This document shows positions 1-64,000 of a stretch of DNA of 64,000 nt, in pieces. The notes under the pieces were generated by a model. It worked only from the letters and a program-made list of their open reading frames with translations, was not told where the DNA came from and ran no database searches. How positions within the stretch are numbered: position 1 is the stretch's first letter; the number at the start of each line of letters is the position of its first letter. The translations under genes and the position numbers were made by a program. Source of the DNA: Methanolobus sp. WCC4 (GTDB taxonomy: Archaea; Halobacteriota; Methanosarcinia; Methanosarcinales; Methanosarcinaceae); the NCBI RefSeq assembly GCF_038022665.1, contig NZ_CP150629.1, positions 2,090,480 through 2,154,479 on the forward strand, in the 5' to 3' direction.

Positions 1-961
1 CAACTATCCTGGCACCAGCTTCTTTTGCCACTGATGGCATGATCTCAGGAATTGGATTTGCCATGGCAAATATAATCGCATCTGATGCCATGGACGAGAC
101 CATCTCAGCACTTACGATATCAGGAGCTGAAACACCTATAAACACATCTGCTCCGACAAGCGCATCTGCCAGAGTACCTGTGATCCTCCTGTCATTCGTC
201 GAACCTGCTATCTCTTCCTTTTCCGGGTTCATGCCTTCATTACGGCCTTTGTGGATGATTCCGCGTCTGTCGCATACAAGAAGCCTTTCAGAGACCACGC
301 CTGCATACAGGAGTTTGAAGGCTATGGCTTTCCCTGCAGCTCCTGCACCAGATATCACCACACTGATGTCCTCCATTTCCTTGCCAACAATCTTCAGTGC
401 ATTGATAAGTCCCGCAATCACTACAACAGCTGTTCCATGCTGGTCATCATGGAAAACAGGAACTAGAAGCTCATCACAGAGTCTTTCCTCTATCTCAAAA
501 CAGCGGGGAGCACTGATATCCTCAAGATTGATGCCACCGAATGCAGGTGCTATGTTTTTGATCGTCCTGATCGCCTCTTCTATGTCATTGGTATCAAGAC
601 AGATAGGGAATGCATCGATATCTGCAAGTTCTTTGAATATCAATGCTTTTCCTTCCATTACAGGTAAAGCTGCATATGGACCTATATTCCCGAGGCCAAG
701 TACTGCAGACCCATCTGAGATCACTGCGACAGAATTCCTCTTCATCGTATACCTGTAGACCTGTTCATGATCCTCAGCTATTCTTTTGCACGGTTCGGCA
801 ACACCCGGGGTGTAGGCAAGGCTCAGATCCCCTATGTCATCAAGAGGGACCTTGGCACATGTACCTATCACTCCACCGGCCTTCTCATGGAGGTCAAGTG
901 ACCTGAGACCAAGACTGCTATCACCTTCTTCACACATCGGGATCTGTTTATCTTTTTTCAT
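1..961 (-). CDS. Malic enzyme (NAD(P)-dependent, decarboxylating), 3' end cut off by the window
   Basis: The minus-strand frame is open from an ATG at 961-959 to the window edge, giving about 320 residues of a usual 400 or more. The product begins MKKDKQIPMCEEGD and contains the N-terminal malic domain features (LAYTPGVAEPC, GNIGPYAALPVMEGKA, VFHDDQHGTAVV) followed by a Rossmann segment (VISGAGAAGKAIA) and the start of the C-terminal domain. Malic enzymes convert malate to pyruvate and CO2 while reducing NAD(P)+; the reaction class is family knowledge. An AAGTGGTG stretch lies just before the ATG and can serve as ribosome site. The next gene is divergent, about 120 bp away. The C-terminal part could not be inspected. 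Confidence 0.9.
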   Translation of the reverse strand, partial: MKKDKQIPMCEEGDSSLGLRSLDLHEKAGGVIGTCAKVPLDDIGDLSLAYTPGVAEPCKRIAEDHEQVYRYTMKRNSVAVISDGSAVLGLGNIGPYAALPVMEGKALIFKELADIDAFPICLDTNDIEEAIRTIKNIAPAFGGINLEDISAPRCFEIEERLCDELLVPVFHDDQHGTAVVVIAGLINALKIVGKEMEDISVVISGAGAAGKAIAFKLLYAGVVSERLLVCDRRGIIHKGRNEGMNPEKEEIAGSTNDRRITGTLADALVGADVFIGVSAPDIVSAEMVSSMASDAIIFAMANPIPEIMPSVAKEAGARIV

Positions 962-1080
962 AGCACCACTTCAGGATAGATAAAGGAGATATCTTATTGA
1001 TACCTGATAACTGACTTTTCAACTCTCATAATACATTGTCCTCAAAAAAGTTATATGTTCTCCATGAATATCCTCATAGG

Positions 1081-1482
1081 ATGAATACGGCCATCAGGGG
1101 AATCGCAAGAGAGACGCTTGAATTCATAATGGAGGTCAGCAGGTCTACATACCCGAAAGAGTTCGCAGGCCTTTTGCAGGCAAAGGACGGAGTGATCACC
1201 GATATTCTCATCCTGCCGGGAACCGAATCCAGCGAGGTCAATGCAGTCCTTAAACTGTTCATGATGCCGAACATGGCAGCTGTTGGTTCAGTGCACAGTC
1301 ACCCCAGTTCTGTGATCAGACCGTCAAGAGCAGACCTCAGGCTCTTTAGCAAGACAGGGAATCACCATATAATAGTTGGTCATCCATTCGGCCCTGATAA
1401 CTGGAAATGTTTCAGCGGGAATGGTGAAGAGATATCACTTGAGGTACTTGATGTGGATATAGAGGATGATGAGATACTTTAA
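1081..1482 (+). CDS. JAMM/MPN-domain (Mov34/PAD-1 type) metalloprotease-like protein
   Basis: This small cytoplasmic protein has the JAMM zinc motif: a conserved Glu in KEFAGLL, then HSHPS, then Ser and Asp in RPSRADL, matching E...HxHPx(7)Sx(2)D. In archaea such proteins are linked to removal of ubiquitin-like SAMP modifiers or to sulfur-carrier processing; which applies here cannot be read from sequence. The frame also allows a TTG start at 1036, adding 15 residues, but the ATG at 1081 begins the conserved part (MNTAIRGIARETLEF) and is preferred; neither start has a strong ribosome site. Length 133 residues is normal for a stand-alone archaeal JAMM protein. It is divergent from the malic enzyme gene and convergent with the next kinase gene. 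Confidence 0.85.
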   Translation: MNTAIRGIARETLEFIMEVSRSTYPKEFAGLLQAKDGVITDILILPGTESSEVNAVLKLFMMPNMAAVGSVHSHPSSVIRPSRADLRLFSKTGNHHIIVGHPFGPDNWKCFSGNGEEISLEVLDVDIEDDEIL

Positions 1483-1492
1483 ACCCATGATC

Positions 1493-3160
1493 TCAACTTA
1501 GATCGGGGAACCCACTGGAACCCCATACCCTATCAACAAGATCATCAGACTCCTTCGTTGATAGCGGGATAGTAACTCCAAAAGTACTTCCTTTTCCCGG
1601 TTCACTTTCAAGGCTGATCTCACCGCCATGTACTTCTACGAATTCCTTGACAATACTAAGTCCAAGCCCTGTTCCCTCGAATTTCCTGTTGAGTGAACCA
1701 TCGACCTGCACAAATGCCCTGTAAAGCCTTTCCTGGTCCTCTTCAGAGATACCGATACCCGTATCCCTGACCATTATATGCAGATCCCTGTTATTCTGCT
1801 TCACAGACACAGATACAGTTCCGCCTGCAGGAGTGAATTTAATTGCATTGCTGATCAGATGGTTCAATATGGTTTTGACCTTGGCCTTGTCTGCATATAT
1901 CACACTTACATGCGGATCTATATCAAACTCCAGTTTGACACCTTTTTTGAATGCATTCGGACCAAGCATCCGTTTAACGTCTACCAGAATCACTGGAAGG
2001 GAGAACATCTCTATATCGAGTTCCATTTTTCCCTCCTCGATCTCGGCAATATAGATCAGCGAGTCGATAAGGTCGATGAATCTTGAGCCTGCAAACTTGA
2101 TGATCTCCACGAAATGATGCTGTTCCTCGTTAAGCTCTCCGGTCTCCTGTGCCAGAAGCAGGTCGGCATAACCCAGTATAAGGTTAAGTGGGGTTCGAAG
2201 TTCATGGTTCATATTGCAGAGGAACTCGCTCTTCGTGCGGGAAGCGTTCTCTGCAAGTATCTTTGCGTCATGGATCGCTTTCTCGGCCTGTTTCGGTATA
2301 CTTGTATCCTGAAGGGTCTCTATTGACCCGATTATCTTATTGTTGTGATCCCTGATGGGAGCTGCCGTAAAGAACATCCATTTGTTGATCGCATGAAAAA
2401 AATCTTCAGCCTGGTATCCGCCTTCTACAAAGGAAGAGGTAAGGTTCTTGTCACCATACAGCTTTTCGATGCTCTTCAGCGAACCATCAACTATCAGATC
2501 AGCAAGCACGGGTCTTTTCTCTTTATAGAAGGCCCTCCAGGCATCCTGGGTACCTATCATCTCACTGGCCCTGATGCCTGTTACGTTTTCACATGCCCGG
2601 TTCCAGTAGATCACATCATGGTCCGTGTTTATCACAAATGTTGGTATAGGGTTTCCATTGACTATCTGGAACAATTCATCCTTCTTGTCCTGAAGTTCTA
2701 TCTCAGCATGTTTACGGGCAGTGATATCACGACCCACACCTACCAAACCAATGAGCTCGTTCTCCTCTGTGAAAAGAGGGGCTTTGACCGTCTCAAGAAG
2801 GACTTTCGTACCATCGGCACGGTCCATCCATTCAACACTTTTGTAAGACTTGCCTGAATCCAGAACCTTGCGGTCATTTGAACGGAAGAAATTTGCCTTG
2901 TTCCTGTCAAAGATATCATGACTCGTTCTTCCTACGATATCACTTACTGGTTTACCCACGTATTGAGAGAATATATCGTTGCAAGCAAGAAAGACACCAT
3001 CTGTATCCTTGAAGAAAACAAGATCAGGGACCGATCTTAATAATCCCGAAAGGAGGGCCGTTTTCTGGAATAATTCCCTTTTTAGAGGATCAGATGTATC
3101 AAGACCTTTTTGATCAAAACCACCTTCAATATCATTGCCCGACAAAACTATAACTCCCAC
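1493..3160 (-). CDS. Soluble sensor histidine kinase, PAS-PAS-HisKA-HATPase
   Basis: There is no membrane segment, so this is a cytoplasmic sensor. Domains in order: PAS near residues 35-155 (RSVPDLVFFKDTDGVFLACN), a second PAS near 160-290, a HisKA dimerisation domain with the phospho-accepting His at about 319 (MNHELRTPLN), and a HATPase_c domain with N box ([10 protein letters not shown]), G1 (DTGIGI) and G2 (GTGLGLSIV) motifs. Kinases of this class autophosphorylate and pass phosphate to a response regulator, but no regulator gene lies in the window. The frame starts at GTG 3160; a TTG at 3145 sits 8 nt after GGGAG and may be the true start (about 550 residues). Ligand or redox signal unknown. 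Confidence 0.9.
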   Translation of the reverse strand: MGVIVLSGNDIEGGFDQKGLDTSDPLKRELFQKTALLSGLLRSVPDLVFFKDTDGVFLACNDIFSQYVGKPVSDIVGRTSHDIFDRNKANFFRSNDRKVLDSGKSYKSVEWMDRADGTKVLLETVKAPLFTEENELIGLVGVGRDITARKHAEIELQDKKDELFQIVNGNPIPTFVINTDHDVIYWNRACENVTGIRASEMIGTQDAWRAFYKEKRPVLADLIVDGSLKSIEKLYGDKNLTSSFVEGGYQAEDFFHAINKWMFFTAAPIRDHNNKIIGSIETLQDTSIPKQAEKAIHDAKILAENASRTKSEFLCNMNHELRTPLNLILGYADLLLAQETGELNEEQHHFVEIIKFAGSRFIDLIDSLIYIAEIEEGKMELDIEMFSLPVILVDVKRMLGPNAFKKGVKLEFDIDPHVSVIYADKAKVKTILNHLISNAIKFTPAGGTVSVSVKQNNRDLHIMVRDTGIGISEEDQERLYRAFVQVDGSLNRKFEGTGLGLSIVKEFVEVHGGEISLESEPGKGSTFGVTIPLSTKESDDLVDRVWGSSGFPDLS

Positions 3161-3406
3161 TTCTTAATGATCGAATAGTAGAACTGAACAAACAATTGCG
3201 GCACATGATATAAATATTTTGTATTTATTCGAAAAATATATTTGCAAATATAAGTAAAAGAGTCTATTGTACCAGATGATGACAGGGATCATAAAAGCAA
3301 CTTGTCTTAGTTTCTGAAAGAAAAGAAGAACGAAACATCCGGAAAAAGAAGATCAGAGAAAACTTAAGAGCAGCAGACAATTGGGCACAGAAGGAATCAA
3401 ACTGAT

Positions 3407-3450
3407 AGAGAGCAAATGAGTGATGGATTTCCCCATTTGCTCTCTTTTTC
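3407..3450 (+). terminator. Strong hairpin followed by T-run in a gene-free region
   Basis: GAGAGCAAATG (3408-3418) pairs perfectly with CATTTGCTCTC (3434-3444) and is followed by TTTTT. No annotated gene on the plus strand ends here, which suggests a short untranslated transcript starting after the AT-rich TATA-like stretch near 3235-3250. The rest of 3161-3406 shows no coding signal. Confidence 0.55.
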
Positions 3451-3626
3451 ACTAACTCCCGACTAGACCCATTCTGTATATTTGTGTGGTACAATTGTGT
3501 TTAGACTACGCCATGGTAGTTGAGGAATGAATAGTATGTCAACAGAGCGAACATAAGAGAGGCAAGAAATGTGCCGAAATTATATGTGTTGGAGTTAACG
3601 TGATATTCTGTCATGTTTTATCATGA

Positions 3627-3653
3627 TATACTAGTATTTGCTAGTATATAAAA
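3627..3653 (+). promoter_or_regulatory. Inverted repeat merged with a TATA box, upstream of the PNPOx-like gene
   Basis: TATACTAG (3627-3634) and CTAGTATA (3641-3648) form a perfect 8-bp inverted repeat whose right arm runs into AGTATATAAAA, a good archaeal box A. TTATCATGAT is repeated at about 3619 and 3666. Transcription would begin near 3675 and leave a leader of about 170 nt before the gene at 3849. A second weaker TATA-like stretch (AGATATTTAAG) lies near 3780. Confidence 0.4.
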
Positions 3654-3848
3654 CTAACTGTAATTTATCATGATTAATCATCTTATTTGATGGTGTACGA
3701 ACTGTCATAGCAATATTATCCTGGAAATGAATAAAAAATACAGAATTCCTTTTTAATATTTGTCTTTTAAAAGTTAAAAAGATATTTAAGCTGCATAAAC
3801 ATTGATACTTATTGTCGATCCACAAGATATACATGGGAGTGAAAACAG

Positions 3849-4289
3849 ATGTCAGATGATATTAAACAGAAAATTGTAGATTGCCTGAAAGAACATAAAT
3901 GGTTGAACCTTGGGACAGTTGACAGGGATGGTAAACCAATGGTACATACCATGGCCTATGCATCCGATGGTGCAGTGATCTATTTCGGTACCGGAAAGGA
4001 CACACGTAAAGTGGCTAATATGGCCAACAACCCGTACGTTGCCTGCACAGTGGACGATGACGAGGTAGAGGTAATGGCTATCACGGGTCTTCAGCTAGAG
4101 GGTAAAGCCTCCGTTGTAACTGATGAGAACGAAGCTGGCAAAGCCTACGGATTAATGCTTGAGAAATTCCCATTCATGGCTGAACTGCCAACAGAGAGTG
4201 AGAACCTTCTTTTCAAAGTAGAGCCTGTAAAAGCATATTACCTTGATTACACCAAAGGTTTCAGTCATCGCGACATGGTGACATACTGA
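3849..4289 (+). CDS. Pyridoxamine 5'-phosphate oxidase-fold (split-barrel flavin-binding) protein
   Basis: The 146-residue product starts MSDDIKQKIVDCLKEHKW and has the split beta-barrel pattern of the PNPOx-like family: LNLGTVDRDGKPMVHTMAY, a GKDTRKVANMANNPYVA segment, and a C-terminal strand ending in KAYYLDYTKGFSHR. Members bind FMN, F420 or heme and often act as small reductases or stress proteins; the cofactor here is unknown. GGGAGTGA lies about 8 nt before the ATG. The gene is monocistronic, with a long leader upstream and a terminator immediately downstream. A second protein of the same superfamily is encoded at 57337-57804, but that one is of the NimA-like branch. Confidence 0.85.
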   Translation: MSDDIKQKIVDCLKEHKWLNLGTVDRDGKPMVHTMAYASDGAVIYFGTGKDTRKVANMANNPYVACTVDDDEVEVMAITGLQLEGKASVVTDENEAGKAYGLMLEKFPFMAELPTESENLLFKVEPVKAYYLDYTKGFSHRDMVTY

Positions 4290-4309
4290 AACTGATCAGA
4301 GCATTTTCT

Positions 4310-4346
4310 GGCAGGAAATATTCTTTTTGACCTGCCTCTTTTTTTA
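4310..4346 (+). terminator. Terminator after the PNPOx-like gene
   Basis: GGCAGG (4310-4315) pairs with CCTGCC (4331-4336) and is followed by TCTTTTTTTT, 20 bp after the stop codon. Confidence 0.6.
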
Positions 4347-4474
4347 TGAGATACCTGTATTCGATCACATCCATAAAAAGCAGGAAAAAAGGATCTTGCC
4401 TGCATGATAAAATATCAAGCCATGCCGGTAATCGATAAGTACCAGAAGAACAGAGAGAATGGAACAGCATTCAG

Positions 4475-4930
4475 ATGAGGAAAAGCATGGACAGCATGGA
4501 CAGCACAGACAATACTTCTAACATGGACGACATAAAAAGATACTTCTCACAGGAGTGCTTTGCTTCAAATTCCGGCATGATATTGACCGAAGTCTCAAAA
4601 GGATATGCAAAAGCAGAGATGATGATAGAGAAAAGACACCTCAATATTCTCGGCACAGTCCATGGTGGTGCGATATTCACACTTGCGGATATGGCATTCG
4701 CTGCTGCATCGAATTCACATGGAAACGTCGCTGTTGCTATCAATGCTGACATCTCATTTGTAAAAGCTGCATTTGAAGGCACCCTTTGTGCAGAAGCAAA
4801 GGAAACATCCATCAGCCCTAAGATATCAACTTACGTCATCAATGTCACAGATGAGAAGGGAGATATCGTTGCTATATTCAATGGCATGGCCTACAGGAAG
4901 AAGAACAGGCTGGATATTCCTGAAAAGTGA
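4475..4930 (+). CDS. PaaI-type hotdog thioesterase
   Basis: A hotdog-fold acyl-CoA thioesterase of the PaaI group. The signature stretch GTVHGGAIFTLADMAFAAA carries the helix and the Gly-Gly turn typical of the family, followed by the strand VAINADISFVKAA. The first residues (MRKSMDSMDSTDNTSN) are low-complexity with GACAGCATG repeated at DNA level, so an ATG at 4523 (MDDIKRYFSQECF) is a likely alternative start giving about 135 residues, the usual size. PaaI enzymes release aryl- or acyl-CoA esters. The phenylacetate-CoA ligase gene lies about 1 kb downstream on the other strand, convergent with this one, so a shared role in aryl-CoA turnover is possible but inferred. Confidence 0.85.
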   Translation: MRKSMDSMDSTDNTSNMDDIKRYFSQECFASNSGMILTEVSKGYAKAEMMIEKRHLNILGTVHGGAIFTLADMAFAAASNSHGNVAVAINADISFVKAAFEGTLCAEAKETSISPKISTYVINVTDEKGDIVAIFNGMAYRKKNRLDIPEK

Positions 4931-4991
4931 CCGCCACTGAAAAGAGACGAGATCATTTACCGATAAAAAAAGAAATGAGATAGCTGAGTGG

Positions 4992-5903
4992 TCACACCAG
5001 CTCTCTTGGCTGTTTTTCTTCAGGCAATGAAGGCAATTTTGCAGAGCTCACGAACACGGGAGTTTCGACATCCTTTGCCCTCTCAAGAAGCAATTCCTTT
5101 CCCCTTTGAGTTATTCCGAAAAGAGGTACGGCACTGCCAACCTGGACCAGCGGTTTTACAAGTTCACGTATGTTCTTTGAAGCACAACTGGTGACGATAT
5201 CAACATTATCCAGCAATTCCTGTGCGAACTCCCTGCCAATACCGGTCACATGTGCACCGATGATGGTCAGTTCAAGGTCCAGCTCGGATTCGAGTTCTCT
5301 CAACTCTTTTGCAGTCTCCGGGAAGACAACTGTCACAGCTATTCTTTTGTAACCGAGTTCTGCAGCCTTCCTTGTAGCTTCAACAGGATCGATGCTTGCA
5401 GTAGAAGGATCAAAGACTATACCTCCTCGTTCGTTGATCCCATTGATCGTCGCATCTATGGGTTCGGTCTCGACAAGACCTGAGATACGTGCACCGATTC
5501 CCTGTACAAGGTTCGGGTTGTTGGATATCACACTGCCTGCACCATCACATGCAGTTACAGTTGTATCAAGGAGTCCGCGGTTAAGACCTGTCATCATGGT
5601 CTCGGATGCACCGAAACCAACAAAGATATCCATGTCAAGCTGGCGTTTATCAGTGAAAAGGCCGAAATCCTCTATACGGAATTCCATGTTCTTCTTTATA
5701 TCTTCCTTTGTGATCTCAGTGATCCCACGTGCCTTCTCAAAGATCGGACACCATCTGATAAGTGGTTCGCTTACCTCGACAACCTCACCGTTCTCAACAA
5801 CAACTCTGGCCTTTCCCAGTATCTCCATTACATGTGGCATAGAATTCACCTTTGATATAAAATAAGTATGATCATCGGACAAGAGGACATGCTCACAGAG
5901 CAT
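4992..5903 (-). CDS. Methanogenesis marker protein 8-like (DUF2099)
   Basis: The 303-residue product (from ATG 5903) resembles the conserved methanogen family known as methanogenesis marker 8: SNNPNLVQGIGARISGLV, GIVFDPSTASIDPVEA and ELTIIGAHVTGIGREFAQ are the most distinctive stretches. The family is restricted to methanogens and relatives and is thought to be tied to methanogenesis, but its reaction is not established. An upstream TTG at 5915 is in frame but the ATG is preferred, with AGGG just before it. The start overlaps the end of the ligase gene (stop at 5893), so the two are translationally coupled in one operon. The family name is recalled, not searched. Confidence 0.75.
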   Translation of the reverse strand: MLCEHVLLSDDHTYFISKVNSMPHVMEILGKARVVVENGEVVEVSEPLIRWCPIFEKARGITEITKEDIKKNMEFRIEDFGLFTDKRQLDMDIFVGFGASETMMTGLNRGLLDTTVTACDGAGSVISNNPNLVQGIGARISGLVETEPIDATINGINERGGIVFDPSTASIDPVEATRKAAELGYKRIAVTVVFPETAKELRELESELDLELTIIGAHVTGIGREFAQELLDNVDIVTSCASKNIRELVKPLVQVGSAVPLFGITQRGKELLLERAKDVETPVFVSSAKLPSLPEEKQPRELV

Positions 5904-7194
5904 CCCTTTTGTCAATTACTTTTTTAGACTTCCCGGCTGTGCGTGGAATGTTACCTTTCTCGGTCAGTTCCACATTGGTCCTGATGTTGAGCACGCTCTT
6001 AAGTTCGTTCTCAACGTGTTTGCGAACAGCGGCAAGGTCCTTCAGCTCACCTGTGAATGCATTGTCCTCGAGTTCCACCCTCACAGTGATCTCATCGAGC
6101 ATCTTCGCATTCCTGTCAAGGATGACCTGGAAGTGTTCTGTGACCTCGGGTATGTCCACAATGACATCCTCTATCTGTGAAGGGAAGACGTTTATTCCCC
6201 TGACTATGAGCATGTCATCGGCCCTTCCGAGAAGTCTGGATATGCGCTGTGTGGTACGACCACATGAACATTCATTTTCCAGTAACCTTGTGATATCACC
6301 GGTCCTGTATCTGATGATCGGTAAAGCTTCCTTTGTCAGGGATGTGAGAACGAGTTCACCCTTCTCACCTTCAGCGACCTGTTCACCTTCCTTATCAAGT
6401 ACCTCGACATAGAAATGGTCGCTCCATATGTGGAGACCATCCTGTTCCTCACATTCGAAGGCAACTCCCGGGCCCATAAGTTCGGATAGACCGTATGAAT
6501 CGTATGCCTTTATGCCAAGGGAATTCTCCAGTTGCTTCCTTGTATTTGATGACCATGGCTCAGCACCGAAACATCCTACCCTGAGAGAGAGCTTGTCCAC
6601 GATATCCATCTCCTGAGCCGTTTCTGCAAGATAGAGCGCATAGGATGGAGTACAATGAATTGCAGTGACGCCGAAATCCATCATCATCTCAAGCTGTCTG
6701 GCAGTGTTCCCGGTTCCGCTCGGGACGGTCATGGCACCCATTCTTTCGGCACCGTAATGGAAACCAAGGCCACCTGTGAATAGTCCGTAGTTCACAGCAT
6801 TCTGGAAGACATCATTGCTGTCAAGACCCACCATGGTAAGGTTCCTTGCCATGAGGTCGGACCAGTTCTCTATATCGTTCTGGGTATACCCGACAACAGT
6901 TGGCTTCCCGCTGGTACCTGATGATGCATGGATCCTCACTATATCCTTCCTAGGGACAGCAAAGAGCCCGAATGGATAGTTATCCCTGAGGTCGGTCTTC
7001 TTTGTGGTAGGTAATTTGCTGATATCATCAAGTGACCTTATATCATCAGGCTTTATGCCAAGTTGTTTGAACTTCTCTTTGTAAAAAGGAACATTATCAT
7101 AGACTGCTGCAGCCGTCTTCTTCAAGCGTTTCAGTTGTAGTTCGGCAAGTTCGTCCTTTTTCATGGTCTCGTATTTTGGCTGCCAGTATCTCAT
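5893..7194 (-). CDS. paaK: Phenylacetate-CoA ligase (AMP-forming)
   Basis: An ANL-superfamily adenylate-forming ligase of 433 residues, the normal PaaK size. The ATP loop SSGTSGKPT, the substrate-pocket region AVNYGLFTGGLGFHYGAERMG, the hinge and C-terminal GRADDMLIVRGINVFPSQIE motif are all present. A CxC and further Cys in ENECSCGRT fit the zinc-like Cys cluster seen in many archaeal members. In methanogens such ligases act with indolepyruvate oxidoreductase in aryl-acid activation for aromatic amino acid synthesis (family knowledge). The ATG at 7194 begins MRYWQPKYETM. It is the first gene of an operon with the marker-8 gene. Confidence 0.9.
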   Translation of the reverse strand: MRYWQPKYETMKKDELAELQLKRLKKTAAAVYDNVPFYKEKFKQLGIKPDDIRSLDDISKLPTTKKTDLRDNYPFGLFAVPRKDIVRIHASSGTSGKPTVVGYTQNDIENWSDLMARNLTMVGLDSNDVFQNAVNYGLFTGGLGFHYGAERMGAMTVPSGTGNTARQLEMMMDFGVTAIHCTPSYALYLAETAQEMDIVDKLSLRVGCFGAEPWSSNTRKQLENSLGIKAYDSYGLSELMGPGVAFECEEQDGLHIWSDHFYVEVLDKEGEQVAEGEKGELVLTSLTKEALPIIRYRTGDITRLLENECSCGRTTQRISRLLGRADDMLIVRGINVFPSQIEDVIVDIPEVTEHFQVILDRNAKMLDEITVRVELEDNAFTGELKDLAAVRKHVENELKSVLNIRTNVELTEKGNIPRTAGKSKKVIDKRDAL

Positions 7195-7391
7195 AAAAAA
7201 ATCTCCGGAAAATATCTGCTCATAGGAGTGAGCTTAAGGTGTTTAAACCTTTTTGCAGATACATATTCTTTTCGTCAAAATATGGCCGGAGGACAGAAGT
7301 TATTAACTTTGCTATTTAACCATAAATAGGACCGAACTGAAGATCCTGTACAGGAGATCTTACAAAAGCCGGATCATGGAGTGAAAATATC

Positions 7392-9728
7392 TTGTCAGAT
7401 GATGTGACAGAAAACAAGGATATGAGCGAAGAGGAACTGATAGAACTCATCAAGTCCAGATTCCCCGGAAGGGATCATAAGACTTTTCTCAATGTTCTGA
7501 ACAAGTCCAGCCCGACACATCGTGGCGAGATCCTCAGGACCACACGCTTGCTCCTTGATACTGACTGGATGCTTGCAGGACTTTTCCTTGAGGGTCTTCC
7601 AGCTGTCGCAGAGAATGAAGGAACAGAGATTATCAGGAAATGGGCAGGCATCGGTATTAAGATATTTGAGCAGAGCAAGGACCTGGCAATCGATTATTTT
7701 TCATTTTCACCACCACTCCTGAAGGAACTCGGTGCCAGTGAACTGGAAGAGTGGGTCCTGAATGGCTTATCTGTCTTTGAAGATAATCCTTCCTCTGGAA
7801 GACCTTATTTCTCCCTTGGGTCTGAAATCTCAAAGGAATTCATTGAGAACATCAAAGGGTCAACAGCATTGAGCGATATCATAACGGTCCTCCGATACTA
7901 TGCCCTTGGTTTGTCAGGCGTGAATTTCAATATTCGGTCCCGGAGGGAGCTACAGACAAAGGATGACATGGATGCCATAAACCCTGTTATTGCAGGTAAC
8001 ACCATCTACCTTGCACCCCGGATAAACAAATACGGTGATAGCGAAGATAATTTCAGGATATACAAACTAAGCATAATGCATGAGGTCGGACATGTCCGTT
8101 TCAGTTCCCTGAAGGTCGAACACGAAGATGCAGCAGGACTGATGGCAGACATCAGGAAAAGGTACTCCACCATGAAGAAAAGGATCCCTTTACCGGGAAT
8201 GCAGGCTGTGGGTCTTGTAGGCATTGACGATATCATAGCTCTTTTCCCGAATCAGGCACTTGCAGGGACCATACTGGGAGTTCTTGAGGATGCAAGGGTA
8301 GAGCACATGATAATGGAACGTTATGCGGGAGTTCGCTCGGACCTTGAGAGAATAAGACACCTGATGCTTCTGACAAGGCCAGCTCCCGGTGGAGGTCTTG
8401 AAGGGTTCATGGAATCACTTCTGTGGATATCCACGGGACATGAACCTGTCCATGATGCGGGCAGGGAGATAACACCCCTTCTGGACCAGGTCAGGAACCT
8501 GCTTAAGGACAGCATCTTCCGGGAGGGATCATCAATTATTGACGCACTTGATGCAACCTTCAACATATATACTATGCTTGATGCAAAAATGGGTCCGCTA
8601 AGCCAGAAGGATTACGAACCACTGAAGAACATCGACTACCGTGGAGTGAGTATAGGAGTGCATGACCGGAAGGATCCGCTTTCCTCCCGACAGCATGAGA
8701 ATATCATCAGGCAATTCATCCCCGAAAAAGAGATCGAACTCACAGAAGAGAAAGAGATACCACTGGAAGAAGAGGGCAGGCGCCAGCCTACATATGCTTC
8801 GAAAAAGAACTGGAACATCCTTGGAAGGTACAGGTACGATGAATGGGATGCCGTTATCAATGGCTACAAACCGGAATGGTGTGTTGTCAATGAGGTCGAA
8901 CCTTTCGGGATGTCAGATGAATATTACAGGGATTCGTCAGAAGAATACAGGAACGAGATAGCACTGATAAGGCAGATATTCAACAGGATGAAGCCGGAAA
9001 CGTTCCGCAGGATGAAGGAACAGACCGACGGGACAGAGATAGATATCGATGCCTTCATCGATAATCTGATACAGAGGAAGTGCGGTGTGAACCCCAATGA
9101 GGGACTCTACCTCAGATGGGACAAGCATGAAAGGGATGTTGCAACCCTTTTCCTTGTAGATGTAAGTTATTCCACCCATAAAGTGATCGACTTCGAGGGA
9201 AAGAGCATACTGGATGTCGAGAAGGATTCACTCATCATCATGACACAAGCCCTTGAGAGCATAGGTGACAGATATGCCATCCATGCCTTTTCAGGTAAGT
9301 CAAGGGATGATGTCGAGTACTTTGTCATTAAGGAGTTCGACGAGGAACTCTCTGATGATGTTGCACGCAGGATAAGCCAGCTTGAGCCGGTATCAAATAC
9401 CAGGCTCGGACCTGCCATCCGACATGCGATAAGGAAATTTGAAAAAATAGACGCAAAGACAAAGATAATAATACTCCTGTCAGATGGCGAACCCTTTGAC
9501 ACCTCCCGCGGGGAGAACGCCTATAAAGGAAACATTGCCGAAGAGGATACAAGGGTCGCGATAAATGAAGGCAGGGCAAAAGGAATACAGCTCTTCTGTA
9601 TAACCGTGGATAATGAACCCGGCAATTATCTTGATAATATCTTCTCCGATTCAGGTTATACTATAATAGATGATGCAAGTTCGCTTCCTGAGAGTTTGCC
9701 GGTGTTGTACAAGAGGATAACTACCTAG
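7392..9728 (+). CDS. VWA-domain protein, NorD/CbbO-like
   Basis: A 778-residue cytoplasmic protein. The C-terminal third is a von Willebrand A domain with an intact MIDAS motif (DVSYS, Asp about residue 590) and later LSDGEPFD. The N-terminal two thirds match NorD/CbbO-type proteins, which normally work with a MoxR-family AAA+ ATPase to remodel or load metal cofactors on partner enzymes. No MoxR/NorQ gene lies beside it here. Residues 230-234 read HEVGH, the form of a zinc HExxH site, in a predicted helix. The start is TTG with GGAGTGA about 9 nt upstream; the frame has no better start. It stands alone between two intergenic gaps. Confidence 0.8.
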   Translation: MSDDVTENKDMSEEELIELIKSRFPGRDHKTFLNVLNKSSPTHRGEILRTTRLLLDTDWMLAGLFLEGLPAVAENEGTEIIRKWAGIGIKIFEQSKDLAIDYFSFSPPLLKELGASELEEWVLNGLSVFEDNPSSGRPYFSLGSEISKEFIENIKGSTALSDIITVLRYYALGLSGVNFNIRSRRELQTKDDMDAINPVIAGNTIYLAPRINKYGDSEDNFRIYKLSIMHEVGHVRFSSLKVEHEDAAGLMADIRKRYSTMKKRIPLPGMQAVGLVGIDDIIALFPNQALAGTILGVLEDARVEHMIMERYAGVRSDLERIRHLMLLTRPAPGGGLEGFMESLLWISTGHEPVHDAGREITPLLDQVRNLLKDSIFREGSSIIDALDATFNIYTMLDAKMGPLSQKDYEPLKNIDYRGVSIGVHDRKDPLSSRQHENIIRQFIPEKEIELTEEKEIPLEEEGRRQPTYASKKNWNILGRYRYDEWDAVINGYKPEWCVVNEVEPFGMSDEYYRDSSEEYRNEIALIRQIFNRMKPETFRRMKEQTDGTEIDIDAFIDNLIQRKCGVNPNEGLYLRWDKHERDVATLFLVDVSYSTHKVIDFEGKSILDVEKDSLIIMTQALESIGDRYAIHAFSGKSRDDVEYFVIKEFDEELSDDVARRISQLEPVSNTRLGPAIRHAIRKFEKIDAKTKIIILLSDGEPFDTSRGENAYKGNIAEEDTRVAINEGRAKGIQLFCITVDNEPGNYLDNIFSDSGYTIIDDASSLPESLPVLYKRITT

Positions 9729-9890
9729 TTCTATAAAAATTGCTTTTGTGACCGTAAATTTCCCCTGCAACACCAGAAGTCCAATTCCAGCGCCCAATAA
9801 TTATATTTGTACATATATATTCAAATATGCCAGCATAATATTATAATTTTGACTGTATTTATTTGATTTTATGTACACATTAACATATTT

Positions 9891-9933
9891 CATGTACATG
9901 AATTATGACATGATGTCATAATGGTTTAAACCG
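9891..9933 (+). promoter_or_regulatory. Cluster of three palindromes upstream of the secreted peptidase-like gene
   Basis: CATGTACATG (9891-9900), a 19-bp perfect inverted repeat TTATGACAT-G-ATGTCATAA (9903-9921) and GGTTTAAACC (9924-9933) lie in a row 30-70 bp before the ATG at 9963. Such density suggests an operator for a dimeric regulator, or overlapping sites for more than one. Confidence 0.45.
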
Positions 9934-9962
9934 TGTACATTCAGTCCTCTCATTAGATAGCA

Positions 9963-11255
9963 ATGAGATATCCTGAAAAACGTAGGTTACTTACAGGAAC
10001 GATACTTCTGGTCATTTTCCTGTTCACTATGCAATCAGCAGTAGCCGACAGCAGCGATATCTCAACTGACATAAGCTCCAGCTATAAACTGGTACCTGAA
10101 GAAGGAGTAGTAAAGGTCTCAAAAGAAATTACATTCCATAACTACAACAGTGACACCAAATACTGGAGAGGTTACTACTCCAACTACAACTACTATCTGC
10201 CTGAAGCTGCAATGAACGTTCAGGTCTTTGACGATGAGAGAGCAATGACCTTTTCCATAGCTTCTGAAGGCTATCATGTCTTTTACTTCAACAAGAAGGT
10301 CTGGTATGAGGAAAGTTACACATTCCATGTGACCTACGAACTTGAAGCTAACAGGAACACAGCCAGTTTCTCCATAAATGAATATGGGGATAACATAGAT
10401 GTTACACTTGAAGTTCCATCTGATTTTGATACACATCTCAGCAGGGACGACTATGAGGTTGAAGAGAGATCATACTCAAGCATCTACAAGTTCGAAAAAG
10501 GCCAGGAATGGGATAAAGCCTGCACGGTCAGTTCTGTCAGGTCATCACCACGCATGACACTTGTAGAAACAGCACACCTTGATGAAAGGGATGTAGATGT
10601 GACCATACGATACTGGGAAGGGGAAGAAGAATGGGCACAGGACATCATGCAGACGACCATTGAAGGTCTGGAACTCCTTGAGGACAAATGGGGAATTGCA
10701 TATCCAGCAAACTACAATATAACCATCACACAGGCCAACATCACAGAGACAGGTGGTTACGGTGGTTACAATGAAGGTCGCAGCGGTATCTGGCTCCTCT
10801 ACACATCCAACCATGGAATACTCATACATGAACTGGCACATTACTGGACACGTGCCTGCAACTTCGACCAGTTGTGGATGGACGAGGGTTACGCTGACCT
10901 GTACACATATCTGGTACTGGCAGAGATGGAACCGGAAGAAGCAACTTCAAGACGTGACAGATTCCTCAGCAAGTATGAAAGCCTGAAAGAGGAATACGAT
11001 CATCCACTGGCTGACTGGAACACTCCCGAAAGCATTGATGATACTTCAAATGGCAAACTTGTTGATTTCGGATATAAGAAGGCATTTGCCCTTACATACA
11101 CACTGTATGAGACAACTGATGTCAGCACGCTGAAGGAAATGAATAGGGAATTCATCAGTTCAGGAAGTGACATCGACAACTCAGATTTCCTGGAGATAAC
11201 TTCTTCATACACTGACCAGGACATAACCTTCATTGAGAATTATCTGTACTCCTGA
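9963..11255 (+). CDS. Secreted gluzincin-type peptidase-like protein
   Basis: The 430-residue product has an N-terminal signal peptide (basic MRYPEKRR, then TGTILLVIFLFTMQSAVA), a beta-rich middle region, and a peptidase core with HELAHYW at residues 289-295 and a downstream Glu in WMDEGYADLY (about 308). This HExxH...E arrangement with the following GYAD is typical of M1-family gluzincins, although the spacing of 14 residues is shorter than the usual 18. It probably acts outside the membrane on peptides or surface proteins. There is no C-terminal anchor. The start ATG lies at the end of an unusual palindrome-rich upstream region. Substrate unknown. Confidence 0.75.
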   Translation: MRYPEKRRLLTGTILLVIFLFTMQSAVADSSDISTDISSSYKLVPEEGVVKVSKEITFHNYNSDTKYWRGYYSNYNYYLPEAAMNVQVFDDERAMTFSIASEGYHVFYFNKKVWYEESYTFHVTYELEANRNTASFSINEYGDNIDVTLEVPSDFDTHLSRDDYEVEERSYSSIYKFEKGQEWDKACTVSSVRSSPRMTLVETAHLDERDVDVTIRYWEGEEEWAQDIMQTTIEGLELLEDKWGIAYPANYNITITQANITETGGYGGYNEGRSGIWLLYTSNHGILIHELAHYWTRACNFDQLWMDEGYADLYTYLVLAEMEPEEATSRRDRFLSKYESLKEEYDHPLADWNTPESIDDTSNGKLVDFGYKKAFALTYTLYETTDVSTLKEMNREFISSGSDIDNSDFLEITSSYTDQDITFIENYLYS

Positions 11256-11335
11256 TAACTTTCCTACTGAAAACTTTCTTTTATTAACTTCAGGAGATAA
11301 ATAAAACTGAATTAAAATATTACATTTTTGGATAA

Positions 11336-11383
11336 TTTTATAAACCTAAAATACGTATAGGTATGTGGTCAGTGGGGACCACA
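11336..11383 (+). promoter_or_regulatory. TATA box and leader hairpin of the four-PAS kinase gene
   Basis: ATTTTATAAACC near 11334-11345 is a good box A, predicting transcription start at about 11363-11370. Immediately there, TGTGGTC (11364-11370) and GACCACA (11377-11383) form a perfect 7-bp hairpin with AGTGGG in its loop, directly before an ATG. The loop could hold the ribosome site. Confidence 0.45.
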
Positions 11384-14014
11384 ATGAGATCTAATGCCTA
11401 CGGTAGTCTTTATTCATTTGTGGGAAAGTGGAAGATGAATACCGAAAAAACAGAAGGGAATGCCATAGGGAATCTGGCAGATATTGTTGAGATCATACTT
11501 GACAATGCACCGATCGAAGAAGTAATGGAAATACTGATCGACCGAATCCCCTCCATTTTCCCCGAACCCGAGAACGTAGCCGCGGGAATAGAATGGATGG
11601 ACATGAAATGTGAAGCCTTTTCATGTGAAAAGGAGGAACTTGTCCTCAGGAGTGACATCGTTATTGACGGTACTAAAGAAGGCACCATCAGGATTGCCGT
11701 CAGGAACATGGACAGGAAGAATATCGATGATGCTCATCTGATCGAGGAGTATAAGAGACTGCTTGGTCTTATAGCGAGGATGATATCAGTCTTCTTTGAG
11801 AAAAGAAAAGAAGTTGCAGACCTCAGGAACAGGGCAAAGATAGCAAGGGACTATTGCGAGAAGATAGATGACTACATATTCATTTTGGATCATGATGGCA
11901 CAATTCTTGATTTTAACACTAATTTCATGGAATGTACCGGATATACTGCAGAACAACTGAGACAGATGAACATAACAGATATCATGTCACAGTGTGCAGA
12001 GGGCTTCAGAGAATCATTCCCGGTAACAGATACTATTCTGAACGGACATTCCACTTTTGAACTGGAACATAGATGTGATACAGGTGAGACCATACCGATG
12101 AGTGTCAAATGCAAACCACTTGACGATAAGAATGAGAGTTTCCTCTGTGTTGCAACGGACAGGTCGGAAGCAAAAAAAGCTGAGACCGAACTGGAAGAAT
12201 CGGAGAGGAAATATTCCACCATCGTGGAAAAAAGCAACGATGGTATTCTCATTGTCCAGAATGGAAAAATAGTGTTCGCAAACTCAAGGATACTGGAGAT
12301 AACCGGATACGTGCCTGAAGACCTCACGGACAGGGAGTATCTGATGATCATTCCTGAAGAGGACCATAAGATATCCAAAAACTGGTTCAGGGAACAGAGA
12401 TCAGACCTGAATGGCAATGAACTCTTCAACATGGAACTGGTAACAAAAGAGGATAGGATAATACCCGTTGAGGCAAACTGGTCTATAATAGACTATGAAG
12501 GACAGCAAGCTGACCTGCTTATCATCAGGGATATCAGTGAAAGGGCACGTACTGAAGAACTTCTCCAGAAAGAAAGGGACCGGCTGGAGAACTACCTCGA
12601 CGTGGTTGGTTCAATAATAGGAATAACCAATAGTGATGCTGAGATCATCTTCGTCAATAAGGTTGGTGCCGAAATACTGGGATATACGAAGGAAGATATC
12701 ATAGGCAGGAACTGGTTCACCGATTTTCTGCCGGAAAGTGTCAGGGAGCCCACCAGAGAAGCATTTCACAAAGTAATGGCTGGCGAGATCGACCCCCCAC
12801 AGTACTTTGAGAATCTCCTGCTTACAGGAGAAGGCGAGGAGAGGTTGATATTCTGGCACGATGTACCACTGGAAGATGAGAACGGAAAACGCATCGGAAT
12901 GATAAGCTCCGGAGAGGACATCACAGAGAGCAGAAAGATGGAAGCACTTCTCGTGGAATCGGAGAAGAACCTCAAAACGATATTCAATAACATAGATGAC
13001 CAGATATTCATCCACAGACCATATGGCAATTTCATCGATGTTAACATGGCCGTTCTCCATTCAAGCGGTTACACAAAAGAAGAAATGCTTGAGCTGGGAC
13101 CAAAGGACATAGTAAGACCTGAACTACAGCCCCTCATGGATGCTTACACCGAACGTATAATGAAAGATAAGAAGATCATCTTCGAAATACCCTATATACG
13201 GAAAAATGGGGACTTACTACCACTTGAGATCAACTCCAGACTTATTGAATATAAGGGCGAAGAAGCTATTATTTCAGTAGCAAGAGACGTTACTGAGCGC
13301 AAAAAGGCGGAAGACAGGTTAAAGCGTTATGCAGGCGAGCTCAAACATTCGAACGAGCTCAAAGACCTTTTTACAGATATCATCAGGCATGACCTGCTGA
13401 CACCGGCAAGTGTTGTTAAAGGCTACACTGAAGAACTGCTCCTTACAATAAAGGATGAAGAGACACTAAAACTGGCAGAGAAGGTCAGGGACAACAATGA
13501 CCGGCTTATTGAATTGCTGGAAACGGCTACAAAGCTGGCAAAGCTTCAGAAAGAAGAGGAGATAACCTTTGAGAAACTTGATCTCGTACCGGTCATAAAA
13601 ATGGTCATCGAGAGTTTCGGCACCCAGCTTGAAATGAAGGAGCAGGAAGTTAAGATAACCACAGATGGAAAGTACCTGTCCCGTGTCAACCCAGTTATAG
13701 AAGAGGTATTCGCAAATCTTCTTTCCAATGCCATCAAATACAGCACGAATAAAAGTACTATAGATATCACCCTTGAAGATGAAGAGAAAATGTGGAAAGT
13801 AAGTGTTGCTGACCACGGACCGGGCATTCCTGACGAGGAAAAGCCCCTGCTGTTCAATCGCTTCCATCGTGCTGATAAAAGAGGTGTCAAAGGAACAGGA
13901 CTGGGACTTGCCATCGTTAAAAGGATAATAGAGATGCATGGTGGCAAGTACGGAGTGGATGACAGACCTGACGGACAGGGAAGCGTGTTCTGGGTCACAG
14001 TCAGGAAAGCATGA
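11384..14014 (+). CDS. Soluble sensor histidine kinase with four PAS domains
   Basis: A cytoplasmic kinase without membrane segments. After an N-terminal helical region come four PAS domains (starts recognisable at DYIFILDHDGTILDF, SNDGILIVQNGKIVF, GIITNSDAEIIFV-like and DDQIFIHRPYGNFIDV), then a dimerisation domain whose His lies in IIRHDLLTPASVVKG, and a HATPase_c domain (NAIKYSTN, DHGPGIPDEE, GTGLGLAIV). The HDLLTP form of the H box differs from the SHELRTP form of its neighbours, so it belongs to another kinase subgroup. Three starts are possible: ATG 11363 sits at the predicted transcription start and is unlikely; ATG 11384 and ATG 11435 are both reasonable. No cognate regulator is nearby. 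Confidence 0.88.
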   Translation: MRSNAYGSLYSFVGKWKMNTEKTEGNAIGNLADIVEIILDNAPIEEVMEILIDRIPSIFPEPENVAAGIEWMDMKCEAFSCEKEELVLRSDIVIDGTKEGTIRIAVRNMDRKNIDDAHLIEEYKRLLGLIARMISVFFEKRKEVADLRNRAKIARDYCEKIDDYIFILDHDGTILDFNTNFMECTGYTAEQLRQMNITDIMSQCAEGFRESFPVTDTILNGHSTFELEHRCDTGETIPMSVKCKPLDDKNESFLCVATDRSEAKKAETELEESERKYSTIVEKSNDGILIVQNGKIVFANSRILEITGYVPEDLTDREYLMIIPEEDHKISKNWFREQRSDLNGNELFNMELVTKEDRIIPVEANWSIIDYEGQQADLLIIRDISERARTEELLQKERDRLENYLDVVGSIIGITNSDAEIIFVNKVGAEILGYTKEDIIGRNWFTDFLPESVREPTREAFHKVMAGEIDPPQYFENLLLTGEGEERLIFWHDVPLEDENGKRIGMISSGEDITESRKMEALLVESEKNLKTIFNNIDDQIFIHRPYGNFIDVNMAVLHSSGYTKEEMLELGPKDIVRPELQPLMDAYTERIMKDKKIIFEIPYIRKNGDLLPLEINSRLIEYKGEEAIISVARDVTERKKAEDRLKRYAGELKHSNELKDLFTDIIRHDLLTPASVVKGYTEELLLTIKDEETLKLAEKVRDNNDRLIELLETATKLAKLQKEEEITFEKLDLVPVIKMVIESFGTQLEMKEQEVKITTDGKYLSRVNPVIEEVFANLLSNAIKYSTNKSTIDITLEDEEKMWKVSVADHGPGIPDEEKPLLFNRFHRADKRGVKGTGLGLAIVKRIIEMHGGKYGVDDRPDGQGSVFWVTVRKA

Positions 14015-14164
14015 ACAAAGATCGTCATGCCTCTTTTCAAATATATAATAACACCAGAACTATATTGATAATGCCCGCAAGAACGAACTTTTCCATCAGA
14101 ATACCTGCCTGTCTTTCTAATAACACATATTATTTATTTTTAAGGTTTTGCAGACCATGATATT

Positions 14165-14200
14165 ACTTATCGATAAGTACCATCATGAAAACCTATAAAT
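14165..14200 (+). promoter_or_regulatory. Palindrome and TATA box before the six-PAS kinase gene
   Basis: ACTTATCGATAAGT (14165-14178) is a perfect 14-bp palindrome, followed by CCTATAAATAC (about 14190), a strong box A. The 14-mer ATCGATAAGTACCA found here also occurs at about 4431, upstream of the thioesterase gene. Confidence 0.45.
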
Positions 14201-14245
14201 ACTGAGCATTATAAAAATAAGCGCATAAATATGGTGCCATCAGAC

Positions 14246-17200
14246 ATGCCCGAAAATACTGACAATGATCCTGCCTTTATTCAGAAAACTACCCCTATTG
14301 ATCATCAGGAAGATGGCATTGTCATTATTGCACCGGACAGGACCATTACCTATTGTAATGAAAGCTGGAAAGAATTTGTTCAAAGCTATGATATCGGTCT
14401 TTTCAAAGATAACGATGGAATTGAAAAGTTAATAGATGAAAACTCTCAGGATACAGAGAATGCAGACAAATCTTCCTTCATGGTCAAAGGCATCTGTGAC
14501 GTTATCGACGGCTTTGAAAACTCATTCACTTTTGAATATACACCTGAAGCCTCTGAACACGAACACAGGTTCCAGATGAAGGTCAGACCTCTTTCAAAAG
14601 ACTATCCTGCAAATATTATTCTGCAGAACATCGACATAACTGAAAGAAATAGTTGCGAAAACGAGCATATTGACCATCAGGGATGTATCCATTCGTTACT
14701 CAACAACCTGCAGCTTGTTGGAGTTACACTCGACACTGAGGGGAAAGTTATCTTCTGTAATGATTTTCTACTGGACCTGACAGGCTGGAAAAGAGAGGAG
14801 ATCCTCAACAGGAACTGGTTCGATATTTTCCTCCCGGTTGATATCGTTCCCGAGATAAGGGGATATTTTGCAAGTATACTGGAAAAAGTGGATGTGCCAT
14901 CATACCATAGTAATGAGATCGTCACAAGGGAAGGCAACAGGAAACTGATAGCATGGAACTATACGGTTTTCAGGGATAGCGATGGGAATGTTAAAAGCAT
15001 TACCAGTGTTGGCGAGGATACAACCGACCTGGAGTCTGCCGAAAGGTCCCTCATAGAAAGCAAAGGACAATTACGCACACTGGTAGATAGTTTGCCTGAC
15101 CTTGTGTGGCTAAAAGATGTCAATGGCACATTCCTTGCATGTAATCCTAAATTCGAACGACTGGTCGGTGTAAAGGAATCAGAGATCATTGGGAAAACAG
15201 ATTATGATCTTCTGGAAAAGGATCTCGCGGATTACGTTGTACAAAAAGACAGGGAAGCAATAAATGCAGGTATACCTGCGATCAACGAGGAAAAGGTCAC
15301 CTACGCTGATGACGGGCATCATGAATATATCGAGACTATCAAAAGCCCAATGTATGATGCTGATGGAAACCTGATAGGCGTATTAGGTGTTGCCAGGGAC
15401 ATTACCCAGAGAAAACAGACCGAGGATGAATTAAAGAAGAGAGAGTTGAAACTGCGGACTGCACAGAGTGTTGGTCATTTCGGAAGCTGGCAGTTCGATC
15501 TTAATTCAGGAATGGTTGAGGCTTCCGAAGAAGCTCTCAGGATATATGGATTAGAAAAAGAGCAATTCACCATCAAAGAGGTACAAACGATCCCTCTTTC
15601 TGACCATCGATCAATGCTGGACAGGGCCTTAAGTGACCTGGTCGCAGGAAAAGCACCTTATGATGTCCATTTCAGGATAAAGAGACGTAATGACGGAGCT
15701 ATCCGTTATATACATTCTATTGCTGAATATTTTGCTGAGCAAAATGTTGTGATCGGCACCATACAGGATATTACCGACCATAAAAAAGCAGAAAAGAAGA
15801 TGGAAGAAGATGCGATCAGGAGACGCATATTCATAGAGCAGTCCAGTGATGGGATGATCATTCTCGATCAGAATGGAAAAATACTGGAAACAAACAGGAA
15901 ATATGCGGAGATGACCGGGTATTCGAATGAAGAACTCACTGAAATGCATATATGGGAACTGGATGCTCACATGAAACCTGAAGAAATGGTCGAACACATC
16001 AAAGAGCATGAAGATACTGAATTATATTTAGAGACAACATTAAGGTGCAAAGATGGAAAGTTCCTTGATATTGAGATAAGTGCAAGCTATGTCACATTTG
16101 GCGGAGAGAAATTGATATTCTCTGTGTGCAGGGATATTACAAAGCGCAAGGAATCTGAACGTAAGATCCAGGAAGATGCTATAAGGAGGCGTATCCTGAT
16201 CGATCAGTCCAGCGATGGGATCGTTGTTTTTAATGAAGGGGGCAGGGTTGTAGAAACTAATCAGAAGTTTGCAGAAATGCTTGGATATTCCCCGGAAGAG
16301 ATCATCAGATTAAATGTATGGGACTGGGATGTAAACCTGTCGAATGAAGAAGATTTTAAAGAGTATGAGACGATTGCCCATAACGATAATTATATCGAAA
16401 CCGTAGTTCGCCGCAAAGATGGTACTTTTCTGGACCTGGAGATCAGCTCGAGTGACGCAATATTTGATGGAGATAAACTTATTTTCTCGGTATGCAGGGA
16501 TGTGACCAGACGCAAAAGGGCAGAAGAGGAATTGCTGCAAGCCAAGATAACAGCAGAAAAGGCCAGCAGAGCAAAATCAGAGTTCCTTGCCAATATGAGC
16601 CATGAACTAAGAACACCTCTCAATTCGATCATAGGCTTTTCACAGATGCTCAATGAAAGGATACCAGGAGAATTGAATAAAAAGCAGGCAACTTATGTAT
16701 CCAATGTCCTTAGAAGCGGGAATCACCTGATAGAACTTATCAACGACATACTCGACCTTTCAAAGGTCGAATCAGGAGAAATGAAACTCAATCGCAGCCA
16801 GTTCATAGTAGACGACCTGTTAAAAGATGCTGCAACAACTATCAGGCCAGCTGCAAAGAAAAAGTCCATTGAGATAACAACTGATATACAGGGCTGCAAC
16901 ATGGATATATGTGCTGATCGGACAAAGATAAAGGATGTATTGCACAATATCCTTTCCAATGCTGTTAAGTTCACACCTGAAAAAGGAAGCATCGATATCA
17001 AAGCAAAATGTATCGATGACAAACTTCATGTAGCGATCTCAGATACCGGAATAGGCATCCCTGAAGAACAACAGGGAATGATATTCGAACCATTCAAACA
17101 GATCGACAGTTTCATGACGCGCAAATTCGAGGGAACGGGGCTGGGTCTTGCGCTTGTAAAAAGATATGTGGAGATGCATAACGGAAAGATCGATGTGCAT

Positions 17201-17266
17201 AGTGAGGTTGGTAAAGGGAGTACCTTCACATTCATGATACCCATCAGCAGCAATGAGTATCAATGA
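14246..17266 (+). CDS. Soluble sensor histidine kinase with six PAS domains
   Basis: At about 1,006 residues this is the largest kinase of the cluster. Six PAS domains can be traced, the last two (near residues 530-770) being near-duplicates of each other that both begin with an EDAIRRRI linker and contain SSDG. The H box SHELRTPLNS (His about 786) and a HATPase_c domain (NAVKFTPEKG, DTGIGIPEEQ, GTGLGLALV) follow. ATG 14231 and ATG 14246 are both in frame; the second is preferred because GGTG lies 9 nt upstream. The third PAS (LPDLVWLKDVNGTFLACN) is close to one in the kinase at 26901, showing exchange of modules inside the cluster. Signal unknown. Confidence 0.9.
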   Translation: MPENTDNDPAFIQKTTPIDHQEDGIVIIAPDRTITYCNESWKEFVQSYDIGLFKDNDGIEKLIDENSQDTENADKSSFMVKGICDVIDGFENSFTFEYTPEASEHEHRFQMKVRPLSKDYPANIILQNIDITERNSCENEHIDHQGCIHSLLNNLQLVGVTLDTEGKVIFCNDFLLDLTGWKREEILNRNWFDIFLPVDIVPEIRGYFASILEKVDVPSYHSNEIVTREGNRKLIAWNYTVFRDSDGNVKSITSVGEDTTDLESAERSLIESKGQLRTLVDSLPDLVWLKDVNGTFLACNPKFERLVGVKESEIIGKTDYDLLEKDLADYVVQKDREAINAGIPAINEEKVTYADDGHHEYIETIKSPMYDADGNLIGVLGVARDITQRKQTEDELKKRELKLRTAQSVGHFGSWQFDLNSGMVEASEEALRIYGLEKEQFTIKEVQTIPLSDHRSMLDRALSDLVAGKAPYDVHFRIKRRNDGAIRYIHSIAEYFAEQNVVIGTIQDITDHKKAEKKMEEDAIRRRIFIEQSSDGMIILDQNGKILETNRKYAEMTGYSNEELTEMHIWELDAHMKPEEMVEHIKEHEDTELYLETTLRCKDGKFLDIEISASYVTFGGEKLIFSVCRDITKRKESERKIQEDAIRRRILIDQSSDGIVVFNEGGRVVETNQKFAEMLGYSPEEIIRLNVWDWDVNLSNEEDFKEYETIAHNDNYIETVVRRKDGTFLDLEISSSDAIFDGDKLIFSVCRDVTRRKRAEEELLQAKITAEKASRAKSEFLANMSHELRTPLNSIIGFSQMLNERIPGELNKKQATYVSNVLRSGNHLIELINDILDLSKVESGEMKLNRSQFIVDDLLKDAATTIRPAAKKKSIEITTDIQGCNMDICADRTKIKDVLHNILSNAVKFTPEKGSIDIKAKCIDDKLHVAISDTGIGIPEEQQGMIFEPFKQIDSFMTRKFEGTGLGLALVKRYVEMHNGKIDVHSEVGKGSTFTFMIPISSNEYQ

Positions 17267-17395
17267 GATCGCCTGAAATTTCTGCCTGAGATGTGAAGAA
17301 ATTGTTTTGAATAACTATGTGTTCAACAGATGCACATTTATATATAATAGAAGTGATATCTTTTTAAGAGTAAATTGTTGAAAACCGGTGATCTA

Positions 17396-18964
17396 TTGTC
17401 AGTAACAATAAAAAGTCTGCAGGATCAAAGCTATAAGCCCTCCGAGACCCTCAATAAAGATGAGGAACTACTTGATTGTCTATTGCAGAATGACTCAGCT
17501 TACAGGATATTGTTTAAAAACAACAAAGCTGCGGTACTGAAGGTCGACCCTGAAAACTCATTGGTCATTGATGCGAACAGAGCAGCCTGTGAGAATTTTG
17601 GATGGGACCGTAGCAATATCACTGGTATGAAATTACAGGAGATCATTGATCTGCCACATGAAATGATATATCCTGATAACAAAAAGGGCAAAGAAAATGG
17701 CACTGAGAACAAGTTCTCAAATTACTTTTTATTGAAGCATCTTACAGCTGCTGGAAATACTCGTGATATCAAAGTTTACTTCTGTCCTGTTGATACCATC
17801 CCACAAGATCATCAATATTATATCCTTCGCGACGTTACCGGGCACGAAAAGACCAGACAAACGCTTGAAGCAGAGATAATGAAAAGAAAGATCCTTATTG
17901 AACATTCCGCAGATGGTATAGTTATCATCGACCAGAATGGGAAGGTGTTCGAAGCTAATAGCAAATATGCAGAAATGCTTGGATATACACCAGAAGAAAT
18001 GCTGTCATTGTACATGTGGGACTGGGACACGAACTACACACGTGAACAACTTCTGGAAATGGTCCGGCTTGCCGACAGCGTGGGAGTTATTCATGAAACA
18101 AAGCAGAAAAGGAAAGATGGAACTCTCATTGATGTAGAGGTCAGTGGAAATGCAGCTAAGTTCGATGATCAGAAACTTATCTTCTGTGTGTGCAGGGATA
18201 TTACTGAAAGGAAGATCGCGGAAGAATCTCTGCTTGAAGCCAAGCAGGTTGCTGAAGACGCAAATCTGAGCAAGAGCCAGTTCCTTGCAACTATGAGCCA
18301 TGAACTGAGAACTCCACTCAATTCGATCATTGGCTTTTCAGATATGCTGAATGATGGGATTGCGGGTGAGCTGAATGAAAAACAGGCTCAATATGTGAGC
18401 AATGTTTTGACTGGTGGTAAACATCTGCTTGGACTTATCAACGATATACTGGATTATTCCAAAGTAGAAGCTGGGAAGATGGAACTCTATTATGAGGAGT
18501 TCCTTATCCAGGATGCTGTCGGAGAAGTGAAAATGCTGACAGACCCCATTGCTGCTAAAAAGAACATAAACGTCAACGTAGATGTTGACCCTGTGCTTAT
18601 CGTAAATGCAGACAGGACAAAGTTCAAACAGATACTTTACAACCTTACGAGCAATGCGATAAAATTCACACCAGATGAAGGTACGGTCTCTATTGGTGCC
18701 GGACCTGCTAATGATATGGTCAGAGTAACCATAAAAGATACCGGCATTGGGATCTCAAATGAGAACAGACCCAAACTCTTCTATCCATTCAAGCAACTTG
18801 ACCAGTGCGCTACACGCGAGTACCCCGGAACCGGTTTGGGACTCGCTATTGTAAAGAAATATGTGGAAATGCATGGCGGGAATATATGGGTTGAAAGCAA
18901 ACCCGGAGAAGGTAGTACTTTCGCATTTGTCATACCACTGAACACAGACCTGAACGATCTATGA
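17396..18964 (+). CDS. Soluble sensor histidine kinase, two PAS domains
   Basis: A cytoplasmic kinase of about 522 residues: PAS near 40-150, PAS near 160-275 (SADGIVIIDQNGKVFEAN), H box SHELRTPLNS (His about 302), then HATPase_c (NAIKFTPDEG, DTGIGI, GTGLGLAIV). The second PAS with its CRDITERK exit is very similar to PAS 5 and 6 of the preceding kinase, so this gene looks like a shortened copy of that gene. An upstream TTG at 17375 is in frame, but TTG 17396 is preceded at 4 nt by GGTGAT, an excellent archaeal ribosome site, and is chosen. The gene is convergent with the next kinase, whose stop is 10 bp away. Confidence 0.9.
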   Translation: MSVTIKSLQDQSYKPSETLNKDEELLDCLLQNDSAYRILFKNNKAAVLKVDPENSLVIDANRAACENFGWDRSNITGMKLQEIIDLPHEMIYPDNKKGKENGTENKFSNYFLLKHLTAAGNTRDIKVYFCPVDTIPQDHQYYILRDVTGHEKTRQTLEAEIMKRKILIEHSADGIVIIDQNGKVFEANSKYAEMLGYTPEEMLSLYMWDWDTNYTREQLLEMVRLADSVGVIHETKQKRKDGTLIDVEVSGNAAKFDDQKLIFCVCRDITERKIAEESLLEAKQVAEDANLSKSQFLATMSHELRTPLNSIIGFSDMLNDGIAGELNEKQAQYVSNVLTGGKHLLGLINDILDYSKVEAGKMELYYEEFLIQDAVGEVKMLTDPIAAKKNINVNVDVDPVLIVNADRTKFKQILYNLTSNAIKFTPDEGTVSIGAGPANDMVRVTIKDTGIGISNENRPKLFYPFKQLDQCATREYPGTGLGLAIVKKYVEMHGGNIWVESKPGEGSTFAFVIPLNTDLNDL

Positions 18965-18974
18965 TATTCAATTA

Positions 18975-20354
18975 CTAAGAACGGTCTTGTGGAATACTGA
19001 AGCCAAATATGCTGTAATTACCATACTCACTTTTGACCCAGACCTCCCCCTTGTGAAGCTCAACCAGTTCTTTGACAAGAGAGAGACCCAAGCCGGTACC
19101 TTTCTGTTTCCTGGTGGAAGTTTCACCTACCTGAGAAAAAGGCTGGAACAGTTTATCAAGATCATCTTCCTTTATTCCTACTCCAGCATCTTCAATTTCA
19201 AAAATAATCATAGAATCAACCACATCTGACCGGACAATGATGTTCCCTCCTTCATGAGAGAACTTGGCTGCATTACCGATTAGATTGTAGAGTATCTGCC
19301 TCAGCTTTCCCGGGTCAGCTTCTACCACATCCACCTCCGGCCCTATATCGATATTGACAGATATATTCCTGCAGGATGTCGAAGCACGCATGGCCTCCAC
19401 TACCTCATTGATAACCGGTGGAACCATAATATGCTCATATTGAAGTTCCATCTTTCCGGCTTCTGCTTTAGATAGGTCCAGTATATCGTTAATGATATCA
19501 AGCAAGTGATATCCGCTTGTTCCTATGTTCTGAGCATATCTTTTCTGTTCACTGCTAAGAGAATCTGATGGGTCATTTGCAAGAATATCAGAGAACCCTA
19601 TTATGGAAGTCAGCGGCGTCCTTAGTTCATGTCCCATGCTTGCCAGGAATTTTCCCCTGGCTTTACTGGAATCCTCTGCAATCTTTTTAGCTTCCCTGAG
19701 ATCCTGCTCCATCCTTTTCCTTTCGGTCAGATCAATTTCCATGGAAAATATCTCCAGGCGATCATCAGATGTCGGAACAACTGAGTAGCTTGAGAATACA
19801 GGGATCTTTCTTCCATCTTTTGCCAGAAAGACCGTTTCATATGTCTGTTTATATTCCCTGTCATCCTTCATGGAAAAAAGAATATCTGCAAATCTATTTG
19901 CACTTTCATCTGGAATAATAAGATCAGACATATTGTGTCCCAGTACCTCCTCTTTTGCATAACCATACATGTTCTCGCTGGCCTGGTTCCAGTAATGTAT
20001 CGTACCATCAAGGTCAAAGCCCTGTACGGCAACATCGGGAACATTTTCAATGAAATTCTGGAATTTTCTTTCAAACAGAACCAGCTGCCTCCCCTGATCA
20101 TCCACTGTCCTTGACAGAGCAACCTGTCTGCTAAGCACTATATAGATCACATTGGTAATCATAAGGACAAAAATGAATGTAAGCGCCTTGATAAATGTCA
20201 CATCACCCGGAACAAGTCCTTCTTCAAGAACAGTATCAAGCCATTTGCCTGTATAGAGCCAGGCATTATAGAGTACTATGAAGAATATCAACAGGGTTGT
20301 GATAGCTATTGAATATGGCCTTCTGAACCATTCTTTCAAATGAAGAGGATCCAT
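18975..20354 (-). CDS. Membrane-bound sensor histidine kinase, 2 TM-PAS-HisKA-HATPase
   Basis: Two N-terminal membrane helices (AITTLLIFFIVLYNAWLY near 17-34 and FIKALTFIFVLMITNVIYIV near 54-73) enclose only a short outer loop, so sensing is probably by the membrane part or the single PAS domain (near 95-210, NVPDVAVQGFDLDGTIHYWN). The His is at about 242 in GHELRTPLTS, and the ATPase domain has NAAKFSHEGG, DAGVGIKEDD and GTGLGLSLV. A clear ATG at 20354 has AAGGGA directly before it. This is the only kinase of the 11-34 kb cluster on the minus strand, back-to-back with the MASE1-like gene. Confidence 0.88.
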   Translation of the reverse strand: MDPLHLKEWFRRPYSIAITTLLIFFIVLYNAWLYTGKWLDTVLEEGLVPGDVTFIKALTFIFVLMITNVIYIVLSRQVALSRTVDDQGRQLVLFERKFQNFIENVPDVAVQGFDLDGTIHYWNQASENMYGYAKEEVLGHNMSDLIIPDESANRFADILFSMKDDREYKQTYETVFLAKDGRKIPVFSSYSVVPTSDDRLEIFSMEIDLTERKRMEQDLREAKKIAEDSSKARGKFLASMGHELRTPLTSIIGFSDILANDPSDSLSSEQKRYAQNIGTSGYHLLDIINDILDLSKAEAGKMELQYEHIMVPPVINEVVEAMRASTSCRNISVNIDIGPEVDVVEADPGKLRQILYNLIGNAAKFSHEGGNIIVRSDVVDSMIIFEIEDAGVGIKEDDLDKLFQPFSQVGETSTRKQKGTGLGLSLVKELVELHKGEVWVKSEYGNYSIFGFSIPQDRS

Positions 20355-20575
20355 TCCCTTATTATCACTTTTTATGTTGTGGCCTCCTTTTCGAAATATA
20401 GTCCAAAGAACTTTTACAATGATATAGGTATCAACGTTTTTCTTATCGATTCATTTATAACAATGTTATTATATAAAATGAATCATATAACAGTGGTAAT
20501 AGTAGCATAAGAATACATAATGTACCAATAACGTTGTTCAATAACAATTTAATAAATGCACTTTTGAGTCCTAAA

Positions 20576-21157
20576 ATGCGAGATATAGAATCCTATTCCA
20601 CATACGTGAACATATTTTTGTTTCTGATACTGCTGAACTCACTTATGTCACGATTTGCCGTTGTAAAATCCCCTGTATCAACCGGGCCTGGTGTTTCAAG
20701 TATGTATTTTGCCGTGGCATTCATGATAGTATTTGCCCTGTGGTATGGGATCGGAGGTGCTTTATCCGCATATCTTGGTTGCATGATAGGAGCAGGCATA
20801 CTTGCTGACATGCCTTTTTCCCTGAATGTCATATGGTCACTTGCAGACCTTTGGCAGGTACTTATCCCACTGGCTGCATTTTCCTACTTTGGTGTCAATA
20901 TAAGACTACGAACAAAAAAGGACATAGCAATATTCATTCTCTTTGCCTGCATTATCAACAACCTGACAGGTGCTCTCTGGGGAGCACTCATGCTTGCCAT
21001 TTACGGAATAATTGAGTGGGAAGCTTTCAATGCGGCATTCCAGGGATGGTTCTTTGGCAACATTATTGCTACACTGCTAATAGTACCGCTCCTGCTCCGC
21101 TATATAACTCCTTATATCCAGCAGACACGATCATATGTTAAGGGTTACTGGACATGA
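20576..21157 (+). CDS. Stand-alone MASE1-like integral membrane protein
   Basis: About 193 residues with five or six hydrophobic segments and no soluble domain. The pattern of VSSMYFAVAFMIVFALWYG, GGALSAYLGCMIGAGILAD and LADLWQVLIPLAAFSYFG resembles the MASE1 sensory membrane domain that usually sits in front of PAS and kinase domains. Here it ends after the last helix (YVKGYWT), so it is either a free membrane sensor for a neighbouring kinase or a kinase gene that has lost its 3' part. An in-frame TTG at 20534 would extend it by 14 residues; ATG 20576 is preferred. The 500 bp downstream do not contain a recognisable kinase remnant. Confidence 0.6.
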   Translation: MRDIESYSTYVNIFLFLILLNSLMSRFAVVKSPVSTGPGVSSMYFAVAFMIVFALWYGIGGALSAYLGCMIGAGILADMPFSLNVIWSLADLWQVLIPLAAFSYFGVNIRLRTKKDIAIFILFACIINNLTGALWGALMLAIYGIIEWEAFNAAFQGWFFGNIIATLLIVPLLLRYITPYIQQTRSYVKGYWT

Positions 21158-21670
21158 GGAGAAACACTAAGCCAATGTACAGGCTTCAATTTCGATATGC
21201 AGAACCATATATAACAAAAATATCTGGAAGGGTGTGTTATGGATAGAGAGGAGGACAGATGGAGACATGTATCACTAACTAACATGATCCCGTACTGTTC
21301 TCGTGTATTCTGATATCTTGGAACATATTGATGCAAACAACGCAGCAGCTGACTTTTACAGATGGTCAATAGAAGGAGGAGTTACAAGATCTTTATTCTG
21401 CAATCAGCCTCTGAACAATGACAGGACCATCGATGTTGAAGTCTCCGGACCCCGTCACCTGCAAAGAAAGTTATCTTTCCGGCACCTGCTCACATATATA
21501 TAAATAATAGTATATTTTGCACTGGAAATAAGGGGGTGCTAAGACTCTGCACCTCAAAACATGATAAATAATTATATGTAATACTATACTATATTTACAT
21601 AAAATATCAAGACATATTCAATTTAGACATTAACACTGATCAAGAGAATGAATCTGCACTCTTTGCATAA
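21158..21670. other. Gene-poor stretch between membrane sensor and 5TM kinase
   Basis: No convincing gene. A 66-codon frame (21303-21503, GTG start) has no recognised similarity, and its start has no clear ribosome site. The stretch holds the first copy of the kinase upstream element and a TATA-rich region at 21492-21505. Confidence 0.4.
21488..21534 (+). promoter_or_regulatory. Kinase upstream element, copy A
   Basis: GCTCACATATATATAAATA (TATA part) is followed by the core at 21508-21534, which contains TTTTGCACTGGAAATAAGGG. The same core occurs at three other kinase leaders (copies B-D). Placed just after the TATA box, it would lie over the transcription start. Confidence 0.6.
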
Positions 21671-21739
21671 GTGTTGACCGTCATGAACGATTATAAGATC
21701 ATATTCAAATACAGATCTACACTTAAAAAGAGCAGTTGT

Positions 21740-23854
21740 ATGAATCTTGAAATGCTGATCTCCCTGGTGAACAATGCGGCTTTACTTCTTGCACTAGGTG
21801 TCATGTACGATGTCCTGTTTTCCAATGAGAGCATAAACACACGTGTAAAAAGTGTATCTGCAGGGATTGGCATTGGTCTGATAGGTATTGCCCTGATGCT
21901 GAACCCATGGGAGTTGTCTCCCGGACTGTTCTTTGACACACGTTCTATTCTGCTTGGTACGGTCGGCCTTTTCTTTGGATTGATCCCTGCGGCCATAGCA
22001 GGGATCATAGTTGCATCTTTCCGCCTCTATCAGGGAGGCATGGGAGCTATTGTAGGGGTTACTGTCAGTATATCTTCAGTTATAGTTGGATTGCTATGGA
22101 GACAATTCCACGAAAAGCTTCACAAATTCTTTGGTAGATCAGACCTCTACATTTTTGGTATCCTACTTCACATTATGATGCTCTTTTGTATGCTGCTGCT
22201 TCCATGGCCTTATGCATTTGAAGTCATAGAACAGATAGGTTTCCCGGTAATGTTGATCTATCCTCTGGGTACTTTCCTGCTTGGAACCATGCTTAAGAAT
22301 CAGATGTTACGCAAAGGAATGCAGGATGCCGTTAAAGAGAATGAAGAAAAGCTCCAGGAATTCATAGATAACGTCCCGGTCGGGATGTTTCGTACCAATT
22401 CAGATGGTAAGGCCCTTCAGGCAAACCCGGAAATGGTCCGGATCATAGGAAGGGAAGATAAAGAGGAAGCCATCAATTACATGCAGGATGTAGGAGAACA
22501 ATTGTATGTTGACAGGGAACGCCGCAAAGAACTGATAAGTATCCTCAAAAAACAGGGACATGTTGAAAATTTCGAATTTGAGATATTACGTGCAGATGGT
22601 AAACATATCTGGTTGATGCTCAATGCAAGGACACATATCGGAGAAAACGATGGTCCGTTCTTAATAGATGGTTTCACCCTTGATATCACAGAACGTAAAA
22701 AAGCAGAAGAAGCACTGAAACAAACCGAATTGAAATACAGGCAGGCACACAATATCCTGCAGAAGGTCATTGAAAGCCCTAAGGGTGTTGTCATATTCGC
22801 ACTTGACAGAGACTACAAGTACATCGCCTTTAACAGGAATCATCAGATGACAATGGAGAACATCTGGGGTGCCAGCATTGAGGTTGGTTTCAGTATACTC
22901 AGTTACATCAAAGATCCTTCTGACAGGGAAAAGGCAAAAATGAACTTTGACAGAGCACTCACAGGTGAAGCTTTTACTATCATCGAAGAATACGGTAATT
23001 CTCTTCTCGAAAGACACTGGTATGAGAATGTATACAGTCCTCTTGAGGATGATGAAGGAAATGTTATCGGGCTTACTCTGTTCTTAACAGATATTACAGA
23101 ACGCAAACAGACAGAAACAGCTCTTATTCAGGCTAAATTCATGGCAGAAGAATCAAATCAGATCAAATCGGAATTCATTGCGAATATGAGCCATGAACTC
23201 CGCACACCACTTAATTCGGTCATTGGTTTTTCCCAGATGCTGATGGAAAAAATATTTGGTGACATGAATGAAAAGCAACTGAAATATGTTTCCAATATAT
23301 CAAAAAGTGGCAATCACCTGCTGGAGCTTATCAATGATATACTGGATATTTCAAAAATAGAATCAGGAAATATGGAATTTTCACCTGAGATGGTCGACCT
23401 TAAAGAATTGATGGAAGAGACCATAGCTCTAATGGACCCTCTGATAAAGGAGAAGAGGATCGGCCTTGAAGTTAACATCGATTTCGAAGAGCTGGAAATA
23501 AATGGTGATAAAACAAAGATCAAACAAATAATCTATAATCTACTTAGCAACGCGATCAAGTTCACACCTGAATACGGCAATATTCATTTTGATTCTAAAA
23601 CAGTAAATGAGAACTTTGAGGTATCGATATCTGACACTGGTATAGGTATTCCATTGGAACAGCAGAAAGCTATTTTCGATCCGTTCAAACAGGTCAGTTC
23701 ATCCACAAACCGTACTCATGGAGGAACAGGACTTGGACTTGCAATCGTTAAATATTACGTAGAGATGCATTCAGGTGAGATCGGTGTTAAAAGCGAGGTT
23801 GGTAAGGGAAGTACGTTCACTTTTACAATACCTATTGATCTGAAGAACGAGTGA
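21740..23854 (+). CDS. Sensor histidine kinase with 5TM (LytS-type) sensor domain and two PAS
   Basis: The N-terminus has five or six membrane helices of the 5TMR-LYT type (NNAALLLALGVMYDVLF, a PGLFFDTRSILLGTVGLFFG segment and IAGIIVASFRLYQGG). Two PAS domains follow (NVPVGMFRTNSDGKALQAN and a second with FALDRDYKYIAFNRNHQMTM), then H box SHELRTPLNS (His about 485 from this start) and a HATPase_c domain. In-frame starts exist at 21671, 21683 and 21740; the last begins MNLEMLISLVNNAALLL, the usual beginning of this sensor domain, and is preferred. The second PAS and the kinase core are very close to those of the next gene, indicating duplication. Signal unknown. Confidence 0.85.
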   Translation: MNLEMLISLVNNAALLLALGVMYDVLFSNESINTRVKSVSAGIGIGLIGIALMLNPWELSPGLFFDTRSILLGTVGLFFGLIPAAIAGIIVASFRLYQGGMGAIVGVTVSISSVIVGLLWRQFHEKLHKFFGRSDLYIFGILLHIMMLFCMLLLPWPYAFEVIEQIGFPVMLIYPLGTFLLGTMLKNQMLRKGMQDAVKENEEKLQEFIDNVPVGMFRTNSDGKALQANPEMVRIIGREDKEEAINYMQDVGEQLYVDRERRKELISILKKQGHVENFEFEILRADGKHIWLMLNARTHIGENDGPFLIDGFTLDITERKKAEEALKQTELKYRQAHNILQKVIESPKGVVIFALDRDYKYIAFNRNHQMTMENIWGASIEVGFSILSYIKDPSDREKAKMNFDRALTGEAFTIIEEYGNSLLERHWYENVYSPLEDDEGNVIGLTLFLTDITERKQTETALIQAKFMAEESNQIKSEFIANMSHELRTPLNSVIGFSQMLMEKIFGDMNEKQLKYVSNISKSGNHLLELINDILDISKIESGNMEFSPEMVDLKELMEETIALMDPLIKEKRIGLEVNIDFEELEINGDKTKIKQIIYNLLSNAIKFTPEYGNIHFDSKTVNENFEVSISDTGIGIPLEQQKAIFDPFKQVSSSTNRTHGGTGLGLAIVKYYVEMHSGEIGVKSEVGKGSTFTFTIPIDLKNE

Positions 23855-23940
23855 CGAGTGGTTCCAAATGCATTACTAAGTAAACTCACATCTCACTCAG
23901 GCAGACTTATATGAAAATATTATCGGATTCGGGATAACCA

Positions 23941-23993
23941 GCTCACACATACATAAATATAGATAATAGTCTGTTTTGCACGGGAACGAAAGG
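23941..23993 (+). promoter_or_regulatory. Kinase upstream element, copy B
   Basis: GCTCACACATACATAAATA followed by TTTTGCACGGGAACGAAAGG (core 23967-23993). It aligns with copy A including the TATA part. The rest of 23855-24188 is AT-rich leader with no coding signal. Confidence 0.6.
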
Positions 23994-24188
23994 TCTACGC
24001 ACAAATATAACATTACTTCTTCATATTTTGCCTGTATTCTATATAAAACAAGTATAAATATATAATAGCACCTATATATTGTAACAAATAAGCAAATGTG
24101 ATATATCTCTGTTATGTCTAAATGATAGATAGTTCGAGATAAAGAACATAGAGATCGTTAAAGATCATACACCGATGAGGGATATAGT

Positions 24189-26477
24189 GTGGTTATAGAT
24201 AAATCCGGATACATGGCACTATTCATAGAATCACCGATATCCATAATGATACACGACAAGGAAAGTGGTGAAATAATCGATGCTAACCCTAAAGCCTATA
24301 ATTCATTTGGATTTTCTTCACTGGAAGAATTACAGGCAAACAACATCTGGTTCAACCCACCGTACTCACTGAATGAAGCACAAAAATTCATACACAGAAC
24401 TATTTCCGAAGGCTCCCAGGAGTTTGAATGGCTTCATAAGAAGAAAAATGGCGAGGATCTGTGGTTATATGTCCGGCTGAATACTGTTACGATCGATGGT
24501 GTTGAATGTGTCATGTCAGCATCGATCGACATAACCGGGAGAAAGGAAGCTGAGAATGCTTTACAGCAAAAGAGTGAGGAACTGGAAAAAATTCGCGAAC
24601 GTTTCATGCTGGCAGTGAATGGTTCACAGGAAGGGATCTGGGATTGGGACCTGGAAAGTAACCAGCTATACTTTTCTCCTAAATGGAAGGAAATGATCGG
24701 ATATGACGATCATGAACTCCAGAATTCCTTTTCTACCTTTGAGGTGAGACTCCACCCTGAAGATAAACAAAGAGTACTCGACTATCTTGAAAAATACCTG
24801 AACGGAGAGATATCTGAATACCATATCGAATTTCGCTTCCGTCATAAAGATGGTAATTACATCTGGGTACTTACCAGAGGGGTCGCTCTTAGAGATGAGA
24901 ATGGAAAACCCTGCAGAATGGCAGGTTCTCACATAGATATAACCGAACGTAAAAAGAACGAAAGAACCCTGAAACAGGCGAAGCAGAAGTACAGACAGGC
25001 ATACAAGCTCTTACAGGAAGTCATTGAAAGTCCTGAGAATGTTGTTATATTCGCTCTTGATAAAGATTACAGGTATATCGCCTTTAACAGGAATCACCAG
25101 ATGACAATGGAACATATCTGGGGTGCCAGGATAGAGGTTGGTGACAGCATGCTTGACCATATCAAAAGTCCTGTTGATGCAGAAAAGGCAAAGGTGAATT
25201 TTGACAGGGTACTTGCAGGCGAGGCCTTCACCATCGTCGAAGAATACGGTGATTCATTATTTGATAGAAGATGGTATGAGAATGTTTACAGTCCTCTTGA
25301 GGACCATGAAGGAAATGTCTTCGGGCTCACACTGTTCTTAACAGACATTACCGAGCGTAAGATGGTAGAGGTCCAGTTACAAAGAAAAGAAATGCAACTT
25401 CGTACTGCACAAAGTATTGGAAACATCGGGAGCTGGGAGTTCGACCTTAATTCACGTAAGGTCGATACATCTGAAGAAGCAAAAAGGATCTACGGGATCG
25501 GGGAAAAGGAATACACGATCGATGAGATACAGGATATACCATTGCCGGAATACAGGCAGATGCTATTCGAAGCGATGATGGACCTTCTGAAAAGAAATGT
25601 ACCCTATGAAGTTGAATTCAAGATCAAAAGGTCCAATGATGGGGAAATTCGTGATATACGGTCTGCTGCAGAATATTTTGCTGAGAGGAATGTTGTCATA
25701 GGAATGATACAGGATATAACTGAACGCAAAAAAGCTGAGATGGCCCTTCTTCAGGCCAAGGCACTGGCTGAAGAATCAAATCAGATAAAATCAGAGTTCA
25801 TTGCGAACATGAGCCATGAGCTGCGTACACCACTTAATTCGGTCATTGGTTTTTCCCAGATACTGGGTGAGAGGATCTTTGGGGATCTGAATAAAAAACA
25901 AGAGGATTATGTATCCAATATACAAAAAAGTGGTAAGCACCTATTGGAACTGATCAATAATATACTCGATATTTCAAAAATAGAATCAGGAAATATGGAA
26001 TATAAGCCTGAGCTAATCGATCTTAAAGAAGTAATTGATGAGATCACAGCATTGACAGATCCCCTGATAAAAGAGAAGAATATAGATCTTAAAGTCAGCA
26101 GCGGGTCTGAAAAACTGGAAATGAATGCTGATAAGATCAAAATGAAACAGATATTGTATAATCTTCTTAGCAATGCTATCAAATTCACAGAGGAGAATGG
26201 GAAAATAGGTCTTGAATCCAGAATGGAGAATAACAGTGTCCGGATATCTGTGTCTGACACTGGCATAGGCATTCCTTTAGAACAACTGGAAGCTATATTC
26301 GATCCATTCAGACAGGTCAGTTCAGCCACGAACCGAACGCATGGAGGAACCGGATTAGGCCTTTCTATTGTCAAATATTACGTAGAGATGCATTCAGGCG
26401 AGATCAGTGTTAAAAGCGAGGTTGGAAAAGGAAGCACATTCACTTTAACAATTCCGATCAGCAAGGAAGATAAATAG
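24189..26477 (+). CDS. Soluble sensor histidine kinase with four PAS domains
   Basis: A cytoplasmic 762-residue kinase starting at GTG 24189, with GAGGGAT upstream. The PAS domains begin near residues 8, 140, 275 and 400; the first (ESPISIMIHDKESGEIIDAN) is close to one in the kinase at 31479, the third (FALDKDYRYIAFNRNHQMTM) is close to the second PAS of the kinase at 21740, and the fourth (TAQSIGNIGSWEFDLNS) is close to PAS 4 of the kinase at 14246. H box SHELRTPLNS has His about 543; NAIKFTEENG, DTGIGIPLEQ and GTGLGLSIV mark the ATPase. It is thus a mosaic of neighbouring kinases. No membrane segment, no regulator nearby. Confidence 0.9.
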   Translation: MVIDKSGYMALFIESPISIMIHDKESGEIIDANPKAYNSFGFSSLEELQANNIWFNPPYSLNEAQKFIHRTISEGSQEFEWLHKKKNGEDLWLYVRLNTVTIDGVECVMSASIDITGRKEAENALQQKSEELEKIRERFMLAVNGSQEGIWDWDLESNQLYFSPKWKEMIGYDDHELQNSFSTFEVRLHPEDKQRVLDYLEKYLNGEISEYHIEFRFRHKDGNYIWVLTRGVALRDENGKPCRMAGSHIDITERKKNERTLKQAKQKYRQAYKLLQEVIESPENVVIFALDKDYRYIAFNRNHQMTMEHIWGARIEVGDSMLDHIKSPVDAEKAKVNFDRVLAGEAFTIVEEYGDSLFDRRWYENVYSPLEDHEGNVFGLTLFLTDITERKMVEVQLQRKEMQLRTAQSIGNIGSWEFDLNSRKVDTSEEAKRIYGIGEKEYTIDEIQDIPLPEYRQMLFEAMMDLLKRNVPYEVEFKIKRSNDGEIRDIRSAAEYFAERNVVIGMIQDITERKKAEMALLQAKALAEESNQIKSEFIANMSHELRTPLNSVIGFSQILGERIFGDLNKKQEDYVSNIQKSGKHLLELINNILDISKIESGNMEYKPELIDLKEVIDEITALTDPLIKEKNIDLKVSSGSEKLEMNADKIKMKQILYNLLSNAIKFTEENGKIGLESRMENNSVRISVSDTGIGIPLEQLEAIFDPFRQVSSATNRTHGGTGLGLSIVKYYVEMHSGEISVKSEVGKGSTFTLTIPISKEDK

Positions 26478-26586
26478 TTGCTGACCAAAACTAGCTTACA
26501 TTACAAATCCACGTCTACCCAGCATACTCAATGATAGAATAATCATTGGTTATACACATTAAGGCCACTTAATTAAATATTAATTG

Positions 26587-26614
26587 TAGTATATTTCGCA
26601 CTGGAAACGAAGGG
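26587..26614 (+). promoter_or_regulatory. Kinase upstream element, copy C
   Basis: The core reads GTAGTATATTTCGCACTGG then AAACGAAGGG. Here it contains a full dyad TTCG-N9-CGAA. The remaining 26478-26900 is AT-rich leader; near 26855-26880 a GC-rich hairpin (GCCGG-T-CCGGC inside CTCAA...TTGAG) lies just before the next gene. Confidence 0.6.
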
Positions 26615-26900
26615 CTCCTAACTGCCAGAATAATCACAGATCATCAAACTTTATTTTCTTTCACCCCTGCAACTGATATGAGAAACAGAAAATATAAGCA
26701 CAATAGGTACATACTGATTAAATTATAGTACTATAAATATAATTATAGCGATTTGTTATATATATGTTGCTGAATAATAGTAAATATACACAGACATTAT
26801 TGTGAAAAAATGGATCTAACAACTTATCTCAAACATTTGTTTACTATTTTCGAGCTCAAGCTGGCCGGTCCGGCTTTGAGTGCGCAACAAATGAGGCTGC

Positions 26901-29309
26901 ATGGAAGATAGATTTACCCTTGAAAAGAACAGACTGAAAAGTATCACAGATATCCTTCAGTCAAAACATGACTCTGTACAGGAATTCCTGGATATTGTAC
27001 TTGAGGAGGCTATCAAGCTCACTGGAAGTGCGATAGGTTATATCTACCATTATAATGAAAGAACGAAGCAATTCACTCTTAATACCTGGTCTAAAGAAGC
27101 AATGGAAGAATGTAAGATTGCTAAGCCTCAGACCACTTATAAGCTGCATGGTACAGGTATATGGGGAGAAGCAGTGCGGCAGCGTAAAACCATAATAGTC
27201 AATGATTTCCATGCTCCAAACCCTTTGAAGAAAGGTTATCCTGAAGGTCATATAGAGCTTCACAGGTTCATGACGATACCTGTTTTCAGGAACAACAAGA
27301 TCGTTGCTGTAGCGGGGGTCGCCAACAAAGGATCGGATTACACGGAAAATGACAGGCTCCAGCTTAACCTGCTAATGGATTCCATGTGGAATGTCACAAG
27401 AGAGATCGGTGCTGAAAAAGCATTAAGGGAAAGCGAAAAGAAATACCGGGGTCTTTTTGAGAATGCCATTAATGCCGTAGCGATCCATCGGATAATTCTT
27501 GACAACAAAGGTGAACCAATCGATTATGTCTTCCTTGAGGCAAATGAAGCATTCGAAGAACATACAGGACTCAAAGTCGACGACATCATTGGAAGATGTG
27601 TGACCGAAGTTATTCCTGGAATTGAAAATGCACATTACATCAAAACATATGGTGAAGTGGCAATTACAGGTAATCCCATCAGCTTCGAAGATTTTGCCGA
27701 GCCATTGAACCGATATTATCATATCAGTGCCTACAAAGTTGACGAAGATATATTTGCTACTGTTTTCCAGGACATCACTGAACGTAAGAATGCCGAAAAT
27801 GCACTGATCAACAGAGAAGGACAACTACGGACTCTGGTAGATACCATCCCCGACCTCATATGGTTAAAGGATGCTGACGGGGTTTATCTTTCATGTAATA
27901 CAAAATTCGAGCGTTTCTTTGGTGCAAAGGAAGAAGATATCAGTGGAAAGACAGATTATGATTTTGTAGACAGGGAGCTTGCAGACTTCTTCAGGCAAAA
28001 AGATGTAAAAGCAATGGAAGCCGGCAAGCCCAGTGTGAATGAAGAACTGATCACCTATGCAGATGATGGTCATGAAGAATATCTGGAGACCATAAAATGT
28101 CCCATGTACGACTCTAACGGAAAGATCATAGGAGTGCTGGGCGTTGGAAGGGACATCACCGGGCGCAAAGAAGCACAGGATGCCCTGCTTGAGGAACGCC
28201 AGCGTCTTGCAAACATTATCGAAGGGACGAATGTAGGCACATGGGAATGGAACGTGCAAACTGGCGAGACATTGTTCAATGAACGATGGGCAGAGATCGT
28301 TGGTTACTCACTGGAAGAACTGTCCCCCATTAGCATCCAGACATGGATAGACCTTAATCATCCGGATGATCTTGCAATATCCGACAAACTCCTTAAAGAA
28401 CACTTTAGCGGAAAACTGGATTACTATGAATGTGAAGTGCGTATGCGCCATAAGAATGGGGAATGGGTATGGGTGCTTGACCGTGGAAAGGTCACTGAAT
28501 GGGATGAAGAAGGCAAGCCTCTTCTCATGTATGGGACCCATGCAGATATCACTGACAGGAAAAAGGCAGAAGAAGAGCTTCTTCATGCAAAAGCAGAAGC
28601 AGAGAATGCCAACAGGGCAAAATCGGAATTCCTTGCAAATATGAGTCATGAGCTGCGTACGCCAATGAATTCGATCCTGGGTTTTTCCCAGATGCTATAC
28701 GACGGAATACCCGGCAGTATCAATGAGAAACAAACAAAGTATCTTTCAAATATACTGAAAAGTGGCAATCAGTTAACGGACCTTATCAACGATATACTGG
28801 ACCTTTCCAAGATAGAGGCCGGAAAGATGGAACTCGCATATGAGATATTCGATATCAATGACCTGACCGACGAGATTGTAGCATCAATGAAACCGGCTGC
28901 AATTGACAAGAATATAGATATAGTAAACGAGATCGATAACGGGATCATCGAGATATATGCAGACCGTAACAAGATAAGAGATGTCATGTACAATCTCCTC
29001 TCTAATGCTATCAAATTCACCCCGAAAAGTGGAAAGGTCAGCATAAAGGCAGGTCACAACAATGATAAAATCACGATATCGATATCAGATACCGGTATTG
29101 GTATTGCAAAAGAGGATCAGCCCGGAATATTCGAACCTTTCGAACAGGTCGATAGTTTCTTCACCCGTGAGTATGAGGGAACAGGACTTGGCCTTAATAT
29201 TGTTAAGAAATATGTGGAGATGCATGACGGAGAGCTACATCTTGAAAGTGAGGAGGGGAAAGGCAGCACCTTCACATTCGAGATCCCGGTCAAGCCCATA
29301 GAAGAATGA
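26901..29309 (+). CDS. Soluble sensor histidine kinase, GAF-PAS-PAS-PAS
   Basis: The 802-residue product has an N-terminal GAF-like domain (about 20-165; [29 protein letters not shown]), then three PAS domains (about 175-300, 310-430 and 435-560), an H box [10 protein letters not shown] with His about 583, and HATPase_c ([29 protein letters not shown]). GAF-PAS kinases of methanogens such as MsmS bind heme covalently and sense redox state (family knowledge); whether this GAF does so is unknown. The ATG at 26901 follows GAGG. The second PAS ([18 protein letters not shown]) is close to one in the six-PAS kinase. It is convergent with the HAO-like cytochrome gene. Confidence 0.9.
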
Positions 29310-29339
29310 ACATTCTACAGGCCTGTCAAAGACCAGATA

Positions 29340-30683
29340 TCACACCCTCTTTTTCAAATATACAAAGACTACACCAAGAATGCAGATAGCTGAAAGCAGA
29401 ACTTCAAATCCCGGCAAGCCAGGACTATCAGAACTCTTTCTGATCTGCTCTGCCATTTCTTCAAGTTCAGCCTCATCTTTTAGCAATTCATAGAATCCAT
29501 GCCACTGTACATAATCAGGACCCATCATGAATGCGCCCATTCTTGCACGTCTGCCCTCATGATGCCAGAATTCATAGATCTTGAACTCTATGGGTTCATC
29601 AAAGTTCTGCTCGGTCAGCAGTCCCTCTTCCCTGAGCTCATCAACTATTAGTTTTGCTCCTGCGTACTTCTTATTGTATAACTCAACAGTATTGTCTGCA
29701 TTTTCATAGTAATTCGTGATCCAGTCACCTGAATGACACTGTGCACACACGGAGTACATACGGTCACGCTTTTCCTGCCACGTGGACCCATCACTGATGG
29801 GAGTCCCGAATATGTTAGCCGTGTTGTCGGTATGTCTTGATACAGGAGGTTCAAGTTCCCATGAAAGACGTGAACTCACATCATGCGTGGTTTCGAGTTC
29901 ATCCGTCCCGGACATATGGCATACAGTGCAGGTAGGTGCCCTGTAATCCTCACCAGCTATCCATTCCTCTGAACTCCAGTTCCACTGGTCACCCTCGGTA
30001 TTATATATGCTCCCATGCTTGGATTCGGAGTATATCTCCGTCTGGGGATGGTCCGGCCCAAGATGGCATTGTTCACATGATTCAGGTTTTCTTGCTTCTT
30101 CAACTGAGAAAAGATGGCGGGTGTGGCAGGCGGCACATGACCCAGGGCTTCCGTCAGGATTTATTCTTCCAATCCCGTTATTTGGCCATACTTTGGGATC
30201 ATCCGTACTCTTACCGGTCATATTGGTCCCATGACATGCCTGACAGCCGTTGACAGTAGCATCATGGTTCACAATGGTCTCACCGTCGACCGTTATCTTA
30301 CTTTCAAGATATGGCAATGCCTTATTGTCAAAATCTACCTCATAGTACAGAGCACCAAGGGAATGCAGGCTTCGGGTATTCTCTTCGAACTCTTTGGCAT
30401 GGCATGACCCACAATCACTTGCTGATACCACGGGTGATATATGAGGTCCGAAATGAACCCTGGCATCAGGGTCATCAGGGTCGGCTATGTGACAGTCCCC
30501 ACAAGATATACCTTCCTCTGCATGCTTGCTGCTTTCCCAGTCATCTACTATCACCGGAAATACGTCCATAGAACCGTGACAATCCAGACAGCTATCGGGT
30601 CCGTATTCGACCGCTGCACCTGTTTGGATGATCAAAACAAAAATTACGACCAATGTCCATGTTAATAAGTATGCTACCTTCAT
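29340..30683 (-). CDS. Octaheme cytochrome c of the hydroxylamine oxidoreductase (HAO) type, membrane-anchored
   Basis: There is a signal peptide (MKVAYLLTWTLVVIFVLIIQ), then eight CxxCH heme motifs: CLDCH, CGDCH, CGSCH, CQACH, CAACH, CEQCH, CTVCH and CAQCH. The stretches ESKHGSIYNTEGD, DYRAPTCTVCHMSG and LSWELEPPVS match the HAO/octaheme reductase family, whose members interconvert hydroxylamine, nitrite and ammonia or serve other redox couples. The C-terminus has PGLPGFE followed by a membrane helix and KKR, resembling a PGF-CTERM anchor. A GTG at 30701 is in frame, but ATG 30683 has GGGGTGG just before it. Whether the catalytic heme carries the tyrosine cross-link of true HAO cannot be told; DYVQWHGFYEL is the candidate region. 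Confidence 0.85.
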   Translation of the reverse strand: MKVAYLLTWTLVVIFVLIIQTGAAVEYGPDSCLDCHGSMDVFPVIVDDWESSKHAEEGISCGDCHIADPDDPDARVHFGPHISPVVSASDCGSCHAKEFEENTRSLHSLGALYYEVDFDNKALPYLESKITVDGETIVNHDATVNGCQACHGTNMTGKSTDDPKVWPNNGIGRINPDGSPGSCAACHTRHLFSVEEARKPESCEQCHLGPDHPQTEIYSESKHGSIYNTEGDQWNWSSEEWIAGEDYRAPTCTVCHMSGTDELETTHDVSSRLSWELEPPVSRHTDNTANIFGTPISDGSTWQEKRDRMYSVCAQCHSGDWITNYYENADNTVELYNKKYAGAKLIVDELREEGLLTEQNFDEPIEFKIYEFWHHEGRRARMGAFMMGPDYVQWHGFYELLKDEAELEEMAEQIRKSSDSPGLPGFEVLLSAICILGVVFVYLKKRV

Positions 30684-31280
30684 GTTCCACCCCTTGATCA
30701 CAATGATCCTGTAGGATCATATGAAATGTCCCCTTAAAAAAATAGACAGAACTTTGATAAAAAGGTTGGCTAAAAAAGTGCAAACGAAAACTTACAACTG
30801 TTGATATTCTCATGTAATCGGCATTCTCATGTACATGCCATACTAGAAACCTTTGATTACTGCAGTATTGTTGTGAATGGGGAAGTAGCATATTATCAAA
30901 CATCCGTTTTTTATATACAGAATGAAATATTGTGAATAGTTGTCTCCGCCACATTTATTCCAATATTGAGCACTATTGAAAGTACGTATTATCTGAATAA
31001 AGTCCAACAGTCAAAATAAGATTATAGTATATTTTGCACTTATAATTTAGTGCATTTAAATATTGAACTAACTATAAAACATCATCAATGTCCTTATCAG
31101 ATTATTTAATCATTAGAAAATTATTAAATACAGAATATTTATATACAATATAACATGATACATTAATATAAATCATTGTGCAAAAGTTAAACTAACTATA
31201 TGTATATCCCCGTGATCTTCATCCAGAAGTCCGAGAGACCAAAGAATAACCGGACTTTAAACTGTCAAGAAAGGAATATA
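30684..31280. other. Divergent intergenic region with kinase upstream element copy D
   Basis: No gene seen. It contains ATTCTCATGTA twice (30805 and 30823), element copy D at 31025-31040 (TAGTATATTTTGCACT) whose TGCACT is mirrored by AGTGCA after eight bases, and AT-rich promoter-like DNA near 31130-31180. Confidence 0.45.
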
Positions 31281-31469
31281 ATGAAAAAGAAGAACATACC
31301 TTCCTGCATCCACGATAAAGTAAAGGTAGACTGCACACAACTATTCAATAACAACATAGAACTATCAGGCTCTGGCAAGTCGTTAGCTAATGAAGAGTTA
31401 GTCACCTGTCCCGGCCATTGTTATCAAGAATATCTGGAAACAACTGATCGGGTTTGTATATTCAGGTGA
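31281..31469 (+). CDS. Possible small Cys-containing protein upstream of the Cache kinase
   Basis: A 62-codon frame starting at ATG 31281 (MKKKNIPSCIHDKVKVDC) with AAAGGA 6 nt upstream. It has four well-spaced Cys residues (SCIHDKVKVDC, TCPGHCYQ) plus one near the end. Its stop codon TGA overlaps the ribosome site of the kinase gene (AGGTGA), which suggests translational coupling or a leader peptide. I do not recognise the protein; it could also be a chance frame. A longer frame runs back to 31200 but lacks a ribosome site. Confidence 0.35.
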   Translation: MKKKNIPSCIHDKVKVDCTQLFNNNIELSGSGKSLANEELVTCPGHCYQEYLETTDRVCIFR

Positions 31470-31478
31470 AATTATTTC

Positions 31479-34094
31479 ATGTATACCGGGGTATGCCTCG
31501 TGGATCTGAAAAAAATAAGTATTGCTCATAAAATATTGATAGTATCTTTGTTATTAACTATATTACCTGTAACTATAGTTGGCTTTTATGCTTACGAGCA
31601 AACAGAAGCTGGCACCTGGTCTCAATTAGAAGACTATTTGAACGACCAGTTGTTAATTGAAAAGGTATATATCGAGTCTACTTTCTCCCTTGCACAGGAC
31701 AAAGTAAGTAGTGACCTGGGGGTTGCAAGGACCGTTTTTTACTCGAAAGGTGATCCCGAGATAATAAATGGACAAATGGTACTGGGGGAAGATTATGTTG
31801 TCAACAACAATTTCGAGATCGTTGACAATGTCAAGAATATGGTCGGAGGGACTGCGACTGTATTTCAGGTACTGGATGGAGAAGCTGTAAGGATCTCTAC
31901 TAACGTAATCACTAATGAGGGAGAAAGAGCAGTCGGTACCATAGTGTCACAACCGGTTTATGACACAGTTGTCAACAAAGGTGAAACATTCTACGGAAGG
32001 GCATGGGTGGTCAATGCCTGGTATCTGACCGCATATGAACCTATAAGAAATAGTGCAGGTGAGATCATCGGTATTCTTTACGTTGGTGTTCTTGAAGAGC
32101 CATTTATCAGTACGATAAGGGATCACATTGATGAAATTGTTGTAGGTGAGACCGGATATATCTATATAATGGACTCAGAAGGAGATATTATAATTCATCC
32201 TGGTCTTGAAGGTGAGAATGTCTACGAGTATGACTTTGCAAAAGACATCATCAATAACAAAGAAGGTATTATTGCTTATGAGTGGGAGGGACGTGATAAA
32301 ATTGCTGGCTACACTTACTATGAGCCAAGTGATTGGCATATAGTATCAACTACTTATTATGAAGAGTTTGCAGATCCCCTGCTAGCGATCAGGAACAGTA
32401 TAATAATGGCTGTTCTGGTCTTTGTGATTCTTGGTGTTTTAGCTGCATTCCTTCTAAGCAGATCTATTTCCGGTGGAATTCAAAAAATTGTTACTGAGTT
32501 TGATGACATAACCAATGCTACTATTCAGGGTAAACTGGACAGGAGAGCAAATATTGATGTTGGTGTCGATCTGGAGGCGATACCCAGGGGTTTCAATCAG
32601 GTACTGGATGCTGTGGAAGAGAATGAGGAAAAGCTCAGTGCAATGGTGACGAACATTTCCGATGTTATCGCTATTATCGATAAGAATGGAGTTAACAGGT
32701 ACAAAAGCCCAAATGTAGAGAAATTGTTCGGGTGGAAGCCTGAGGAACTGGTTGGTAACTTTGCATGGGAACAGATACATCCTGATGATGTTGCAAAGGC
32801 ACAGGCAGCACTCCATGGGATATCAACTGAACCAAAAGCTACCACAAGCATAGAAGCAAGGTACCGTTGCAAGGACGGGGACTACAAATGGGCGGAATTT
32901 ATAGGTATTAACCTTTTTGATGAAACTGCAATAAATGGATTTCTTGTGAATTACCGTGATATTTCCGAACGCAAGGAGTCAGAAAAAGCTATTCGTGACA
33001 GAGAAGAACAGTACAGGGCACTTTTCACAGAAGCACCTATTTCGATAATCATACATGACAGGGAAAGCGGTGAGATAATTGATGCAAATCCCAAGACCTG
33101 CGAAATGTATGGTCTTTCTTCGCTTGAGCAACTAAAAGCAAATGAATTCTGGACAGATCCACCATATTCCTTTAATGAAGCACTCAACCTGATCCATAAA
33201 GCTGCCACTGAAGGAACACAGGAATTGGAATGGCTTAGCATAAATGCAGAAAATGAGTATTTCTGGCAACATGTCCGATTGAGTCCTGTAACCATCAATG
33301 ATGTTGAAAGGATTATGGCGACAACAATTGACATAACTGAACGTAAGCAGGCAGAAATGGCTCTTCTTCAGGCTAAAGCCCTGGCTGAAGAATCAAATAA
33401 AACAAAATCGGAATTCATTGCAAACATGAGTCACGAACTGCGTACACCACTTAATTCTGTTATCGGCTTTTCCCAGATCCTGAACGATAAGATATTTGGG
33501 GACCTGAATGAAAAGCAAATGCATTATACGTCCAATATACTGACAAGCGGCAAGCACCTGCTGGAATTGATCAATGCTATACTCGACATTTCAAAAATTG
33601 AATCGGGTAATATGGAGTTAACACCAGAGATGATCGATATGCAGGAAGTGATCTATGAGATAACATCAGTGATGGACCCTCTGATGAAAGAGAAAAGCAT
33701 TGGTTTCAGAATTAATACTGAGTTTGAAAAGCTGGAAATAAATGCTGACAGGATGAAGCTTAAACAGATATTATATAATCTTCTTAGCAATGCGATCAAA
33801 TTCACACCTGAAAATGGCAAAGTTTGGATGGATACAAAAATACTGAATGACAGCGTTCAGATATCAGTGTGTGATAATGGTATTGGTATTCCTCTGGACA
33901 AGCAGAAAGCCATATTTGACCCATTCAAACAGGTCAGTTCATTTGCAAACCGCAGTCATGATGGAACAGGATTAGGACTTGCTATTACAAAACACTACAT
34001 AGAGATGCATTCAGGTGATATCTGCGTTGAAAGTGAAATAGGCAAGGGAAGCACATTTACTTTTACATTACCAATTGATCTGAAGAACGGATGA
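31479..34094 (+). CDS. Membrane sensor histidine kinase, Cache-HAMP-PAS-PAS
   Basis: An 871-residue receptor. A membrane helix near 18-38 (KILIVSLLLTILPVTIVGFY) and another near 307-327 (IIMAVLVFVILGVLAAFLL) bracket an extracellular Cache module of the Cache_3-Cache_2 type (GGTATVFQVLDG, GRAWVVNAWYLTAYEPI) with a second Cache-like part (GETGYIYIMDSEGDIIIHP). HAMP, two PAS domains, H box SHELRTPLNS (His about 652) and HATPase_c follow. It would sense an external small molecule. The ATG at 31479 has AGGTGA 8 nt upstream. Its last PAS and kinase core are near-copies of those in the kinase at 24189, so an extracellular sensor has been joined to a local kinase core. It lies between two octaheme cytochrome genes. 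Confidence 0.9.
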   Translation: MYTGVCLVDLKKISIAHKILIVSLLLTILPVTIVGFYAYEQTEAGTWSQLEDYLNDQLLIEKVYIESTFSLAQDKVSSDLGVARTVFYSKGDPEIINGQMVLGEDYVVNNNFEIVDNVKNMVGGTATVFQVLDGEAVRISTNVITNEGERAVGTIVSQPVYDTVVNKGETFYGRAWVVNAWYLTAYEPIRNSAGEIIGILYVGVLEEPFISTIRDHIDEIVVGETGYIYIMDSEGDIIIHPGLEGENVYEYDFAKDIINNKEGIIAYEWEGRDKIAGYTYYEPSDWHIVSTTYYEEFADPLLAIRNSIIMAVLVFVILGVLAAFLLSRSISGGIQKIVTEFDDITNATIQGKLDRRANIDVGVDLEAIPRGFNQVLDAVEENEEKLSAMVTNISDVIAIIDKNGVNRYKSPNVEKLFGWKPEELVGNFAWEQIHPDDVAKAQAALHGISTEPKATTSIEARYRCKDGDYKWAEFIGINLFDETAINGFLVNYRDISERKESEKAIRDREEQYRALFTEAPISIIIHDRESGEIIDANPKTCEMYGLSSLEQLKANEFWTDPPYSFNEALNLIHKAATEGTQELEWLSINAENEYFWQHVRLSPVTINDVERIMATTIDITERKQAEMALLQAKALAEESNKTKSEFIANMSHELRTPLNSVIGFSQILNDKIFGDLNEKQMHYTSNILTSGKHLLELINAILDISKIESGNMELTPEMIDMQEVIYEITSVMDPLMKEKSIGFRINTEFEKLEINADRMKLKQILYNLLSNAIKFTPENGKVWMDTKILNDSVQISVCDNGIGIPLDKQKAIFDPFKQVSSFANRSHDGTGLGLAITKHYIEMHSGDICVESEIGKGSTFTFTLPIDLKNG

Positions 34095-34136
34095 TCTATG
34101 CCTTTTTACCAAAACAGGTTTCCACGGAAGTAGAAA

Positions 34137-34150
34137 ACTTTATATCGGTT
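34137..34150 (+). promoter_or_regulatory. TATA box of the second cytochrome gene
   Basis: AACTTTATATCGG about 290 bp before the cytochrome start predicts a long leader (from about 34165) that could include the small frame at 34202. Confidence 0.4.
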
Positions 34151-34201
34151 TGAATACAACCCCTTTTAAGGATATTACCCGATCGGTAGTGGGGCGGCTA
34201 T

Positions 34202-34375
34202 ATGATGGGTGCACGGGGTCCGGATACTCTTGGTTTCACTAGTGCAATTGTTTCAGCGTTAGCTATGTTGTTCTATTATTGTTGGCGCTGTCTGCACAAA
34301 CGCATATCTTATGACACTACGTTGGGTTTTGGTCCATCATATTGCATGTCTGAATCCAATAAACACGCATACTGA
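34202..34375 (+). CDS. Possible small single-span membrane protein in the cytochrome leader
   Basis: A 57-codon frame starts at ATG 34202 (a second ATG follows at once). It has one hydrophobic helix (GFTSAIVSALAMLFYYC) followed by a basic stretch WRCLHKR, and three Cys. GTGGGG lies about 8 nt upstream. It falls between the TATA box and the octaheme cytochrome gene, so it would be co-transcribed with it. I do not recognise the protein; a structured leader RNA is the alternative explanation for this 330-bp gap. Confidence 0.3.
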   Translation: MMGARGPDTLGFTSAIVSALAMLFYYCWRCLHKRISYDTTLGFGPSYCMSESNKHAY

Positions 34376-34422
34376 CTTGATCTCTGGCCTGCAATTCTAA
34401 AGTAATTGGAGTGGGAAATAGA

Positions 34423-35706
34423 ATGAAACTAAAATGGTACGATCGATCATCGGTAGTGTTCATTATCACATTCGTGATCATTATGGTCCTTTCCGTGTCA
34501 GCAAATGCAGAAAATTATGTTATTGGGGATCAAAGATCGCCGGTGGTGATGCCTGTAGAAGGAGCTACTTATGTCGGAGCTGAGGAATGCAGCCTCTGTC
34601 ACGCGGAAAAATATGCAGAATGGGAAACAACGGGTCATGGGTACATACTCATTACTCCTGAGGAAGCTCTGGAGATGAGAGCTGATCTGCCGTTGCCTGC
34701 TGGTTATATGGAAGACGATATACTCTTTGTGAACGGTGGCTGGGGATGGAAAGCCAGATATATCGATGAACAGGGATACATCATAACAAAGACCGGGGAG
34801 AATATGGCTGTCAACGGTTCGAACCAGTACAACATTGAGACCGGTGAATGGGTGGATTATAATGCAGGGATACTGCTGGAGTACAACTGTTTTAAATGTC
34901 ATACTACAGGCGCATCCTATGATGAAGGAGTGGAAGGATTAACCGGCATTCCCGGTTCGTGGGAGTTCAGAGGTGTTCAATGTGAGGCATGTCACGGGCC
35001 TGGCAGCGAACATGTGGCACAGGGTGGTGCAGAAGGTGTTGCTATCAATGTGGATCCAAGTGCCTCTTTCTGCGGACAGTGCCACAGGAGAGGAGAGGAC
35101 GATGATAAAATACCTTCAGGCGGAGGATTTGTACAGCATCACGAGGAATATCAGGAACTGCTGGCATCCGGCGGAATGTCAACATTTGACTGTGTTGTGT
35201 GCCATGACCCTCACCAGCCAGTACATGCGGGTGCTACAAATCCTACAGAAGGACTTGGCATAACCACACAATGCGAAGACTGTCATGCTGAAGCCGCCCG
35301 AATCTATGCAAATTCAACAAAAGGAGCAGCAGGAATTGAATGTCTGGACTGCCACATGCCACTGAGCGCCAGATCAGCGGTCAATACATCCCCTTACGTG
35401 GCAGATGTAAGGTCACACCTGTTCAGGATCGATACCAGCGTTGATGCAGAGTTCACATATATTGATGAAGAAAGCGGAAAGGAATATGCAAATTCGTACC
35501 TAACACTGGAGTATGCCTGCCTGAAGTGTCACACGGACAAGGATAAGGCATGGGCTGCTGAAACAACACCCATGGTAACTGCCCATGCTGCAAAAGAGGA
35601 TACTGCTCCCATGACATCGACTGAAGAGGCAACGCCCGGATTTGGAGTGATCACCGCGACTTTGATGATTGCGACAGGGTATTTGATCGTAAGGAGAAGA
35701 CCATAA
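34423..35706 (+). CDS. Octaheme cytochrome c with PGF-CTERM-like tail
   Basis: There is a signal peptide (SSVVFIITFVIIMVLSVSANA), then eight CxxCH motifs: CSLCH, CFKCH, CEACH, CGQCH, CVVCH, CEDCH, CLDCH and CLKCH. The first, in YVGAEECSLCHAEKYAEW, and CEACHGPGSEH are typical of the cytochrome c554/multiheme family. The C-terminus reads TPGFG, a membrane helix and RRRP, a clear PGF-CTERM-type sorting signal, so the mature protein is probably processed and lipid-anchored outside the cell (family knowledge). ATG 34423 follows GGAGTG at 9 nt; the in-frame GTG at 34411 is less likely. It may exchange electrons with the HAO-like cytochrome encoded 3.7 kb away. Confidence 0.85.
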   Translation: MKLKWYDRSSVVFIITFVIIMVLSVSANAENYVIGDQRSPVVMPVEGATYVGAEECSLCHAEKYAEWETTGHGYILITPEEALEMRADLPLPAGYMEDDILFVNGGWGWKARYIDEQGYIITKTGENMAVNGSNQYNIETGEWVDYNAGILLEYNCFKCHTTGASYDEGVEGLTGIPGSWEFRGVQCEACHGPGSEHVAQGGAEGVAINVDPSASFCGQCHRRGEDDDKIPSGGGFVQHHEEYQELLASGGMSTFDCVVCHDPHQPVHAGATNPTEGLGITTQCEDCHAEAARIYANSTKGAAGIECLDCHMPLSARSAVNTSPYVADVRSHLFRIDTSVDAEFTYIDEESGKEYANSYLTLEYACLKCHTDKDKAWAAETTPMVTAHAAKEDTAPMTSTEEATPGFGVITATLMIATGYLIVRRRP

Positions 35707-35745
35707 GAATTCTCCTTTTCTTTTCTTTTCTTTTATTTTTTTCCT
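35693..35745 (+). terminator. Terminator of the second cytochrome gene
   Basis: GGAGAA (35693-35698) pairs with TTCTCC (35710-35715) and is followed by a long T/C-rich run (TTTTCTTTTCTTTTC then ATTTTTTT). Confidence 0.5.
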
Positions 35746-35795
35746 GAATGACTTTGTGTTCACAATGTGTGCGCGATCATGAAAATGATGAATCA

Positions 35796-36035
35796 TGCCG
35801 GCTTCGCCGGACCCTCCGGGATCGGTAAAGTGATCCATGACTTCCGGTTGATGAAACTGCTATCTACTGCACCCTTGTGGTTCCAGTAGTTCTGCAAAAA
35901 CAATTGAATAACAAAGAACAAGGCGACCATCCACTGCAGGTGGCACGTTCCTTTGCTGCCATCCTGATGACTTTTGAAACAAGATATTTGTTTAAAGTTA
36001 CTGCGTTCAAAGTTGCAATTGGCAGGAATTCTACA
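35796..36035 (+). repeat. Dispersed structured repeat, copy 1
   Basis: It begins TGCCGGCTTCGCCGGACCC and ends near GGCAGGAATTCTACA. It aligns over its whole length with copy 2 (57066-57307), and its two ends match copy 3 (63578-63701, minus strand). Internal helices at CCCTCCGGG, GGATC...GATCC and CCAC...GTGG are kept in copy 2 by paired changes. No protein-coding explanation is apparent. Confidence 0.75.
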
Positions 36036-36090
36036 TAGCCGGAAAAAGTATTAATCAGATAATTCCCCATTTCTTTATGGGAGTTTGAAA

Positions 36091-36294
36091 ATGGTTGAAA
36101 CGACTATAAAGGTAGAGGGTATGTCCTGTGGACATTGCCAGATGCACGTTACAAAAGCAATAAATGGAGTTGAAGGTGTCTCTTCTGTCAATGTAGATCA
36201 GGAGAAAGGAGAAGCCAGTGTATCCTATGATCCGGAAACAACAGATATTGACACGATTAAAAAAGCGGTCAATGATTCCGGATATAAAGCCTGA
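36091..36294 (+). CDS. copZ: Copper chaperone-like HMA-domain protein
   Basis: A 67-residue heavy-metal-associated domain and nothing else. The metal motif is GMSCGHCQMHV (MxCxxC) near residue 11, and the rest follows the ferredoxin-like fold (VNVDQEKGEASVSYD, IKKAVNDSGYKA). Such proteins carry Cu(I) to a P-type ATPase; the CopA gene starts 140 bp downstream on the same strand. The ATG at 36091 has GGGAG 7 nt upstream. The small gap between the two genes suggests linked expression but each may have its own start, since TATA-like DNA (ATTATATATC) lies near 36376. Confidence 0.88.
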   Translation: MVETTIKVEGMSCGHCQMHVTKAINGVEGVSSVNVDQEKGEASVSYDPETTDIDTIKKAVNDSGYKA

Positions 36295-36433
36295 CATCGT
36301 TTGAAATATAGATTTATTTTTGCTGCGAGGGAGTAATGAAAGTACAGATCAACAGATAGATCAGATCTGACAACACATTATATATCTGCATTTTAGATGC
36401 CGGATAAAACAAGAACATCAATGATGTGAGAGT

Positions 36434-38881
36434 GTGATAAAGACAGTATTAGAGATCGAAGGGATGACCTGTGCGTCATGTGCAAAACGAGTTGAAGATG
36501 CCTTAGGAAAAACAGAGGGTGTTGTATCTGCAAGTGTAAATCTGCCTGCCGAAAAAGCGTTTGTGGAATATGACCCGGACATCACAGATATGGATGCACT
36601 GGTAAAAGCTGTTCAGGATACCGGATACGGTGCGATCCCCGCGGACAGGAAAGCAAGGACGATCACTGCCGACATCGGTGAAATGACCTGTGCGACATGT
36701 GCACAAACAGTTGAAAGATCACTTTCCTCGATCCCCGGTGTCCAAAAAGCAAATGTCAATTTTGCCGCATCCAAAGCAACGATCTCATACGACCCATCTG
36801 CTGCATCTGTCGATGACATGAAAGCAGCTGTTCATGATTCCGGCTATACGATGAGTTTTGAAGAAGAGGAGGAAGAAGAAGTTGACCGTGAACAGCTTTC
36901 AATAGACAAAGCGGCACGCAAGATGTGGCTGGCATCGATTTTCGCCGGCATGATCATGGTCCTGATGATGGTTCAGATGTTCTTTATGACCATTCCCTAT
37001 TATTTCTTCATCACCCTGATACTGGCCATTCCATCTGTATTTATAGCAGGGGCTGATACCCACAGAGCAACCTGGAAAGCTCTGAAACACAGAACGGTTA
37101 ACATGGACACGCTCATAACAATGGGCTCCCTTATCCCTTATTTACTCAGCATGCTGGGTATCTGGTTCCCGGTTACCACATTTGTAGAAATGGCAGCTAC
37201 GATCATGGCATTGCACCTTGTAGGGAGGTATCTGGAAACAAAAGCAAAGGGTAGGGCATCCCAGGCAATCAAGAAACTTATCGCCCTGGAAGCTAAGAAT
37301 GCCCGTATTATTGAGAATGGGGTTGAAAAAGAGATATCTGTTAAAGAGCTTGATCTGGATGACATAATGCTTATAAAACCCGGTGAGAAGATACCGACAG
37401 ACGGAGTTGTGGTTTCCGGCAGCAGTACTGTGGACGAATCCATGGCAACGGGTGAATCGCTACCTGTTGAAAGGAAAGAAGGGGATGAGGTCATCGGTGC
37501 CACCATCAACCAGAATGGTTCACTCCGGGTAAAGGTCACAAAGGTCGGAAAGGATACTTTCCTGTCACAGGTCATTACCATGGTCGAGCAGGCACAGGGA
37601 TCAAAGGTCCCTATACAGGAGTTTGCTGACAGGATGACCGGGTACTTCGTACCAACCGTTATCATCATAGCCATAGCTGCATCGATCTCGTGGTTACTGT
37701 TTCCTGATCTTCATATATCGATAGTTGAGTATTTCAACTTCCCCTGGAGCAATACAAATGTCCCTATATTCACACTTGCACTCCTTGCCACAACGGCAGT
37801 ACTTGTTATTTCCTGCCCCTGTGCCCTTGGACTGGCAACCCCCACAGCCCTGATGGTCGGAACTGGAATGGGAGCACAGCGAGGCATTCTGATCCGCAGT
37901 GGTGAGGCGATACAGACCATGAAGGATGTTAATATCATTGCCTTTGATAAGACCGGTACAATTACAAGAGGCCAGCCTCAGGTAACCGATGTACTGGTAT
38001 CAGGTTCCCTCTCATCAGAAGAACTGCTGTCCTATGCAGCAAGCCTGGAGTCGGTTTCAGAGCATCCTCTGGCAGCTGCCATAATCAAGAAAGCAGAAGA
38101 GAACGGAGCCAGTACTCATGAGGTCATGGATTTTGAATCGATAACAGGGAAAGGTGTGAAGGGTCTTATCAATGACCATGAGGTTCTCGTGGGGAACCGA
38201 AAGATCCTTTCCATGTACGATGTCGATCATCAGGAATTTGAGGAGAAGATGGGTAATCTCGAAGCTGATGCCAAAACGGTGGTATTGGTGGCAATGAATG
38301 GAAAAATAGCAGGTATCATCGCAATTGCGGATACTGTCAAGGAAGATTCCATTCAGGCGATCAGGGAGATCGAGAGAATGGGTATAAAGACCGCAATGAT
38401 CACCGGAGACAACAATATGACAGCAGAAGCTGTGGCAAAAAAGGTCGGGATCAGCTATGTGATCTCCGATGTCCTGCCCGGGGGAAAAGTGGATGAGATA
38501 AAAAGGTTGCAATCTGAATATGGTATAGTCGCAATGGTAGGGGACGGTATCAATGATGCCCCCGCACTCAAACAGGCAAACATAGGAATTGCCATAGGTA
38601 CGGGTACTGATATCGCGATCGAATCATCTGATATCACTCTGGTGAGAGGGAACATCAAGTCGGTTGTTTCCGCTATCAAATTGTCAAGATTCACATTCCG
38701 TAAGATCAAAGAGAATTATTTCTGGGCCTGGATCTACAATGCAGTAGCTATACCAGCAGCTTTCTTTGGATTACTTCACCCCATGATAGGAGCAGGTGCA
38801 ATGGCAATGAGCTCACTGACGGTTGTTCTTAACTCATTGAGGCTCAAAAACACAAATATTGAGCCTGAACCCGAAACCTGA
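36434..38881 (+). CDS. copA: Cu(I)-exporting P-type ATPase
   Basis: An 815-residue P1B-type ATPase in the membrane. Two N-terminal HMA domains carry GMTCASC (about 10-16) and EMTCATC. The ion-binding CPC is at 461-463, the phosphorylated Asp at 505 in DKTGT, the P1B His-Pro in SEHPLA, and the hinge in [16 protein letters not shown] marks the actuator domain. Residues N and S in the last helices ([16 protein letters not shown]) fit the Cu(I) subgroup P1B-1. The start is GTG at 36434; an ATG is not available nearby. Together with the upstream chaperone it forms a copper-detoxification unit. Length is normal. Confidence 0.93.
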
Positions 38882-39020
38882 CCACTGTAGAAGACCGGGG
38901 ATGCTTCTTTACTTGAAGATGTGTCAACAAAGGAGGAGTAAGAATCCTAATACTGTAATATCGTATTATGGAGTAGAATTAAAGCAAGAGTAACGGAATC
39001 AGCAATTAAGGTGAATGTCA

Positions 39021-39593
39021 ATGATAAGAACAGAGTCACAGGAAACGAATAGCTGGCCCTTAACAGATGGAGATTATATCATAGGTGATCCGGAATCTTC
39101 GGTTGCTGTGGTGACACTATCCTCTGATCACCATACCCTTGGTCTACAGAATTATGCAATATGTGGCACATGTTTTACGGAAAATTTTGGCATACAGAAA
39201 GTGATCGTAAATGTACTTTCAAATCCCAACATCAGTTGCCTGATACTTTGCGGTAAAGAAAGTAAGCATTTTGCAGGTCAATCTATCATGGCACTTATAG
39301 AGAACGGAGTTTCGGCCATGGGAGGTTATAAAAAGATAATCGGATCAATAGGAGTGATCCCTTATCTGGATGAGATACCCATGACCGCAATAAACCGCTT
39401 TCTGCGAGAGATCGAAGTTATAGATCTCATTGATATTACTGATCGTGGAACAATCCAGAGCAAAATAGATTCCTGTATCCATAAAGAACGAAAAGAAGCA
39501 GCGAACCATATAATGCCTGAGATCGATGAAAATAGCTGGAAGAAGTATGAAAATATAGTTCAGCAAAACACCATGTCGAAGATAAAGAAATAG
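39021..39593 (+). CDS. MtrA-like corrinoid protein without membrane anchor
   Basis: About 190 residues similar to subunit A of tetrahydromethanopterin S-methyltransferase: WPLTDGDYIIGDPESSVAVV, GTCFTENFGIQKVI, LSNPNISCLILCGKE and IGSIGVIPYLDEIP follow the MtrA pattern. The His expected to bind cobalt is present in CGKESKHFAGQ, but the usual Gly before it seems missing, so the loop is one residue shorter. The C-terminal membrane helix of true MtrA is absent and no other mtr gene is nearby, so this is a soluble paralogue of unknown partner. ATG 39021 is chosen because GGTGA lies 6 nt upstream; ATG 39015 overlaps the ribosome site. Confidence 0.8.
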   Translation: MIRTESQETNSWPLTDGDYIIGDPESSVAVVTLSSDHHTLGLQNYAICGTCFTENFGIQKVIVNVLSNPNISCLILCGKESKHFAGQSIMALIENGVSAMGGYKKIIGSIGVIPYLDEIPMTAINRFLREIEVIDLIDITDRGTIQSKIDSCIHKERKEAANHIMPEIDENSWKKYENIVQQNTMSKIKK

Positions 39594-39634
39594 AGGTCAC
39601 CGGTATCAGATCACACCGGTTACCTGCTTTATTC
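39594..39634. terminator. Bidirectional hairpin between convergent genes
   Basis: AGGTCACCGGT (39594-39604) pairs with ACCGGTTACCT (39615-39625), one mismatch. It sits in the 58-bp gap between the MtrA-like gene and the lipoprotein gene. Confidence 0.45.
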
Positions 39635-39651
39635 CTTACTTTGTCCCATTA

Positions 39652-41709
39652 TCAGTTTGCGTGGACAAGCACATGCATAAAGTTCACACCGCCTACTCCA
39701 CTATCGCTGCTTACCAGTTCTTCTCCATCACTTGTAGACCTGTAATGGTCTGTTGTATAATCCCATTTAAGGTTGACATCTGCGAGAAGCTGCTGGTCCT
39801 TTGAAGCAGGAGGCTGGATCACAAATTCAAGTGTGCCGTAGCTCTCCCTTTCGTTATACGCATAGTCGGGACCGGGGCCATAGTAATATATCCTGTACCT
39901 TGGATTGCTGATACTGGTCACCCAGTACTCGTTGGCAGAATCCCATCTCCATGACTCGGAGGCGAATTCGGCATCAGGTGTCAGAGTTATCCTTGATGTC
40001 TTCTGGTCCGCATGGGTCACAAAACCTGTTATGTCAAGTATCTCTGAAGGATAGCCCGGTTTTTTAGATACGAATGTGAGCTGGTTGTTGAATCCGGTAA
40101 TACTTCCTTCAACAGTTATGTCGACCTTTCCTCCACCTTCAAGATAATAGGTCTGCTCGAACTCCACCGGGATCATTTCTTCCTTTGGACTTCCCTCTAT
40201 CTCCAGTTCTATCTCCTGATCGGAACTTGAACCGCCGGTGATGACCACAGCATAAAGGACATCATTCTCCTTCAGGGAAACCTGAGCCTGCTTACCATTA
40301 TCGGTCAGTGATGCAACATACACCGCTTTTGTCCTTTCACCATCTATTGCCTTGTACAGCTGGATGACATTGTTTTCATTCATTCCGCTCAGAGCTTCTA
40401 CGGATACGCCCCTGGTCGTTGATCCTGAATGTACATCTGCAGTGATAGCTACGAGTTTTGCAGTGTAACCGCTGTTAAGCTTAACCTTTACCTTTTCAGT
40501 GGTATCACCTGTGGAAATGTCTTCCTTGTAGGCTACAACTTCCTCATCGAGTCCTTTCTCTAGTTTTATAGGACTGTTCGCATTGAAGAGGAAGAAACCT
40601 GCAAAATCTGCATATTCGTCTTTCAGGCTGGACTTGTGGTTCTCCTTAATATAACTGTCAAGGGATGAATCCACACCTGTGAATGCTGAATCCTTTGCAA
40701 CAGCACCCCATATTCCCTTGAATGGAACTCCGTTGGAAGCCATGTAGTCTATGAAGTGAGATGTTGAATATTCGTGATTTGAATCGACAGTGGTAATGGT
40801 AGTCTCAAGGTATCTGGGTTTGACATCCTTGCCCATGGCACCGGTCTTCAGTGCGATCTCATCTGCTGCATAATCTGCGGTAGCTTCTATCCACCACCTT
40901 CTCATGTCCATACCCCTGCTATAGAATACCTGGTTCTGGAACAGGTGGAAAAGCTCATGGGAGATCTCCTGTTTGGTGGCAACATCGCTGTAGCTTTGAG
41001 TACTTATGATAATGTTACCTGTGAGTGGATTGTAGTACGATTCATCACTTTTGATAACATAGACAGATATCTTGTTCTTGGGAGCCGTGAAGCCTGCGTT
41101 CACGTAGGCATCATAGGATTCCTCCAGCAATGACCTGACCTTCGCAGTGTATCCATATATCTCATATGCACCAAGACCACTTGCATCCAGGCTGTCATCG
41201 AATTTGATGGTGAAGTGCGGGGCTGTGGATACAACATAGCCATCTGAAAGACCGAACAATGTCCATGGTGAGAAGTGAGTTGTCTTTACAACTATTTTAT
41301 CATCAACAATATCAAACTGAGATTCAACCCATACCTCGTCTTCCTCGTTATAGCTGGCAACCGTGAAGTAATCTAAAGCTTCGATACCTTCAGGCACCAG
41401 GGAAGCATCATAGTCAAAACTCAGTGTGATCTCTTTCTCAAAATAACCTTCATCTCCAAGTTCTATCTCGTAGGATCTCAGAGGTGTCAGTGCATCCAGT
41501 TCCACATCCGGTATCTTTTCCACACTGGATATGACCAGTTTCTCCTCAGTAGCGATCGTACCTGCTGGTATCTCTACAGTGAGCTGCTCCACTGATACAG
41601 TACTATCCTCGACCGGGCTGATACTCTGTGAAACAAGCTCATCTTTACCTGTGCATCCTGATGACAGGATCAGGAGCAACAATACACATATTATATGTAA
41701 TTTTTTAAT
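39652..41709 (-). CDS. Large lipoprotein with HExxH metallopeptidase-like domain, apparent ATT start
   Basis: The frame codes for about 685 residues of exported protein. The lipobox LSSGC follows a hydrophobic stretch. The first ATG/GTG/TTG in frame (TTG at 41682) would leave no basic N-region; reading back, the frame gives KKLHIICVLLLLILSSGC preceded by an ATT codon at 41709, with GAGGTGG 4 nt before it. I therefore read ATT as the start (Met by analogy). After a beta-rich domain comes a peptidase-like core with HELFHLF and, about 20 residues on, WWIEATADYAADE, a gluzincin-like HExxH...E pattern. The C-terminal half is beta-sandwich-like. It is likely a cell-surface protein; substrate unknown. 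Confidence 0.7.
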   Translation of the reverse strand: MKKLHIICVLLLLILSSGCTGKDELVSQSISPVEDSTVSVEQLTVEIPAGTIATEEKLVISSVEKIPDVELDALTPLRSYEIELGDEGYFEKEITLSFDYDASLVPEGIEALDYFTVASYNEEDEVWVESQFDIVDDKIVVKTTHFSPWTLFGLSDGYVVSTAPHFTIKFDDSLDASGLGAYEIYGYTAKVRSLLEESYDAYVNAGFTAPKNKISVYVIKSDESYYNPLTGNIIISTQSYSDVATKQEISHELFHLFQNQVFYSRGMDMRRWWIEATADYAADEIALKTGAMGKDVKPRYLETTITTVDSNHEYSTSHFIDYMASNGVPFKGIWGAVAKDSAFTGVDSSLDSYIKENHKSSLKDEYADFAGFFLFNANSPIKLEKGLDEEVVAYKEDISTGDTTEKVKVKLNSGYTAKLVAITADVHSGSTTRGVSVEALSGMNENNVIQLYKAIDGERTKAVYVASLTDNGKQAQVSLKENDVLYAVVITGGSSSDQEIELEIEGSPKEEMIPVEFEQTYYLEGGGKVDITVEGSITGFNNQLTFVSKKPGYPSEILDITGFVTHADQKTSRITLTPDAEFASESWRWDSANEYWVTSISNPRYRIYYYGPGPDYAYNERESYGTLEFVIQPPASKDQQLLADVNLKWDYTTDHYRSTSDGEELVSSDSGVGGVNFMHVLVHAN

Positions 41710-41852
41710 AGAACCACCTCAACAACTATATGTAAAATATAAATGAGTTAGGGGGATATATATATGCATATATATAAAGATATCAGCTGATCAGCGCTTG
41801 ATTATCGTTATCAAGAAATGAAATTTGGACATGTATTCTAAAACATAAAGAA

Positions 41853-42135
41853 GTGTGACGGTGTGTCAATACCATTCGCAACTCCGATGACGCTTCGGAA
41901 GCACAAAGCGAGGTTCTAAGCTACGCTCAGCACCGCAATAATGAGAAGAAAAGTTTGTTAACTCTGCAAAAACAAATTGCAAGAGAAATAGATAAGTGTG
42001 GTGGGCCCGATGCCATTCACAACCCAGATGACGCTTCTGGAGCGCGAATCGAGGTGCATCGCTGCGCTCAACACCACAATAATGAGAAGAAAAGTGTAGT
42101 AACTCTGAAAAACAAACTACAAGAGAAATAGATAA
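41853..42135 (+). repeat. Two decayed tandem units of a 140-bp repeat ending in tRNA-Val 3' sequence
   Basis: Units begin at 41853 and 41996 and the third is the left attachment site at 42136. Each unit shares AATAATGAGAAGAAAAGT, an ACTCTG...AAACAAA segment and CAAGAGAAATAGATAAGTG. The second begins with TGTGGTGGGCCCGATG, the tRNA-Val 3' end, followed by degraded T-arm sequence. They look like leftovers of earlier insertions or duplications at the same tRNA gene. Confidence 0.65.
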
Positions 42136-42136
42136 G

Positions 42137-42186
42137 TGTGGTGGGCCCGATGAGATTCGAACTCATGACCCCCGCCGTGTAAAGGC
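42137..42186 (+). other. Left attachment site (attL), tRNA-Val 3' fragment
   Basis: It is identical over 50 bp to 56695-56744. It contains the anticodon-loop to CCA part of tRNA-Val on the minus strand, but the 5' half of the tRNA is missing here. The sequences diverge right after AAAGGC. Confidence 0.9.
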
Positions 42187-42217
42187 CTCCCCTGTATCCG
42201 TTTGCGAATATATACCG

Positions 42218-43042
42218 GTGCAAGAGAGCCGGACATCTTCCCATGCAGAACACCCACAGGTACTGAATGATGTATGGGCCCACCACAAGGAATCTTTCAA
42301 GGATTGGTTGAACGATAAAGATGTTTCTCAGACAACAAAGAGAGATTATTATAACGCTCTTAAACGGTTCTTTTCTACTGAATCAGTTCAAAAACCACAG
42401 GACTTCAGGAAGCTCGATCTGAGAGACAAAGAAGAGCGTGGATTACGTAATTTGTTCAACTATTTTGAAGATGAGGACATTGATGATGTCTGTGGATATT
42501 CTATTCAGAAATGGCGGCGTTATGTCAAAATAAAGAAATCAAATGTCTATGAAGTCTATGTTACAGATGAAGAGATTCAGGAAGCATATGAGAGTTATCA
42601 TGAAGAATTGAAACCTATCTATAAGTTGCTGATGTACTCTGGAAATCGACTATCTCATATTCACAAGATGCTGAAGACTTTTGATGAACGCAATATTGTT
42701 GTAGATGGAGAGGTTGCACATTACCCATCAGCTGCTTTCTCATCAGGAACAAAGAAGACATTCCAGATATACTTCCCATCTTCATTCATTACTACACTGA
42801 AAAGCATCGGCAAAGTCTATGGATACGATTACTATGCCAAGAGAATCAGGCATAATCGTGTATGTGCAAAGACTATTCGCAAGTGGCACCTTAACTTGAT
42901 GATTAAAGAAGGAGTTACTGAGAGTTTGGCTGATTTTATTCAGGGAAGAGCACCTGCTACTGTAGGAAGTGCTCACTATCTCAATAAGGTACAGCAGTCG
43001 AAAGAGGAGTATAGGAGGATTTTGAGGAACTTTGTTATATGA
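42218..43042 (+). CDS. SSV-type tyrosine integrase, C-terminal (catalytic) part
   Basis: From GTG 42218 the part gene codes for 274 residues, but the frame is open back through the attachment site to 42086 without an ATG, because the true 5' part is at the other end of the element. Catalytic features of tyrosine recombinases are visible: Arg in YSGNRLSHI, Lys in SGTKKTFQIYF, a CAKTIRKWH segment, and the nucleophile Tyr in VGSAHYLN. GVTESLADFIQGR before it is characteristic of archaeal SSV-type integrases. Joined through the 50-bp repeat to the fragment at 56410, it would give one protein of about 396 residues. In the integrated state it is probably silent. Confidence 0.88.
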   Translation: MQESRTSSHAEHPQVLNDVWAHHKESFKDWLNDKDVSQTTKRDYYNALKRFFSTESVQKPQDFRKLDLRDKEERGLRNLFNYFEDEDIDDVCGYSIQKWRRYVKIKKSNVYEVYVTDEEIQEAYESYHEELKPIYKLLMYSGNRLSHIHKMLKTFDERNIVVDGEVAHYPSAAFSSGTKKTFQIYFPSSFITTLKSIGKVYGYDYYAKRIRHNRVCAKTIRKWHLNLMIKEGVTESLADFIQGRAPATVGSAHYLNKVQQSKEEYRRILRNFVI

Positions 43043-43211
43043 GTGGCAATAATTCCCTGATTATTTGAGGTTAGGTCATTCATTTTCGTATCGCATCTTT
43101 ACACTATATTGAGGGTAGCAAGAATTCAACATAAGGGCAAAAACCCTATTTGCAGGATTTAACACTATCAATAATATAAATCAATGTTTACTGATTTTGA
43201 TAACATTAACT
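43043..43211. other. Short gap after the RHS gene; no immunity gene
   Basis: Only 169 bp separate the integrase part gene from the RHS stop, and no frame is seen. RHS toxins usually have an immunity gene directly downstream, so its absence is notable. Confidence 0.5.
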
Positions 43212-46200
43212 TCATTTCTCTTTAGATTCACCCCCTTTTGTGAAATTAGTCAACAATGCGGAACTTGTGCCGAAAGCAACTGAGAAGGGGGAAGGGGGTG
43301 CATGAGAAAAAGCGAAGTTATGAGCCCCTTGAAATGGATTTCCTGGAAAAGGATTTCCTGGAAATGTATATTCAGCTGGATTTATGATAGAGGGTTTTAG
43401 TCCAGCATTCTGCATAATCCATTTTGGAGCACCAGCATATTGAACACTATGCCATGCCTCATGCACGGGTGTAGTGTAAATACTTCTTCCATGAAGTAAG
43501 CGAGACATGCCATGACTTGTAAACAAAAAATTACGATTTGGAATACCATAAGTTGGATTAAATTGTGTTAATGTTGGAAGTCGAGCACGAAATTTAGGCA
43601 CAAATGAAGTTTCATATATAGTAGCTATATTTTCCACTATGTTATACCTTCCATACAAATTAAGTTCCGGTGGATCCCCACCATACCTGAATTTCAAATC
43701 ATTTTTTGCCCCCGCTATGCGACGTACACGGGGAGCCATTCTCCCCAGCTGATTATTTCTAATACGGGCTCTCCTTTGAAGTCCGCGAGGGCCTAAGCGA
43801 TGTAAAGCATTGACACCCCGATTGTAGGCAAAAGAAGTACTTGCGCGAGCAAAGCCAAAGCCACTCCGGCCAAGTGTGTAGATGTTAATACCTTCTGAGC
43901 CAAATTCAAGCCAGTCTCCCTTCTCTGCCGCATCCCACATGCGACCAGGAGTTTCGATAATGCCCTTACCCATCTGCGAAAAAACATCGCTGATGTCCAT
44001 CCCCCCTTCAGCCATCTTACCAATCCCACTGACAACTTCGTGATGATAGTCCCACCAGCCTGTCGCAATCCCAATAGCTTCTATAATGACACCACTCAAG
44101 TCTTCAGCTTGCTTTACACCTTCTACGAAAATATTGGTAACAGCCCATACGGCACCTCCCATCGCTAAAACTCCTCTCCCCCACCAAGATAATTCATGGT
44201 GTTCGCCTATTCCACCTACATCTGAGCTATTTCCACCTTGAACATTACTTCCAGTTGGAACATTATTTGTTGCTGAGAGTCCGAGACGGTCAGTCCATGC
44301 ATATGGGTTGCCTTTGGCAAACCCATAGCGATCTATTCCATCTATAATGCCCAAAGGCTCAGGCTGTAAAAATCTTCCAGTAGTTGAGTCATAAACCCTA
44401 TATGGGGTCAAGTAAAGGTTTTGTGAATCAGCTCTCCAAATACCGTGAAAACCATACTGATTCTGCAAAGCAGGCTCTGTAGCTGCAATCTGTTGTCCAA
44501 ATACGTCGTAATTAGTAGTGGAGATTAAATTTCCAGAGCTATCTGTGATACCTACAAGAGACCCTGATAGATTTGTTAAGGGTATAAAGTTTGCTCCACA
44601 CTGCGCGATTTGAACGAGGTCTGCTTCTGATATTCCATGTACATATTGAACTAGAGGATTACCATCTGCACTTCTGACTTCAATAATGGAATGATTTTGG
44701 TAAACATACCGTTTATCTACTCCGCCTTCTGAAACAGTGAGCATGCGACCAAAAGGATCGTAGGTAATCTTAAGTAAAATGTCTGCCCCCTTAAAAATTG
44801 TAGTCAGACGATTCTCTTGATCATAGACAAAACTAAAGTTTCCATTTTTTATGAGATTCCCGTGACCATCATGAATCCGGTTAACACCTTCTATGGATGT
44901 ATAACGTCCAGATTCATCAACAGAGTAATTGATGGTTTCTAAAATACTCCCACTTTTTCGGTGGATAGTACGTTCTCTAGGACCATCATTGAAAAGTTCA
45001 AAGAGAATTTCTTCTTTTTCGGGATCTGAATCAATACTCAAAGATATATTTGAAGAAAGGTTATCAAAATCTGACTGTGATAGCACGTTTGTTCCAACAT
45101 TACTGAAAGACAAAATATCAATGAGGGAAATATTTGTTGATTGCATTACATCTATCACCCGACCTTGTGCATCTGCTTGTATAGATTCAGTCCATACTGT
45201 ACTATCTTGATCAGTTTGAATTACTTTAGGCAATCCACGCGAATCAAAAATTCTGGAAATTTCTAAAATGGGTTCATTCTTATCTTCTCTATAATAATTG
45301 AGATGTATCAATCGCCCAGCTGGATCTCGAAGAGTCCTAGCATTTAATGCTTCACCAAATTTTCTAGCAGTGTATCCGCGAAATCCAAGAGGGCATGCTT
45401 GTAGAATAGAATTAGTCATATCTGTGGATCCAGGATCATTACGACCAATAGCAGTTTGATGGATTTCTGTTAGACAGCCAGCTAAATCGTATTCATATTT
45501 TAATGTCCTTCCATTTGGGTATTTAAGATTCGATAAACGTGATGCTGAATCGTACTCACAAGAGACCGTAAGACCATCAGTATTTTCAGAAATGAGAAGG
45601 CCTCTAGAGTCATAACGTTGCCTAATAAAACTTCTGCCATCAGCCACGTGGGTAGGACGACCTAATCCATCATAAGAGAATTTAATGAGTGAGGGGCCGT
45701 TCACATGGTACCACGCTGCACCAGCAGGAATTTGCAATGCACTGCGATCAATTTCCTGTCGCTCAATGTGACCATCGCCAGTATACTTAAACTGGGATAT
45801 CACTCCGTTTCCATCTTGATGCCAGACCAGATTATCCATAGCATCATATCTATGTTGTACAATTACCTCACTACTGCCAGAAGGGCCATATTTGTAGATG
45901 ATGGGACGACCAAGTATATCATGTTCAACCTCCATAACACGTCCCTTCGGGCCATTTATCTGCTGGACTTCACCTGCCGAGTCTCGCACCACCTGAAGGC
46001 GGAGTTCTTCAGTAGTACCTTTAGCTACTATCATTTCCTGAAGATCACCAAAGGCATCACGTGTTTCTTTGATTTCAAATCCAAGTTCATCTTTCGCAAG
46101 GACCCTGCGTCCTGTACTATCCCACTTCAAAATGCGCTGGTTTCCAAGGGTATCTTCCAACAAAATAGGATTCCCAAGTATATCAAAAATGGTTTTGGTC

Positions 46201-49200
46201 TGAAACATTTCATCCACAGAAGTTCCATCCGGCTGGCTGGCCGTGGCAAAAACCCTTTCAATAGTTGTTCGATTGATTGTGTCATATTCCCTTTCAATAC
46301 GATTGCTTTCAGCATCTTCAATTTTAATGATACGCCCAAGCCCATCATAATCATAACAAATAAATTCACCTTCCGGAAATTCGATTTTTCTTAGACGGTC
46401 CGCATGATCATAGAAAAAGACCGTCTCAGCTTTTTCTTCTGAGTCCTCTCCAGCAGGATCAAAAACAAATAAAATACTTTTTCGTAAGCGTCCACCTTCA
46501 TCACGCTCAAACTCCTCTTCAGCCAATCGCGTATTCTCACCGGCATCTGGATGCTTTCCATATATAATACGCTTGGTTAACTTATCCAACGCATCCCATT
46601 CTAGTTTTTCAATGGTTCCAGAGGGAGAAATTCTACGAGAGATGCGCCCATATCCATCATATTCACAACATTCAACGTTCCCAAGAGGATCCCTCACAGA
46701 TAGAAGTTGGCCTTCCCTGTTGTATGAATAAATATACTTTGCCTCATCAGCAGTTCCGGATGCTAAAATTTGATCACTAATTTGCCCTCTGGAATTATAT
46801 GTGAATTTAGTGACCATTCCACGTGGGTTCATAGCACTGATAAGTAGCCTATCTGGACTATACTCCATAATTGTTTTACGAGTAATAGACCCATCTCCTG
46901 ATTGATCCAATACTTTAACAGGGTCGCCTGAATCGTCGTATTCAATTATCTGAATTAGAGTACCAGAATAATCTAAACGGCCATTACTATTCATTCGTAC
47001 ACTTTTTACTTTAGCAACTCGATCGTGTTTTGTGTAGTCAAATTCTGTTATCCCCGGAAGACCACCTGACACATGAGGTGAAAGCTCTTCCCTTAACACT
47101 AAACCAAAATGGTCGAAGGTTTTTTTTACTTCAAGACCGTCTGCTTCACGAAGTCTTACCAATCGGCCTCCAAAATCCCATTCCATTTCCCTTTCGAGCG
47201 CAAAGCCCTCTTCATCACAGATTTCCTTATTGATATATGCCTCCAGCCCAAGAGTATCAAAATAATCGTAGCGTGTAACCAAATCGCTTTCTGAGAACAT
47301 AGGAATTCTTCGCCGTACTAATCTTCCCCTATTATCAATTTCAAGAATTATCTGCCTCTCAGACTGAATACTTCCATCAGGGAGTGTTGCATTAGGATAT
47401 TCAACCCGAATGAGGTTTCCTTTCTCGTCATAGATAAATTTGCGAGTGACGCTAGGAGGACCATTTATAGGCAGCTCATCAATTCCCGCATAATATGGAC
47501 CGATTTCTTTTTCAATATATCCGAAAGTTGGATGATAGGTGAAGGTAGTAATCCTCTTTGGAGGGGAATTGGAACCAGGAATAGCATATTCTATTACTTT
47601 TCGTAGTTCCCCAAATCTGGCCTTGTCAACTGGAGGAGCGGTTTCAGGATCTCCTATTATGATTTCATATTCCTCTCGACCATAACGATATTCAATTACT
47701 CCACCCTCAGGGCGCTCCTCCCTAATTACACGGCCGTCGAGATTGTAACGATAACAATATTCAATAGTACGAAAAGATCCCTCTACAAATTCTCTTGTGG
47801 AATAGGAAACGACTCTGCCCAAATCATTATACTCGTATTCGTGGATGTTTCCATCAGGAGATTGAACATAAACCCTAACTCTTCCATAATTATGAGGTTC
47901 AAGTTGAGGATCAGAGGATATAGGCAAAATAGATTCGTAGTCATAAATCCATATTCCTTTTCCTTCTTTTTGTGCAACTACTCTATTATAAGAAAGCCTC
48001 TTAGGCTGGGTGCCATATTGAACTCTCAAGATTGAAATACCACGCGGGTCTATCACTTCCACGATATTATTTTCCATACCCATGGGTGCAAGATTTCCCA
48101 AATATCTATAACCGTGACACCGCTGAAATTGCTCCTCACGACCAGTGCTATGATTAACCTCAACAAGCCTTCCAGCCGAATCATACTCATACTGAATCCA
48201 ACGATCAGATGCCTTGTCAATCAATCTCACAAGACGTCTATCATCATCATATTTCAGACAAATCTCCCGCCCTGAAGTATCAATTATTTTAATCAATAGA
48301 TAATCCTCATACTCAAAGAGGATTTCATTCCCGTTGAGATCAGAGATGCGTTCAGCCTTAAGATTTTCATTATAAAAGATTCGGCGTCCTTCAGGACTTA
48401 GAAGAATATATTTTCCAGACTTTTTTATCAAACACTCATGAATTCCTGCTGGGCTTCCAAATATTGCATCAGCAACCCCGGTAAAGTCATCTGGAACATT
48501 AAAACCTTCATTTTTCAAAACAAATCTATCCATTCGCAGCGATCCACTGCTAACATACACTACAAAATCCTTACCACCTTTGATATTATCCTCTAAAGCT
48601 TCCCTAAGCCACAGATTATAGGAATGGTCCCATTGTTTCCCCATTGGACCATCATAGTCAATCCTGTGTCGATAGGTTCTACTAAACTGTATATCTAAAC
48701 CAACTCCAGGTATCTCCAAGTCAATTTCACTTAATATAAGGTCACCTAAAGCAAGCAGTACAGGGTCACCCCCACTTGATGAGTCTCCAGGAGGTTGAGA
48801 ACCCCTGCGATCTGATGTACTGGTCCCACCAGAAAGTTGTATGGGAGCAGAACTTGGACGTTCCAGTCCTCCAATAGAACGTGAATCTGCGGAGGGATCA
48901 AATGGGTTTCGCCCTGCCAATATTTCATCTAAATCAGGCCATATAGAAAGAAGAGTTTCTCTCGAATTAAAACGCAGAAGAATCCTTAAAATGTCGGGAT
49001 GGGTGAGTGCTGCCCTTAGTTGAGCATTTTGTTCTTCCAATGAAAAAGAAGAGTTTCTTATTAGGGTCGCGGCAGGAGAAACTGCAAGATAATAGAAATC
49101 CTCATCGTCAGCGTTGTGTGTACTGACAATCGTACCAGTATCATCTATTTGGAAAATTGGTAAACCATTTACTGAAAGATGACTTTCAGCATAATAGCGT

Positions 49201-49316
49201 AGTGCCTCCACAATAGTTATCCTTTTTTTATTAATAAGAGAACCATTTTCATCAATGGAATAGGAATAATATTGATTATCTTCTTCTAATTGGATATAAC
49301 GTTCTATCTCTACCAT
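43212..49316 (-). CDS. RHS/YD-repeat polymorphic toxin-like protein with HEAWH C-terminal domain
   Basis: A 2,034-residue protein with no signal peptide. After about 180 residues of unique sequence comes a DUF6531-like start of the RHS shell (GDPVLLALGDLILSEIDLEI), then dozens of YD repeats (for example YEYDSAGRLVEV, YDYDGLGRIIKIED) to about residue 1630. The RHS core motif follows (YRVYDSTTGRFLQPEPLG, then GNPYAWTDRLGL). The remaining roughly 355 residues are the variable region, with a Gly-rich hydrophobic part and HEAWHSVQY at 1952-1960, a zinc-metallopeptidase-like site. RHS shells enclose a C-terminal toxin and often cut it free. The gene has its own TATA box upstream and lies on the same strand as the 594-residue gene. 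Confidence 0.88.
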   Translation of the reverse strand: MVEIERYIQLEEDNQYYSYSIDENGSLINKKRITIVEALRYYAESHLSVNGLPIFQIDDTGTIVSTHNADDEDFYYLAVSPAATLIRNSSFSLEEQNAQLRAALTHPDILRILLRFNSRETLLSIWPDLDEILAGRNPFDPSADSRSIGGLERPSSAPIQLSGGTSTSDRRGSQPPGDSSSGGDPVLLALGDLILSEIDLEIPGVGLDIQFSRTYRHRIDYDGPMGKQWDHSYNLWLREALEDNIKGGKDFVVYVSSGSLRMDRFVLKNEGFNVPDDFTGVADAIFGSPAGIHECLIKKSGKYILLSPEGRRIFYNENLKAERISDLNGNEILFEYEDYLLIKIIDTSGREICLKYDDDRRLVRLIDKASDRWIQYEYDSAGRLVEVNHSTGREEQFQRCHGYRYLGNLAPMGMENNIVEVIDPRGISILRVQYGTQPKRLSYNRVVAQKEGKGIWIYDYESILPISSDPQLEPHNYGRVRVYVQSPDGNIHEYEYNDLGRVVSYSTREFVEGSFRTIEYCYRYNLDGRVIREERPEGGVIEYRYGREEYEIIIGDPETAPPVDKARFGELRKVIEYAIPGSNSPPKRITTFTYHPTFGYIEKEIGPYYAGIDELPINGPPSVTRKFIYDEKGNLIRVEYPNATLPDGSIQSERQIILEIDNRGRLVRRRIPMFSESDLVTRYDYFDTLGLEAYINKEICDEEGFALEREMEWDFGGRLVRLREADGLEVKKTFDHFGLVLREELSPHVSGGLPGITEFDYTKHDRVAKVKSVRMNSNGRLDYSGTLIQIIEYDDSGDPVKVLDQSGDGSITRKTIMEYSPDRLLISAMNPRGMVTKFTYNSRGQISDQILASGTADEAKYIYSYNREGQLLSVRDPLGNVECCEYDGYGRISRRISPSGTIEKLEWDALDKLTKRIIYGKHPDAGENTRLAEEEFERDEGGRLRKSILFVFDPAGEDSEEKAETVFFYDHADRLRKIEFPEGEFICYDYDGLGRIIKIEDAESNRIEREYDTINRTTIERVFATASQPDGTSVDEMFQTKTIFDILGNPILLEDTLGNQRILKWDSTGRRVLAKDELGFEIKETRDAFGDLQEMIVAKGTTEELRLQVVRDSAGEVQQINGPKGRVMEVEHDILGRPIIYKYGPSGSSEVIVQHRYDAMDNLVWHQDGNGVISQFKYTGDGHIERQEIDRSALQIPAGAAWYHVNGPSLIKFSYDGLGRPTHVADGRSFIRQRYDSRGLLISENTDGLTVSCEYDSASRLSNLKYPNGRTLKYEYDLAGCLTEIHQTAIGRNDPGSTDMTNSILQACPLGFRGYTARKFGEALNARTLRDPAGRLIHLNYYREDKNEPILEISRIFDSRGLPKVIQTDQDSTVWTESIQADAQGRVIDVMQSTNISLIDILSFSNVGTNVLSQSDFDNLSSNISLSIDSDPEKEEILFELFNDGPRERTIHRKSGSILETINYSVDESGRYTSIEGVNRIHDGHGNLIKNGNFSFVYDQENRLTTIFKGADILLKITYDPFGRMLTVSEGGVDKRYVYQNHSIIEVRSADGNPLVQYVHGISEADLVQIAQCGANFIPLTNLSGSLVGITDSSGNLISTTNYDVFGQQIAATEPALQNQYGFHGIWRADSQNLYLTPYRVYDSTTGRFLQPEPLGIIDGIDRYGFAKGNPYAWTDRLGLSATNNVPTGSNVQGGNSSDVGGIGEHHELSWWGRGVLAMGGAVWAVTNIFVEGVKQAEDLSGVIIEAIGIATGWWDYHHEVVSGIGKMAEGGMDISDVFSQMGKGIIETPGRMWDAAEKGDWLEFGSEGINIYTLGRSGFGFARASTSFAYNRGVNALHRLGPRGLQRRARIRNNQLGRMAPRVRRIAGAKNDLKFRYGGDPPELNLYGRYNIVENIATIYETSFVPKFRARLPTLTQFNPTYGIPNRNFLFTSHGMSRLLHGRSIYTTPVHEAWHSVQYAGAPKWIMQNAGLKPSIINPAEYTFPGNPFPGNPFQGAHNFAFSHAPPSPFSVAFGTSSALLTNFTKGGESKEK

Positions 49317-49379
49317 GAATTCAACTCCATGATATAAACGGGATGATAGACACTCTAGCCCACTTAAAACCGCTTATAG

Positions 49380-49396
49380 AATAATAAATATATTTC
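49380..49396 (-). promoter_or_regulatory. TATA-like promoter of the RHS gene
   Basis: On the minus strand AAATATATTTATTATT lies about 65-80 bp before the RHS ATG, within the 114-bp gap after the companion gene. Confidence 0.35.
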
Positions 49397-49430
49397 ATTA
49401 GCTACGTTATAGTTTTTTTTTGATTGTTTG

Positions 49431-51215
49431 TTATTTGGTACCTAAACCTATAGTCTTTAACCGCAAATCCCGAATTTCCTTGTCTGACATATTTAAGGAG
49501 CAGCACATCCTTTCTGTAGGCATAGACAGAATATCGGCTTTGTTCACTTTTTCACCTAAAACACTTTGTAGGCGTTTGGCAATAGTTTCACTAATACCGG
49601 GAATTTTTGACACAGGAGGGTTGCACTCTGATGGTTGTTTACGAAGAAGACGAGCGATTTGCTTGTGGAAATAATCGGTCTGATAATAGTGAACTTGACC
49701 CGCTGGTTGCCTACCCCTACCTGAAACACTTCGAAGTATTTCTTGCCCAATTACATTAGACATTTCCCGAGATTCGATAAGTGCAGACTCATTTGCAGGT
49801 CCTGCTACAAATCTTAAACCTCGATTTGAAACGTCTTTTTCATAAGATATCCACTCCCCAGGAAGCAAAGGAACCACAGTACGCTTACAGCAACAAAGCC
49901 GTCTTCCTGTAAGGAACAATGTCTCCACTCCATCACCTGGAGTTGGAGCTATTTCTTGAAGATAAATACGGACATCAATCTTCAACTCACCATCCAACAG
50001 AAGATCGTTCGTCGTATAGTCGCGGTCTTCATATCTCCAGGTAACTGCTCCAAAAATTGTTAAGTAATCGGATCCATGTGTGACATTCCAATTTTCTAGC
50101 CGTTTTGCACTTAGCTGTATAACATTAAAATCAGTAATCTCCCAACCAGCAGGAGGGTAATATGTTTGTGAATCTTGCACTAGTTGTGTGACTGAATCAT
50201 CTTCTATAGTTCCTCCTCGATTTTCAGCTTTAGCGAGGAGGTAGAACTCGAAATCATCAGTCTTTTTCTTATGGGAATAAGTAGCCTTAGTACCTACATG
50301 AGCAGTTTCTAGTTCTACTTCAAGACAAAGTCCCATCATATTATGAGGACGGCTTACTACCAAAAATACTTCCTGAATACCCTCCAACTGTCTTGGACCA
50401 TTAACAAATGTAAAATTTGAAGTAACAATATGAGGGCGAGGTTGGAGAAAGAAGATAGCCCGGTTAGTCCCCAAATGATAAGCTTGAAAAAGGCTATACA
50501 TCTGGGACAGATTTGTAGTGCGAGAAAAACCCTCTCGAATTTCCTCCAATCCATCTGTTGTGCGAATATCCATTCGCTGAGTCTGCGAAAGTTCCTTAGT
50601 TCCCCACTGTCCTTGCTGACCATAGTTCAATCCAGCACCTTCCTTCTCACCCCCAACTTTCAAACCAACGTTAAAGCCCATGTCAATGTCAAGAACCTCA
50701 GTAGAATTTGTTGTGGTGGTTCCCTTTTTCACATTTACAGATTGAACAGACCTAGATACCCTTTCACCACTCTCGGATACCATTTCATATAATTCTCTTT
50801 TCTTTGGTTCAAAATCAACAAAGTAGGGATATTCATCAGCCTTAAACACAGACTCTTCCGGTTTTGTAGGTCCTACAGAAACACTGAGAAGAGCACCATA
50901 ACATGGAAAATATTCGTCGAGTTTGTCTCGAAATTCTTCGATACCCGGAAGAACGTCCCATGCATCATCTGACACATCTAGTTCTTTCCCATTGGGTTGG
51001 AATCCAGTGATAGTAGCCACTATCTTCAAATAGGTAATGATTCTTCCTTCATACACCTGTTCCTCCTTTGGTGGTTCATAAGAAAAAGCAGCAACCGAAC
51101 TACGCCAGCGAGGTGGTTTTTCCTTATCGCAAATCCCCTCATCTACCATATCCTCGCTTACACACAACCTTTTCCATTTGATGTCTTCCGGAAATTGTAA
51201 GATTCCAATACCCAT
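49431..51215 (-). CDS. Unknown 594-residue protein, companion of the RHS protein
   Basis: I do not recognise the family. There is no signal peptide and no membrane helix. Residues about 160-225 form a Ser/Thr-rich stretch of alternating polar residues with Gly (GTTTTNSTEVLDIDMGFNVG, then GAGLNYGQQGQWGTKELSQT), the kind of pattern seen in beta-pore insertion loops, but this is only suggestive. Near 440 there is a CCC triplet (GRRLCCCKR). The C-terminal 60 residues contain a helix-hairpin-helix-like segment (VSKIPGISETIAKRLQSVLG). ATG 51215 is preferred (GAGGGG 7 nt upstream) over the TTG at 51230. The gene precedes the RHS gene on the same strand with a 114-bp gap, so it may be a delivery or handling partner. 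Confidence 0.75.
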   Translation of the reverse strand: MGIGILQFPEDIKWKRLCVSEDMVDEGICDKEKPPRWRSSVAAFSYEPPKEEQVYEGRIITYLKIVATITGFQPNGKELDVSDDAWDVLPGIEEFRDKLDEYFPCYGALLSVSVGPTKPEESVFKADEYPYFVDFEPKKRELYEMVSESGERVSRSVQSVNVKKGTTTTNSTEVLDIDMGFNVGLKVGGEKEGAGLNYGQQGQWGTKELSQTQRMDIRTTDGLEEIREGFSRTTNLSQMYSLFQAYHLGTNRAIFFLQPRPHIVTSNFTFVNGPRQLEGIQEVFLVVSRPHNMMGLCLEVELETAHVGTKATYSHKKKTDDFEFYLLAKAENRGGTIEDDSVTQLVQDSQTYYPPAGWEITDFNVIQLSAKRLENWNVTHGSDYLTIFGAVTWRYEDRDYTTNDLLLDGELKIDVRIYLQEIAPTPGDGVETLFLTGRRLCCCKRTVVPLLPGEWISYEKDVSNRGLRFVAGPANESALIESREMSNVIGQEILRSVSGRGRQPAGQVHYYQTDYFHKQIARLLRKQPSECNPPVSKIPGISETIAKRLQSVLGEKVNKADILSMPTERMCCSLNMSDKEIRDLRLKTIGLGTK

Positions 51216-51735
51216 CTTTATACCCCTCAATAAACAATAAATAAATAGAAATTAAAATTTACAATACTTTAAGTAAAAGTAATTAAATATACAACTAATA
51301 TATGCATTTGGAAACTGTGTTTCTAAAGTCAAATACTAAAAATATACCTTAACTAACAATAATAAATTGTTTATTATTGAATAAAATTATCATCAGGAAT
51401 GTGGTACTGAGTTTGTCTTATTAGTAGGCTTGGCTGATAACAAAAACTTTCCTGCTGTTGAAGGGGAACAAAGATGATTCCTTCTATCATAACTCCTTTT
51501 TATGTGGTTAAGAGATATGATCCAGATTGTATAAAGAAAATCCATAAGACTTTTTGTGCGAACTGGAAGAACAAGAGACTTTGGATTAGATAGATTTGAC
51601 CTGAAATACAATCGGACGTATAATGAAAACGTGACTGAATTTAATCATTACCCAGTTTATGTAGAATTGCTATCAATAACGATATGGATTAAAGAGGATT
51701 CTTTGAACCCTTAGATTTTCTAACTCCTGATACAT

Positions 51736-51951
51736 ATGCGTTCTACAAACCCCGCCTCTGATAGGCGATGCTTGAAAAAATACTTCTATAGCAACAAATA
51801 CGTAATATCTAAAGCAGAACACATCCAGGATTGGCACTCTTCGCAGGAACCAGTTAGTAATGTAATCAGTGAATCTGGTTTAGTAATAGAAGCAAATCTT
51901 TGTGACAGGTGTGGTGTTCTGCATGGGAAATTACCTAAGTCAAAAGCATGA
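51736..51951 (+). CDS. Doubtful small protein with CxxC near its end
   Basis: A 71-codon frame from ATG 51736 ending with LCDRCGVLHGKLPKSKA. The CDRC motif could be half of a zinc site. Two of the AGAACAC motif copies lie inside the frame, and there is no clear ribosome site, so it may be chance. I do not recognise it. Confidence 0.2.
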   Translation: MRSTNPASDRRCLKKYFYSNKYVISKAEHIQDWHSSQEPVSNVISESGLVIEANLCDRCGVLHGKLPKSKA

Positions 51952-52163
51952 GGCAGTTATTCCTACCGGAATTATATTGATAAGGTAGAACACGTCCTGC
52001 AGTGGGATCAATCCTTAAATATTGGGAATTATACATAGCTAGCAGTCTAGCAAATACTCAGCAATGATCAGGTAATCACTCTGGCATAACAAGACGTTGC
52101 TGGGTCATTACTTAGGCACGATACTATATCCAAGGTCTAAGCTATTACTCCCATATTCATATT

Positions 52164-52298
52164 ATGATAGACCAGAGGCTTTTGAGACGATAGATACTAG
52201 CTGAACTAAGAAGAATTGCTGAACATCATAACAAGTCAAGAGTTGAAGAGCAGCACGTAATGGCTGCATACAATAAAATGTATGAATCCGTCCCTTAA
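52164..52298 (+). pseudogene. Gene remnant with an in-frame TAG, partly duplicated near 56.2 kb
   Basis: From ATG 52164 the frame gives MIDQRLLRR, a TAG, then ILAELRRIAEHHNKSRVEEQ and a further 17 residues to a TAA. A related stretch at about 56187-56310 reads RLLK, two stops, then RRDELRITEPFGRLNVDPA. The similarity is at both DNA and protein level. It is probably a decayed gene; because Methanosarcinaceae read UAG as pyrrolysine, the first copy could in principle be intact. Confidence 0.35.
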
Positions 52299-53516
52299 TC
52301 TGCCCGAACCTCTCCCTTGAAGAGTCGGGTAAAACATTCATTGCACATGGTGACGTCACCAAGACCGTGGATAAAGAACAGAGCTAATCAAAGACTAACC
52401 TACTTCAAGAACCCTATTTGTACGTGAGCATAAATCGCTATCATGCAAGCAATGGCGCTGCATGACGAAAGATAATAAAACGCTACCTAGAGAATAATGG
52501 CTATTGCTATTGTTTCCCTCTGCGCAACATTGTAAACCTCTGTTTTTTCGGCACATTGTATATAAACTTTTTTAGCCAGTTTTCCAAATTTACTCCGAAA
52601 AATTGTTTTTTTGTATAATTCATTTATAAGTACATAGTAAGTTTGTAGAAAAATTTATATAGTTTAAATCAAATCTGGAGACATATGGGGGGTAAGGGGG
52701 GTTGAAACTTATAAGTATACTTGTAAGTACTCTGATGGGTTGCAGTCTGAGTGAGAACACTCGCCCTGCAACAGTGAACTAAATTGTGGACCGCGAAGCA
52801 AGGGTGGTTGCAGATCTGCCTCATACTATAGTCCTGAATAAGTGCCCTCTCCTGGACGTGTTCTGCCTTATAAGATGACAACGCATTGTTCAAGCAATGC
52901 CAGTATCTTTAATGGTGCCCTATGGATTTTTCTTCACGTAGCCATAGCAACATCCCGACACATCATCTCTGCCAGTTCAGCATGCTTCTCTTCAAAGCGG
53001 AGTGACTTGCGTGAACGAATATACTGCTTGATTCACATAAAATATCAAGTCCTCTATTTATGTGAATGAATTCGAGTAACAAAGCGCATATATCGACAAT
53101 TGACGAACAGTTGTGAAATAATTCCTGCAAAGAAAAAATGTGCCAAGCAAGGACCTTGGCAAAGTGACACGAAATATCGAAGCATATTCCAAACATCGTA
53201 ACAGTCATGAATAGCTCACAAACCTCGGCGAACTGTTACAATATTGACTGATGCCGAACTTGTAATTAGACAAAGGCACATACTCAATGGAAAATCCCTA
53301 TCTTGTGCCATGGCATATTAATAACTGTGGATTCCAATCTTAAAATATCATGCTACTTGCTATGGATTCAAGGGGTATAGTTCCACTGGAAAAGTGTCTA
53401 CTGCTACGTAAAAAACAAACCCCTCACGCGAATATATGCAGTAATACTGTAGTATATTACAGCAGAGTACTAGTAAGAACATCCATCAGTGTAGTAAAGT
53501 ATTCTATACCTATCCT

Positions 53517-53690
53517 ATTACTCGTAAGTATAGGTCCTTTGATACAGCAATACTACAGCCAATGACTCGTAAGTATAGGTAAGTTGCTACAGCAATACTA
53601 CAGCCACTTACTAGTCATTATCCAGTTATCCATACTACGGTCACTTACTCGTAAGGATAAGTCCTTTGCTACAGTCAATTGCCACAGTGC
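53517..53690 (+). repeat. Four iteron-like direct repeats
   Basis: Units centred on TTACTCGTAAGTATAGG are spaced 45, 45 and 37 bp apart (ACTCGTAAG at 53520 and 53565, ACTAGTCAT at 53610, ACTCGTAAG at 53647). The first two also share CAGCAATACTACAGCCA. A degenerate unit lies near 53470 and inverted ATACTGTAGTAT just before. This looks like an iteron array of a replication origin. Confidence 0.6.
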
Positions 53691-53702
53691 AGCCGGCTGC
53701 AC
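53687..53702. repeat. Perfect 16-bp palindrome beside the iterons
   Basis: GTGCAGCCGGCTGCAC, GC-rich in an AT-rich setting, lies between the last iteron and the AGAACAC copy at 53711. Confidence 0.6.
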
Positions 53703-54087
53703 CAATGTGCGTGTTCTAACTTAGATGCGCCTAGGTCAACGACTGGAGCATGGTTGCAGACATACATTACACATACCCCTACAGCGCTCTGAGAGCCCCG
53801 TGGTGGACATTTTATGGCGATTTAATGGTACTATACTACTCAAAAATAGCCGATAGCGTTTTTATAGAAAGATGCATCTAGGAGCGCCGTACAGCCCCAC
53901 TGTTGAGTTGTGTTTTTGAAAAAGGCATCACTCAAGCGTTTGTGCAAATGTGCTGTGGTTGCCTAGGGAACTCCATATGTTTGCACGCCATAATTTGAAT
54001 GATCTCGTATATAAATAAAGCGATGGTTCTTGTATGGCGAGATACTCGAGTTGCGAGTAATGCACAAAGTTGCCCACTGAGTACTTT

Positions 54088-54105
54088 TTACGTCAATTGA
54101 CGTAA
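54088..54105. repeat. Perfect 18-bp palindrome
   Basis: TTACGTCAATTGACGTAA. A further perfect hairpin GCTGCA-TTC-TGCAGC is at 54312-54326. Both are in gene-free DNA and could be binding sites of dimeric proteins. Confidence 0.55.
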
Positions 54106-54794
54106 TAAACACATGGAGTAGAAAACTCCTAGCAACAGACCCATGCTTGCCATATGCATTACTTACTCAAAAAGTTCATGAGTTAATTATAAAGTATGGG
54201 CATCCTATTCCTGTCTGGGTCAGAACACGCCACGCAGTGCAACCAATCTAAGGTTATTGATTTGGTATGAGGCTTATTACTCAGTAGAGTACCAAGGCAT
54301 ATTCTTTAAAGGCTGCATTCTGCAGCATGCTATGTCACTGTGAGTGTTCTAACATAGGTAAATACCTAGGTGCTCTTCCAACACCCCGCCCTACCCACCA
54401 TATGCCGCTGGATTTTAACTACAGTATAAAAAGTTTTCGATAAACCGCTGTATTTGACAACATATGCTGCCCATATCTAGGCAAATTAATACTGACTATA
54501 TAAGTAGAATGCACATATTATCATACATTTGTCAATTATTTTATCTGTTTTTTGAGTTGCGCAGTTGAAATCGACATCATTAGGGCGTGCCCTCTTGATG
54601 CTGCTTTTGTATTAATCTTTGAAAGTATATCCATCATACTATTAGTATCAAAGGACTGTTCAGTAATGGGCTAGAAATACTAGTAGGTAAACTCTGCTCC
54701 AAGTGGAGATAATGATGGACATGGTTGAAATGCACGTGTTCTTTACAGTGCTGCGCAAGCACGAATTAGAATTAGTCAATACTGGTGCGAAGCA

Positions 54795-55421
54795 TCAATA
54801 CTCAATTGTATAGTTGTCGTATGCAAGGAGCCTTACGCCCTTGTCCATCAGCTGACGTTCTACCATAGCAACGATCTCGTCCTGTGGTACATCAGGCCAC
54901 TCCTTCTTACGTAGCTCAACCGCTTTCTTTATGGTGATTATATCAGAAACGCTCATGTCATCGGCGTTTGTGACTATCAGTTCCTCTTTATTATTACTGG
55001 TGTCTTTTACTGTTAGTATCATTGCCATATCAATTACCCCCACGTTGCGTATTGGTTTGGTCATTTGAATTTTTAACACCCTGTTGTCAAGATCATAGAT
55101 AGAGTGTGTAACAATCCCATATTTTTTATGATAGTAAAGATCCGTGTTGAATAAAAAGGTATCGTTAATGATGTTTCTTCGAGTTGGAAGTTCGCGACTT
55201 TGTAGGGATTTTTTAATGATTGCTTGAACTGTTCTTTGTCCAACTTTCAATGTTGCAACAGTTATACTATTTTGCTTAGCAATATCAATTACATTGCTAG
55301 TTAGCTTGAAACTGCCTACTTCTCCTTTATCAATAAGTTCCAAAGCTGCTTTGAAATGTGTATCATACTTAGACCCTATCTCCGTTGCAAATTCTTCTGC
55401 AATATCCCTATCTCTACTCAC
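54795..55421 (-). CDS. Unknown 208-residue protein of the element
   Basis: This is the only convincing gene between the companion gene and the integrase N-part. The product starts at GTG 55421 (MSRDRDIAEEFATEIGSKYD) with GGAGAT 6 nt upstream. It is soluble, charged and mixed helix/strand; residues 45-100 contain basic stretches (GQRTVQAIIKKSLQSRELPT) that could bind nucleic acid. The C-terminal part includes MSVSDIITIKKAVELRKKEW. I do not recognise a family. Position in the repeat-rich half of the element makes a replication or regulatory role possible, but that is inference only. Confidence 0.7.
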   Translation of the reverse strand: MSRDRDIAEEFATEIGSKYDTHFKAALELIDKGEVGSFKLTSNVIDIAKQNSITVATLKVGQRTVQAIIKKSLQSRELPTRRNIINDTFLFNTDLYYHKKYGIVTHSIYDLDNRVLKIQMTKPIRNVGVIDMAMILTVKDTSNNKEELIVTNADDMSVSDIITIKKAVELRKKEWPDVPQDEIVAMVERQLMDKGVRLLAYDNYTIEY

Positions 55422-56023
55422 ATGACATCTCCTTTATCTGTTTCTTATTAGCACTTGACATGGTCCAGAACCGTTTGTCTCGGTCACAGCCCGGCGTTGT
55501 ATGGCGTCTGCAGTTCGGTGCCAAGTAGCTTCACATCTTTGTTGTGAAGTGTTCTTCTGGATATGTCACAATATTTGATAACTGTTCATGATACTTTTTA
55601 AATGTATTGTAAAGAACAATAGAATTTTTCAGCCTGAGTGATCTGAGAAGTACCTATTGTTTGTTCCACAGGAAAGTACCAATTGCATTCCATGGTGCGG
55701 TGTTCTGCTTAATCCATATATCCAATCAAGTCTTACTCACACATTCAACCGATTGAATCAGTGAACGAAACAACATATTTCATTCCGGTTACGATTGCAG
55801 TAATTGTTCAGCAGTGGACCTAGCAGCGTTTCAATATGCAATTCGCATATGAATTATCGAGTATGCCCCCCTCAAAAAGGTCTGATGATTTTCTATTATG
55901 GACTATATCCTGATGATTATAATGAGTAACATTACAAGTTAATTATTAATGAGCAACATATCCGCCAATATTACATAATATAGCAGGTACGCCCTTTTAA
56001 TAAAAAAATAAGACACACGAAAG

Positions 56024-56050
56024 CTTTATTTGCCAAATAAAGTATTATAT
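56024..56050 (+). promoter_or_regulatory. Operator-like palindrome next to a TATA box
   Basis: CTTTATTTG-C-CAAATAAAG (56024-56042) is a perfect 9-bp inverted repeat directly followed by TATTATATG, a TATA-like box. Confidence 0.45.
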
Positions 56051-56058
56051 GCTCTTAT

Positions 56059-56214
56059 ATGAAGCTTGCCCATGATATTGAATGTACGGATGTCTACAAA
56101 ATAGAACCCACAATAATAGTCAAATGGTGCTGCATCACATGGACAGCATTAATAAGTCAAATCCTTATAAGAATGCTTGAATCAAAGGCTTCTGAAGTGA
56201 TAGAGGCGAGATGA
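56059..56214 (+). CDS. Possible 51-residue protein
   Basis: From ATG 56059 the frame reads MKLAHDIECTDVYKIEPTII and ends LESKASEVIEAR before TGA. It lies directly after a palindrome and TATA box, but the ATG would be within about 15 bp of the TATA box, and there is no ribosome site. The end overlaps the duplicated remnant block. I do not recognise it; it may be a fragment. Confidence 0.22.
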   Translation: MKLAHDIECTDVYKIEPTIIVKWCCITWTALISQILIRMLESKASEVIEAR

Positions 56215-56379
56215 ATTAAGAATTACTGAACCCTTTGGAAGACTAAACGTTGACCCAGCAACGTCTGAGCTTATTTACAATATGATTGAGATGTTCGTGA
56301 ATCAGCAGTTTACTTGCAACTGTGCGTGTTCTGTTTAATACGTAACCACAGTATGGCGCAATAGTGTAATTGGACAACT

Positions 56380-56388
56380 CATATATAG
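56380..56388 (+). promoter_or_regulatory. TATA box of the integrase gene
   Basis: CATATATAG lies about 26 bp before ATG 56410, predicting a nearly leaderless transcript. Confidence 0.45.
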
Positions 56389-56409
56389 TGTTGTACAATA
56401 ATTAATTGT

Positions 56410-56754
56410 ATGAAATACATAGGAAAATCAAAGATCACTAAGCATACTGCAAACGCGAAACATACATATCCAAGAGTCAAATTACCGGAGTCACACATCG
56501 AATTAATAGGAGATACAACACATATATTTGAAGGATACTACAAAGGAAAAAAGATACTAGTTTTAGCGTTAGATGAAGACTTTGATGGTGATGTTGTTCA
56601 ATCCATTGTCCAATCACAGGAAAACTCAAATCTAGAAGCTAGGGTTGAAGATTTAGAAAAACTAGTAAAAACACTAATAAGCGAACCAAAGAATTGTGGT
56701 GGGCCCGATGAGATTCGAACTCATGACCCCCGCCGTGTAAAGGCGATGTCATAA
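56410..56754 (+). CDS. SSV-type integrase, N-terminal part
   Basis: The fragment codes for 114 residues: a basic N-terminus (MKYIGKSKITKHTANAKHTY), a small beta domain, a coiled-coil LEARVEDLEKLVKTL, and then a tail translated from the attachment site (CGGPDEIRTHDPRRVKA) that stops three codons after the repeat ends. The tail is antisense to the tRNA. The left-end frame carries exactly the same tail in the same frame and continues into the catalytic domain, so this is the displaced 5' part of the integrase and not a free gene. A TATA box sits 26 bp before the ATG. N-terminal coiled coils are usual for SSV-type integrases. Confidence 0.85.
   Translation: MKYIGKSKITKHTANAKHTYPRVKLPESHIELIGDTTHIFEGYYKGKKILVLALDEDFDGDVVQSIVQSQENSNLEARVEDLEKLVKTLISEPKNCGGPDEIRTHDPRRVKAMS
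56695..56744 (+). other. Right attachment site (attR), inside the intact tRNA-Val gene
   Basis: 50 bp identical to 42137-42186. Here the sequence continues GATGTCATAACCGGC into the tRNA 5' half. Confidence 0.9.
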
Positions 56755-56773
56755 CCGGCTAGACCACGGGCCC
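56697..56773 (-). tRNA. tRNA-Val (anticodon UAC)
   Basis: On the minus strand the gene reads GGGCCCGTGGTCTAGCC at the 5' end and CGGGCCCACCA at the 3' end, with CCA encoded. Acceptor stem GGGCCCG/CGGGCCC is perfect, the D arm is regular, the anticodon stem GCC-TTTACAC-GGC gives anticodon TAC at the expected place, and the T loop is TTCGAAT. It is the integration target of the element; its 3' part is duplicated at 42137. Confidence 0.95.
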
Positions 56774-56791
56774 ACGTTGTTTGCGAATGAA

Positions 56792-56851
56792 GTTGTTCGG
56801 TGGCGCTTTCGCCCTCGAGCAACCCCTAGATGTAACTAGTTGTATATAACC
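56792..56851 (-). promoter_or_regulatory. Promoter and leader hairpin of tRNA-Val
   Basis: On the minus strand GTTATATACA (about 56841-56850) is a TATA box, predicting a start near 56820. The pre-tRNA leader then begins with a hairpin at 56823-56792 (GTTG...GGCG-AAAG-CGCC...CAAC with small internal loops). Confidence 0.5.
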
Positions 56852-57013
56852 TTTATTGATGGAACAGGGAAATATCGGATGATGCTTAAATACTCAGTGC
56901 CTTCTTAGGCTCTGTAGAATATCTCATTTAAATTCATCATGTGATCGAGCGTGCGTGACATGGTTGTAGACCATTATTTTTGCGGGAAACATTGCGGTGT
57001 TTGATCATCGGAA

Positions 57014-57307
57014 TTCAGAGAAGGAGATTAAGGTAACAGATTATCTTATTCATCTTTTCGGATTGTGCCGGCTTCGCCGGACCCTTCGGGATAATCCCGA
57101 TTATTCATGACTTCCGATGAGTTGACCTTATTATCCCCTGTACCATTATGTTTCCGATAGCTCTGCGAAAAATAATAGATAAACAAAGAACAGTACGACC
57201 ACACGCCGCAGGCGGCACATTCCTTCGCTGCCACTCTGAAGACTATTGAAATAATGTAGTTGTTAAAAATTTCTGGTTCTCAAAGGTGTATTGGCAGAAT
57301 TTCTACA
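57014..57307 (+). repeat. Dispersed structured repeat, copy 2
   Basis: From 57066 (TGCCGGCTTCGCCGGACCC) to 57307 it aligns with copy 1. Its upstream flank (AACAGATTAT ... GGATTGTGCCGG, from 57014) is shared with copy 3 but not with copy 1. Helix CGCC-GCA-GGCG replaces the CCAC...GTGG helix of copy 1. It lies just outside the integrated element. Confidence 0.75.
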
Positions 57308-57336
57308 GACCCTCTCCATGATATAGTTGAACAAAA

Positions 57337-57804
57337 TTAACAGTTATATCCTGAGAATTTACCGGTCATCTCAGTGATATCGACCCTTATGACCGCTACC
57401 TTGCCCAGAACCTCATCCGGGTAAGAGTTCTTCATTTCACCGGCATACTTCTCCATCAGAAGATCGAGGGCTTTTACCTTATCCTCTGCATCTGTTATGA
57501 TGGAAGCATTTCCATGACCGATGATACTGTAGTATTTCATGCTCCAGCCACAACTTGTTGGTGCTGGCGTTACCTCAGCCCTGTATTCCATTTCAAAGCA
57601 GATATGGGGGTTCTCATTGATGAGATCCATCTTCTTTCCGGCCTTTGCTGCATGCAGGTAGAGAGCATTATCGTGGTATGCAAAGTTCATCGGTACCACA
57701 TAAGGGACATTATCCCTGCACATGCTAATTCTGCATATGATAGCCTCGTTGAGGATGGTTTCCATCATCATGTCATCCCGGATCTGCTTCTCAGGCCTTC
57801 TCAT
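57337..57804 (-). CDS. NimA-like PNPOx-fold flavoprotein
   Basis: The 155-residue product has the pattern of the nitroimidazole-resistance (NimA) branch of the PNPOx superfamily: MRRPEKQIRD at the start, ILNEAIICRISMCRDNVPYVVPMNFAYHD split over two strands, LYLHAAKAGKKMDLINENP, and a C-terminal FSGYNC. Such proteins bind FMN or heme and are thought to reduce small nitro or redox compounds. ATG 57804 is clear. It is the last gene of a three-gene minus-strand set (Dabb protein, NAD(P)H oxidoreductase, this protein) with a 13-bp gap to its neighbour, so all are probably co-transcribed in a redox or detoxification response. Confidence 0.85.
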   Translation of the reverse strand: MRRPEKQIRDDMMMETILNEAIICRISMCRDNVPYVVPMNFAYHDNALYLHAAKAGKKMDLINENPHICFEMEYRAEVTPAPTSCGWSMKYYSIIGHGNASIITDAEDKVKALDLLMEKYAGEMKNSYPDEVLGKVAVIRVDITEMTGKFSGYNC

Positions 57805-57817
57805 AGCACATCAATCC

Positions 57818-58420
57818 TCAGTCTGTAGCTGGCGGGAAATTTGCATTGATAATATCCTCCACCTCATCCAGCCATTCCTGGCGCTGCTCAGGGGAACTGC
57901 CGGCAATGGTCCTGAACATCCTGCGATGGAAATTGATGACACCACAAAAGTCGAAGATACAGTCCTTCCATATCCTCTCAAGCGGGTCGCCAAAAACAGT
58001 GTTCTCCCGTTCCTCCGGCGTATTGGAAGTATTGAACACTATCGCCGCCTTCGCTTTCAGAAGGCCGATCGGAAGCCCGGAGCCGTCGTCATCCTCAGAG
58101 AACCTGTATGCCACATCCTCCCTGAGCACACGGTCAACCCATCCTTTCAGAATGGCTGGCGGCTGACCCCACCAGTTGGGATGGACGATGATGATTCCAT
58201 CCGCTTCCCTGATCTCTGACCAGTGAGTTAGGACCAGAGGATCATCAGAACGGTCAGCCACAAGTTCCTCACCCTGAAGAATCGGGTCAAACCCTTCTCT
58301 GTGCAGGTCATGGAAACGGACATCATGTCCGCCAGTCTCTAAAGTCTCGACCACCTTTGAAGCAATAGCATGGTTGAAACTCTTCTCATAAGGATGTCCG
58401 AGTATAACAGAGATATTCAC
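57818..58420 (-). CDS. NAD(P)H-dependent oxidoreductase, flavodoxin-like fold (NQO/MdaB type)
   Basis: About 200 residues. The phosphate-binding start NISVILGHPYEKSFNHAIAS, the central ADGIIIVHPNWWGQPPAILKGWVDRVLRE and the later GDPLERIWKD fit the NQO1/MdaB/KefF family, which reduces quinones with two electrons using FAD or FMN. The frame begins at GTG 58429, but GTG 58420 (MNISVILGHP) has AAAGGTGGA 6 nt upstream and matches the family start better. It is the middle gene of the three-gene set. Physiological acceptor unknown; methanophenazine or xenobiotics are possible but this is inference. Confidence 0.88.
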   Translation of the reverse strand: MNISVILGHPYEKSFNHAIASKVVETLETGGHDVRFHDLHREGFDPILQGEELVADRSDDPLVLTHWSEIREADGIIIVHPNWWGQPPAILKGWVDRVLREDVAYRFSEDDDGSGLPIGLLKAKAAIVFNTSNTPEERENTVFGDPLERIWKDCIFDFCGVINFHRRMFRTIAGSSPEQRQEWLDEVEDIINANFPPATD

Positions 58421-58471
58421 AATATCCACCTTTCCAGCACATTACCGCAGAGGATTGGATAGTTAAACCGT

Positions 58472-58774
58472 TCAGATAAGATAATCAACGACCACGCGGT
58501 CTTCAGCTATCTTTCCAACGAATTCCGCAACCTTCAGGTGCTCAGGATGATCCTGGTATACTTTGAGGGCTTCCTCATCCTTGAACTCAGAATAAAGAGC
58601 AACATCATAGGCAGCAGCAGATGAATTGACATTGAGTCCCACTTCGATCATCTCTATCTCAGGTATGACATCCCGGAGGGTCTCAAGCATTTCCTTCATG
58701 AACAGTGCATTCTTGACATTGGTGTTCCCTTCAGCCTGCTCCTTCAATTTCCACATCACTATATGCTTTAACAT
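58472..58774 (-). CDS. Dabb-family (stress-responsive A/B barrel) protein
   Basis: A 100-residue protein with the dimeric alpha/beta-barrel pattern: MLKHIVMWKLKE at the start, a central helix, YDVALYSEFKDEEALKVYQDHPEH and a C-terminal VGKIAEDRVVVDYLI. The YxxHPxH stretch is typical of the Dabb family, named from stress-responsive plant proteins; its substrate in archaea is unknown. ATG 58774 has GAGGTAA 7 nt upstream. It is the first gene of the three-gene redox set, with a 42-51-bp gap to the next. Confidence 0.9.
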   Translation of the reverse strand: MLKHIVMWKLKEQAEGNTNVKNALFMKEMLETLRDVIPEIEMIEVGLNVNSSAAAYDVALYSEFKDEEALKVYQDHPEHLKVAEFVGKIAEDRVVVDYLI

Positions 58775-58885
58775 GAAATTTACCTCATCCTGAAATTGTT
58801 AACATGTATCTTATGTTTAACTATTAACTGAAGGCATGACGTAAGAAAAATCATTGATGTCTATCGCTGATGCCTGACAGAACGC

Positions 58886-58900
58886 CTTATATATATAAAT
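58886..58900 (+). promoter_or_regulatory. TATA box of the MgtE-type transporter operon
   Basis: CTTATATATATAAAT about 28-42 bp before ATG 58928 predicts a start near 58918 and a leader of about 10 nt. Confidence 0.5.
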
Positions 58901-58927
58901 AATAACAAAGTGAAATAGGGCTTTGTA

Positions 58928-59551
58928 ATGGCTCACGATTCAGGTGATGAGGACGAGGACTACGAGATAGAGGTCGTCGAGGAATACATAGGAGATTACG
59001 GAAGTGTACGCTCCATAGTGCGTGAGGCGTTGCCATTCGAGCTCATGGCCACCATCGGAGGTGTCATCTCAGGACTTATCCTCTCAGGTATGAGCAACGA
59101 ACTGGAACTGATACCAGGACTTATCGTCATCACTCCGGCAGTACTGGGAATGCGGGGGAACATCTCCTGTACACTTGGCTCCCGTCTTGGAAGTGCCATA
59201 CATATGGGTCTTATAACAAAGATAGACCGCAATCCCGAGCTTGTGAACAACGTTTCAGGTTCACTTCTTCTCAGTCTAATCATGTCCATAATACTTGGAA
59301 TTGCAGGACATATCATAACCGTCGCACTGGGTCTTCAGAGCGCAGGTGTCTTCAGTCTTACAATGATAGCAGTCCTTGCAGGTGTTTCCTCAGGGCTTAT
59401 CCTGGCAGTTGTAGCGGTCTTCCTTGCACTGGGTATGTTTCGTTTCGGATTCGATCCTGACAACGTAGTTACACCTGCAATTGCCACCATCGGTGACATA
59501 GTATCAATGATAATGCTCTTCCTGGCAGCAAGGGTGGTGCTTATGATATGA
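58928..59551 (+). CDS. MgtE-like divalent cation transporter, first membrane subunit
   Basis: After an acidic 20-residue start (AHDSGDEDEDYEIEVVEEY) come five membrane helices of the MgtE/SLC41 type. The repeat-defining segments are PFELMATIGGVISGLILSG, PGLIVITPAVLGMRGNISCT, GSRLGSAIHMG and, before the last helix, DPDNVVTPAIATIGDIVSM. The usual N-terminal CBS and MgtE_N domains are missing, as in archaeal split forms. With the next gene, which overlaps by 4 bp, it makes the two half-transporters of a heterodimer. The third gene of the operon is a PhoU/TrkA-C regulator. Confidence 0.88.
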   Translation: MAHDSGDEDEDYEIEVVEEYIGDYGSVRSIVREALPFELMATIGGVISGLILSGMSNELELIPGLIVITPAVLGMRGNISCTLGSRLGSAIHMGLITKIDRNPELVNNVSGSLLLSLIMSIILGIAGHIITVALGLQSAGVFSLTMIAVLAGVSSGLILAVVAVFLALGMFRFGFDPDNVVTPAIATIGDIVSMIMLFLAARVVLMI

Positions 59552-60105
59552 GCTACTACACAGTGCGCGGAATAGTCAACAGGGGCTTCCCCATACTCTT
59601 TGTTACGTCCATCATAGGCATATTCTCAGGACAGATACTCAACATCGAGATAGAGAAACTTGTCTCCATGCCGATAATACTCGTACTGATACCCGCACTT
59701 ATCAAGATAGGCGGTGATACCGGAAGTATGCTGGGGGCCAGGCTTTCCTCATCCTTCCATATGGGTCTTGGTAGCCACCTTAGCAGGAACCCTGTTGTCC
59801 GCAACAGCGTCTATGCAGCCATGATAGTAGGACTTACAGCCTGCGTGTTCGTTGCCATAACCGTATGGATAGCAGGGCTGGTATTTGACATGGGGATCCC
59901 ATTCACAAAACTTCTGGCACTTTGCCTGATAGCCGGTTCCTTCGAACTGCTGGTGGTGTTCTCAGCAACCATTGGTATCGCATTTGCATCTCACAGGTTC
60001 GGAGTGGATCCCGATGACACAGTGATCCCGCTTATAGCTACATTCGGTGATCTTATCGGTGTCACAGGGATATTCGCAACCATGCATCTCCTGAACCTTA
60101 TCTAA
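59548..60105 (+). CDS. MgtE-like divalent cation transporter, second membrane subunit
   Basis: A 185-residue paralogue of the preceding subunit with the same order of motifs: ILVLIPALIKIGGDTGSMLG, ARLSSSFHMGLG, and DPDDTVIPLIATFGDLIGV before the last helix. It lacks the acidic N-terminal extension. The ATG overlaps the stop of the first subunit (ATGA), indicating translational coupling and 1:1 production. The two proteins together form the ten-helix pore seen in SLC41-like transporters. Substrate is probably Mg2+ or another divalent ion; direction of transport cannot be read from sequence. Confidence 0.88.
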   Translation: MSYYTVRGIVNRGFPILFVTSIIGIFSGQILNIEIEKLVSMPIILVLIPALIKIGGDTGSMLGARLSSSFHMGLGSHLSRNPVVRNSVYAAMIVGLTACVFVAITVWIAGLVFDMGIPFTKLLALCLIAGSFELLVVFSATIGIAFASHRFGVDPDDTVIPLIATFGDLIGVTGIFATMHLLNLI

Positions 60106-60159
60106 TATATATTTTAAAAACAAAATAAAGAACAAGAATACATTGAACGGTAGAAATCT

Positions 60160-61371
60160 ATGAGTCCCAAGGAAATAAGATATGTCCCACGAAATCTCAA
60201 GGATCTGTTGATCGAGATGAAGGATACTTCCGAACTCATGGTAGACCTTGCATATTCTGCAATGGTGTACGATGACGAGGATATAGCCGAAGAGGTTGTC
60301 CGGCTTGAAGAGAAGATGGATACACTTGACTATCACATGAAAATAGCTGCAATGCTCAGCACAAGGCGTGTCGAGGAAGCTGAGGAGATGTCCGGTGTGC
60401 TTCAGGTAGCACGCGCATCAGAGAACATTGCCAATGCGGCCGGTGATATCGCAAAGATCGTACTGATGGACATGGGTATCCCAATGGAATTAAAACTCGC
60501 AATGCGTGAGGCTGATGAGACCATTACAAGGGCAACGATAGGAGAGGAATCTGAAATTGCCGGCAGGAACCTCGAGGATATCGAATTTGACACTGAGGCC
60601 GGGATGTGGATCATTGCCATCCGCAGGAACGATGAGTGGATCTACGATCCTGATCATGAGACACGATTAAGACCGGACGATGTGCTCTTTGCACGCGGTC
60701 ATGACGAAGGTGTACCTCTTTTCATGGAACTTGTTACCGGAAGGAAGTATATCCCAAGGGAGATCCAGCATGAAAGGTTCCTTATCGACCTTGAAAGAGC
60801 TGTTGACATAATAGTCGAGATGAAGAACATGGGAGAACTTTCAGTAGGACTTGCATATTCCGCTCTTCTCTTCGACAACGAGGACATCGCATACGAGGTC
60901 AGGGCCCTTGAAGTCGAAATGGATTCCATGAAACATGAGCTACAGCACTGGGTCCTTGAGACTGCAAAGCATGTACCGGATGTCAATATCCTTCGTGGCC
61001 TTCTCCAGCTTGCGAACTCAGCAGAGGCAATATCAGATGCTGCATATACCATTGCTGATACGGTCCTCAGGGATATCGATCTTCATCCTATCATCACGAT
61101 AGCCGTAAGGGAATCCGATGAGGTGATCACCAAACTGATCGTACAGGACTGCTCACCTATTATCGAGAAGACATTCGGCCAGTTGAAGCTTGAAACTGAA
61201 ACTGGTGTCCATGTAATGGCTATCAAAAGAGATGAGAGATGGGTCTACAGGCCAAATAAGAGAACTGTTGTCAAAGCAGGTGACATCCTGGTAGCAAGAG
61301 GTTCACACACAGGAGAAGAAGCACTGTTCGAGATGTGTGCCTGTCCGCTTGACGATAAAAATGGATCCTGA
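60160..61371 (+). CDS. PhoU/TrkA-C tandem regulator of the transporter
   Basis: The 403-residue cytoplasmic protein is an internal duplication. Each half has a PhoU-like helical domain (MKDTSELMVDLAYSAMVYDD and MKNMGELSVGLAYSALLFDN) followed by a TrkA-C (RCK_C) domain (AGMWIIAIRRNDEWIYDPD and TGVHVMAIKRDERWVYRPN). TrkA-C domains bind small ligands and control ion channels and transporters. It is the third gene of the MgtE-type operon, 54 bp after the second subunit, so it is very likely the gating or sensing partner. The likely start is ATG 60160. Confidence 0.88.
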   Translation: MSPKEIRYVPRNLKDLLIEMKDTSELMVDLAYSAMVYDDEDIAEEVVRLEEKMDTLDYHMKIAAMLSTRRVEEAEEMSGVLQVARASENIANAAGDIAKIVLMDMGIPMELKLAMREADETITRATIGEESEIAGRNLEDIEFDTEAGMWIIAIRRNDEWIYDPDHETRLRPDDVLFARGHDEGVPLFMELVTGRKYIPREIQHERFLIDLERAVDIIVEMKNMGELSVGLAYSALLFDNEDIAYEVRALEVEMDSMKHELQHWVLETAKHVPDVNILRGLLQLANSAEAISDAAYTIADTVLRDIDLHPIITIAVRESDEVITKLIVQDCSPIIEKTFGQLKLETETGVHVMAIKRDERWVYRPNKRTVVKAGDILVARGSHTGEEALFEMCACPLDDKNGS

Positions 61372-61386
61372 TCCTTTGATCAGGAT
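61365..61386. terminator. Hairpin between convergent regulator and rpiA genes
   Basis: ATCCTGATC-CTTT-GATCAGGAT, a perfect 9-bp stem overlapping the regulator stop codon. Confidence 0.55.
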
Positions 61387-61406
61387 ATTCAATTAAGTAC
61401 TAAGCT

Positions 61407-62099
61407 TTAAGCCAATATTTCTACGGAACCGTCCTTCTTACCGATGTAGACCTCGTCTGCATTGGTAAAGATGCCGTGTTCCACAATTCCGGCAACCTGT
61501 GAAAGGAGAGCTGATGTTACTACAGGATTCTCTATCACACCGAAACTTGCATCGATAACGAAGTTACCGTTATCTGTTATCACAGGACCGTCCTTCCTTG
61601 ATGCAAGACGCAGCTCAGGTTTTCCGCCTATCCTGCATACCTGCTGTGAGACATACTCCTTTGCATAAGGAAGTACTTCCAGTGGCACGTAGTGGTTAAG
61701 CTGCTCACTGTATTTTGATTCATCAGCGACCACAACAAAGCGCTCTGCGGAACGGGATACAACCTTCTCACGTGTGTGTGCTGCACCGCCGCCCTTGATC
61801 ACATTCAGACCTTTATCGATCTGGTCGGCACCATCGATGGCAATATCAAGGTTTGGGTGCTCTGCAAGTGATGTAAGGGTGATACCTGCCTGGATGGCGA
61901 GCATCTCTGACTGGTATGATGTCACTACTGCAATTATGTCAAGACCTTCGTCAACACGCCTTCCAAGCTCGGCTATGGTATAGGCGGTGGTGGAGCCGGT
62001 ACCAAGACCGACGACCATGCCATCCTGCACAAGGTCTGCTGCAGCGATACCTGCAGCTTTCTTCTCAGGACTCTCTCCTGTTGGGTTCCTTTCTTTCAT
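61407..62099 (-). CDS. rpiA: Ribose-5-phosphate isomerase A
   Basis: A 230-residue enzyme interconverting ribose 5-phosphate and ribulose 5-phosphate. The phosphate-binding loop [12 protein letters not shown], the catalytic-region [20 protein letters not shown] and the [13 protein letters not shown] segment are all present. Archaea use RpiA in the ribulose monophosphate or non-oxidative pentose route to make nucleotide precursors. ATG 62099 lies 22 bp after the aspS stop codon on the same strand, so the two form an operon. Full length, nothing unusual. Confidence 0.95.
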
Positions 62100-62121
62100 G
62101 AACTTATCCGCCTTATCAGGG

Positions 62122-63453
62122 TTATGGTGAAAGTCTGCGCCTGTCCCTTGGGAAGAGTACTACATCACGGATGTTGTCTACACCAAGCATTGTCATGACA
62201 AGTCTCTCGCAACCGATACCCCATCCTGCATGTGGTGGCATACCGTATCTGAAAGCCTTGAGATAGAACTCGAATCCTTCTGGGTCAAGACCCTGTGACT
62301 CGATCCTCTCGATGAGAAGCTCAGGGATGTGTATACGCTGTGCACCTGATGAGAGTTCCATTGTCCTGTGCATCATATCGAATCCCTTTGAAAGGATCGG
62401 GTTGTCCTCGTAAGGCATTGCATAGAACGGCTTGATCTCGGTTGGCCAGTCGATGATGAAATAGTGTGATTCGCCGGTCTCTTTGAACACATACTCACCG
62501 ATAGTATGCTCGGCAGCGGTTCCAAGGTCGTCTCCCCAGTTGAGCATCTCGTCTGTGTTCGCGTTGACGATCTCGATCGCCTCGTCATAGGTGACTCTCT
62601 TGAATGGAACCTGTGGGACCTTAAGTTCGACACCAAGGACTGCAAGTGAGTCTGATGCGTTCTCAATGACCTGCTCGTAGATGTAGGCCACCATGTTCTC
62701 AAGCACTTCCATTACATCGAAGTGGTCACAGAAACTTGCCTCGATATCAATGGATGTTGCTTCGTTGAGGTGCCTGCGGGTGTCGTGTTCCTCTGCCCTG
62801 AAGATAGGACCGATCTCGAATACCCTGTCAAGTCCGCCTGACATGAGGATCTGCTTGAAGAGCTGAGGACTCTGGTTGAGGAATGCCTCCCTGTCGAAGT
62901 ATGTGATCGGGAAGAGTGATGTTCCACCTTCTGTTGCTGTTGCAACGACCTTTGGACTGGAGGTCTCGATGAAGCCGTTATCTGTAAGGTATCCTCTGAC
63001 TGCCTTGAGGACTTCGTGTCTTACCTTGAAGACAGCTGTTGTTCCCTCACGCCTGAGGTCGATGAACCTTGAATCAAGACGTGTGTCAAGTTCTGCCTCT
63101 ACCTTTCCGGTGGTGTCCATTGGGAGTGGTGATTCTGCCTCGTTGAGGAGCTTTATCTCATCAGGGATGAGCTCATATCCGTTTGGAGCCTTACCTTCCG
63201 GCTTGACGCTTCCTGTGATGGAAACTACGGATTCCCTGACAAGTTTCCTTGCCTGGTCCAGAAGTTCCGGGTCAGTCTTCTTCTTCACGAGTGTGATCTG
63301 GGATCTTCCTGTACGGTCCCTGACCACAACAAAACAAATTCCACCAAGGTCACGTACCTCGTGTACCCAGCCAGCTACAGTGACCTTCTGGTCACCCACT
63401 TCCTCCGGGTCAATCTGTGACGCATAATGTGTTCTGAGATCTGCTAATGACAT
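62122..63453 (-). CDS. aspS: Aspartyl-tRNA(Asp/Asn) synthetase, archaeal type
   Basis: A 443-residue class IIb synthetase: OB-fold anticodon-binding domain ([15 protein letters not shown]), then the catalytic domain with motif 2 ([14 protein letters not shown]) and motif 3 ([15 protein letters not shown]). The His in WVHEVRD is the residue associated with non-discriminating enzymes (discriminating ones often have Trp), so it probably also charges tRNA-Asn for the transamidation route; this is an inference from known mutants. The bacterial insertion domain is absent. The ATG at 63453 follows AGGTGAATAT. It heads the aspS-rpiA operon. Confidence 0.95.
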
Positions 63454-63513
63454 ATATTCACCTGATCATTGTATTAATATAATAGACTGATTCGCTAATA
63501 CCTAATTTATTCG

Positions 63514-63522
63514 TTATAAAGG
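63514..63522 (-). promoter_or_regulatory. TATA box of the aspS-rpiA operon
   Basis: On the minus strand CCTTTATAAC lies about 65 bp before the aspS ATG, predicting a leader of roughly 37 nt. Confidence 0.5.
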
Positions 63523-63577
63523 TTTGTGGACAAAGGATTAGGTAATGTTGCCTACATATTCTAACGTTGTCTGCTCT

Positions 63578-63739
63578 ATAAGAATTCTGCAAATTCCAAC
63601 TTTGAACTCACTAATTTTCACTAGCTACATTATTTCGATAGTTTTCAGATAGTAGTTTATAAGTAACTTCAACCATCCCGGAGGGTCCGGCGAAGCCGGC
63701 ACAATCCAAAATAGTAATAATCTGTTGCCTTTTTCTGAA
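63578..63739 (-). repeat. Dispersed structured repeat, copy 3 (internally deleted)
   Basis: On the minus strand it begins with the flank AACAGATTATTACTATTTTGG, continues ATTGTGCCGGCTTCGCCGG and ACCCTCCGGGAT, then jumps to the tail CTGAAAACTATCGAAATAATG and ends near GCAGAATTC. About 120 bp of the middle part present in copies 1 and 2 are missing. Confidence 0.7.
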
Positions 63740-64000
63740 TACAGGCAATTAAAAATGCGATATTTTCCACAAAATTGATAGTCCACAACCATGATATGCA
63801 TGCACACTCACCGAAAACAGGCAAACAAGAATTTCTATGGAGACATAAATCCCTCTTTATTAATTTTATTCACGTCGTGCTAAAAAATAAGTTTATATAG
63901 TTTGCAATTTCTATAGTTGCATGTAGAACAGTTAAATATATTTGAACTAATGATTGAATTCATGTTAAAATTGACAATCAAATTTTCCAGGATTCAACAG
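63740..64000 (+). promoter_or_regulatory. Gene-free end of the window with a plus-strand TATA box
   Basis: No coding signal. TTTATATAG at 63892-63900, preceded by an A-rich stretch (TAAAAAATAAG), is a strong archaeal box A and probably serves a plus-strand gene beyond the window. Confidence 0.4.

Follow-up and report, generated by a model that had tools for sequence, protein, structure and literature searches.

A putative integrated element with a split type I integrase at a tRNA-Val gene of Methanolobus

The stretch of DNA analysed here (the window, 64 kb) comes from a Methanolobus species, in agreement with an earlier note on the letters alone that had tentatively placed the host in the Methanosarcinaceae. 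Within the window, 14.6 kb at the 3' end of a tRNA-Val(TAC) gene is bounded by an exact 50-bp direct repeat, the perfection of which had been recognised before and holds for both copies (42137-42186 and 56695-56744). No further match to the repeat occurs in the window at up to three mismatches, and 0 are expected from shuffled sequences. The left copy (attL) is a partial copy of the 3' part of the tRNA gene, matching tRNA positions 1-48 at 100%, and the right copy (attR) lies within the complete target gene, an intact tRNA-Val on the minus strand (56697-56773; ARAGORN; Rfam RF00005, 64 bits). Because attR restores the tRNA, the gene is uninterrupted in the integrated state; excision would therefore leave the tRNA intact rather than give it back to the chromosome, contrary to what had been claimed. 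The chromosomal left flank (41869-42136) contains a tandem duplication of about 140 bp, the last ~20 nt of which equal the tRNA 3' end. This old scar lies outside the element, and a related one is found in G002 and in the empty sites of the related genomes G005 and G023.

Reading frames at both ends of the element pass through the repeat in the same phase, as the earlier note had observed. The right-end frame opens at 56410 with MKYIG and continues into CGGPDEIRTHDPRRVKA, and the left-end frame reads CGGPDEIRTHDPRRVKA followed by SPVSV and extends to 43042. Joining the two plus-strand parts, int(N) (56410-56694) and int(C) (42187-43042), via the repeat yields a single in-frame ORF of 396 aa without a stop, the length that had been foreseen for the joined integrase. 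The coding portion of Int(C) starts at 42187, immediately after the repeat; position 42218, previously given as the left-end gene, is merely its first possible in-frame start codon, a GTG. Int(C), the catalytic part, matches PF16795 (Phage_integr_3, the archaeal phage integrase domain; E=2.5e-39, 135 bits vs a cut-off of 27) and the PHROG 5127 integrase (E=1.8e-41), and its best PDB matches are the SSV1 integrase crystal-structure sequences 3UXU, 3VCF and 4DKS (E about 1e-11). The joined 396-aa protein is a predicted tyrosine recombinase, and in an alignment with the integrases of SSV1, pT26-2 and pGE2 the catalytic R/K/R/Y residues are kept in conserved positions; the motif DFIQGR is also conserved with SSV1 and pT26-2. 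The split integrase is the only PF16795 match in the whole genome. Int(N), for which congeners have homologues at this tRNA, contributes about 95 residues ahead of att, ending in a predicted coiled-coil-like segment, and an AT-rich TATA-like stretch is visible by eye ~20-30 nt before its ATG. An assignment of Int(N) as an AbrB-like DNA-binding domain was considered and rejected, as there was no significant Pfam match (the best for this clan was DUF2080, with E=0.012 in one member) and no PDB match, and the predicted model was of low confidence (mean pLDDT 43).

The principal cargo is an RHS/YD-repeat protein of 2034 aa encoded on the minus strand (43212-49316; PF05593 and PF20148, DUF6531), with the Rhs core domain TIGR03696 at residues 1603-1680 and, by eye, a HEAWH zincin-like motif in its C-terminal tail. 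The YD repeats, the RHS-associated core and the variable C-terminal domain mark it as predicted RHS/polymorphic toxin cargo. Its partner, a 599-aa protein encoded directly upstream on the same strand (49431-51230), has no family match and no homologue among 237 further genomes of the class, and its predicted model was unusable (pLDDT 34). A homologue (31% over 99%) is encoded beside a DUF6531 protein on a Rhodococcus opacus plasmid, where the RHS/599-aa pair recurs. The following 3.6 kb (51231-54794) has no recognisable gene, contains 45-bp repeats at 53514-53603 and 53641-53685, and gave no significant match to the genes of related elements or to any DNA compared; a search of this low-coding stretch for remains of the D5/NrS-1-pol-like replication gene carried by the relatives found none. 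An orphan minus-strand ORF of 208 aa (54795-55421) has no significant family match and no homologue in 26 congeners. In the window copy PADLOC recognised no defence system, and no replication gene was recognised, so an excised circle may not persist. A search of IMG/VR found no relative.

The search of related genomes for an uninterrupted tRNA-Val without the insert, suggested at the outset, was fruitful. The left flank and the tRNA are contiguous in G017 (95.4% identity in a 217-bp alignment that spans the predicted junction), G005 (90.1% over 314 bp) and G023 (86.6% over 342 bp), and the mtrA-like gene left2 is syntenic in G017. This tRNA is flanked by the same N...C...att layout in G041 (M. 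vulcani), G002, G020 and one Methanococcoides, and tandem arrays were observed in G001, G002 and G007. The G001 array contains an uninterrupted N-att-C gene of 436 aa, the N-part of which shares 92% identity with the N that lies at the tRNA in G010. Among the cargo of the related elements are genes for type I restriction-modification, Gabija and Wadjet, along with further defence genes. The tRNA-Val gene is a landing site for many split-integrase elements in sister species, often with anti-virus genes.

The in-frame join, PF16795, the SSV1 PDB matches, the catalytic residues and the empty sites argue for integration via a self-splitting type I integrase. The features that define this type are present: att lies inside the int frame, the split halves stand at both ends, and the 50-bp att, antisense to int and derived from the tRNA 3' part, falls within the 40-50 bp range given for type I integrases (PMC8371274). 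Judged by its sequence, the integrase is suicidal (type I, SSV-type) and closest to those of the pT26-2 plasmid and the archaeoglobal proviruses. The integrases of pT26-2 (a Thermococcus plasmid) and pGE2 (P. abyssi) likewise carry att in the N-terminal third, antisense to the tRNA, together with PF16795 and R/K/R/Y. Similarity to the pT26-2-type integrase amounts to 32% identity (E=2e-38) with 96% of the int(C) query covered, whereas Int(N) cannot be aligned to pT26-2 by BLAST, and when the 29 pT26-2 proteins were compared with eight elements (that of the window and seven relatives), the integrase was the sole match and the other 28 gave none. The integrase of the fusellovirus SSV1 is also of type I, is split on integration, has a 44-bp tRNA site in its gene and is 31% identical over 250 aa, but it was the only one of 15 SSV1 proteins compared to find a match, with no structural, DnaA-like or other protein in common. 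Of the integrases of the Archaeoglobus pleomorphic proviruses (ApPV1, AvPV1), that of ApPV1 shows 41% identity with 65% of the query covered, yet in a family search no cargo gene of the window resembled the annotated pleolipovirus genes. Thus the description as an SSV-type partitioned integrase stands for a split type I integrase at tRNA-Val, although the protein is closer to the pT26-2 type and the remaining element is not SSV-like; the element belongs neither to the SSV viruses nor to the pT26-2 plasmids, the integrase alone being common to them. The antisense orientation of att would be unusual if SSV and pTN3 integrases read their att in the tRNA sense; this idea was rejected because the SSV1 and pT26-2 att are also antisense in the int ORF. 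The self-splitting mechanism is already known in archaea, and Methanosarcinales are listed, in brackets, among the hosts of the pT26-2-type suicidal integrase group in a 2021 review (PMC8371274), so that the suggestion that a Methanosarcinaceae example is poorly described holds for details only.

We conclude that the 14.6 kb is very probably an integrated mobile element whose suicidal type I integrase, of the pT26-2-like group, was split on insertion at tRNA-Val. The circular form would carry a single intact int gene with a 48-50-bp antisense copy of the tRNA-Val 3' part in its reading frame. When this circle recombines with the tRNA-Val of the chromosome, the right end would regain a complete tRNA and int would be divided, with int(N) beside the tRNA and int(C) at a distance of 14.6 kb. 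This split layout is what is observed, and the recombination reaction is inferred from characterised relatives. Excision would reunite the 396-aa gene on the circle. The earlier proposal that the integrase would rebuild on excision is apt as a consequence but not as a cause, because the split gene must first be complemented. Since the genome contains no intact integrase of the same family, the element is probably locked in the integrated state. It would be able to exit only through a related integrase supplied in trans, or through a second element inserting at the tRNA-side att so that int(N) of the first joins int(C) of the second, such joining being seen in the sequence of G001.

The two halves of the integrase have conflicting histories. 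At 93-95% identity, the Int(C) of the window is close to its counterparts in G041, G019 and G007, yet the Int(N) of the window is only 47% identical to that of G041, and an AU test on the N-part rejects a sister grouping of the window with G041 (p=0.003). The halves therefore need not share one original element, and from this conflict we propose that integrase halves are exchanged between elements. The same mismatch, the tandem arrays of G001, G002 and G007, and the internal 3.6 kb without recognisable genes would also fit a composite island. Its int(C) and int(N) ends would derive from two elements that once stood in tandem, with later loss or replacement of what lay between; an in-frame join would still result, since att and its phase are common to all members of the family. 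We consider this origin rather unlikely, as each half retains an open frame, the two 50-bp sites do not differ, and an already chimeric integrase integrating as a single element gives the same N/C mismatch.

A further alternative is that the element is still mobile by itself, with Int(C), expressed separately with or without Int(N), bringing about excision at a low rate. Int(C) retains a full catalytic domain, the in-frame start at 42218 and the mark of strong purifying selection (dN/dS 0.03-0.05 vs three congeners), and truncated Int(C) of SSV1 and SSV2 shows lowered activity in vitro (PMC8371274). Such self-mobility nevertheless seems improbable, since SSV2 Int(N) and Int(C) do not cooperate in solution and integrated copies become trapped when an intact integrase is absent (PMC8371274). 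The purifying selection, moreover, may date from episodes with an intact gene. Antisense tRNA readings such as PDEIRTHDP are found in many spurious ORFs, but a chance duplication of a tRNA fragment beside unrelated ORFs is refuted by the uninterrupted G001 homologue and the empty sites, and has a negligible probability given that both halves have homologues in many genomes and the recombinase domain holds all catalytic residues.

A broader reading, for which we judge the chances to be evenly balanced, is that tRNA-Val in Methanolobus acts as a genus-wide exchange point, where same-site tandem insertion re-creates full-length chimeric integrase genes from an old int(N) and a new int(C), freeing locked elements and mixing integrase halves as well as defence and conflict cargo. 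If true, such insertion at a shared site would supplement the inversion route suggested for Thermococcus and would bear on how archaeal mobile elements with self-splitting integrases escape and persist. The cargo of type I restriction-modification, Gabija, Wadjet and RHS genes points to a role of this integrase type in the spread of defence and conflict genes as well. Such elements resemble tRNA-anchored defence islands, in which a single tRNA gene is a common attachment site for exchangeable defence cargo, but differ in having an integrase of the self-splitting archaeal type and, in the window copy, no recognised defence system. At this one tRNA, some congeneric species have an empty site, others a single insertion or a tandem array, and one has a chimeric gene that was rejoined naturally; the proposed exchange of halves is therefore directly testable in culturable methanogens.

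The element is bounded by identical 50-bp repeats at 42137-42186 (attL) and 56695-56744 (attR), with no further copy in the window, and the right copy is contained in a complete tRNA-Val(TAC) gene on the minus strand (56697-56773). Joining 56410-56744 (+), which begins with the N-terminal integrase part, int(N), to the catalytic part, int(C), at 42187-43042 (+) yields a single open frame of 396 residues. These exact repeats, the tRNA and the join bear out the layout and coordinates that the earlier note had assigned to a split-integrase element. Two of its details require revision: position 42218, taken as the start of the left gene, is merely the first start codon of the left frame, and the tRNA-Val, supposed to become uninterrupted upon excision, is already whole because the right end of the element retains all of it.

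Int(C) matches Phage_integr_3 (PF16795, E=2.5e-39), a family assigned to suicidal integrases (PMC8371274), as well as PHROG integrase family 5127, and its only significant match in the PDB is the catalytic domain of SSV1 integrase (3UXU, 3VCF, 4DKS). Its nearest named relatives are the provirus integrase of Archaeoglobus profundus (41% over 65%) and the integrase of the Thermococcus plasmid pT26-2 (32% identity over 96%). The window, SSV1, pT26-2 and pGE2 integrases align at a DFIQGR motif and at the catalytic residues Arg, Lys, Arg and Tyr, and in SSV1 and pT26-2, as in the window, the tRNA-derived site lies antisense within the integrase gene. The sites of suicidal integrases measure 40-50 bp, and the hosts listed for the pT26-2 group include, in brackets, Methanosarcinales (PMC8371274). 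Family, catalytic residues, antisense site and site size place the window integrase, at the level of sequence, in the suicidal class, and the element, judged by its integrase, belongs with the type I suicidal integrases of the pT26-2-like group. The description "SSV-type element" holds for the split type I integrase but not for the remainder: among 44 pT26-2 and SSV1 proteins compared with the element only the integrases matched, and by this measure it is neither a pT26-2 plasmid nor a fusellovirus. It represents another case of a known kind, surrounded by a useful comparative series.

The congeneric relatives compared included M. vulcani PL 12/M, M. bombayensis and M. psychrotolerans. After in silico deletion of the element, the sequence running from the left flank into the tRNA aligned unbroken to congeners G017 (95.4% over 217 bp), G005 (90.1% over 314 bp) and G023 (86.6% over 342 bp), the uninterrupted, insert-free tRNA-Val that the earlier note had proposed looking for; a lack of such empty sites, which the note named as a refutation, is not what the relatives show. 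An mtrA-like gene left of the element (39015-39593) is syntenic in G017 beyond the empty tRNA. Left of attL lies a tandem duplication of ~140 bp (41869-42150), the first copy of which terminates in a stretch of ~20 nt from the 3' end of tRNA-Val; this scar is older than the element, since a related one is present in the empty sites of G005 and G023 and in G002. A decayed int(C) of the same integrase family (30795-31030, +; 42% over 60 aa), with an internal stop codon and a YLNKVQQSK-like tail, lies ~11 kb left of the element and marks an older insertion.

A complete layout, defined as a partial att, int(C) and an int(N) adjoining the tRNA, occupies the same tRNA-Val in Methanolobus sp. WCC4 (14.6 kb), M. 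vulcani (G041, 27.7 kb), G001 (16.8 kb), G002 (15.8 kb, plus a second 7.7-kb unit in tandem), G020 (3.4 kb) and Methanococcoides EBM-47 (L099, 6.2 kb). Att and int(C) are kept and int(N) has decayed in G007 (10.2 and 3.6 kb in tandem) and G019 (3.4 kb); only parts of the layout occur in G024, G008, G010, G018, G009, G004 and G011. Across the class, 57 of 238 genomes gave matches, including genomes with a short att-derived peptide alone, and the matches listed all fall within the host's family, Methanosarcinaceae, in 9 of 39 genera. In M. bombayensis (G010), att and int(C) lie on a different contig from the tRNA-Val with int(N) (the two contigs being C2, L092, and C4, L078), possibly because integrated elements rearranged with one another or because there is another site of insertion. 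A 5.3-kb contig of G013 (L094, C19) carries N, att and C in one direction, with int(N) interrupted by stops and an att derived from a different tRNA sequence; comparison of its ends revealed no terminal overlap indicative of circularity.

G001 possesses an uninterrupted 436-aa ORF of int(N)-att-int(C) (L065:490-1797) in a tandem array. The ORF lies 16.8 kb away from the tRNA, and the int(N) located at the tRNA is a second one that differs from it. The N part of this ORF and its upstream DNA are 92% identical to G010 DNA directly adjoining the tRNA; for the C part of the ORF, and likewise for the tRNA-side int(N) of G001, the nearest counterpart is in G024. The gene is apparently a chimera of two elements, and the simplest reading is that an element B entered the tRNA-side att of an element A, fusing the N part of A with the C part of B. 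A search of 40 kb did not reveal the far end of A. The ORF shows, as sequence, that the reading frame through att is preserved in nature.

The two integrase parts have conflicting histories. For Int(C), the window shares 93-95% identity with G041, G019 and G007, and the dN/dS of 0.03-0.05 indicates that this part has evolved as a functional enzyme. For Int(N), identity between the window and G041 is 47%; the Int(N) nearest to that of G041 comes from G002 (78%), a pair with 66% identity in Int(C). AU tests rejected grouping the window with G041 on N (p=0.003) and G041 with G002B on C (p=8e-9), values that are optimistic because the pairs were picked after the identities were seen. As judged from these identities, a rate difference alone cannot explain the pattern. 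Exchange of integrase halves via inversions has been proposed for Thermococcus (PMC8371274); a possible second route is the insertion of elements in tandem at a single tRNA.

Alongside the observed anatomy, in-frame join, empty sites, conservation and G001 gene, we propose that an intact integrase on a circle would carry out integration, that the resulting split would lock the element, and that release would come from a related integrase in trans or via a rebuilt gene. Self-release of the window element at present looks unlikely, because the only PF16795 match in the whole host genome (one contig, 2,851,899 bp) is the split one.

Family searches identified a 2034-aa RHS protein in the cargo and gave no match for a 599-aa protein, which has no relatives in the 237 other genomes of the class. 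The latter has a homologue on a Rhodococcus opacus plasmid (31% identity over 99%), and the gene after this homologue again encodes a DUF6531/RHS-type protein (window pair, 43212-51230; counterpart, L118:12031-19985). This shared neighbourhood points to a two-gene unit common to both domains and suggests that the pair moved between bacteria and archaea. A 208-aa ORF is an orphan, with no counterpart in 26 congeners, and no gene is recognisable in 51231-54794, which holds only a short array of three imperfect 45-bp repeats (53514-53685), iteron-like in appearance. A D5/DUF927/NrS-1-pol-like replication protein, absent from the window copy, is carried by the G041, G002 and L099 elements. Cargo of the related elements comprises complete Gabija (GajA, GajB) and Wadjet JetABCD in the 27.7-kb M. 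vulcani element (L090/L064); type I restriction-modification in G024, with an OLD-like ATPase in G001 and with a PtuA-like ATPase in G002; a group II intron maturase and a lectin/PKD protein in the second G002 unit; a GmrSD/Schlafen protein in Methanococcoides EBM-47; and, in G020, a single DUF4209 protein, a listed defence candidate.
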